DNA of 34,041 nucleotides. Origin: Candidatus Zhuqueibacterota bacterium. GTDB lineage: Bacteria > Zhuqueibacterota > Zhuqueibacteria > Zhuqueibacterales > Geothermadaptataceae. Of this stretch, positions 1-34,041 are shown one piece after another (within the stretch, counting starts at the first letter, position 1; every line of letters starts with the position of its first letter). A program made the position numbers and the translations under genes. The stretch is taken from positions 1-34,041 of the forward strand of contig JAUZRQ010000029.1 in assembly GCA_030950365.1 (NCBI GenBank). The letters run 5' to 3'. A model generated the notes under the pieces. That model was given only the letters and a program-made list of their open reading frames with translations, searched no databases and had not been told where the DNA came from.

Positions 1-156
1 ATTCGCAATGGCGTGCCCGTAAAAGGCATGATTGCCTGGAAAACGATTCTAAGACCGAGTGAGATTCATCAGGTAGCGAGCTATGTGCTTAGTTTGCAAG
101 GAACTCATCCTCCCAACGCGAAAGCGCCTGAGGGGAGAAAAGTGACAGGAGAGTAG
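1..156 (+). CDS. ccoP: Cytochrome c oxidase cbb3-type subunit III (CcoP/FixP), C-terminal fragment
   Basis: The open frame enters from the left edge and ends at TAG 154-156, leaving 51 residues. The stretch GMIAWKTILRPSEIHQVASYVLSLQG matches the end of a class I cytochrome c domain: the Met of GMxxW is the usual haem axial ligand, and the S-x-E-I-x-x-V-x-x-Y-V-x-S-L helix is typical of the last c-type domain of CcoP. In cbb3 oxidase this subunit passes electrons to the catalytic subunit in the membrane. The gene directly downstream is ccoG, an assembly factor of the same oxidase, which supports the call. The haem-binding CxxCH motifs lie outside the window, so a different cytochrome c with this C-terminus is possible. 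Confidence 0.75.
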   Translation: MRNGVPVKGMIAWKTILRPSEIHQVASYVLSLQGTHPPNAKAPEGRKVTGE

Positions 157-164
157 TGGTCAAG

Positions 165-1610
165 ATGGAAACGGTGAAGACGAAGACGGGCATCGAGCCA
201 TCCAATGGGACACCGGATAGCTCAGATAGTTTTCGCGATTCGATTGCCACGGTCGATAAAAAGGGCAGACGCATCTGGATTTATCCCAGGAGGCCATCGG
301 GAAATTTTCATCGCGCGCGCCTGATAGTAAGCTGGATCTTGTTGGCCATTTTATTTGCCGGACCGTTTGTCCGCATCAACGGCCAGCCCGCGCTGCTGTT
401 GAACTTTCTGGAGAGGAAGTTCATCATCTTTGGGCTGGCCTTCTGGCCACAAGATTTTCACCTGTTTGTGCTGGCTACCATCACGTTCGTGCTGTTCATC
501 GTGCTGTTTACCGCCGTATTTGGGCGCGTCTGGTGTGGCTGGGCCTGTCCGCAGACCGTCTTCATGGAAATGGTGTTCCGCAAAATCGAGTATTTCATTG
601 AAGGCGATGCGCGCAAACAGCGAGAGCTGGATAAGGCCCCGTGGACGGCAGAAAAATTTTTCAAGAAGAGTGCCAAACATCTGATCTTTTTTGGCATCTC
701 TTTTCTGATCGGCAATATCTTTCTGGCCTACATCATCGGAAGCGATGAGTTGCTGCGCATTGTCACACAGCCGCCGTGGGCACACTGGGCCGGGTTTCTC
801 TCGGTGCTGTTCTTCAGCCTGCTGTTCTATTTCGACTTTGCCTATTTCCGTGAGCAAACCTGTGTTCTGGTGTGCCCGTATGGGCGCTTTCAATCGGTGC
901 TGCTGGACCGCAATTCAATTGTGATTTCGTACGATTTTGTGCGAGGCGAGCCCCGGGGCAAGCTCTCGAAACGCAAAAACCGGGAAAACCTCGGCGATTG
1001 CATCGACTGCCATCTGTGCGTGGATGTTTGTCCCACGGGCATCGATATCCGCAACGGGACACAATTGGAGTGCATCAACTGTACGGCCTGTATCGATGCC
1101 TGCAATCAGGTCATGGACAAAATCGGAAAACCGCGCGGCCTCATTCGCTACTCGTCTTATAATGGCATTGCCGAAGGTCGAAAAAAGCTGCTGACTCCGC
1201 GGGTGCTCGGATATTCAACGGTGCTGGTGCTCCTAACCGCAGCCCTTATCTATTTGATCGCCGGCCGAAGCGACATCGAAGCAACGATCCTGCGGGCACC
1301 GGGGCAGTTGTATCAGCAGCAGCCAAACGGCACCGTGAGCAATTTGTACACGGTGAAAATCGTCAACAAAACGTTTTCTGAACTGCCCGTGCAGTTCCGA
1401 CTGGTTCGGCCGGAAGGACAAATTTCACTGGTCGGATCCGATATGGTTTTGCCGGCCGATGGGCTGGCAGAAACCGCCATGTTTATTGAAATTCCGAAAG
1501 ACAAACTGTATTCGGAAAATACCACCGTGGTAATCGAGGTGATATCCAATGGCAAAGTGTTGCAAACCGTAAAAACCCGTTTTATCGGACCACCGACACG
1601 CGGAGATTAG
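165..1610 (+). CDS. ccoG: Cytochrome c oxidase accessory protein CcoG (FixG family)
   Basis: This polytopic iron-sulfur membrane protein is needed for cbb3 oxidase maturation; the family is linked to copper reduction for the CuB centre. From ATG 165 it is about 481 residues, the family norm. Hydrophobic segments lie near residues 50-70, 90-115, 170-190, 205-225 and 345-365. Cysteine motifs are visible: CGWAC (C124, C128), CVLVCP near 230, then CIDCHLCVDVCP and CINCTACIDAC near 280-315, which form a two-cluster ferredoxin domain. The C-terminal 110 residues form the Ig-like domain of the family (IVNKTFSELPVQFRL). GTG 156 overlaps the ccoP stop and is in frame three codons earlier. AGGAG at 147-151 could serve either start; I prefer the ATG. 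fixH follows after four bases. Confidence 0.95.
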   Translation: METVKTKTGIEPSNGTPDSSDSFRDSIATVDKKGRRIWIYPRRPSGNFHRARLIVSWILLAILFAGPFVRINGQPALLLNFLERKFIIFGLAFWPQDFHLFVLATITFVLFIVLFTAVFGRVWCGWACPQTVFMEMVFRKIEYFIEGDARKQRELDKAPWTAEKFFKKSAKHLIFFGISFLIGNIFLAYIIGSDELLRIVTQPPWAHWAGFLSVLFFSLLFYFDFAYFREQTCVLVCPYGRFQSVLLDRNSIVISYDFVRGEPRGKLSKRKNRENLGDCIDCHLCVDVCPTGIDIRNGTQLECINCTACIDACNQVMDKIGKPRGLIRYSSYNGIAEGRKKLLTPRVLGYSTVLVLLTAALIYLIAGRSDIEATILRAPGQLYQQQPNGTVSNLYTVKIVNKTFSELPVQFRLVRPEGQISLVGSDMVLPADGLAETAMFIEIPKDKLYSENTTVVIEVISNGKVLQTVKTRFIGPPTRGD

Positions 1611-1614
1611 TGCC

Positions 1615-2079
1615 ATGGGAAAAAAGAGGAAAATCCACATCTGGCCGCTGGCCATTGGCATCATTTACGGCCTGTTCATGATATACCTCATCGGGTTGTT
1701 TGCCTTCTCGCGAATGCACCGGCCTGAGCTGGTCAGCCAATCCTATTATGAGGACGAGCTCAAGTACCAGCAGCAAATCAACCGCATGAATCGCACACAG
1801 TCCGAGGCCGCCTCACCAACGTTGCAATTTCAGGACACGGATCGGACGCTGACCCTGGAATTCCCGGCGGCTTTCGCCAGCGGGAATACGCGCGGCCAAA
1901 TCGTGTTTTTCCGGCCATCCGATGCCAGCCAGGATGTTCAAGTGCCGCTGACGCTGGATGTCAGCGGACGGCAGGTGGTCGATATCGGCAAGCTCAGTAA
2001 AGGCTTGTGGAAGGTCAAGATCCACTGGCGGAAGGACGGCAAAGAATACTATCACGAAGAAGTCGTCATCCTGCCGTAA
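1615..2079 (+). CDS. fixH: FixH family protein
   Basis: This 154-residue protein has one membrane span (about residues 9-30) followed by an extracytoplasmic domain. The sequence QSYYEDELKYQQQINRMN just after the span is the FixH signature, where the family shows a short helix before a beta-rich domain. FixH is encoded with fixG, fixI and fixS and is needed for cbb3 oxidase assembly, probably in copper delivery; its exact reaction is not settled. It begins four bases after the ccoG stop, so the two are almost certainly co-transcribed. The usual fixI (copper ATPase) and fixS do not follow: a terminator-like hairpin and an opposing gene come next. Confidence 0.9.
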   Translation: MGKKRKIHIWPLAIGIIYGLFMIYLIGLFAFSRMHRPELVSQSYYEDELKYQQQINRMNRTQSEAASPTLQFQDTDRTLTLEFPAAFASGNTRGQIVFFRPSDASQDVQVPLTLDVSGRQVVDIGKLSKGLWKVKIHWRKDGKEYYHEEVVILP

Positions 2080-2091
2080 CTCCACTCCAGG

Positions 2092-2135
2092 GCCATCACC
2101 GCAGGAAATGCCGTTTGCCTGCGGTGAGGGCTTTT
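2092..2135 (+). terminator. Intrinsic terminator after fixH
   Basis: A perfect 9-bp stem (CACCGCAGG 2097-2105 with CCTGCGGTG 2118-2126) is extended by outer GCC/GGC pairs and followed by CTTTT. It lies 17 bases after the fixH stop and just before the end of the opposing MBL gene, so it closes the ccoPGH transcript. Confidence 0.8.
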
Positions 2136-2146
2136 CAATTCTGGCG

Positions 2147-3109
2147 TCATAATCCCACTTTTTCTCCTTGCCTGGCGACGGCCAATCCGGCTTGCAGGAT
2201 TTGGTGGTAGGCCTTGCCTGTTCTATTCAGTGCTGGATTGGTGTGGTTCAAATGAATGAATCGGACCTTGCGTTTTTCAGAGACCGGCAGTGAAGCAAAC
2301 CTCTGCATGGACTCCACGATAAACGGATGCGGAATTTCGGACATATTCCGCCCCGGAATCTCGCCGTTGGCAAAAAACGTCCCGTCTAAAAAAGCCACAT
2401 CCACTTTTGATAGGAGGTCCTCGATGCGCACCTTCCAGCGCTCCCACTTGTCGATATCCGGAATGTAGAGGGCGCTGCGGTTTGGCCCGCGGATTAAAAA
2501 TCCCACGGTTTCCGAAAATTCATCGCGGTGAGGCACCAAAATCGGCGTAACGGAAAGATCATCCGCAAGGAGAACCGGCTTTTGATGCGCAAGCCGCCGC
2601 AAATCGATATTGTGCAGTTCAACCAGCAGGTTCCACGGACCGTTCTCGCGAATAAACGCGTGCATGCGTGGCATGCCATACACCGGCACCCTGCGTGATC
2701 CCATCACTTCGCGGCCGAGATGCATGAGACCGGTGTAATGTCCGATATGTGCGTGAGTGAGAAAAATGCCAGCAAGGCCAGGAGAGGTTGGGACAGGCGC
2801 GATTTCATCCAGCAATCGCAATTGCTCACGAAAGTCCGGAGTGGCATCGATGAGCCACCGCCGGCCGGATTGTGGATCGACAATCGCCAGACTGGCAATG
2901 AACCGGCCGGATTGCTGGCCATCGAACACGCGCTGGCAGCAGGATTTCCGGCATCCGGCTTGCGGATAGCCGCCATCCTGGGCGATGCCTAGCACTACCA
3001 GATAGGGAGGAAGGCCTTTAGACCCGGCGCTGATTGGGCGGATGGCCAATATTAACACGCCAAAGAGCAGGCTGAAGCATAACAGCGATTTTCTGGATAG
3101 CCAATGCAT
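2147..3109 (-). CDS. Exported MBL-fold metallohydrolase, PqqB-like
   Basis: A metallo-beta-lactamase-fold protein of about 320 residues. The N-terminus (MHWLSRKSLLCFSLLFGVLILAIRPISAG) is a signal peptide or anchor, so it should act outside the cytoplasm. The metal-site region reads THAHIGHYTGL; the canonical HxHxDH Asp is replaced by Gly. Other likely ligands are His in VPHRDEFSETVGF, Asp in YIPDIDKW and His in HLNHTNPA. The overall layout (VVLGIAQDGGYPQAGC at the start) recalls PqqB-type proteins, but no other pqq gene is nearby, so a role in PQQ synthesis is not supported. An in-frame ATG at 3136 is possible; ATG 3109 is chosen because AGGAGC lies just upstream and it puts the signal peptide at the N-terminus. 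It converges with fixH. Substrate unknown. Confidence 0.8.
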   Translation of the reverse strand: MHWLSRKSLLCFSLLFGVLILAIRPISAGSKGLPPYLVVLGIAQDGGYPQAGCRKSCCQRVFDGQQSGRFIASLAIVDPQSGRRWLIDATPDFREQLRLLDEIAPVPTSPGLAGIFLTHAHIGHYTGLMHLGREVMGSRRVPVYGMPRMHAFIRENGPWNLLVELHNIDLRRLAHQKPVLLADDLSVTPILVPHRDEFSETVGFLIRGPNRSALYIPDIDKWERWKVRIEDLLSKVDVAFLDGTFFANGEIPGRNMSEIPHPFIVESMQRFASLPVSEKRKVRFIHLNHTNPALNRTGKAYHQILQAGLAVARQGEKVGL

Positions 3110-3301
3110 CGTGGAGCTCCTGCAAAATGGGGGCATTGCCGGAATTTCTCAAAGATGCTGACGCGCAATTCAAAAGGCAAGCAAATCCAATGCGAGCGCA
3201 ACCGGTCGGCGGAAATTTCTGGTGCCAGGCCGCAAAAATGGCTAATTTGAATGGTTAAACCCTGGCAATGGATGAATGCGTTTTGAATGGAGAGGTGAAC
3301 C

Positions 3302-4132
3302 ATGCGAACGTTGTTTATGACTTTACTGCTTGTCGCTTCAATGGTTGGCTTAAGCTTTGCGCAGAAAAAAGCCGAGCCGACCACCCGAGAAATGAATTTG
3401 ATCAACTGGCAGGAATTTCAAAAGCTGGTGCCCGGGCAAATTGAAACGGTGCTGTTGCCTACGGGCACGCTGGAAGCGCACGGTGTGTTGCCCAACGGCT
3501 CGGACAATCTGGCTCCGGAAGCCATGGCGCGGGAGCTGGCGCCACGGTTGGATGCACTGGTCGCGCCAACCCTGAACTACGGCGTGACGGGTAGCTTGAA
3601 AGGCTATCCCGGAGGATTTGCCATAAGTCGGGATGCTTACAAAGCGTTCATCACCGATGTGATGGCCGGTTTGGCCATGAACCGGTTTAAAAACATCATC
3701 ATTCTCAATGGCCATGGCGGCCCGCAAACGGCGATTTTGCAGGACGTCGCCCAGACCATTTCCGATCGCTATCGAGTGCGGACTCTGGTGATCAACTGGT
3801 GGTCGCTGGCCTCTGAAGAAACGTTTGCCGTGTTTGGTGAAAACGGCGGCCATGCTGGCAACAACGAAACCGCCTATATCCAGGCGATCGTGCCCGAGCA
3901 TGTGCATCCGGAATGGTATCGCAAAGATATGGCCACACCGTACCCGGCACCGAAAACCTGGTCCGCTTATCCGTTTCCGTCGTCCATTGGCCTGTACGAA
4001 AAAGGGCAGGGCTATCCGACTTTCAATAAAAAGCAGGCGAAAGACTACTTTCGTCGCGTCAACGAGCGGGTGTTTCAGCTCATTTCTGAAGTGATTCGCA
4101 AATGGGACATGGCCGGGCTGTATCGAGATTGA
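3302..4132 (+). CDS. Exported creatininase-family amidohydrolase
   Basis: A 276-residue protein starting with a clear signal peptide (residues 1-20, cleavage near SFA-Q). The creatininase fold is recognised by PTGTLEAHGVLPNGSDN (likely metal ligands E58, H60, D68), by NGHGG near residue 138, and by HAGNNETAY near 180, whose Glu completes the di-metal site. The family hydrolyses cyclic or linear amide bonds (creatinine, formamides and others), and most members are cytoplasmic. Here the signal peptide implies periplasmic or lipid-surface action, so creatinine itself is unlikely to be the substrate. GAGAGGTG precedes the ATG. The gene stands alone, divergent from the exported MBL protein; about 190 bp between them can hold both promoters. 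True substrate unknown. Confidence 0.85.
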   Translation: MRTLFMTLLLVASMVGLSFAQKKAEPTTREMNLINWQEFQKLVPGQIETVLLPTGTLEAHGVLPNGSDNLAPEAMARELAPRLDALVAPTLNYGVTGSLKGYPGGFAISRDAYKAFITDVMAGLAMNRFKNIIILNGHGGPQTAILQDVAQTISDRYRVRTLVINWWSLASEETFAVFGENGGHAGNNETAYIQAIVPEHVHPEWYRKDMATPYPAPKTWSAYPFPSSIGLYEKGQGYPTFNKKQAKDYFRRVNERVFQLISEVIRKWDMAGLYRD

Positions 4133-4283
4133 GGCGGCTGCGATAAAGGTGTCGGATTTTTCCCATCCATTTTTTGCTTGAAATATTGGGATGAATTGAA
4201 CATATTGTTTTTGAAAATGATAAATTTATTGCAAATGGGGGCATTTCTTCGATTATGCAAAACATTTCGATACCTATTTTGTA

Positions 4284-4337
4284 ATTCCGGTATTTTTCGC
4301 CATTTCGCGAATGGGAAATGGCGAAAAATACCGGAAT
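4284..4337. repeat. Perfect 22-bp palindrome, 10-bp loop
   Basis: The left arm 4284-4305 (starts ATTCCGGTATTTTTCGCC) and right arm 4316-4337 are exact reverse complements around the loop CGCGAATGGG. It lies about 150 bp after the creatininase stop inside an A/T-rich stretch. The stem is too long and too distant from the gene for an ordinary terminator. A dispersed palindromic repeat is more likely. Confidence 0.85.
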
Positions 4338-4367
4338 CTCCCTCCTTAGAATAAACCGGGGTATGAG

Positions 4368-4416
4368 ATTCCGGCATTGCGGTGCTCACCTTTTGGTGGC
4401 TCCCGCAAGCCGGAAT
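4368..4416. repeat. Second ATTCCGG-bounded imperfect palindrome
   Basis: Left arm 4368-4390 and right arm 4395-4416 pair over about 20 positions with a small bulge and a few mismatches around a TTTT loop. Its ends (ATTCCGGC and GCCGGAAT) echo the ends of the preceding perfect palindrome (ATTCCGGT and ACCGGAAT), 30 bp away. The rest of 4133-4447 shows no coding signal. Confidence 0.65.
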
Positions 4417-4447
4417 GACAGGCATGGGATTATGGCTGAAGCATTGT

Positions 4448-4496
4448 AAAAAAGCCAGTCCCGGTGCAACTGCCTTGCACCGGGATTGGCTTTTTT
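4448..4496 (-). terminator. Strong (bidirectional) intrinsic terminator
   Basis: A 22-bp stem with one G/T mismatch (4448-4469 with 4475-4496) encloses a 5-base loop; it starts with six A and ends with six T on either strand. It lies 25 bases past the stop of the minus-strand permease gene that ends at 4521, so it closes the ABC exporter operon. It could equally stop read-through from the plus strand. Confidence 0.92.
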
Positions 4497-4520
4497 GTTG
4501 GGGATGCGCTACTTACTTAC

Positions 4521-5795
4521 TTATTCATACCGTAGTGCCACGATCGGATGCAGCCGGGCGGCCTTGCGGGCGGGGAAAATGCCGAAAATCATACCGACGC
4601 TCATGGAGAGAAGGACCGCCACCAGGGTCCAGCCGATGGGCAATATGAAGGGAAATCCGAGCACCCTTGAAATAATCAGCGCGAAAACCAGACCGATTAC
4701 AATCCCCAACAGCCCGCCGATGCCAGAGAGCGTCGCCGACTCGATTAGAAATTGCCAGGTAATCTGCGCGCGTGTGGCGCCGATGGCTTTGCGGATACCA
4801 ATTTCGCGCGTGCGTTCGGTCACCGACACCAGCATGATGACCATGACACCGATGCCGCCGACCATGAGCGCAATGGAGGACAGCACCACCAGTACCAGCG
4901 CCACCTGATCCGTGATGCTGCGCGTAAATTCGATGGCGGCGTCCACAGGGATGATGGCGAAATCGTCCGGCTGGCCGGGACGCAGGCCCCGCCGCACCCG
5001 CAGTGTGGCGCGGATATCGTCTTCCACCTGATCGAGATAGTCCATGCTCTCCACGATGACGTGGATTTCGAGATTGTCGAAGCGGCGTTTGAAATCGCGC
5101 TCATAGGCGGTGTATGGAATCACCATGAAATTATCCGCCAGGCCGCCGAAGATGGTCTTGCGTTTGGCAAACACGCCGACCACTTTGTATTCCTTGCCGT
5201 TGATCCGGATCAGCTTGCCGATGGGATCCTCTTCGCGGAACAGCGATCGGGCGGTTTTGTGACCCAGCACCACCACTTTTCGGCGGTGCTCTTCTTCGAA
5301 TTCAGTGAAATAGCGACCTTCTCCAACGCTGATGTTTTGCACATGCATCAGTGGCTGATTGGAACCGGCGAGCTGAATGAGCTGCGCTTTGCGGTTTTGA
5401 TATTTGACGATGACGCTGCTGCCATACACCACGGCCACACCATGCACGTGCGGGATGCGCCGCAATGCCATGGCATCTTCAATGGTCAGATTGCGGCGCC
5501 GCATCATCTCCTTGATGTTGTCACCGGCAATCAGATTGGCCTTTTGCACGGTGATGATGGGCGTCTCGTTGCCGCTGATCGACGCAGTGATGAAGGCGTT
5601 GAGGCCGGAAATGGTGGCTACCATACCCATCAGACTGGCTACGCCGATGAGCACGCCCAGAATCACCAGCCCGGAGCGTAATTTGTTGTTGCGAATCGTG
5701 TGCAGCGCCTCGCGCACGGCTTCGGTCACGTGCGAGACGATTTTATCCCAGGTATCGGCCTGGATCCGGTTATCGTATGCTAAATTCCGCTTCAT
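4521..5795 (-). CDS. MacB/FtsX-type ABC transporter permease
   Basis: A 424-residue integral membrane permease of the MacB/FtsX class. Layout: one membrane helix (about residues 40-62), a large periplasmic MacB core domain (70-280) with the FxEEDPIGKLIRINGKEYKVVGV motif typical of the family, then three helices (about 295-320, 345-370, 385-405). TERTREIGIRKAIGA follows the second helix and is the cytoplasmic coupling segment seen in these permeases. It ends with PARKAARLHPIVALRYE, the standard C-terminus. It pairs with a sister permease 18 bp upstream and a membrane fusion protein, forming an exporter for a small molecule, lipid or lipoprotein. No nucleotide-binding domain is fused to it, and no ATPase gene is adjacent. 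Substrate cannot be told. Confidence 0.93.
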   Translation of the reverse strand: MKRNLAYDNRIQADTWDKIVSHVTEAVREALHTIRNNKLRSGLVILGVLIGVASLMGMVATISGLNAFITASISGNETPIITVQKANLIAGDNIKEMMRRRNLTIEDAMALRRIPHVHGVAVVYGSSVIVKYQNRKAQLIQLAGSNQPLMHVQNISVGEGRYFTEFEEEHRRKVVVLGHKTARSLFREEDPIGKLIRINGKEYKVVGVFAKRKTIFGGLADNFMVIPYTAYERDFKRRFDNLEIHVIVESMDYLDQVEDDIRATLRVRRGLRPGQPDDFAIIPVDAAIEFTRSITDQVALVLVVLSSIALMVGGIGVMVIMLVSVTERTREIGIRKAIGATRAQITWQFLIESATLSGIGGLLGIVIGLVFALIISRVLGFPFILPIGWTLVAVLLSMSVGMIFGIFPARKAARLHPIVALRYE

Positions 5796-5813
5796 GGTTC
5801 CTCAACGCATTGT

Positions 5814-7046
5814 TTATTCATACCGTAACGCTTCCACCGGATCGAGACGGGCGGCCTTGAGCGCCGGATATACACCGAATGACAGACCCACAAGGAACGT
5901 CAGCACGATGGCCAGTGCAATGGACCACATGGCGATGCGATAAGGCAGCGGGGACAGCGCGGCGATCAAATTGGCGGCGGTGAAACCGAGAACGATGCCG
6001 ATGATCCCGCCGACCATGGTTAAGGTCGTGCTTTCGATGATGAACTGATAAACGATGTGCCGGCGCTTTGCGCCAATGGCCTTGCGGATGCCGATCTCAC
6101 GTGTCCGTTCGGTTACCGCTACCAGCATCACGTTCATGATGATGATCCCGCCCACCACCAGGGTGATGCTCACAATGCCCAGCAGCGATCCGAACAGCGC
6201 TTTGCTGATCGCCTCCCACAGGGACACGAGCTGTTCGGAGGTGGTGATGTAAAAATCATCATCCTGCGTCGGGCGTAGCCGGTGGCGGATGCGCATCAAC
6301 ATGCGGGCTTGTTCCTGCGCCTGCTGAAAGGTTTCCATACTGGCGGTACGGACGGAGATCACCAGCGAGCGCCGCCGCTGACCGAACTGTTTGAAAAAGG
6401 TGGTAATGGGAATGAACGCAAAATTGTTCTGATTCTGGCCAAGAATGCTGGGCTTTTTCTCGCACACGCCCACGACCGTGTAATGACGATGGTTGATTTT
6501 CACAGTCTTGCCGAGGGGATCCTCTTCCTGAAACAGGCTTTGGGCTACATCCCATCCCAGCACGCACACCATGCGGCGCTGCTGCACATCGAAGTAGCTG
6601 AGATGGCGGCCGGCGGCCAGCGGAAAATCGCCGATGGCCGAATACTCCTCGGTGCGGCCTCGGATTTGCACGTCCTCGGCCATGCGCCGGCGGTAGCTGA
6701 TGCGCGCGCTCAGATTGATTTCGGCATCGGTGAACTCGGCCAGGGTCAGCTCCTCGCGCAGCATGTTCAGGTCTTCCAGGGTCAAATTCGGATTCTTCAG
6801 CGATTCGAGAAATTTATCGAAATCGGTGAAAATCTCCCACTCGTTGATACGTTTGATGCTGAACACATTGCTGCCTTGATTGGCGATCTTTTCCTTGACG
6901 TAATAATCCATGCCGTCGAGAATCGATACCACGGCGATAATGGACATGATGGAAATGACCACCGTCAAAATCGTGAGCAGCGAGCGTAGCTTGTTGGCCC
7001 ACAACGCCTGCAGAGCAATGCGTATGCTTTCCCAGATGATTTGCAT
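5814..7046 (-). CDS. MacB/FtsX-type ABC transporter permease (sister gene)
   Basis: A 410-residue permease built like its downstream neighbour: membrane helix at about residues 18-42, periplasmic MacB core domain to about 270 with FQEEDPLGKTVKINHRHYTVVGV, then three helices starting near 285, 335 and 375. TERTREIGIRKAIGAKRRHIVYQF is the cytoplasmic coupling loop, and the C-terminus PALKAARLDPVEALRYE is characteristic. The two permeases are clear paralogues and probably form a heterodimer rather than the MacB homodimer. It starts 30 bp after the fusion-protein gene. ATP hydrolysis must come from a separately encoded LolD/MacB-type ATPase. Confidence 0.93.
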   Translation of the reverse strand: MQIIWESIRIALQALWANKLRSLLTILTVVISIMSIIAVVSILDGMDYYVKEKIANQGSNVFSIKRINEWEIFTDFDKFLESLKNPNLTLEDLNMLREELTLAEFTDAEINLSARISYRRRMAEDVQIRGRTEEYSAIGDFPLAAGRHLSYFDVQQRRMVCVLGWDVAQSLFQEEDPLGKTVKINHRHYTVVGVCEKKPSILGQNQNNFAFIPITTFFKQFGQRRRSLVISVRTASMETFQQAQEQARMLMRIRHRLRPTQDDDFYITTSEQLVSLWEAISKALFGSLLGIVSITLVVGGIIIMNVMLVAVTERTREIGIRKAIGAKRRHIVYQFIIESTTLTMVGGIIGIVLGFTAANLIAALSPLPYRIAMWSIALAIVLTFLVGLSFGVYPALKAARLDPVEALRYE

Positions 7047-7076
7047 CGTTCGTTTTCGTCCTCGCTCGGTTGGACG

Positions 7077-8342
7077 CTATTTGCCGGTTTTCTTGCGATT
7101 CTCGATGATCACGGCGTCGCCGTTGCGCAGCCGCCGTAATGCGCTAAATGGCCCCGTCACCACCTCATCACCCGGCTTCAGACCGGAAAGCACCTCGAAG
7201 TAGCGTTCGCCCGAGATACCGATCTTTACTTCGTGAAATTCGACTTTACCGTCCTTCACCACAAAGGCGCCCTGGATTTCTTTCTCTTTGCCCTTGCTGT
7301 CGGTGGCATCGGTGTTTTTTACGGCCTTTTTGCCCTTAGACGTTCCGATGGGCTTCAACTCGCTCGGCCGGCGTACGGTGAGCGCCTGAATTGGCACAGC
7401 CACGGCTTTCTCACGATAGCCGGTAGTGATTTCGGCCTTGCAGGAGAGCCCCGGCCGCACATTGGGAATGCGATCCGTTAGCTGGATGATGACCTGAAAG
7501 CTGGTGGCCTGCTGCTGGGTGATGCCGGTCACGCTGACAATGGGACTGTGGCCCACTTGGGTGACCACGCCTTTGAATGAGGTATCCGGATAGGCATCGA
7601 CTTTGATATCGGCCTGCTGCCCAACTTGAACATCCACGATATCGGTCTCATCGACTTCCACTTCGGCTTCGATGACCGAAAGGTCGGCAATGGTTAGCAG
7701 CACTGTGGCCGGATTGTTGAATGCGCCCACAAACACATTCTCGCCTTCTTCAATATTCCGCTTGATCACGATTCCGGACACGTCGGCGTGCACATTCACT
7801 TTGGCCAGCTCGTGTTTGGCGTTGTTCAGCATGGCCCGCAGCCGTTCGATTTCCTGGCGCGTGGCTTCCACTTGAAGCCGTTGCACGTTGTACTGCGTTT
7901 TGGCCTTCTGCATCAAATCCTGCGAGGTGAGATTCTTTTCGAACAGGGCCTTCTGGCGTTCGTATTCAATCTTCGCCTGTTCCAGGTTGGCTTTGGCCAG
8001 CTTCAAATTGGCTTTGGCCGCGGCAATGCTGGCTTGCAATTGCTGCACGGCCGCTTTCGCCGGAGTCGGATCGATCTGCAGCAGAAACTGACCTTTGCGT
8101 ACGGTGTCGCCTTCATCTACGGCCAGTTTGACCACCTTGCCCGTGGTACTGGCGCTGACGTCCACCGAGATTTTGGCGCGGATCTTGCCCGACGCCGAAA
8201 CGATGGCGCGCAATTCGCGTTCGACGACCTGTTGCGTTTCGACTTTGACGCCTTTCTTGCGATTGACCACCAGATTGGCCACGATGATGATGCCCACCAC
8301 AAGAAGGATTCCCAAAACAATCAATATCTTCTTCCGATTCAT
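7077..8342 (-). CDS. Periplasmic membrane fusion protein (MacA/HlyD-type) of an ABC exporter
   Basis: A 421-residue adaptor that links an inner-membrane pump to an outer-membrane TolC-like channel. One N-terminal membrane helix (residues 5-26) anchors it. A biotinyl-lipoyl half-motif (GKVVKLAVDEGDTVRKGQFLLQIDP, near 70-93) precedes a long alpha-helical hairpin rich in Ala, Lys, Gln and Glu (about 95-195). The second lipoyl half (VNVHADVSGIVIKRNIEEGENVFVG) and beta-barrel/membrane-proximal domains follow. A Lys/Asp-rich insertion near 335-355 (TSKGKKAVKNTDATDSKGKEKE) is unusual. GGAAGAG lies 5 bases before the ATG. It is the first gene of the three-gene operon; no TolC gene is visible in the window. 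Confidence 0.93.
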   Translation of the reverse strand: MNRKKILIVLGILLVVGIIIVANLVVNRKKGVKVETQQVVERELRAIVSASGKIRAKISVDVSASTTGKVVKLAVDEGDTVRKGQFLLQIDPTPAKAAVQQLQASIAAAKANLKLAKANLEQAKIEYERQKALFEKNLTSQDLMQKAKTQYNVQRLQVEATRQEIERLRAMLNNAKHELAKVNVHADVSGIVIKRNIEEGENVFVGAFNNPATVLLTIADLSVIEAEVEVDETDIVDVQVGQQADIKVDAYPDTSFKGVVTQVGHSPIVSVTGITQQQATSFQVIIQLTDRIPNVRPGLSCKAEITTGYREKAVAVPIQALTVRRPSELKPIGTSKGKKAVKNTDATDSKGKEKEIQGAFVVKDGKVEFHEVKIGISGERYFEVLSGLKPGDEVVTGPFSALRRLRNGDAVIIENRKKTGK

Positions 8343-8429
8343 ATCTCTTCCATCGCCTTTCGTTTGGTTGAACCTTCCTCTTCAATACACGCTCGAGTGC
8401 CATTTCATTCAAAAATGGCAACAGTTTCG

Positions 8430-8597
8430 TCCTAACTGTTCAGTCTCCTACCCGTCATCGCGAGGATCCGCCAGCTGGCGGAGACGACGCGATCTCATTG
8501 TTATATTTTCAAAGAGATCGCCGCGCATTCGCCTTGCGGCGGCTGCTCGCGATGACGGGCAAGATTTCATCAAACGGGAATAACTGAATAGTTACGT
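8430..8597. mobile_element. MITE-like dispersed repeat, copy 1
   Basis: A 168-bp element bounded by 14-bp terminal inverted repeats (TCCTAACTGTTCAG at 8430-8443; reverse complement of ACGTAACTATTCAG at 8584-8597). Inside is a second perfect inverted repeat of 14 bp (CCCGTCATCGCGAG 8451-8464 with CTCGCGATGACGGG 8546-8559) plus internal small hairpins such as CCGCCAGCTGGCGG. It has no coding capacity. Two relatives occur at 9495-9674 and 32620-32783. It lies 88 bp upstream of the fusion-protein start. Confidence 0.75.
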
Positions 8598-8631
8598 TTA
8601 GTCATATTTCAGCCGCCAGTTCGTCGTTGCG

Positions 8632-8667
8632 AAACCGCCGTAGCGGGTTTTGCCGGCGTGGCGGTTT
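8632..8667. repeat. Hairpin between mobA and the repeat element
   Basis: AAACCGCC (8632-8639) pairs with GGCGGTTT (8660-8667) around a 20-base G/C-rich loop. On the plus strand a T-run follows. On the minus strand it could be a weak terminator for the mobA-like gene ending at 8823, but its T-tract there is poor. The remaining sequence from 8598 to 8822 shows nothing else recognisable. Confidence 0.4.
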
Positions 8668-8822
8668 TTGCATTTGTTTGGGCTGAAGCGGAAAACTTTC
8701 GGACCTGTTTTTGCAGACACGCTCACCTCTTACGAGATTTGTTTGTAAAAAGATACACGGAATTTGGAAAAATTGGTTTCACGCCGGGTGCTGAATGACC
8801 GCATTGGCGACGCGCGGTCGTG

Positions 8823-9449
8823 TCATGGGGAGTGCGGCCGGCCGCCGGATGCGGGGGGCTGCTTGCACATCAGGGCCTCGGCGACCTTAAAATCGTCCGG
8901 AGTATTGATATTAAAAAGAACTCTGTCTCTATCTTGATGCCAGTCGATAACATCCACATCAAGGTGATCAAGGAGCGTTTGCAATTTCAGCTCCCTGGAA
9001 TCGATCCGGGCCTGCACCTCCGCGAGAGCGGTCGCGGGATAAATACCGCACAGCGGCTCGGGGCCCCGGCCGACGTTCAACACCACGGCGCGCTCGCGTG
9101 CTCTGGTGCGGCGGACGAGCGCCGCCAGGGCATCCGGCGTGACGAACGGCAGATCGCAGGCCAGAATCAGGCAGTGCCGGGTTTGGCTGTGATGCAGCGC
9201 CGTCAAAATCCCGCCGATCGGGCCGAGATTCGGGATGAGGTCCGGGTACATGGGCAGCTTCAAAAAGGCGAAGTCATCCAGCTGGTTTGTGACCAGAAAG
9301 ACGCTGTCGGTCACGCTGCTGGCCGCCTGCACCACGTGCTCAATGAGCGTGCGGCCGTTCAGTTGCAGCAAGGCTTTGTTGCGCCCCATCCGAGAGGAGC
9401 GTCCGCCAGCCAATATGGCGGCCGATAGGGTGTGCACAGGATTGACCAT
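8823..9449 (-). CDS. mobA: Molybdenum cofactor guanylyltransferase (MobA-like nucleotidyltransferase)
   Basis: About 208 residues from the ATG at 9449. The nucleotide-binding start AAILAGGRSSRMGRNKALLQLNGRTLIEHV is the MobA pattern (LAGGxSxRMGxxKA). It is followed by DLIPNLGPIGGILTAL, and by the metal-binding LACDLPFVTPDALAALV in the middle. The C-terminal FNINTPDDFKVAEAL is the usual MobA ending. The enzyme attaches GMP to molybdopterin to make the MGD cofactor in the cytoplasm. A longer in-frame start exists at 9530, but the extra 27 residues do not resemble the family and would run into the repeat element. No other molybdenum cofactor gene is nearby; a related NTP-transferase such as MocA is the alternative. 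Confidence 0.85.
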   Translation of the reverse strand: MVNPVHTLSAAILAGGRSSRMGRNKALLQLNGRTLIEHVVQAASSVTDSVFLVTNQLDDFAFLKLPMYPDLIPNLGPIGGILTALHHSQTRHCLILACDLPFVTPDALAALVRRTRARERAVVLNVGRGPEPLCGIYPATALAEVQARIDSRELKLQTLLDHLDVDVIDWHQDRDRVLFNINTPDDFKVAEALMCKQPPASGGRPHSP

Positions 9450-9494
9450 TTTCGATACATTTGGCGGATTATGTAAATGGAATCCAAAAGGCCA

Positions 9495-9674
9495 TTGTAA
9501 ATATTCAGCTGTAAAGAACAAATTTGCCATTCACCCGTCCTTGCGAGGAGCCGCCAGCCGGCGGAGACGATGCAATCTCTTTGTGAAAGACACGGAGATC
9601 GCCATCCGCCAGTCGTCGGAGGCTCGCGATGACGGATCCTATTATAGCCTGTAGATAGGGCTGAATAGTTGCAA
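9495..9674. mobile_element. MITE-like dispersed repeat, copy 2
   Basis: A 180-bp element with terminal repeats TTGTAAATATTCAG (9495-9508) and the reverse complement of TTGCAACTATTCAG (9661-9674), 12 of 14 matching. The interior closely resembles copy 1: CCGCCAGCCGGCGGAGACGATGCAATCTC, then GAGATCGCC and CTCGCGATGACGG. GCCA flanks both ends (9491-9494 and 9675-9678) and may be a target-site duplication. It begins 46 bp upstream of the mobA-like start. The remaining stretch 9675-9957 is A/T-rich, with no gene or clear structure. Confidence 0.75.
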
Positions 9675-9973
9675 GCCATTCACAAAATACAAAAAAACGA
9701 TCCCCAGGAAACCTCCGCACAAACTTTGCGTAGATGCTAAACGGTTTCGGTGACCATGATTAAAATACGCATCTTTTCTTTAAGAGACAACACGCAAAGT
9801 CGCTGCGTTTCATGTATTTTTCGCGAGACAACTTAGCTACCGAGCCTGATGGATGCCGGGCTACAATGCCGGCCGGGTGTTAATTCCGCCAAAAATCTGA
9901 AAAAATTCTTTGAAATGATAAAAACAATCTTTAATATTCAAGCGAATTTGCAATTGCGAAAGGAACCCGTTGT

Positions 9974-11572
9974 ATGATGTCGCGTATTGGATGGCTTCTC
10001 CCCGATCGACGGATCGCTGGCGTAATTTCCGTAAGCGCCGCGATCTTTTTTCTTGCCTTCTCCGGCAAATTCACTCCTCCCCGCGACGCGCTGAATTTTA
10101 TTGAAGCCTCTGAAATCCGCCAGCATCTCAATTTTCTGGCATCAGACTCGCTGAAAGGCCGGAACACCCCGAGTCCGGAACTGAATCTGGCCGCACACTA
10201 CATTGCCGATCGGTTTAAGGAATACGGTCTGACCCCGGTGAATGGCAACTATTTCCAGACCTTCCACGTGAGCCGGGTGAGACTGGGCAAAGAGAACCAT
10301 TTTACCCTGATCAAAAACGGCAAAAGCACTGAGTACCGCATCAAGCGTGATTACATGCCAATGGATGTGACCGGCAGCAAGGCCGTGGAAGGCGACCTGG
10401 TTTTCGTCGGCTATGGCATCACCGCGCCGGAATATCAGTATGATGATTATGCCAATGTGGACGTCAGCGGCAAAATCGTGCTGATTCTGCGGCACGAGCC
10501 GGGCGAAAAAGACCCGCAGAGCTCGTTCGAAGGCCGGAAGCTGTCGCCGTACGGCCAGGTGAAAATGAAAGTGCAGAACGCCATCGATCACGGCGCCGTG
10601 GGCGCGCTGATTGTAACTGACCCGCTGAATCATCGTGCCATCCGGCCGCGCGGGTTTCCATGGCCATCTTTGTTCCCGAATCTGCCCGATGAGGCCATTC
10701 CTTTGACGCTATCGATTACTGAAAAGCAGAAGATTCCGGTGGTGGGCATCAGCAAGAAGGTCGTGCGAGCGTTGTTTGGCTCGGTGGATAGCCTGCGCCG
10801 GCTGCAGGAACGGATCGATGCCGACTTGAAACCGCAATCGTGCCTGCTGGCGGGAATTCGGGTGCAGTTGCAGACCAGCACGGTGGGTGAGGATGAGGCC
10901 ACGCAAAATGTGGTCGGCTGGATCGAGGGACGCGACCGGAATTTGAAGAACGAGGTGGTGGTGTTCGGCGCGCATTACGATCATGTGGGCGTCATGAAAA
11001 ACGCGGCAGCCGGGGTGGACTCCATATACAACGGCGCCGATGACAATGCTTCTGGCACCAGTTTGTTGCTGGCTCTGGCGGCGGCATTCGGGCGATCGCC
11101 GGTCAAACCGCGGCGCAGCGTCTTGTTTATCGCCTTTGCCGGCGAGGAGAAGGGGCTGTTCGGCTCCCGGGCCTATGTCGAAAAGCCGCTGTTTCCGCTG
11201 GAAAATACCGTGGCCATGTTGAATTTTGACATGGTTGGGCGCAATGCGCCGGACACGGTGATGGTTGGCGGCGTGACCCACAGCCCGGACCTGATCCGCA
11301 TCAACGAACAGGAAAACCGCTTTGTGGGATTAAAGCTGGCTTACTCGCTGGAGCCGTTCTACGCGCGCAGCGACCAGTACAATTTTGGCCGTCACCAGAT
11401 TCCGTACCTTTTTTATTCCACCGGCCTGCACGAGGATTACCACAAAGTCACGGATCATGCCTATAAAATCAACGAATACAAAATCGCCATGATTGCCAAG
11501 CTGGCGTTTCGGGTCGGCTGGAGGGTGGCCAACAGCGGTGAGCGGCTGCGATTCGTGGAAAAGAAAAAATAA
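9974..11572 (+). CDS. Secreted M28-family zinc aminopeptidase with PA domain
   Basis: A 532-residue exported peptidase. A signal peptide occupies about residues 1-35. Next comes an M28 N-terminal segment (LNFLASDSLKGRNTPSPEL) and an inserted protease-associated domain (about 130-275; GDLVFVGYGITAPEYQYDDYANVDVSGKIVLIL). The catalytic domain shows all landmarks of the di-zinc site: FGAHYDHVG, GADDNASGTSLLLALA, FAGEEKGLFGS with its catalytic Glu pair, LNFDMVGR, and a final His in GLHEDYHKVTD. Such enzymes remove N-terminal residues from peptides outside the inner membrane. GAAAGGAA lies 8 bases before ATG 9974; a second ATG follows directly. It seems to be transcribed alone. The exact specificity is not predictable. 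Confidence 0.93.
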   Translation: MMSRIGWLLPDRRIAGVISVSAAIFFLAFSGKFTPPRDALNFIEASEIRQHLNFLASDSLKGRNTPSPELNLAAHYIADRFKEYGLTPVNGNYFQTFHVSRVRLGKENHFTLIKNGKSTEYRIKRDYMPMDVTGSKAVEGDLVFVGYGITAPEYQYDDYANVDVSGKIVLILRHEPGEKDPQSSFEGRKLSPYGQVKMKVQNAIDHGAVGALIVTDPLNHRAIRPRGFPWPSLFPNLPDEAIPLTLSITEKQKIPVVGISKKVVRALFGSVDSLRRLQERIDADLKPQSCLLAGIRVQLQTSTVGEDEATQNVVGWIEGRDRNLKNEVVVFGAHYDHVGVMKNAAAGVDSIYNGADDNASGTSLLLALAAAFGRSPVKPRRSVLFIAFAGEEKGLFGSRAYVEKPLFPLENTVAMLNFDMVGRNAPDTVMVGGVTHSPDLIRINEQENRFVGLKLAYSLEPFYARSDQYNFGRHQIPYLFYSTGLHEDYHKVTDHAYKINEYKIAMIAKLAFRVGWRVANSGERLRFVEKKK

Positions 11573-11693
11573 TTATGCCATACGGCCGTCCGAAGCGGGC
11601 TGGAGCGATCATGATCGCCGGCGGTTCTCGCACGCGCGAATGGATGGATTTTTATAAAAACAATCAATTGTTCATTTTTTGGAGGTATGTTCA

Positions 11694-12542
11694 ATGCAAG
11701 GTAAGATGTGGTTTTCTGTATTGATGTTGGGATTGATTCTCATGTGGGGAAGCCAGAGCATGGCCGGCGGCAAATACAAGCTGGCATACAAATTCAACAA
11801 AGGCGATCAGTTGCGCTATAAGATCGAAACTTCGATGGAGAATGTGCAGGAACGCATGGGGCAGGAAATCCAGATCAACATCGATGGCGAATCAGTGATG
11901 CTGCTGCAGGGCGAGGGCCGGGATGAAGATGGCAACGTGAAATTCCTGTTCTCGATCGAGTCGGTGAAATCGCACATCCAGAGCCCGATGGGCGATACGA
12001 CGGTGGTGAACCCGCCAGAGCTACTGGGTAAGCGCAAGCGTATGATCCTTTCTGAGCTGGGCAAGAGAATCAAAGTGGAAGAAGTGGATACGCTGGTGCT
12101 GACCGGATTGATGGCTCAGGTCGGTGGTCAGCAGAATTCGCTGCAGTTCCCGGTACTCACCAAAGAATCGGTCGGCGTGGGTTCTTCCTGGACGGCGGCT
12201 GAAGTGGATAGCCAGGTGAATCGTGGCATGAAGGTTCACATCCGGCCGACGACCACCTACACCGTCGAAGCTGAAGTGGATACTCTTGGCTACAAGTGCC
12301 TGCGCATTCGGTACAAAGGCACGGTGAAGATGACCGGTGAAGGCCAGCAGATGGGCATGAAAATTGTGCTGGATGGCGATGGCGAGAACGGGGGGGTATT
12401 GTATTTTGCGCCAAAAGAAGGCCGGCTGGTTTATGTGGATACCGCCTCGGATATCGACATGAACGTGGCGCTAACCGGCCAGATGAACATGACCATGCCA
12501 TCCACCATTGCGACCAGAGCGAAGATGGTTCTGCTGAAGTGA
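11694..12542 (+). CDS. Secreted beta-rich protein of unknown function (DUF6263-like)
   Basis: About 282 residues. A strong SD (GGAGGT 11681-11686) lies 7 bases before ATG 11694. The signal peptide ends near SQSMAGG. The mature part begins YKLAYKFNKGDQLRYKIETSMENV and goes on with alternating polar and hydrophobic strands, repeated GEGRDEDGNVKF-type turns and no cysteine cluster or catalytic motif. This layout (KYKFKKGDxLRYK opening, MGQEIQINIDGES, then a threshold-like VGVGSSWTA) recalls the DUF6263 family of lipoprotein-like proteins common in Bacteroidota relatives; that assignment is from memory. It lies downstream of the M28 gene but has its own ribosome site and a 120-bp gap, so an independent transcript is likely. 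Function unknown. Confidence 0.8.
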   Translation: MQGKMWFSVLMLGLILMWGSQSMAGGKYKLAYKFNKGDQLRYKIETSMENVQERMGQEIQINIDGESVMLLQGEGRDEDGNVKFLFSIESVKSHIQSPMGDTTVVNPPELLGKRKRMILSELGKRIKVEEVDTLVLTGLMAQVGGQQNSLQFPVLTKESVGVGSSWTAAEVDSQVNRGMKVHIRPTTTYTVEAEVDTLGYKCLRIRYKGTVKMTGEGQQMGMKIVLDGDGENGGVLYFAPKEGRLVYVDTASDIDMNVALTGQMNMTMPSTIATRAKMVLLK

Positions 12543-12840
12543 GCTTTTCGAAGAACGAGATCGGATCGCGGTTGAGTTGATGAAATCGCGGTCGGATTTC
12601 ACGTTGATCTAAAGTCTTTTTTTGAAATACCAGAAAAATCCGGATCGTGCCTGTATTGCGCAGACATGGTCCGGGTTTATCGCTTGATTTTTGCGGTACG
12701 ATTGATTAAATTTAAAATTCGAAAATTAACACGGAACAGCCTCCTTTGCGAGCGTTGCACGTGACGTTTGAGTGTGAATCCGTCCCACCTCAACGGGCTT
12801 CAGGAAGGGAAAAACTCAGCGAGAGGAAGCGACTAAAGCA
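12543..12840. other. Intergenic region before manC
   Basis: Nearly 300 bp without an ORF. An imperfect hairpin around 12651-12681 (CCGGATCGTGCCTGT with AGACATGGTCCGG) is followed by a weak TTT run and may end the upstream transcript. The A/T-rich segment 12684-12735 probably holds the promoter of the guanylyltransferase gene. No clear consensus boxes were found. Confidence 0.3.
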
Positions 12841-13911
12841 ATGTTAGCTCTAATTATGGCGGGGGGGAGTGGTACCCGGTTTTGGCCGAAGAGTCGTAAA
12901 AAGCATCCGAAACAGCTCCTGCGCATTTATGGCGACAGGACCATGATCCAGCAAACCGTCGATCGTCTGAAACCGATTATTCCCGTCGATCACATTTTCA
13001 TCGTTTCCACACAATCGCAAGTCGAAGAAATCAAGCGCCAGCTTCCTGAAATCCCTGAAGCCAACCTTCTTGTTGAGCCGGTGGGCAAAAATACCGCTCC
13101 ATGTATCGGATTGGGCGCGCTATATTTGAAACGCGTCGATCCGGATGCGGTGATGGTCGTTCTGCCCGCAGACCATATGGTGCTGGATGAAGAACGCTGG
13201 CGCAAACAGTTACAGCAGGCCGAGGTGATCGCCCGCGATACGTCGGCGCTGGTAACCCTCGGCATCAAACCGACCTATCCGGCTACCGGTTACGGCTATA
13301 TTCAACACACGCCGGAACAGGTGCAGATCGACGGCATTAAGGCCTTTCGCGTAAAAACCTTTGCGGAGAAACCCAATTATGAAACCGCCTGCCGCTTTCT
13401 GGAGAGTGGGGACTTTCTCTGGAACAGCGGCATTTTTATTTGGAAAATTTCCACCATTCTCAGGGAAATTGACGAATACCTGCCAGAAATTGGTGATGCC
13501 CTGAACACCATCGACCAGGCCATTGGCACGCCAGAGGAGCTGCAAGTCATCGATTACACCTACCGACAGATCCGTAGCATTAGCATCGATTACGGCGTGA
13601 TGGAGCATGCCAGAGAGGTGTATGTGTTGCCAGGAGACTTTGGCTGGAACGATCTTGGAAGCTGGAACGAAGTGTACAAAATTCGGCCTAAGGACAAAAA
13701 CGAAAACGCCGCCTCGGACCGACATGTGCTGCTGGATACACACGGTTGCCTTATCGACGTGAATGGTAAGGTGGTGGCGTCGATTGGGCTGAAAGACCTG
13801 ATTGTGGTGGAAACCGAAGATGCGTTGCTCGTCTGTCCGCGCGACCGTGCCCAAGAGGTGCGCGACGTCGTGGAGGCGCTAAAGCGCAAGAAGCTGGAAC
13901 ATTTACTATAG
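12841..13911 (+). CDS. manC: Mannose-1-phosphate guanylyltransferase
   Basis: A 356-residue cytoplasmic nucleotidyltransferase making GDP-mannose from mannose-1-phosphate and GTP, the precursor for mannose, fucose or rhamnose units of surface polysaccharides. The N-terminal signature ALIMAGGSGTRFWPKSRKKHPKQLL binds the nucleotide. EPVGKNTAPCIG, VVLPADHMV, the TGYGYIQ segment, FAEKPNYETA, LWNSGIFIWK and SIDYGVMEHA are all standard for the family, and FGWNDLGSWNE completes the active site. The length matches the single-domain form; there is no fused phosphomannose isomerase domain as in AlgA/ManC of about 480 residues. GAGAGGAAG lies 13-14 bases upstream, rather far for an SD. Other sugar-nucleotide genes are absent from the window. 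Confidence 0.95.
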   Translation: MLALIMAGGSGTRFWPKSRKKHPKQLLRIYGDRTMIQQTVDRLKPIIPVDHIFIVSTQSQVEEIKRQLPEIPEANLLVEPVGKNTAPCIGLGALYLKRVDPDAVMVVLPADHMVLDEERWRKQLQQAEVIARDTSALVTLGIKPTYPATGYGYIQHTPEQVQIDGIKAFRVKTFAEKPNYETACRFLESGDFLWNSGIFIWKISTILREIDEYLPEIGDALNTIDQAIGTPEELQVIDYTYRQIRSISIDYGVMEHAREVYVLPGDFGWNDLGSWNEVYKIRPKDKNENAASDRHVLLDTHGCLIDVNGKVVASIGLKDLIVVETEDALLVCPRDRAQEVRDVVEALKRKKLEHLL

Positions 13912-13968
13912 TTAGCTAGCACTTGCGGAGTATTTTAAAAAAACGATGGTAACGCGATCCACGGGGCG

Positions 13969-14247
13969 ATGATGAAAGAAGCCGAAATTTTATCGCATCT
14001 GGAAACCATTGTTACGCAGATGGGCATTGAGTTACGGTATGAAAAAGGTGACTTCAAGGGCGGTATCTGCCGGGTGGGCGATAAGCGGCTTTTTCTCCTC
14101 AATCAGAACCTGATGCCATCGCAAAAAATCAACCTGCTAACTCAAGAACTGTCAACTCTGGATCTGTCCGGCGTGTATGTGCTTCCCGCGATTCGCGAAA
14201 TGATCGACCGGGCCGGACAGAATCGAGAATCCTTGGAGGCTGAATGA
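13969..14247 (+). CDS. Small conserved protein of unknown function
   Basis: A soluble protein of 92 residues, first of three overlapping genes. Visible pattern: an N-terminal helix (EILSHLETIVTQMGIELRYEK), then GDFKGGICRVGDKRLFLLNQNLMPSQKINLLTQELSTLDLSGVYVLPAIREMI. The run LRYEKGDFKGGxCRVxxKRxFxLN resembles small hypothetical proteins I remember from Bacteroidota and neighbouring phyla, where the central K-x-x-L-L-x-x-E-L segment looks like a degenerate protease-like helix lacking metal-binding residues. No catalytic motif is visible. Two Met codons stand in a row at 13969 and 13972. Its stop overlaps the start of the PTS IIA gene by four bases, so translational coupling is likely. It may act with the phosphotransfer protein, but that is only inferred from position. 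Confidence 0.75.
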   Translation: MMKEAEILSHLETIVTQMGIELRYEKGDFKGGICRVGDKRLFLLNQNLMPSQKINLLTQELSTLDLSGVYVLPAIREMIDRAGQNRESLEAE

Positions 14248-14702
14248 ATATTTCTGATTTACTGAGCTTTTTGAGCGAAGACCGTTTCATCCCGGAGTTA
14301 AAGGCAAAAACCAAATCCGAGGCGCTGGAAGAGCTGACCGATATTCTGGTCGATGCGAACCTGATTCGGAACAAACATCTCATTCTGGAGATGCTGCACC
14401 GGCGGGAAAGCGTGGGCAGTACCGGTATTGGCCATGGCATTGCTATTCCTCACGGCCGCACCACAGCGGCACCGGAGCTGATCATCGTTTTCGGCCGCTC
14501 CAGCAGCGGAATCGCCTGGGAAGCCATCGACGGCAAACCCGTGCATTTGATTTTTTTGGTGATCGCCCCGCCGCACGAGGAAGACAATCAGTACCTGCCG
14601 ATGCTGGGCAAGCTGGTGGAATTTCTGCACGATGAGAACAATCGCAACAAATTGCTGGAAATCAAAACCTTTCAAGAATTTGAAGAGCTGATAAAAGCAT
14701 GA
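14244..14702 (+). CDS. ptsN: PTS IIA domain protein (PtsN/EIIA-Ntr or fructose type)
   Basis: A single-domain EIIA protein of 152 residues of the fructose/nitrogen class. The phosphorylated histidine lies in GIGHGIAIPHGR (H70), and the surrounding STGIGxGIAIPH pattern is diagnostic. DGKPVHLIFLVIAPPHEEDNQYLPMLGKL is the conserved second half. No EIIB or EIIC sugar-transport domain is attached or adjacent, so a regulatory role (like the nitrogen PTS) is more likely than sugar uptake. EI and HPr are not in the window. It overlaps both neighbours by four bases (ATGA), suggesting a tightly coupled three-gene unit. Confidence 0.9.
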   Translation: MNISDLLSFLSEDRFIPELKAKTKSEALEELTDILVDANLIRNKHLILEMLHRRESVGSTGIGHGIAIPHGRTTAAPELIIVFGRSSSGIAWEAIDGKPVHLIFLVIAPPHEEDNQYLPMLGKLVEFLHDENNRNKLLEIKTFQEFEELIKA

Positions 14703-15040
14703 ATAAGAATCAATTGGATTTGCTGGTCGCTCTGCAGGACATCGATTTGATGCTGAAAGAGCTAGACGATGTAAAACAACTGGGATTTGAAGTCCGCACG
14801 GAAGGGGCGGAGGCATTGCAAAGAGCCCGGGAAGAGTTAACTCAGAAAATTGGCAAGCCCCTGTTGGGCAAATATGAACGGTTGCGCGCCCGCTATAAGC
14901 GAGCCATCGTACCGGTCAAAGGTGATACCTGCCTGGGGTGCTTTATGCGCCTGCCGACCTATCTCATTACGCATAAAGACAAGCACAACCAGATCATCAC
15001 CTGTGAAGGATGCGGCCGGATTTTATACTGGTTAGAGTAG
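14699..15040 (+). CDS. Short C4-type zinc-ribbon protein (DUF164/zf-RING_7 type)
   Basis: A 113-residue protein. The first two thirds are helical and charged (LLVALQDIDLMLKELDDVKQ through ELTQKIGKPLLGKYERLRARYK). The end carries two CxxC pairs (DTCLGCFMRLPTYLI and ITCEGCGRILYWLE) that should bind one zinc. This end matches the nucleic-acid-binding-type zinc ribbon of the DUF164 family, whose typical members are about 240 residues with a long coiled-coil hairpin. Here the coiled coil is roughly half length, so this is a shortened family member. It is coupled to the PTS IIA gene by a four-base overlap and its end overlaps the convergent GNAT gene by nine bases. Function unknown. Confidence 0.8.
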   Translation: MNKNQLDLLVALQDIDLMLKELDDVKQLGFEVRTEGAEALQRAREELTQKIGKPLLGKYERLRARYKRAIVPVKGDTCLGCFMRLPTYLITHKDKHNQIITCEGCGRILYWLE

Positions 15041-16153
15041 CGGTTTTTCGAAAATGCGGTAGCGCTTGTACACCTCCGCACCCATGACCTGCAATGCGGC
15101 ATTCATCAATTTGTTGGTTTCCAGAATCCAGGAAAACTCGCCCCACCGGTATCCTTTGGCCGTGCCACGATTGAAAGTTTCCAGATACAACAGCGGACCA
15201 ATGCCCCGCTTTTTCTGGTATTTCAGCTTCACCCCCAGAGTGAACACCCGCGCCGCGTCGATTTTGCGGGAATAGTACAAGAGCTTGAGCAGGCCAAACG
15301 GGAACAGTCGGCCGTTGATTTTGATCAACGCTTGATTGTAATCCGGGAGCGCCAGTGAGAATGCTACTGCCTGGCCATCTAATTCCGCAAACAGCACCAG
15401 GTCGGGATCGATCACCGGTTTCAGCTCTTTGGCCAGATGCTCGATCTCAGCATCGGTCAGCGGCACGAAGCCCCAGTTCTTGCTCCACGCATCGTTGTAA
15501 ATCTCCTTGACCACCGCCAGCTCATCCCAGAATTTTTTCATGTTCAGTGGTCGCACGGTCACGCCCTCGCGCTCCTGTGCCAGCCGCGCAATTTTTTTGA
15601 TGCGCTCGTTCATGCCCTGATCCTCGAAGTAGCGGTAGGCCAGGAGGTCCATGACTTTTTGGTAGCCGATCTGCTCAATCAGGAGTTGGTAGTAGGGCGG
15701 ATTGTAGGTCATCAAAATGAACGGTGGCGAATCGAAACCGTCGATGAGCAGGCCGCAGGTGTCGTTGGTGGAGAAATTCATCGGGCCGCGCATGGCCTTG
15801 AGGCCGCGCTCGCGCAGCCAGTCCTCAGCCGCTTTGAACAGCGCCGCCGCCACATCCGCATCCTCGATGCATTCGAAGAACCCGAAGAAGCCGATGTTTT
15901 CGTTGTGAAAAGCATTGTGATTACGGTTGTGAATGGCAACGATGCGCCCCGCTACCTCTCCGTTTTTCATCGCCAGAAAATAGTCTGCCTCGCTGTGCTG
16001 GAAAAAGGGGTTTTTCTGCTTGTTCAGCATGTTTTTCATGTCCATAATCAACGGGGGCACCCAGTTGGGATCATTGCGGTAGATATTCCATGGCAACATA
16101 ATGAACTGCTTCAACTGTTTTTTGCTGGTAACCGGAATCACTTCGATCGACAT
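15032..16153 (-). CDS. GNAT-fold acyltransferase; candidate ceramide synthase (bCerS-like)
   Basis: A 373-residue protein. The N-terminal half (NIYRNDPNWVPPLIMDMKNML, NPFFQHSEADYFLA, GRIVAIHNRNHNAFH) and the C-terminal half (LFAELDGQAVAFSLALPDYNQ, then LGVKLKYQKKRGIGPLLYLETF and WILETNKLMNAALQVMGAEVYKRYRIFEK) form a GNAT-type fold; K-K-R-G-I-G fits the acyl/CoA-binding loop. It is larger than ordinary acetyltransferases (150-200 residues). It lies 3' of a serine palmitoyltransferase on the same strand, about 420 bp away and separated by terminators, so it is not simply co-transcribed. In Caulobacter, as I recall, ceramide synthase is a GNAT-related acyltransferase encoded near spt; by that analogy this protein may N-acylate 3-ketosphinganine. 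That function is inference from fold and context. An unrelated N-acyltransferase is the alternative. Confidence 0.85.
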   Translation of the reverse strand: MSIEVIPVTSKKQLKQFIMLPWNIYRNDPNWVPPLIMDMKNMLNKQKNPFFQHSEADYFLAMKNGEVAGRIVAIHNRNHNAFHNENIGFFGFFECIEDADVAAALFKAAEDWLRERGLKAMRGPMNFSTNDTCGLLIDGFDSPPFILMTYNPPYYQLLIEQIGYQKVMDLLAYRYFEDQGMNERIKKIARLAQEREGVTVRPLNMKKFWDELAVVKEIYNDAWSKNWGFVPLTDAEIEHLAKELKPVIDPDLVLFAELDGQAVAFSLALPDYNQALIKINGRLFPFGLLKLLYYSRKIDAARVFTLGVKLKYQKKRGIGPLLYLETFNRGTAKGYRWGEFSWILETNKLMNAALQVMGAEVYKRYRIFEKPLL

Positions 16154-16317
16154 GGCTTGAACTCCTTCCTCACGCGTCGTTTACGAACTCATGGTCAAGA
16201 TACGGCCGCATTCGCTCAGGTTTTGCCGGTTCGTGACGGAAATCGTGGATTTCATCCGCTCATCAGAAAGCGGGAAAAGCCATCCACTCGCAGGGGCCAC
16301 AGATCGCGCAGTGGCGA
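16154..16317. other. Upstream region of the GNAT gene
   Basis: Noncoding on the evidence available. It should contain the minus-strand promoter of the GNAT-fold gene. AGGAAGG lies about 10 bases before its ATG (near 16163-16172) and serves as the ribosome site. No further structure is seen until the palindrome at 16318. Confidence 0.4.
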
Positions 16318-16364
16318 TTTTTAGACCTCCTTCCCAAGCTAAACTTGGGAAGGAGGTCTAAAAA
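16318..16364. terminator. Perfect 21-bp inverted repeat, terminator-like, enclosing an SD core
   Basis: The left arm 16318-16338 (TTTTTAGACCTCCTTCCCAAG) and right arm 16344-16364 are exact reverse complements around the loop CTAAA. A-tract and T-tract ends fit a bidirectional intrinsic terminator. The right arm contains AAGGAGGT, the full Shine-Dalgarno core, held in the stem. No start codon follows closely. Confidence 0.7.
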
Positions 16365-16516
16365 AGTCTAACTTAGTTGCTATTCGGGCAGCTACCGGTC
16401 AATTTGCGGGGAACCCCGCACCGGATATGAGGCTTTTCCTTGCCAGCGGCCTGCGCAATTCTGCTGTACCTAACAATAAAAATCACCACAGCCGCCGGCG
16501 CAAGCCCAAAAAAACC

Positions 16517-16566
16517 AAAGCCATCCGAAAACGCCTCTGCGTTCGCAAAGGATTCCGGATGGCTTT
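16517..16566 (-). terminator. Terminator of the serine palmitoyltransferase gene
   Basis: AAAGCCATCCG (16517-16527) pairs with CGGATGGCTTT (16556-16566); the loop can form a small inner hairpin (AACGCCTCTGCGTT). On the minus strand the stem is followed by GGTTTTTTT. It lies 11 bases past the stop of the gene ending at 16577. Confidence 0.8.
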
Positions 16567-16576
16567 TGAAAATGTG

Positions 16577-17764
16577 CTATGAGATCAGGCCGAATTCTTT
16601 GCCGAGCTTGTAGAACACCTCGAGCACATGGTCGAGGATGTCATCGGTATGGGTGGCCATGTAGCTGGTGCGAATGAGGCCATGGCCCGGAGGGACGGCC
16701 GGCGCGATGGCAGGATTGGTGAAAATGCCGTTTTCGTACAGCTTGCGCCAGAATTCAAATGTGGCCATCTCGTCGCCAATGAGGATAGGAATGATGGGCG
16801 TACGCGAATTACCGGTATTGAAGCCCATCTCATCGAAGCCTTTCTTCATTTTGTTCACATTGCGCCACAGCTTTTCCAGCAGTTCCGGCTCGCTCTCGAT
16901 CACGTCCAGAGCGGCGATCACGGCGGCCACCGACCCTGGCGGCATGCTGGCGGAAAAGATGAGCGCGCGGGCGTGGTGCTTGATGTAATCGATGACATAG
17001 GCGTCGCCGGCAATGAAGCCGCCAAGCGAAGCGAAAGATTTGCTAAACGTGCCCATGACCAGATCGACATCTTTGGGCGAAAGGCCATAATGTTCGGCCG
17101 TGCCGCGACCGTGTTTGCCCAGCACGCCAATGGAGTGGGCATCATCCACCATGATGCGCGCGTTGTATTTTCTGGCCAGCTCCACAATTTTCGGTAGATC
17201 CACGATGTCGCCTTCCATGCTGAACACGCCATCGGTAACGATCAGTTTGCCGGCGTCATCGTCGTGATTTTGCAGCAGTTTTTCCAGATGATCGAAATCG
17301 TTGTGACGGTATTTCAGCACGCGGGCGAAGGACAGCCGGCAGCCATCCACGATACTGGCGTGATTGCTGCGATCGGCAAAAATGATGTCATCTCGGCCAG
17401 CAATGGTAGAGATAACCCCCAGGTTGGTCTGAAAGCCGGTGGAAAACACCAGTGCAGCTTCAGTTTGCATAAAGCGGGCGAGGCGATTTTCAAGCTCGGT
17501 ATGCAAATCGAGAGTTCCGTTCAAAAACCGGGAACCCGTGCAGCCCGAGCCGTATTTTTCGATGGCTTTTTGAGCACTCTCAATGACATGTGGATGTTGG
17601 GTAAGACCTAAATAATTATTGGAGCCAATCATGATCATCCGCCGACCGTCGATGGTCACCTCGGGTCCGGCTCCACTTTGAATCTCTTTGAAATAGGGAT
17701 ACCATCCTTGCTCACGCGCTTCCTGGGCTCTGGTGAATGCTCTGCACTTGTCGAATAGATCCAA
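16577..17764 (-). CDS. spt: Serine palmitoyltransferase (alpha-oxoamine synthase family)
   Basis: A 395-residue PLP enzyme. The start is TTG 17764 with GGGAGGG seven bases upstream; no earlier ATG exists. Family landmarks: GSNNYLGLTQHP, GSGCTGSRFLNGTLDLHTELE, SNHASIVDG, VTDGVFSMEGDIVDLP, MVDDAHSIGVLGKHGRGT, and the PLP lysine in GTFSKSFASLGG (K242). The opening (CRAFTRAQEAREQGWYPYFKEIQSGAGPEV) and KHHARALIFSASMPPGSVAAVIAALDVI resemble Bacteroidota serine palmitoyltransferases more than glycine C-acetyltransferase (Kbl) or BioF. SPT condenses serine with a long acyl thioester to 3-ketosphinganine, the first step of sphingolipid synthesis. No threonine dehydrogenase is adjacent, which argues against Kbl. 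A divergent NAD-dependent reductase-type gene and a GNAT-fold gene support the lipid role. Confidence 0.85.
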   Translation of the reverse strand: MDLFDKCRAFTRAQEAREQGWYPYFKEIQSGAGPEVTIDGRRMIMIGSNNYLGLTQHPHVIESAQKAIEKYGSGCTGSRFLNGTLDLHTELENRLARFMQTEAALVFSTGFQTNLGVISTIAGRDDIIFADRSNHASIVDGCRLSFARVLKYRHNDFDHLEKLLQNHDDDAGKLIVTDGVFSMEGDIVDLPKIVELARKYNARIMVDDAHSIGVLGKHGRGTAEHYGLSPKDVDLVMGTFSKSFASLGGFIAGDAYVIDYIKHHARALIFSASMPPGSVAAVIAALDVIESEPELLEKLWRNVNKMKKGFDEMGFNTGNSRTPIIPILIGDEMATFEFWRKLYENGIFTNPAIAPAVPPGHGLIRTSYMATHTDDILDHVLEVFYKLGKEFGLIS

Positions 17765-17955
17765 CCCTGATCCCTCCCAATCTATTGTTCATGCATAAAT
17801 TAACGTCAATATAATAAGGGGTGCTGAACAAAGCAAGCATAAAAAATAACAGAAAACTAAAATTCTCTTAGTGAAAACCGGCCGAATTTTTTACATTTTA
17901 ACATTCATCCGACCATGAAACATTGATCATTCAAAACGAAAAAAGCGAGGAAAAG

Positions 17956-18936
17956 TTGCGAGCTCTGGTAACCGGTGCGTCCGGATTTATTGGCGGATTT
18001 CTGGTGCAGCGTCTGCTCGATGACGGCGTCGAAGTTGTTTGCCTGATGCGCAAAACCTCATCCCGGGCTTATCTGCCTGTGGATCGCATTCGCATTCACC
18101 TCGGATCACTGCAGGACGTGGATTCACTCAAGACGGCCGTACAGGGTGTGGATGTCGTGTTCCACCTTGCCGGCGCAACCAAAGCGCTGAGCCGAGAAGA
18201 TTTTTTCCAGATTAATGCCGGCGGCACCCAAAATCTGCTCGAAGCCTGCCGCCAGAGCGGAGTGAAGCTGCCCCGGTTCGTGCTGGTGTCCAGCCTGGCA
18301 GCGGCCGGGCCAAGCGCCGACCGGCAGGGCATCAGCGAGGAAGACGAGCCGCGGCCGGTGTCGCATTACGGGCAGTCCAAGCTCGAAGCCGAACGCATCG
18401 CTGCTGAGTACGGCCGGGATTTGCCGGTCACCATCGTGCGGCCACCGGTGGTATACGGCCCCCGCGACCGCGATGTGTACCAGTATTTCAAACAAGTGAA
18501 TATGGGCTTCGCGCTGTATCTCGGCCGGGAGCCGCGCTATTTCAGCATCATTCATGTGCGCGATCTGGTTGAGGGTATCTGGGCGGCTGGCCGCGCCGCT
18601 CAGGCCGTTGGCCGCACCTATTTTTTGACCAATCCTCAACCCGAATCCTGGCGGGGGCTGGGGCAGATGATCGCCCGCGCCGTGGGCAAGGAGCCCGTGC
18701 CCATCGTGCTGCCGGAATGGACCGCCAGCGTGGTGGCGGTGTTCGGCGAGATGGTGGCGCGCATTACGCGCAAGCCGCCGCTTTTGGGCTTCGATAAAAT
18801 CCGTGAAATGCGTGAAAAATACTGGGTGTGCCGGGGAACCCGAGCCGAAACGGAACTGGGCTTCAGGCCGGCTATCTCCGCCGAGGAGGGCATCGAAGAA
18901 ACCGCGAAATGGTACCGCGACCATGGCTGGCTGTGA
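17956..18936 (+). CDS. NAD-dependent epimerase/dehydratase (extended SDR); candidate ceramide reductase (CerR-like)
   Basis: About 326 residues of the extended short-chain dehydrogenase family. The Rossmann motif is LVTGASGFIGGFL directly at the N-terminus; the catalytic serine lies in LVSSLAAAG and YxxxK in HYGQSKLEAE. RPPVVYGPRDRDVYQYFK is the usual substrate-side segment. There is no ATG start: TTG 17956, with GAGG six to nine bases upstream, puts the start just before the Rossmann strand; TTG 17923 is an alternative lacking an SD. It diverges from the serine palmitoyltransferase across 190 bp. In Caulobacter, as I recall, an NAD-epimerase-type protein reduces the 3-keto group of oxidised ceramide. 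By position and fold this protein may do the same; a sugar-nucleotide epimerase is the alternative. Confidence 0.88.
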   Translation: MRALVTGASGFIGGFLVQRLLDDGVEVVCLMRKTSSRAYLPVDRIRIHLGSLQDVDSLKTAVQGVDVVFHLAGATKALSREDFFQINAGGTQNLLEACRQSGVKLPRFVLVSSLAAAGPSADRQGISEEDEPRPVSHYGQSKLEAERIAAEYGRDLPVTIVRPPVVYGPRDRDVYQYFKQVNMGFALYLGREPRYFSIIHVRDLVEGIWAAGRAAQAVGRTYFLTNPQPESWRGLGQMIARAVGKEPVPIVLPEWTASVVAVFGEMVARITRKPPLLGFDKIREMREKYWVCRGTRAETELGFRPAISAEEGIEETAKWYRDHGWL

Positions 18937-18944
18937 AGGGGAAA

Positions 18945-19823
18945 TCACATGTTGCGCAGCCGGTATTGTAAAATGATGTTGATCAATTTGTCCAGAGATG
19001 AAGCAGGCTGCGCGGCGCCGTTGGTGAACGGCTCCGCTTCCGTACGCTGCAGATAGCGCCGGGCAAGCAGGTAGTGCAGCAGCTCGTTGGCATCCACCTG
19101 TGGCCGGTATTCATACACCCGGTTGCGCCGGTTTTTAGAGGACATCTCGATCTCAATGGCGTAAAATGGCAGTTGAATGGTGAACGGCAATTTCGGAGAT
19201 ACCTGCTTTTCGAGCAGGTATCCCTTCCGGGCCATGTCGCGCAGTAGCCGCCAGGTCATCTCCGCGGTCAGGTGAATGGACGAATCCAGCGCCACGTACA
19301 CTTCCGGACCGGTGGCTTTGCCTTTTTCCCAGATAGTCGCCAATACTTGCAATTCCAACGGGCTGGGAATGGGCAGGTCCTTGATTTTCGGTCTCGTGGG
19401 ACGATCTTTCTTTTTCTTTGCCAGCGAGGAAACCGCCTGCGCCACCCGGTTGAAATCCAGAACGGCATCGCGGCCGGCGCGGCTCTCCAGTGCTTCCTGA
19501 ACCGGATCGGTGGGGACCACAGGCGGACCGGTGGTGGAGTCCGAAAATTGTGGGATTTGCAACCGCAGTCGGGACTTGCGCGTGAACGATAGCCCAATCG
19601 AGGATGTGTCGCGATAGAGGTCGGTCAAAATTTGCTCGATGAGCTGCTGCCGGCGCAGGAAATACATCAAGCGCAGAGAGTCGATCTTCACGGGGCTGGA
19701 CGTGCTCAGCGAGTCCTTACCGTCTTGCTGCGGATACGGCAAGGCCACAGCGGCGGATAGGCCGCTTATAGAAAGCAAAAACTCGATGATGAAAATGCTG
19801 AGCCACGACCTTTTGTGCGGCAT
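18945..19823 (-). CDS. Exported protein with a BlaI/MecI-like winged-helix domain
   Basis: About 292 residues. ATG 19823 has GGGAG eight bases upstream; a GTG three codons earlier is too close to that SD. The N-terminus (MPHKRSWLSIFIIEFLLSISGLSAAVALPYP) is a signal peptide or single anchor. A low-complexity Ser/Thr/Pro region and a Lys-rich linker (SLAKKKKDRPTRPKIKDLP, near 140-158) follow. Residues about 160-250 (SPLELQVLATIWEKGKATGPEVYVAL...MTWRLLRDMARKGYLLEKQ...YEYRPQV) match the order of the penicillinase-repressor winged helix: ‘E-x-x-V-x-x-x-x-W’, a T-V/T-W helix, ‘K-G-x-L’, then a Y-x-Y-x-P wing. If the N-terminus is a true export signal, the DNA-binding-type fold would sit outside the cytoplasm. 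It converges with the epimerase gene (8-bp gap). No BlaR-type sensor is nearby. Confidence 0.8.
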   Translation of the reverse strand: MPHKRSWLSIFIIEFLLSISGLSAAVALPYPQQDGKDSLSTSSPVKIDSLRLMYFLRRQQLIEQILTDLYRDTSSIGLSFTRKSRLRLQIPQFSDSTTGPPVVPTDPVQEALESRAGRDAVLDFNRVAQAVSSLAKKKKDRPTRPKIKDLPIPSPLELQVLATIWEKGKATGPEVYVALDSSIHLTAEMTWRLLRDMARKGYLLEKQVSPKLPFTIQLPFYAIEIEMSSKNRRNRVYEYRPQVDANELLHYLLARRYLQRTEAEPFTNGAAQPASSLDKLINIILQYRLRNM

Positions 19824-20090
19824 GCGATCCACTCCCTTTCAAATATGTGGCTAATCCAGTAACCTCAAGTTGGCAGGTTTTGTTCCCCGTATCATAGCAA
19901 TACACACGAACCCGTACGAAATCGTCCTCCCTGGTCCGCTACCACCAGCCAGTGCAAGCCGTCACAACCAGTTGCTGAACTTGTTAAATCAGGCCGCAAC
20001 AGTGTGGATAAAGCACTATTTTGCTTGATTTTTACCACCATAATATTAATTTATGTAAAAATTTCAAAAGAAAACTCTGCGGGAGGCACA

Positions 20091-20345
20091 ATGCGATATC
20101 GCAGCGAAATCGAAGAGGAAAATCGCAAGATTCGCAGGCTTCGGTTTTTAGCTGATTTGATCGCATCGCTGTTGGCCCGTCCTGAGACATCCATTCTTGA
20201 GGCGCATGGCCTGATTCAATACATCCGAAAAGAAGCTTTGCAAATGTTCCCAGGGAAGGAAGCCGCGTTCGATATGATTTATCATCGACGCTTTCGGAGG
20301 ATTATTGAAGAGCGTTTGCAAAGACACTGGCCCATGTGGAATTAG
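20091..20345 (+). CDS. Small basic helical protein of unknown function
   Basis: 84 residues, starting at ATG 20091 behind GGGAGG (20081-20086). A longer reading from 20004 would add a hydrophobic 29-residue leader but has no SD, so I reject it. The sequence opens RYRSEIEEENRKIRRLRFLADLIASLLARPETSILEAHGLIQYIRKEALQMFPGKEAAFDMIYHRRFRRIIEERL. It is mostly alpha-helical, rich in Arg and Glu, with a conserved-looking core L-F-P-G-K-E-x-x-F-D-x-I-Y. I remember similar short proteins from other uncultured bacteria but know no function. The next gene starts 13 bases later on the same strand. Confidence 0.7.
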   Translation: MRYRSEIEEENRKIRRLRFLADLIASLLARPETSILEAHGLIQYIRKEALQMFPGKEAAFDMIYHRRFRRIIEERLQRHWPMWN

Positions 20346-20358
20346 CCGATGGACCGTT

Positions 20359-21234
20359 ATGGAAAACGCGCTGAACTATTCGAAATTGTCTAAAATGCCT
20401 TTCCCATGGTATGGTTATGCGGCGGCGGTCTGGCTCGTGGCCGCCGAAATCCTGATGTTTGCGCGCATCGAGCCTTTTCTTACCTGGTTTACTCCAATAC
20501 AGTGGACCGGCTTGATCTTTCTATTGGATGCGATTCTGGTCAAGCTTGGCGAGGAGAGCTTCATTTTTCGCCGCACGCGCGAATTTTTGTACATGCTGTT
20601 CGTGTCCAATGTCGTCTGGTTCGGATTCGAAGGCTACAATCTGCATTTGCAGAACTGGAAATATGTCGGCCTGCCCGAGTCGTACTGGGTGCGCGCGGTC
20701 GGCTACGTATGGTCATTTGCCACCATATTCCCGGGGGTGCTGCTGACCAGCCGCATCATTGACCGGCTCGGGGTATTTGATTTTGTTCGCTTCCGGCCGG
20801 TGGCGGTGTCCCGGGGCTGGCGTGCCGGTTTCATGATTTTCGGCTTTTTAAGCGTGACCATCCCGCTCCTGGTGCCGCAGGAGATCGCGCGCTATCTATT
20901 TGCTTTTGTTTGGGTTGGTTTTGTGTTTCTGATCGATCCGATCAATGACCGGCTGGGTATGCCATCACTGCTGCGCGAGCTGGAAGAAGGTACGCTGCGA
21001 AAGCTGTTTTCGCTGTTTCTGTCCGGGATTATCTGCGGATTTTTGTGGGAATTTTGGAACTATTGGGCCGGAACAAAGTGGATTTATACAGTGCCGTTTT
21101 TAACCGAGCCCCGAATTTTCGAAATGCCACTGTTCGGTTTTCTGGGATTTCTACCATTTGCGGCAGAGTGCTATGTGTTCTGGCAGCTTTCGCTGTGGCT
21201 GCGGCGTCGATTGTCATCCGAAAATAGGAGATGA
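20359..21234 (+). CDS. Polytopic inner-membrane protein of unknown function
   Basis: About 291 residues with seven to eight hydrophobic segments (roughly residues 20-40, 45-65, 80-100, 125-150, 175-190, 200-218, 240-262, 268-285). Tryptophan and phenylalanine are frequent; charged loops include LLVKLGEES, FRRTREFLY and RELEEGTLRKLF. A notable segment is GIICGFLWEFWNYWAGTKWIYTVPFL. No transporter, enzyme or secretion motif was recognised. The ORF is open further upstream to 20305, but that would overlap the 84-residue gene. ATG 20359 lacks a strong SD, and ATG 20395 is a second option. It probably shares a transcript with the small gene just upstream. Function unknown. Confidence 0.7.
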   Translation: MENALNYSKLSKMPFPWYGYAAAVWLVAAEILMFARIEPFLTWFTPIQWTGLIFLLDAILVKLGEESFIFRRTREFLYMLFVSNVVWFGFEGYNLHLQNWKYVGLPESYWVRAVGYVWSFATIFPGVLLTSRIIDRLGVFDFVRFRPVAVSRGWRAGFMIFGFLSVTIPLLVPQEIARYLFAFVWVGFVFLIDPINDRLGMPSLLRELEEGTLRKLFSLFLSGIICGFLWEFWNYWAGTKWIYTVPFLTEPRIFEMPLFGFLGFLPFAAECYVFWQLSLWLRRRLSSENRR

Positions 21235-21415
21235 ACGGTTGAGCACACTGTGTACGCGCAATGAGATGCAAAAGGCCGAAAAAGTACGGAGATTTTCCTG
21301 CGATTCGGTCGGCTTGCGATTATAATTAGAAATAATAACATTAATTTTTAATAAGTTGAAAACAATTTTAAAACATATCAAACTGCACAAGTGAACCAGC
21401 AACAAGGGGTAACCT

Positions 21416-21829
21416 ATGGGAAAATATTTTTCCACGGAATCGGAAGTTTATGCCCATTTTCAACCATTTTTTGAGAGCCTGCTGAAAAATGCCGAGGTCG
21501 GCGGACAGCTCCGCGAAAAGAAGATGAGCTTCCGCTTCATTACCAGAGACCCCGGCGCCGAAATCGCTCTGGACGCGCGTAAAGGCGAGGGGAAGGTTAC
21601 CACGGGTGAAGGCGAAAAAAATGAAGATGTGTTGATTCAGTTGCGTGCCGATTTGTTGCATCAGTTGATGCTGGGAAAAATTCGCTTGATGCCGGCCATC
21701 ATGGGACGGCAAATCAGTGCCCGCGGTGTGATGGAAAAACAAAAAGAGCTGGGCGCAATGATTTCGACATTAAGCCAACTTTACAAAGACTACTTGAACA
21801 CCAATAACAAACAGGACATGCTCAACTGA
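21416..21829 (+). CDS. SCP2-like sterol/lipid-binding domain protein
   Basis: A soluble protein of 137 residues. The order of elements fits an SCP2 fold: an N-terminal helix (ESEVYAHFQPFFESLLKNAEV), strands (MSFRFITRDPGAEIALDARKGEGKVTTGEG), then DVLIQLRADLLHQLMLGKIRLMPAIMGRQISARGVMEKQKELGAMISTLSQLY. The ‘D-x-x-I-x-x-x-x-x-L-x-x-L-x-x-G-K-I...A-x-M-x-x-x-I’ stretch is the typical SCP2 second half. Such domains bind lipids or fatty acyl chains. GGGGT lies 5-6 bases before the ATG. It is the first gene of a tight operon with cutA (one-base gap) and an MBL-fold gene. The ligand cannot be told; a lipid-linked role is inferred. Confidence 0.75.
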   Translation: MGKYFSTESEVYAHFQPFFESLLKNAEVGGQLREKKMSFRFITRDPGAEIALDARKGEGKVTTGEGEKNEDVLIQLRADLLHQLMLGKIRLMPAIMGRQISARGVMEKQKELGAMISTLSQLYKDYLNTNNKQDMLN

Positions 21830-21830
21830 C

Positions 21831-22178
21831 ATGGCGACCGCTGATAAAAAAGACACCGAATTTATTTTAGTGATTTCGACCACCGGATCGGTGCGTGAAG
21901 CTGAACGGATTTCGAAAATTCTGGTCGAAGAGCATCTGGTGGCCTGCGCCAATGTGGTGCCATCCGTGCGGTCGTTTTACTGGTGGGAGGGGAAAGTCTG
22001 CCAGGATGCCGAAGCCTTGATGTTGATGAAAACCATGCCGGACAAACTGGAGGCATTGAAAAAGACACTCACCCGGTTGCACAGCTATGAAGTGCCCGAA
22101 CTCATCGTGACCCCGATTGTGGACGGGCTTGCGCCCTATTTGAATTGGGTGCGCGAATCGACGCATCCGGAGGCCTGA
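21831..22178 (+). CDS. cutA: Divalent-ion tolerance protein CutA
   Basis: 115 residues of the trimeric CutA1 family. Landmarks are ISTTGSVREAERISKILVEEHLVACANVVPSVRSFYWWEGKV and KTMPDKLEALKKTLTRLHSYEVPELIVTPI, including the L-x-A-C-x-N-V, Y-x-W-x-G-x-V and H-x-Y-E-V-P-E motifs that mark the family. CutA binds metal ions such as copper, but its true role remains uncertain. It begins one base after the SCP2-like stop and ends four bases before the next gene, so it is the middle member of an operon. Confidence 0.95.
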   Translation: MATADKKDTEFILVISTTGSVREAERISKILVEEHLVACANVVPSVRSFYWWEGKVCQDAEALMLMKTMPDKLEALKKTLTRLHSYEVPELIVTPIVDGLAPYLNWVRESTHPEA

Positions 22179-22182
22179 AGCC

Positions 22183-22947
22183 ATGCCGGTTGCAGAGCTC
22201 ACCATTCTTGGTTCCGGCACCTGTGCCGCCACCCGGGCCCGATCCATGGCAGGATATCACCTGGCCTACAACGGCAAGAGCATGCTTCTGGATGTCGGCG
22301 ATGGTGCGCTGAGGCGCATGCTGGAGGCCGGTATCCCCTATCCGGACGTGGATGCCATTTTTATTTCCCACCACCACATCGACCACATTGCGGATCTGGT
22401 GCCATATCTATGGGCCGTGCGTTACAGCCCCGAGGTTCAGCGGCATCGGCCACTGTACATCGTCGGGCCGCCGGGAACCAATGAATGGTACGAGCGCCTT
22501 GCCGATGCCTTCGGTGGATGGATGCTGGACCTGCCTTTTTCGCTAATCATCGAGGATCGTGAGTCGGAAAGCTGGACGTGGCAGGGCATCGAAATCGAGA
22601 CGCTGCCCATGCGCCATTCCGTACCGGTGAACGGCTATCGGTTTGCGCTGGGCGGTCGTATTCTGGCCTACACCGGCGATACCGGCTATCATGCCAATGT
22701 GGTTCGATTGGCGCGCGAAGCCGATCTGCTGATTATCGAATGCTCGTTTCTGGATGGCGGTGAGCCGGTGGAGACGCACATGACGCCATCCGGTGTCGGA
22801 CGGGTGGCCAGCGAAGCCAGGGCGAAGAAAGTAGTGCTGACGCATATGTATCCGGAATGCGATCGTGGCGATTTGCGTGGGCAGATGCAGAAGACGTTTG
22901 ACGGTGAGTTGGTGGTGGCGGAGGACCTGCTGAAAATCATGCTGTGA
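22183..22947 (+). CDS. MBL-fold hydrolase of the RNase Z/phosphodiesterase type
   Basis: A cytoplasmic metallo-beta-lactamase-fold protein of 254 residues without a signal peptide. The opening LTILGSGTCAATRARSMAGYHL resembles RNase Z and related phosphodiesterases. The metal site is complete: SHHHIDHIADL (HxHxDH type), His in PMRHSVPVNGYRF, Asp in AYTGDTGYHANV and His in VVLTHMYPECDRGD. It lacks the long flexible arm of true tRNase Z and is shorter (usually about 300). It therefore may be a cyclic-nucleotide phosphodiesterase or other phosphate-ester hydrolase. It is the last gene of the SCP2-like/cutA operon. Confidence 0.88.
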   Translation: MPVAELTILGSGTCAATRARSMAGYHLAYNGKSMLLDVGDGALRRMLEAGIPYPDVDAIFISHHHIDHIADLVPYLWAVRYSPEVQRHRPLYIVGPPGTNEWYERLADAFGGWMLDLPFSLIIEDRESESWTWQGIEIETLPMRHSVPVNGYRFALGGRILAYTGDTGYHANVVRLAREADLLIIECSFLDGGEPVETHMTPSGVGRVASEARAKKVVLTHMYPECDRGDLRGQMQKTFDGELVVAEDLLKIML

Positions 22948-23055
22948 GGATGCGGCGGCAGGTTGCGCACGGGAACAATCCTGTCGCAGCCGGTGTTGGA
23001 TTAACGAAGATGCATTCGACTGATGTCGCAACCGTCGCTTTTTGAGAAGGCTTGA

Positions 23056-23943
23056 ATGACAAACGTAATGACCACGCATAAAAAGATAAATTGGTTTCAC
23101 CGGGCGCTTTTCTTTTCTCTACTGCTGCACATCCTGTTTTTGGGTGCCGCCGGCTGGCTGGTCGAAACGCCGCTGTTTTCTTCCCAACCCAAAAAAGAAG
23201 AACCCCCGCAGGAACCGCTGGTATTTGAATTCGATCAACCGGAACGTCCTCCGGAGGTGATCGAAACTCCGGAATCGGCGCGCCGTGATGCGCCCAATCC
23301 CGATGCGCGTTTTGCATCGGACAAAAACGCGCAGGCCCAGAATGAAACGGCCAGAGAGGACCTGCCCCTCGGCGAAGCATACAACGAGGGCGAGGTGGAC
23401 TTCCCGCAAATGGCAGAAATGCCGGCACAGCCGCAGCCCCAAACCCGTCAGGACGATCAGCAGGCAGAAAAGCAAAACAAGCCTGTCATGAGCACGGGGA
23501 TGGAAGCGGCCAGCCAGTTCTCGCGCGAATGGCTGACCGCATCGCCGCAACAGCCGTTTCGCGGTGAGCTCCTGCGCGCCAAAACCGATCAGCGGCGCAC
23601 GCGCGCCGAAGATGTGGGCGCGTTTTCGCTCAACACCTATGCCTGGGATTTCGCGCCCTACATGCTGCGGCTAAAGCGCAAAATCGAAAAAAACATTTTT
23701 CCGCCACCGGCATTTACGTATATGGGAATTATTAGTGGACAGGCGGTACTGCGATTTCGTATATTGCCGGATGGCACCATGAGCCATCTCGAGGTCATTT
23801 CGTACAACGGACACAAGAGTTTGCTCAACACCAGCCTGAAAGCCGTGGAAGTCTCGGCGCCCTTTGAACCGCTGCCCAGCGACTTCCCGGAGAAATATCT
23901 TGAAGTGACCGGGCGGTTCGAATATCTGACGACGAATCGGTGA
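23056..23943 (+). CDS. tonB: TonB-family energy transducer
   Basis: 295 residues. A single N-terminal membrane span (residues 17-37, SLLLHILFLGAAGWLV, with the S-x-x-x-H pattern used to contact ExbB/ExbD) is followed by a Pro/Glu/Gln-rich periplasmic linker (45-150). The C-terminal TonB domain (about 205-290) has YMLRLKRKIEKNIFPPPAF, GQAVLRFRILPDGTMSHLEVIS and NTSLKAVEVSAPFEPLPSDFPE, which are the usual landmarks. TonB carries energy from the proton gradient to outer-membrane receptors. GAAGG precedes the ATG. exbB and exbD follow 11 bp downstream. No TonB-dependent receptor is in the window, so the cargo cannot be told. Confidence 0.93.
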   Translation: MTNVMTTHKKINWFHRALFFSLLLHILFLGAAGWLVETPLFSSQPKKEEPPQEPLVFEFDQPERPPEVIETPESARRDAPNPDARFASDKNAQAQNETAREDLPLGEAYNEGEVDFPQMAEMPAQPQPQTRQDDQQAEKQNKPVMSTGMEAASQFSREWLTASPQQPFRGELLRAKTDQRRTRAEDVGAFSLNTYAWDFAPYMLRLKRKIEKNIFPPPAFTYMGIISGQAVLRFRILPDGTMSHLEVISYNGHKSLLNTSLKAVEVSAPFEPLPSDFPEKYLEVTGRFEYLTTNR

Positions 23944-23954
23944 GGAAGTAGCTT

Positions 23955-24608
23955 ATGGAGGCGTTTGCGACGGTCTGGAATTTTCTGGTCAAGGGCGGAG
24001 TCATCATGATTCCGCTGGCGCTGTGTTCTCTGGTGGGACTGGCCGTGCTCATCGAGAAGCTGTATTCGCTGCGTCGCAACAAAGTGCTCATTCCTGAAAT
24101 CATCAACGTGCTGGAGAATATCCGCTCGGAAGAGGACATTCCTCTGGCCGTGAATATTTGCGAACAGCATCAGGGGCCGTTCGCCAACATTGTGATGACG
24201 GTGCTGCGTTACCGCAACCAGCCCAAAGCCGAACTGAAGGAACTGGTGGAAGAAACCGGCCGGCAGGAGGTGCGCACGCTGGAGCGTGGCCTGGTGGCGC
24301 TGGAAACCGTGGCCGGCGTGGCGCCGCTTCTGGGTTTGCTCGGCACGGTGATCGGCATTTTGAAAATATTTAATGTGATTTCAGAGGTGGGCATGGGCCA
24401 GGCTTCGGCCCTGTCCGGCGGTCTCAGCGAGGCGCTAATCACCACCATCATCGGTCTGAGCATCGGCATTCCGTCGCTGGTGTTTTACAATTATTTTGTG
24501 GACAAGGCCGAGCAGCTCATTCTCGAAATTGAAAAATACAGCTCGGCCTTAATCATGAAATTGAAGAGCTTCGAATCGCAGGAGCTGGATCTCATCGATG
24601 CGTCTTAG
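23955..24608 (+). CDS. exbB: MotA/TolQ/ExbB proton channel protein
   Basis: 217 residues with three predicted membrane helices (about residues 15-38, 115-138, 158-180). Family motifs are GGVIMIPLALCSLVGLAVLIEKLYSL, the LERGLVALETVAGVAPLLGLLGTVIGIL block and the SGGLSEALITTIIGLSIGIPSLVFYNYF block with its conserved Thr/Gly surface. It forms a pentameric proton channel around ExbD and energises TonB. The stop overlaps the exbD start by 11 bases. The neighbouring TonB gene favours ExbB over TolQ; no tolA, tolB or pal is visible. Confidence 0.93.
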   Translation: MEAFATVWNFLVKGGVIMIPLALCSLVGLAVLIEKLYSLRRNKVLIPEIINVLENIRSEEDIPLAVNICEQHQGPFANIVMTVLRYRNQPKAELKELVEETGRQEVRTLERGLVALETVAGVAPLLGLLGTVIGILKIFNVISEVGMGQASALSGGLSEALITTIIGLSIGIPSLVFYNYFVDKAEQLILEIEKYSSALIMKLKSFESQELDLIDAS

Positions 24609-25005
24609 TGAGAAAAAACGAAAAAAGCCTATCATTAACATCACCTCCCTCATCGATGTTTTATTTCTATTGCTAATTTTTATTATGGTTTCGTCCACAT
24701 TTCTGGAAGAACCGGGAATGAAACTGGACCTGCCGAAGGCGCAGAGTGCGGAGATCGGTGAGAAAAAAGAAGTCACCATCTACATCACGGATACAGGGGA
24801 AATTTATCTCAACAGCAATCCCATATCTCTGGATGACTTGAAATCGGAGCTGGAAAAGCAGCTTCCCGAGCTGAAAGAGAACGGCCTGACCCTGAAAGCC
24901 GATGCCGAGGCCACGCATGGACTGGTGGTGGAGGTCATGGATATCGCGCGACAGATAGGGGTAAAAAAGCTGATCGTCGCCACACAGCCGCCCAAACAGC
25001 CGTAA
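24598..25005 (+). CDS. exbD: ExbD/TolR biopolymer transport protein
   Basis: 135 residues. One membrane span near the N-terminus (residues 16-36) holds the essential Asp in NITSLIDVLFLLLIFIMVSSTF, the proton-binding residue of the ExbD/TolR family. A small periplasmic domain follows (MKLDLPKAQSAEIGEKKEVTIYITDTGEIYLN...LTLKADAEATHGLVVEVMDIARQIGVKKLIVAT), matching the family length. Its start overlaps the end of exbB, so translation is coupled. Confidence 0.94.
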   Translation: MRLSEKKRKKPIINITSLIDVLFLLLIFIMVSSTFLEEPGMKLDLPKAQSAEIGEKKEVTIYITDTGEIYLNSNPISLDDLKSELEKQLPELKENGLTLKADAEATHGLVVEVMDIARQIGVKKLIVATQPPKQP

Positions 25006-25320
25006 CCGCCATTATAAAACGCATCCAGGAACACATCGCATTGCGTTCGAGCCGGGTGCTTTGTTTGTCCGGCCGGAGCGGTTCGGTGCGGCGTTTTAGG
25101 TGCGCACTGCCACACATGGGTATCATACACCTGTAACATGATTTAAGCAACTCCGCTGGCCGGGATGTGGACACGCTTGGTAAAAAATGGCCATTGGTTG
25201 ATATCTGATCACGGGCATTGGTCAAAATCAGGTCGGTTTTTGATCGAAATTTGAAAAAATGATAAAAATATAGAGAAAAACCCGAATTGATCGAACGGAT
25301 AGATTGCATTTTTTACATCT
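25006..25320. other. Intergenic region after exbD
   Basis: About 315 bp with no gene. No T-rich terminator hairpin is obvious directly after exbD. From about 25230 the sequence becomes strongly A/T-rich, leading into the regulatory region of the response regulator gene. Confidence 0.4.
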
Positions 25321-25331
25321 CATAATTACCA

Positions 25332-25349
25332 AATTATCAAAGAATTATC
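25332..25349 (+). promoter_or_regulatory. Two 7-bp direct repeats with 11-bp period
   Basis: AATTATC occurs at 25332-25338 and again at 25343-25349, separated by four bases. A 7+4 spacing is typical of half-sites for OmpR/PhoB-type winged-helix dimers. The pair lies about 60 bp before the sigma-54-type promoter and about 325 bp before the gene for just such a regulator. A/T-rich context makes chance a real alternative. Confidence 0.35.
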
Positions 25350-25409
25350 GTGTTTTTAATACATCAAAATTGGAATAATCATGACAATTTTTATAAATGC
25401 GTTTCGAAA

Positions 25410-25425
25410 TGGCACAGTGCTTGCT
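25410..25425 (+). promoter_or_regulatory. Sigma-54-type (-24/-12) promoter
   Basis: TGGCAC (25410-25415), five bases, then TTGCT (25421-25425) matches the sigma-54 consensus TGGCAC-N5-TTGCW. The GG and GC pairs are exactly 12 bases apart. It is in an A/T-rich noncoding region upstream of the regulator gene at 25673, implying a transcript start near 25436 and a leader of about 235 nt. Confidence 0.7.
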
Positions 25426-25495
25426 AAAAAAGAGGACGTATTACGATTCAACACCTTGGTTTGAAAATCACTGCAACATGAACGTGGCTTCAGTG

Positions 25496-25601
25496 CTTCG
25501 CACCGAGACTCGAGAAAGTCCGAAGAGTTTTCATCAACCCATCTGATGTATCTTAAGGACTGAACTGCATCTTGGGCCTGCATCACAGTCTCGGTGTGAG
25601 G
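25496..25601 (+). other. Long-range stem in the 5' leader of the regulator gene
   Basis: CACCGAGACT (25501-25510) pairs perfectly with AGTCTCGGTG (25587-25596), and the stem extends outward by about five more pairs (two to three G-U). It is followed by GCCAGATTTTTCCC, a weak T-run. It could be a leader element or the frame of a short RNA made from the sigma-54-type promoter. No known riboswitch was recognised. Confidence 0.4.
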
Positions 25602-25672
25602 CCAGATTTTTCCCCCCTCAACTCAGGATTTGCCACGGCTCGAGGAACGAACTCATCATAGTGGAGGAGAAG

Positions 25673-26356
25673 ATGGAAAAAGGGACAGTGCTTTATTTCG
25701 GGCATGAGCACAGCAACTTGGGTCCTCTGAGCAGTCTTCTTGAGCGTGACGGATTTACATTCAAACGCTCCGAGGAGATTGATATGGCCCAGGACATAGC
25801 ACTGCAAGAAAAGCCCGTGGCTATTTTGATCGATCTGGATAGCTGCGGCGAAAATGGGTGGATGGCCTGCACCGATTTAAAAGACGACTTTATTACCCGT
25901 AAAGCCGCCCTCATTATGCTTTCGTCTGACAACGATGAGAACATTCGCATCAAAGCCCTTGAGTCCGGAGCCGATGACTTTTCAGCACTGCCCTTCAGTC
26001 CGAGAGAGATGGCTGCACGCATCAACGCCATTCATCGCCGAATTCAGATGCTCGATAACAAGAAGATCAAAGTCAAAGACATTGAAATCGACCTGGATGA
26101 GCATAAAGTCGTCAAGGCCGGCAAACCGCTCGATCTGACTTACATCCAGTTCAAGCTGTTGTACTTGCTGGCATCGCGGCGCAATAATGTGTTCAGCCGT
26201 AAGGAAATCCTGGAAAAAGTTTGGGGCAAGAAGGTTTATGTCACCAATCGAACGGTCGATGTACATATTAAGAGACTGCGCGAGAAATTAGGCGAATACA
26301 AATATCCGTCGCAATACATCGAAACGATTCACGGAACTGGCTATCGTTTCCTTTAG
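25673..26356 (+). CDS. OmpR/PhoB-type response regulator with a degenerate receiver
   Basis: About 227 residues. ATG 25673 follows GGAGGAG closely; the in-frame GTG at 25661 lies on that SD. The N-terminal receiver (1-125) keeps the phospho-acceptor position (D54 in AILIDLDSCGENG) and Ser84 in IMLSSD. However, the acidic pair near the N-terminus is replaced by G10-H11 (VLYFGHE), and the invariant Lys is Leu (L106 in SALPF where T-K-P-F is usual). Normal aspartate phosphorylation is therefore doubtful. The C-terminal domain (about 130-227) is a full OmpR winged helix: LDLTYIQFKLLYLLASRRNNVFSRKEIL, TVDVHIKRLREKLG and IETIHGTGYRFL. No histidine kinase is adjacent. It may act independently of phosphorylation, like some known atypical regulators. 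Confidence 0.9.
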   Translation: MEKGTVLYFGHEHSNLGPLSSLLERDGFTFKRSEEIDMAQDIALQEKPVAILIDLDSCGENGWMACTDLKDDFITRKAALIMLSSDNDENIRIKALESGADDFSALPFSPREMAARINAIHRRIQMLDNKKIKVKDIEIDLDEHKVVKAGKPLDLTYIQFKLLYLLASRRNNVFSRKEILEKVWGKKVYVTNRTVDVHIKRLREKLGEYKYPSQYIETIHGTGYRFL

Positions 26357-26379
26357 TACCTCATTTTTCCTCCCTCCGG

Positions 26380-26408
26380 GCCCCTGGCGAGAAGCTGGGG
26401 GCTTTTTT
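26380..26408 (+). terminator. Terminator after the regulator gene
   Basis: A GCCCC...GGGGC stem with an 11-13 base loop (26380-26402) is followed by TTTTTT at 26403-26408, 24 bases after the stop. Confidence 0.8.
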
Positions 26409-27134
26409 ATTTCTATTCATCCTGCCAACCGTAGAAGTACGAAACCCCAAAGGTGCAATGAGCACAAAGACAAGCAACTTTGTTGACACGCGAACATCGA
26501 TCAGTACAAACGCGTGGTCCCACTTGATGGCCCGCTGGAAATGGAACACGATCCAACATCGTCTCCGACGATGTTTCCTTGCGATCCTCGGTTGCAACAA
26601 TGGATATTGATTTTACACCAAAAAAGCGAATCGGATATGCGCGGATGATGAGACAGGATTCGGCCGTCAGGGACGGCCTCTACCAGCAAAAAAGATATTT
26701 TTGACCGGCTATACACGGTCCCTGACCGCGGCGGATCAAGAGCAGGAGAATGATAGGGGGGATCGTGGCTGCCCGGAACTTTGATCGAGGCTGAACTCTG
26801 GCAGTGGCTGGAGCCCTGCCAGAGGGGGAAAATTCAGTAAAAATCATTGTAATCAGTAGTTTATTTTCTCATTCAAATCCATTCAGCTCCCTTTTTCCAA
26901 AACCGCCGAGTGCGCAAAGGACGCAGAGAAGCCATTTCGGCGCGCCCAGCGCCTCCGGGGTTGAATCAAAAAATTTTCTCATCCGCGTTCATCCGTGGCA
27001 CATAACATCAATACCCACAAGACATACCTTAAATCAGTGCCTATCTGTGCAATCAGTGGTTCCTCCTCGTTCCCTTCCAGAAGCATGCGGGCAGGACGTC
27101 CATTGGGATAGCTGCGGAATTCCACGAAAGACGG
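26409..27134. other. Noncoding region with hairpins and repeat-like fragments
   Basis: About 725 bp with no credible gene. It contains small perfect hairpins, including GGCCGTC-AGG-GACGGCC near 26663-26679 and CGGTC-CCT-GACCG near 26716-26728. Fragments such as CCGCCGAGTGCGCAAAGG (near 26904) and GTGCAATCAGTGGT (near 27047-27060) look like pieces of dispersed noncoding repeats; the second recurs in 32148-32619. There is no promoter role for the flanking genes, since both run toward it. Confidence 0.5.
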
Positions 27135-28928
27135 TCATCCGGCCAATTGCTTTTCCCGTTCCTGGCGGGCGAACTGTAATTGATAGAGGCGATGGTAGAT
27201 GCCCTCGAGGCTCAGCAATTCGGCGTGCGTGCCGATTTCGCGGATCTCGCCCTTGTGCAGCACGATGATGCGATCCACGTTCTGGATGGTGGAAAGGCGG
27301 TGGGCGATGATGATCGATGTGCGGTCGCGCATGAGGCGCTCCAGCGCCTGCTGAATGAGAATCTCGGTCTCGGTGTCCACATTCGAGGTGGCTTCGTCGA
27401 GGATGAGGATGGCCGGATCAAAAGCCAGCGCCCGGGCAAAGGCCAGCAACTGCCGCTGACCGACGGACAGCGAAGCCCCGCGCTCTTTCACCGGCGTGTC
27501 GAAGCCCTCCGGCAAGCGTTCGATGAACGACAGCGCATTGACGTCAGCGGCGGCCTGACGCAGCCGCTCATTGTCGATGGCCTCGTTGCCCAGCCGGATG
27601 TTTTCGGCGATGCTACCGGCGAACAGGAACACATCCTGCAGCACGATCGCCATCTGCCGCCGAAGATCGTACAGAGAATAGCTTCGGATGTCGTGCCCAT
27701 CGAGCCGAATCTGGCCTTTCTGCACGGGATAGAATCCGGCAAGAAGATTGATCATTGTGGTTTTGCCGGAGCCGGTGGCGCCAACGATGGCGATTTTCTC
27801 TCCGGGTGCGATTCGGAATGAAATATCCTTCAACACCCAGTCCTCGTCGTTGTACGCAAACCACACGTTGCGAAATTCAATCTCGCCATGGACGCGGCCG
27901 TGGATCCGCATCCGCGGCTGGTTCAATTCCAGTTCGGTTTTTTCATCCAGAAGCTTAAAAATGCGCTCGCTCGACGCCATGGCCGATTGCATGATGTTGT
28001 ACTTTTCAGACAGATCGCTGATGGGGCGGAAGAACATGAAGGCATATTGAATAAACGCCACCAGAGCGCCAAAAGTGAGGCTGCCGGCCATGATTTTCAC
28101 TCCACCGTAAAAGATGATCAGCGCGGTGGCGAAAGCGCCAATGAACGAAACGGTGGGATAAAATACGGCAAAGTAGAAAATCGTACGCACGAAGGCGTCG
28201 AGATGATCGCGATTCAATTTTTCGAAACGGGTGAAATTTTTTTCTTCACGATTGAAGAGCTGCACCACCGCCATGCCGCTAATGTTTTCCTGCAGGAACG
28301 CGTTGATGCGCGCGATGCGAGTGCGAATCTGCCGGAAGGCATCGCGGACCTTCTTTTTGAACAGGATGCTCACCATGAATAGCAGCGGCACCACAGAAAT
28401 GGTCACCAGCGCCAGTTGCCAGTGCATGTAAAAAAGGATGAAGATGATGCCGCTCAGCGTGAGCAGATCGCCGAAAAACGCCACCAGCCCGGAGGTGAAC
28501 ATTTCGTTCAGCGCTTCGACATCCGTGGTGACGCGGGTCATGAGACGGCCGACCGGATTGCGGTTGAAAAACGACAGCGGCAGGTGCTGCAAATGCCCGA
28601 ACACCGTGCGCCGCAGATCGAACATGATGTGCTGGCCGATCCATTCCATCATGTACATCTGGGCGAACCGGCTCACGAACAGGCCGACCAGCACGAGCAG
28701 GTAATAAAAGATGATCGTCTTGAGCCCGGCCAGGTCTTTGTTGTGAATGTACTGATCGATGCCGAGCTGGGTGAGCTTGGGGCCGAGCAGTTGCAAGATG
28801 GACGCCGCCAGCAGCGCAATCACGGCGAAGATGACTTTCGGCCAGTAAGGCCGGATGAACGGCAGTAACCGCTGAATGAGCTGACGATCGTACGCCTTGC
28901 CTAATTTTTCCTCTTCAAATGCCGACAA
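27135..28928 (-). CDS. ABC exporter half-transporter (BmrD/TM288-like subunit)
   Basis: 597 residues: six membrane helices (about 20-320) followed by one nucleotide-binding domain. The TTG start at 28928 directly follows the stop of the upstream partner, with GGAGG about nine bases before. The NBD has Walker A GATGSGKTT, the Q-loop (AIVLQDVFLF), signature LSVGQ (the second position departs from LSGGQ) and Walker B ILILDEATSNVD with the catalytic Glu, then IAHRLST. The altered signature and intact Glu mark the consensus-Walker-B partner of a heterodimeric exporter of the BmrCD/TM287-288/TmrAB class. Such pumps export drugs, lipids or peptides from the cytoplasm. The C-terminus ends near the convergent noncoding region. 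Confidence 0.95.
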   Translation of the reverse strand: MSAFEEEKLGKAYDRQLIQRLLPFIRPYWPKVIFAVIALLAASILQLLGPKLTQLGIDQYIHNKDLAGLKTIIFYYLLVLVGLFVSRFAQMYMMEWIGQHIMFDLRRTVFGHLQHLPLSFFNRNPVGRLMTRVTTDVEALNEMFTSGLVAFFGDLLTLSGIIFILFYMHWQLALVTISVVPLLFMVSILFKKKVRDAFRQIRTRIARINAFLQENISGMAVVQLFNREEKNFTRFEKLNRDHLDAFVRTIFYFAVFYPTVSFIGAFATALIIFYGGVKIMAGSLTFGALVAFIQYAFMFFRPISDLSEKYNIMQSAMASSERIFKLLDEKTELELNQPRMRIHGRVHGEIEFRNVWFAYNDEDWVLKDISFRIAPGEKIAIVGATGSGKTTMINLLAGFYPVQKGQIRLDGHDIRSYSLYDLRRQMAIVLQDVFLFAGSIAENIRLGNEAIDNERLRQAAADVNALSFIERLPEGFDTPVKERGASLSVGQRQLLAFARALAFDPAILILDEATSNVDTETEILIQQALERLMRDRTSIIIAHRLSTIQNVDRIIVLHKGEIREIGTHAELLSLEGIYHRLYQLQFARQEREKQLAG

Positions 28929-30719
28929 CTACAATTCCTCCAATTCCTCTTCCAGAATTTGTTTACGGTACAGGTCCGCATACACGCCGTCGCGGGCCAG
29001 CAGGCTATCATGGGTGCCGGATTCGATGATCTGGCCGTTTTCCAGTACGAGAATCCAATCGGCATCGCGGATGGTGGAGATGCGGTGCGAAACGATCACG
29101 CTGGTACGCGATTTCATGACTTCCCGCAGCCGCTTAAGAATGGCTTCTTCGGTGTAGGTGTCCACCGAGGATAGCGCATCATCGAGCAGGAGAATCGCCG
29201 GTTTGCGCACGATGGCGCGGCTGATGGCCGCCCGCTGTTTCTGCCCGCCCGAGAGATTGATACCGCGTTCGCCGAGCAGGGTGTCGAACTTATCCGGAAA
29301 ACGCTGGATTTCTTTGTAAAGATGTGAAATCTGCGCCGCCTCTTCCAGCTCCTCCGTGGCGGCGCCATCCACGCCGAACAGGATGTTTTCTCTGAGTGTG
29401 TCGGAAAACAGGAACGTTTCCTGCGGTACGTAGCCGATGTGTCGCCGCAGCACCTGCAGCGGGATTTGCCGGATGGGCCGGCCGTCGATGAGAATTTCGC
29501 CTTCGGTGGGTTCGAGCAGCCGCGGAATCATGTTCAGGAGGGTGGATTTGCCGCTGCCCACATGCCCTACGATGGCAAACGTCTGGCCTCGGGGAATTGT
29601 GAAGCTAATGTTTTTCAAAATTGGGCGGCCGTTGTAAGCAAAACTCACGTTGCGGAATTCGATTTCGCCCTCGATGCGACGGATCGTGTAATCGGTCTCC
29701 GGCCCGTCGGCTATATCCGGCGGCGTATGCAGGATTTCATTGAGCCGCCCCATGCTGGCGATGCCCTGCTGCGTCAGGTTGATCACCCAGCCGAGGGCAA
29801 TCATTGGCCAGGTGAGCCGCGCCATGAGGGTGAAAAAGGCGGTCAGCTCGCCGAGGCTGAGGTTGTCCTGCGTGACCAGGGTGCCGCCGATCCACAGCAC
29901 AATCATGCTGCCGACGCCGGTGAGAAAGCCCATGGCCGACCAGAGCGAGCCACGGATTTTGGCCAGCCGCAGGTTATGGGCGATGTAGCGCAGGTTGAAC
30001 TGCTCGAACCGCCGCTTTTCCATCTCTTCTTGAACATAGGCCTTCACTACCCGGATACCGGAAATGTTTTCCTGCGCATGCGTGGTCATGCGGCCGTATT
30101 CTTCCTGCGCGCTTTTGAAAGTGTCATGAATCCGCTTCATCAGGCTGGCCACCATGAGCACCATGATCGGCAGCGGAATCAGCGCAAAAGCGGTCAGGTG
30201 CGGATTCAACGACAGCATGACAATGAGCGTGCCAATGAACAGGATCGACGTGTTGATGGAATACATGATGCCCGGGCCCACCAGTGATCGCACCGCGTTC
30301 AGGTCATTGGTGGCGCGCGCCATAAGCTCGCCGGTGCTGTATTTCAAAAAGAAGCGCAGGGACATCTTTTGCAAATGCGCGAAAAAGTCGTTGCGCAGAT
30401 CGTATTCGATATAGCGTGAGGTGACGATCAGGGTCTGGCGCATTAGAAACAGGAACACGCCTTCCAGTGCGGCCACGCCGAGAATGCCCAGCGCGTACAT
30501 TACCAGCGTGTTGAATTGCACGTTGTTGGCCAGCGAATCCACGGCCGCGCGGATGAGCAGTGGCTGCATCAGGCCAACGGCGTTGGTCATCAGGACGAAC
30601 AGACCTCCGATTAGAAAGCGTTTTTTGTACCGCGCCAGATACGGCGCCAGCGACCGTAACTGGTCAAGTTTACTCATGGCATCGGGCTGGCCATCTTGTG
30701 GCTGACCGTTGTCGGTCAT
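28929..30719 (-). CDS. ABC exporter half-transporter with degenerate Walker B (BmrC/TM287-like subunit)
   Basis: 596 residues with six membrane helices (about 35-325) and one NBD. Walker A is GHVGSGKST, the signature is a canonical LSGGQKQRAAISRAI, but Walker B reads ILLLDDALSSVD: the catalytic Glu after the Asp is replaced by Asp. Together with the LSVGQ signature in the next gene this builds one degenerate and one active ATP site, as in heterodimeric exporters. The partner starts immediately after this stop. Its ATG overlaps the stop of the upstream alpha/beta-hydrolase gene by four bases, so three genes form one operon. Confidence 0.95.
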   Translation of the reverse strand: MTDNGQPQDGQPDAMSKLDQLRSLAPYLARYKKRFLIGGLFVLMTNAVGLMQPLLIRAAVDSLANNVQFNTLVMYALGILGVAALEGVFLFLMRQTLIVTSRYIEYDLRNDFFAHLQKMSLRFFLKYSTGELMARATNDLNAVRSLVGPGIMYSINTSILFIGTLIVMLSLNPHLTAFALIPLPIMVLMVASLMKRIHDTFKSAQEEYGRMTTHAQENISGIRVVKAYVQEEMEKRRFEQFNLRYIAHNLRLAKIRGSLWSAMGFLTGVGSMIVLWIGGTLVTQDNLSLGELTAFFTLMARLTWPMIALGWVINLTQQGIASMGRLNEILHTPPDIADGPETDYTIRRIEGEIEFRNVSFAYNGRPILKNISFTIPRGQTFAIVGHVGSGKSTLLNMIPRLLEPTEGEILIDGRPIRQIPLQVLRRHIGYVPQETFLFSDTLRENILFGVDGAATEELEEAAQISHLYKEIQRFPDKFDTLLGERGINLSGGQKQRAAISRAIVRKPAILLLDDALSSVDTYTEEAILKRLREVMKSRTSVIVSHRISTIRDADWILVLENGQIIESGTHDSLLARDGVYADLYRKQILEEELEEL

Positions 30720-31462
30720 TTTCCTCCCTCTAATATTTCCTGGATAAATTCTTGAATCTCTTTAAAAACCTGCTCTTTTTCTACATCGGCTGAGATGATA
30801 TGATAGCTCTCGGTAAGCAGTTTCAACCGCTTTTGCTTAGACGCCACAGAACGGTAGATGCGCTCGGCGTTGGTATAGGGCACGGCATGATCCTGTTTGC
30901 TATGAATGATCAGAATGGGCATGCGGATGCGGCTGAGATGACCGCGAACCAGACGCAGCAGGTCAAACAGCTCCACCGCGGCGCGCGTGGGATAGCGATA
31001 ATAGCTGCGAAGCCGCTTTTTGGCTTTCTGATCACGGATGTCCGGCCCGTTTTTTTTATGTTGCCAGCGGATGACCGGATGTAGCCAGCGAGCGGCGACT
31101 TCTTTGACGGGCGACAGCCGGACGGGCGCGGCCATGGTCACAACGCCGGCGAAATCGTGATGGGCCGCAAGATATAGAGACAGGGCGCCCCCCATCGATA
31201 GACCAACCACAAACACCGTTTTGCACTGGCGGCGCAACGTATTGAGCGCCGTTTCCACGTCACCAAGCCAATCCCGGTACGTGCATTGCAGCATGGCCTC
31301 GGGCTGCGTGCCGTGTCCGCATAGCGTTGGCAGCAGGGTTTGAAAACCGAGTTGATCGAACTGCGCCTGCAACCATTCCAGCTCCGCGGGGCTACCAGTG
31401 AAACCATGCAGGAAAAGAATGCCTGTATTACGATTTTGCGAATTTGCGGGTTGTGAATGCAT
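30716..31462 (-). CDS. Alpha/beta hydrolase, carboxylesterase/monoacylglycerol lipase type
   Basis: 248 residues with no signal peptide. The oxyanion region LFLHGFTGSPAELEWLQ is at residues 16-32, and the nucleophile elbow is GLSMGG (S89). The acid is in IIHSKQDHAVPY and the His in SYHIISADVE, completing the triad. The small, lid-containing layout and the FTGSP motif resemble Est30-type carboxylesterases acting on short or medium acyl esters. It is the first gene of the operon with the two ABC half-transporters (four-base overlap), so its substrate may be linked to the exported compound; this is inferred from position only. Confidence 0.9.
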   Translation of the reverse strand: MHSQPANSQNRNTGILFLHGFTGSPAELEWLQAQFDQLGFQTLLPTLCGHGTQPEAMLQCTYRDWLGDVETALNTLRRQCKTVFVVGLSMGGALSLYLAAHHDFAGVVTMAAPVRLSPVKEVAARWLHPVIRWQHKKNGPDIRDQKAKKRLRSYYRYPTRAAVELFDLLRLVRGHLSRIRMPILIIHSKQDHAVPYTNAERIYRSVASKQKRLKLLTESYHIISADVEKEQVFKEIQEFIQEILEGGK

Positions 31463-31543
31463 AGATAATTAATCTAAGAGCGAAAGCCGCTAAAAGCAAG
31501 CGAAAAGACTGGGACAGCGTTCGTAGAAATTATTTTGACGCCA

Positions 31544-31574
31544 GACCTCTGGCACCTTTAAAGCTCCAGAGGTC
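31544..31574. repeat. Inverted repeat between the hydrolase operon and rlmH
   Basis: GACCTCTGG (31544-31552) pairs exactly with CCAGAGGTC (31566-31574), and the middle holds CTTTAAAG, itself a palindrome. It lies in the 217-bp gap between divergent genes, 82 bp before the hydrolase start and 106 bp before rlmH. It could be an operator or a cruciform; no T-run supports a terminator. Confidence 0.5.
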
Positions 31575-31679
31575 GAATATGGGTTCACATTTGCATACAT
31601 CCGGCAAAATCCGCTTGCATTTCTAACAGCGCAATTTTACTTTGGAATTCGATTGACATGCATTCCAGAATAGGATCAT

Positions 31680-32147
31680 ATGAAAATCAGGCTTTTCACC
31701 ATCGGCCGGATGAAGGCCAGGGGATTTCGACTGGCGCAGGCGGATTACTTGCAGCGGTTACAGCATTACATCCATATCGATTTGCTGGAACTCAAAGATG
31801 TGCCCACGCGCAACCGCACCGAGGCGCAAATTCAGGACGATGAGACCCGGACGGTGTTGCGCGTCCTGCCGAATGATGCCTTCCTTGTGGTGTTGGATCG
31901 ACGGGGCAAGCTGCTTTCTTCGGAGGATCTGGCTTCCTTTTTAAACAAGCTCATGGGCGACCGCCGGAAAACGGTGGTTTTTGCCATTGGCGGGCCGCAC
32001 GGATTTTCGGAGGCGCTGCGGCAGCGCGCCGATCTGGTGCTGTCGCTCTCGGCCATGACCTTTCCACACGAGCTAGCGAGGGTGATGCTACTGGAGCAAC
32101 TCTACCGGGCGTTTACGATTTTGAAAGGAGAAAAATATCATAAATAG
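31680..32147 (+). CDS. rlmH: 23S rRNA (pseudouridine-1915 N3) methyltransferase RlmH
   Basis: 155 residues, the usual length of this SPOUT-class enzyme. It begins MKIRLFTIGRMKARGFRLAQADYLQRL. The knot with its cofactor site is seen in FAIGGPHGFSEALRQRADLVLSLSAMTFPHELARVMLLEQLYRAFTILKGEKYHK, which holds every family landmark, including the G-G-P-x-G loop and the C-terminal Y-H-K. RlmH methylates pseudouridine 1915 in helix 69 of 23S rRNA, in the cytoplasm. It appears to be transcribed alone. Confidence 0.97.
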   Translation: MKIRLFTIGRMKARGFRLAQADYLQRLQHYIHIDLLELKDVPTRNRTEAQIQDDETRTVLRVLPNDAFLVVLDRRGKLLSSEDLASFLNKLMGDRRKTVVFAIGGPHGFSEALRQRADLVLSLSAMTFPHELARVMLLEQLYRAFTILKGEKYHK

Positions 32148-32619
32148 CGTACAAGCGCAACCGTTAGCGTGGAAACGAGGAAGTAGCCCGCCCCCCTCGT
32201 GGGCGCAGATTACGTGCCGTAATTTTGGACTTTTGACGATTCACGCTGGCAGGGCATGGAAGCATGCCTGAGTGGTGAAACGCCTCTTTTGGCAAGGGAT
32301 GCCGGCCCCCGAACCCGATTCAACATTATTTGCAATGGTGTTTCGAATATCTCACAGAATACAGCCAGCGATACACGGTCATAGACCGTGTAGGATCAGG
32401 CTAAAAGTGAACTGGCCGGCAAAGAAGATCACGAAGGACAGGAAAGAAAACGCTTTTTGCAAAAACCTATAAAAAATCAGTGTCAATCAGTGCAATCAGT
32501 GGTCACCCCGGATGGCTCTTGAAATCGAACCTGAACCTCGGATGCCGCCTATGGCATGCGGGAACGACGACTGTAATTGAAATTGCACAACGCTGAAATC
32601 AATCGGATATCGTAATTCT
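32148..32619. other. Noncoding region with repeat-like fragments
   Basis: About 470 bp without a credible gene. It holds a perfect hairpin ACACGGTC-ATA-GACCGTGT near 32373-32391 and a GTGCAATCAGTGGT fragment near 32489-32502, both echoed in the other noncoding region at 26409-27134. No terminator for rlmH was clear. Confidence 0.5.
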
Positions 32620-32783
32620 TTGTAACGATTCAGCTATTTTCGTTTGATGAAATGTTGCTTGTCATCGCGAGCAGCCACCGCGAGGCGGGTGAACGACGAT
32701 CTCTATGCAGATAGGCCAATAAGATCCCCCCCCTTTGCTACATTCCTCGCGATGACGTCGGATAGGAGGCTGAACAGTTACAA
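32620..32783. mobile_element. MITE-like dispersed repeat, copy 3
   Basis: A 164-bp element with terminal repeats TTGTAACGATTCAG (32620-32633) and the reverse complement of TTGTAACTGTTCAG (32770-32783), 12 of 14 matching. Inside, GTCATCGCGAG and CTCGCGATGAC form the same inner inverted repeat as the other copies, though the middle has diverged. The GTG start of the dehydratase gene is 42 bp downstream. Confidence 0.75.
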
Positions 32784-32824
32784 GCCTTTGCATCCAATTC
32801 CATAAAAAACACGAGGACCAGGAC

Positions 32825-33793
32825 GTGAACGAAACTATCACCGTCGCCGATGTGCTACGGGCGCGGCAGCGCATCGCGCCGTATCTGGTGCCAACGCCGG
32901 CGCACCGCTATCCGGCGCTGGAGAGACAAATCGGCTTCAACCTTTGGATTAAACATGAAAACCACCAACCCACCGGCGCATTCAAAGTCCGCGGCGGTGT
33001 GAACTACTGCGGTACGCTTTCGCCGGCCGAACGGCAAAAAGGCGTGATTGCCGCGTCCACCGGCAACCACGGCCAATCCGTGGCCTTTGCCGCACGGCTG
33101 TATGGCATCCCCTCCAAAATCGTGGTGCCCGAAGGCGCCAATCCGGACAAAGTGCGCGCCATCCAGAATTTTGGCGCAGATATCATCCATTTCGGCAAAA
33201 ACTATGAGGAGTGCAAGCGCCATGCCGAAGACCTGGCCGAGTCCACTGGCATTCGTTACATCAGCGCCGGCGATGAGCCGTTGCTGATTGCCGGCGTGGC
33301 GACGTACGCGTTGGAACTGCTGGAAACCGCGCCAGAGCTCGACGCCATTTACGTGCCCGTGGGCGGCGGCAGCGGCGCCTCGGGCTGCTGCATTGTCGGC
33401 CATGCCGTGCGGCCGGGCTTGAAGGTCATTGGCGTGCAATCGGCGCACGCGCCGGCGGTGTACGAATCGTGGAAAACGGGCAGCCACGTGACCACGGAAT
33501 CGGCCGACACCTTTGCCGAAGGCCTGGCCACGCTATCGCCGTTTGAGATGCCGCTGGGCATTTTGCGGCGCGAGCTGGACGATTTCGTGCTGGTCACCGA
33601 TGATGAGCTGCGTGAAGCCATCCGCATGCTGTTGACGTACACCCATAACATCGCCGAGGGTGCCGGCGCGGCCGCCTTTGCCGCGGCCTGGCGTGAGCGC
33701 GATAAATGGCAGGGCAAAAACGTGGCCGTGATCATGAGCGGCGGTAACTTAACCATGGAACAATTACGGGATATTCTGAAAGGAGCCAAATAG
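32825..33793 (+). CDS. Threonine/serine dehydratase (PLP fold type II)
   Basis: 322 residues, starting at GTG 32825 with GAGGA seven bases upstream. The PLP lysine is in QPTGAFKVRGG (K54), ASTGNHGQSVAFAA binds the cofactor phosphate side, and VPVGGGSGASGC is the glycine loop. IAEGAGAAAFAA and MSGGNLTMEQL complete the family pattern. The enzyme deaminates threonine (and/or serine) to a 2-oxo acid and ammonia in the cytoplasm. There is no C-terminal ACT regulatory domain, so it resembles the catabolic or racemase-like short class rather than isoleucine-feedback IlvA. No ilv gene is nearby. Substrate preference cannot be decided from the sequence. Confidence 0.93.
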   Translation: MNETITVADVLRARQRIAPYLVPTPAHRYPALERQIGFNLWIKHENHQPTGAFKVRGGVNYCGTLSPAERQKGVIAASTGNHGQSVAFAARLYGIPSKIVVPEGANPDKVRAIQNFGADIIHFGKNYEECKRHAEDLAESTGIRYISAGDEPLLIAGVATYALELLETAPELDAIYVPVGGGSGASGCCIVGHAVRPGLKVIGVQSAHAPAVYESWKTGSHVTTESADTFAEGLATLSPFEMPLGILRRELDDFVLVTDDELREAIRMLLTYTHNIAEGAGAAAFAAAWRERDKWQGKNVAVIMSGGNLTMEQLRDILKGAK

Positions 33794-33798
33794 CGGTG

Positions 33799-34041
33799 AT
33801 GACAACGACAAAGCGGATCCGAAACCGAGTTGGATGGATGATGATCGGGCTGGCTTTGTGTACGAGCCCATTGTTGGCGCAGGACCTGAGCGGCATCAGC
33901 ATCTGTATCGATCCCGGCCACGGGGCGGGCAATCAGAACCAGGGCCCAACGGGCCTGCGCGAGGCCGATGTCAACCTCGACGTCGGCCTTATGTGGCGTG
34001 ACCTGCTCAGGCGCGCCAATATCGACACCGTGCTGATGACG
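33799..34041 (+). CDS. Secreted N-acetylmuramoyl-L-alanine amidase (Amidase_3), N-terminal part
   Basis: The frame is open from ATG 33799 to the right edge (81 residues). A GTG directly before the ATG is an alternative start; AGGAG at 33781-33785 overlaps the end of the upstream gene. A signal peptide (about residues 1-28, ending near LLAQD) is followed by ISICIDPGHGAGNQNQGPTGLREADVNLDV. The His of DPGHG and the Glu of READ are zinc ligands of the Amidase_3 family, which cleaves the bond between MurNAc and the stem peptide in peptidoglycan. It begins 5 bp after the dehydratase stop, so the two share a transcript. The second half lies outside the window. Confidence 0.9.
   Translation, partial: MTTTKRIRNRVGWMMIGLALCTSPLLAQDLSGISICIDPGHGAGNQNQGPTGLREADVNLDVGLMWRDLLRRANIDTVLMT

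Follow-up and report, generated by a model that had tools for sequence, protein, structure and literature searches.

A BlaI/MecI-type winged helix behind an export signal in a phylum-wide family with a probable role in the cell envelope

The gene, its start and its export signal

The window, a 34,041-nucleotide stretch of contig JAUZRQ010000029.1 from a Candidatus Zhuqueibacterota bacterium, carries on its reverse strand a gene for a protein with a predicted export signal, a long linker and a winged helix of the type found in the BlaI and MecI repressors. The gene was assigned from its open reading frame, its sequence, dN/dS and homologues throughout the phylum; its features are listed here in the order in which they are read.

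19832..19839, (-): Shine-Dalgarno sequence AAAGGGAG, read from the sequence
18945..19823, (-): gene for the exported winged-helix protein, 292 aa plus stop
19740..19823, (-): export signal, residues 1-28, a predicted cleavable-type signal peptide (sequence; hydropathy and charge over 72 homologues)
19386..19739, (-): linker, residues 29-146, partly of low confidence in AlphaFold, with helices at 49-74, 107-115 and 124-139
19038..19385, (-): BlaI/MecI-type winged-helix domain, residues 147-262 (Pfam PF03965, PDB profile search, Foldseek, VIA-align)
19224..19265, (-): helix in the recognition position, residues 187-200, with the BlaI DNA-contact signature lost and acidic across the family
19107..19205, (-): extended wing, residues 207-239, with the hallmark SP...E-x-S-x-K-N-R-R-N-R-x-Y-x-Y (alignments, AlphaFold)
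18951..18998, (-): C-terminal helix, residues 276-291 (AlphaFold model)

The frame (18948-19823) opens with an ATG at 19823 and is followed by a stop codon at 18945-18947. Because the Shine-Dalgarno sequence lies 8 nt 5' of this ATG, where it overlaps an alternative GTG start, translation most likely begins immediately before the export signal. The N-terminus of the 292-aa protein, MPHKRSWLSIFIIEFLLSISGLSAAVA, begins with a basic n-region, continues into a hydrophobic core and has small residues where cleavage would be plausible, and AlphaFold models a helix at residues 6-23 in this region. Cleavage was judged by rule of thumb from the sequence, both for this protein and for its family. Comparison with a homologue from the same genus indicated purifying selection (dN 0.20 and dS 1.86 overall, dN/dS about 0.1), and the low dN/dS extends to the linker. 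Identity to this homologue is highest in the winged helix (81%) and lowest in the signal (34%), which is the usual pattern for signal peptides.

The winged-helix fold, its recognition helix and its wing

Penicillinase_R (PF03965) is the only family that matches the protein over its cut-off (residues 154-208, 26.5 bits against a curated cut-off of 22.6); NCBIfam gave just a sub-threshold match to CopY. When the PDB was searched with a profile of 48 homologues, the top matches were CopR, BlaI and MecI. In the AlphaFold model, residues 147-262 are of high confidence, with pLDDT of roughly 90 or higher across most of the domain, and much of the linker is low. Foldseek ranked MecI first with E-values near 0.01, which are weak perhaps because the linker dilutes the model, and VIA-align gave Z 11.5 for MecI (87 residues, 1.9 A) and 10.7 for BlaI. 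A homologue with a membrane anchor (see below), modelled separately, showed the same domain, preceded by an N-terminal helix of 31 residues and a linker that is mostly disordered, again with MecI first (Z 10.9). By sequence match and predicted structure, then, the domain is a winged helix of the BlaI/MecI type. The preliminary description had proposed an export signal or anchor, a linker and a winged helix with the helix order of BlaI and MecI; the reading frame, hydropathy, Pfam and AlphaFold bear out this architecture, and the placing of MecI and BlaI at the head of the structure comparison agrees with the helix order.

The family shares with the BlaI/MecI/CopY repressors, its best structural and sequence match, W165, Y239 and the general H1-H3 pattern. 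Unlike them, its members have an export signal, a long N-terminal linker and a wing insert of 20-25 residues, and they have lost the TT-V-K/Q-T recognition signature. To compare the recognition helix column by column, we aligned 72 exported proteins with 30 ordinary BlaI proteins of the same phylum. The ordinary proteins have Thr at positions 188, 189 and 192 (24/30, 28/30 and 29/30, respectively) and Lys, Gln or Arg at 191 (27/30). In the exported family, by contrast, position 188 is Glu in 46 of the 72 proteins, position 189 is Asp in 37 and position 191 is Asn in 29, and the Thr at 192 gives way to mixed residues. The charge of this helix, which the preliminary description had proposed as a check, was found to be acidic: over its first half (residues 185-194) the mean net charge is -0.97 in the exported proteins versus +1.00 in ordinary BlaI. 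The corresponding values are -0.5 versus +2.4 for the recognition helix and -3.0 versus -0.1 for the H1-H3 segment (residues 153-200). At the level of sequence, this is strong evidence that the canonical DNA-reading mode has been lost in the exported family.

Within the wing, residues 207-231 form the insert, which has no counterpart in the short wing of BlaI. Its motif is ISPxN...IExSxKNRRN, the second half of which has the extended form IExSxKNRRNRVYxY, and AlphaFold models the wing with strands at 213-217 and 222-226 and a helix at 229-233. All 72 proteins have P210, E226 and N234, and S209, N231 and Y239 are nearly invariant. Although P153 and Y176, which lie outside the wing, are also invariant, the majority of the new invariant residues are in the wing insert.

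Distribution, export types and neighbouring genes

A profile search found a family member in 65 of 69 sampled genomes of the phylum (KSB1/Calditrichota-type), after one of the 66 genomes scored was discounted because its match was an ordinary 130-aa BlaI. With a single sequence as query and a threshold of E 1, homologues were recovered from 78 of 99 genomes, some of the weak matches among these being ordinary BlaI or chance. When 84,980 species were scanned with a profile made from a short domain alignment, 23 loci were recovered, from groups named KSB1, Calditrichota, Caldithrix, Deferribacteres, Bacteroidetes and Bacteroidota, several being labelled just "bacterium". Samples of three other phyla (34, 61 and 10 genomes) yielded zero family matches at 1e-9, which limits the presence of the family elsewhere without excluding it, and the viral contigs searched also yielded zero. 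The gene occurs in two divergent copies in some genomes (L055/L072, L033/L083, L051/L088 and L052/L074). Most genomes of the phylum also encode ordinary short BlaI proteins, with open frames of 96-194 aa and one of 254, unlike the 292-aa protein of the window with its export signal. The combination of a BlaI winged helix with export is absent as a named family from Pfam and NCBIfam, and the open-access literature searched yielded no report of a BlaI-type winged helix that is exported or periplasmic. The components (BlaI fold, TonB-type anchor and signal peptide) are known; their combination is undescribed in these sources, as the preliminary description had supposed. That description did not include the TonB-like form of the anchor, the conserved insert in the wing or the near-universal presence in the phylum.

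A hydrophobic N-terminal segment is present in all 72 near-complete homologues (13-residue hydropathy median 2.55, lowest 1.62), with a mean net charge of +1.5 before it and -0.5 after. The start codons of the homologues were picked by a script in the vicinity of this segment and are therefore approximate, but in every homologue the segment and the domain share one reading frame. The N-termini are of two types. Cleavable-type signal peptides are predicted in 43/72, including the window member and all of its own family, and many of them end in A-x-A or FAQ/AQ-type sites. The other 29 have TonB/TolA-type anchors, with Ser-x3-His (26) or Ala-x3-His (3) within the hydrophobic helix. The script itself had flagged 25 N-termini: of these, L078 was removed as a signal peptide that matches by chance, and L044 and L060, missed where the script had set their starts inside the helix, were added. 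By chance, Ser/Thr-x3-His occurs in about 5% of shuffled N-termini. A profile of the anchored N-termini matched that of the phylum's own TonB N-termini with 93% probability (E 3.6e-7), whereas in the same comparison signal peptides reached 0.7% and ExbD membrane helices 4%. Anchors of the TonB/TolA type are N-in/C-out in known cases. The SHLS motif contacts ExbB and TolQ through its Ser and His in E. coli (PMC12215075).

Export types are strongly clustered on a domain tree of 122 columns, with at least 5 changes between them; the tree is poorly resolved and the direction of change is not readable from it. Of the 72 homologues, 29 resemble TonB and TolA in their N-terminal helix and long linker, which was disordered in the one modelled. 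They differ at the other end, where a Pfam scan of 48 members found no TonB_C or TolA C-terminal domain and the winged helix stands in its place. The window member differs further, as its signal is of the cleavable type and its N-terminus has no Ser-x3-His motif.

The gene has no neighbour on its own strand and converges with the gene for an NAD-dependent epimerase, and no gene for an M56 sensor (BlaR1/MecR1) was noticed next to it. Across loci, too, it usually stands alone with neighbours that are mostly convergent or divergent, and the neighbourhood therefore gives no firm partner. (A cluster first counted as a separate same-strand neighbour, c49, was set aside since it looks like an antisense epimerase produced by a simple ORF script.) At 15032-18936 the window contains in a row genes for a GNAT-like protein (just below its Pfam cut-off), an enzyme resembling serine palmitoyltransferase (574.8 bits with NF047600, whose cut-off is 640) and the epimerase, which also resembles HpnA below cut-off. 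From its sequence this row resembles a bacterial locus for the synthesis of ceramide (a sphingolipid), and CerR and bCerS may be represented among these ceramide-type genes. Genes for Spt, CerR and bCerS frequently occur in clusters (PMC11334938). Two conserved genes upstream, at 20004-20345 and 20362-21234 (+), have no Pfam match; the second encodes a membrane protein that has relatives in the corresponding position in L062, L068 and L070. TonB, ExbB and ExbD genes follow in a row at 23056-25005 (+), and this TonB has a Ser-x3-His helix (SLLLH).

Across the family, the Spt/epimerase/GNAT set lies within 5 genes in 20 of the 37 loci with usable flanks, across classes. In one group (L037, L044, L045, L048, L060, L067 and L069) two LptF/LptG-like permease genes adjoin the gene in place of the ceramide-type genes, and a long SprA-like gene then follows in most; these names are our reading of the sequences. 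CutA, TonB, ExbB and ExbD are found on the other side of the gene in many loci, with a TonB, ExbB or ExbD gene within the fetched flank in 15 of 38. We regard the ceramide-type, Lpt-like and TonB/ExbB/ExbD neighbours as leads to an envelope role rather than proof of one.

A more specific version of the envelope-adaptor reading given below would make the protein a factor in the trafficking or sensing of sphingolipids or outer-membrane lipids that works together with the products of the ceramide-type genes nearby. The recurrence of the ceramide-type set across classes and the adjoining LptF/LptG-like genes speak for it. We nevertheless give it a slim chance: the gene is convergent with the epimerase, 17 of the 37 loci are without the set, and the adjacency may be inherited, as a wider block that includes PTS EIIA and others is also syntenic.

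Possible roles of the exported domain

The preliminary description had left two arrangements side by side, a tethered protein with its domain facing inward and a fold reused outside the cytoplasm. The second is clearly favoured. The cleavable-type signals and the TonB/TolA anchors, together with an acidic recognition helix that lacks the DNA-contact residues and the gain of a conserved wing insert, make reuse most likely, and the same signals, the N-in orientation of the anchors and the lost contacts disfavour the inward-facing form. We strongly infer from the sequences that the domain is located outside the cytoplasm, where its job is probably a non-DNA one in the cell envelope.

The explanation that we consider probable is that the proteins form an undescribed, phylum-wide family in which a winged helix of the BlaI/MecI type is exported and serves as a periplasmic adaptor. 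A BlaI-type winged helix would have been captured behind an export signal, would have stopped reading DNA, and its wing would have gained a new, conserved surface. The extended wing, with its fully or almost invariant SP, E, S, N, N and Y residues and basic KNRRNR run, may bind a protein partner or an anionic component of the envelope, and the protein may act in envelope maintenance or in the biogenesis of outer-membrane lipids or proteins. Once its signal is cleaved, the protein of the window's lineage would be soluble in the periplasm; in other lineages it would be tethered by the TonB/TolA-type helix and could engage a motor of the ExbB/ExbD type. Since the window's lineage has no anchor, any function shared by the family would reside in the domain itself, and motor coupling, if real, would be confined to the anchored lineages. 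Counting against this explanation, the basic KNRRNR of the wing could still touch nucleic acid.

A bolder version is doubtful, although not far-fetched: the anchored forms would be TonB/TolA-type transducers driven by ExbB/ExbD with a BlaI-derived winged helix as output domain, the family becoming a free periplasmic adaptor where the anchor turned into a cleaved signal and constituting a hallmark of the phylum.

The basic wing motif, the winged-helix fold itself and the coexistence of anchored and soluble forms would also suit a protein that binds DNA in the periplasm, such as a DNA-uptake ratchet of the ComEA kind; ComEA likewise is an exported small domain of nucleic-acid type and exists in tethered or soluble forms. 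ComEC is present in 64 of 69 genomes of the phylum. We think this improbable, given the acidic recognition helix and H1-H3 segment. In addition, ComEA is a helix-hairpin-helix protein, unlike the winged helix modelled here, and HHH_3 proteins, most genomes having short ComEA-sized ones, occur separately in all 69 genomes, which weakens the idea of a ComEA substitute.

Somewhat less credible is a membrane-tethered transcription factor, whose uncleaved anchor would hold the domain in the cytoplasm to repress as BlaI does. The fold is of a repressor type and the basic run in the wing is kept, and regulators of the ToxR/CadC type also combine a winged helix with a membrane segment in a single protein. 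In those regulators, however, the winged helix is N-terminal and cytoplasmic, whereas in the exported family it is C-terminal and behind the export signal. The positive charge precedes the hydrophobic helix rather than following it, many signals are of the cleavable type and the 29 anchors of a type with N-in/C-out orientation, the recognition helix is acidic and without the BlaI contact residues, and most of the genomes already have an ordinary short BlaI.

Finally, a wrong start or fusion, in which an ordinary BlaI frame was extended upstream, fits with Penicillinase_R as the sole family over cut-off but has a negligible chance, being already contradicted by the Shine-Dalgarno sequence at the signal's own ATG, the hydrophobic N-terminus that the check on homologues found kept in 72/72, and the low dN/dS of the linker, while the phylum's real BlaI proteins are short and different.

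Returning to the exported-adaptor explanation, the family would be a clear case of a winged helix relocated from the cytoplasm and refitted, with the loss of DNA reading visible phylum-wide; annotation pipelines take winged helices for transcription factors. The anchored members suggest that the TonB/TolA membrane helix can bear output domains beyond the known ones. The phylum, of the Fibrobacterota-Chlorobiota-Bacteroidota group, is poorly studied, and because the family is near-universal within it, the protein probably matters for the envelope of these bacteria.
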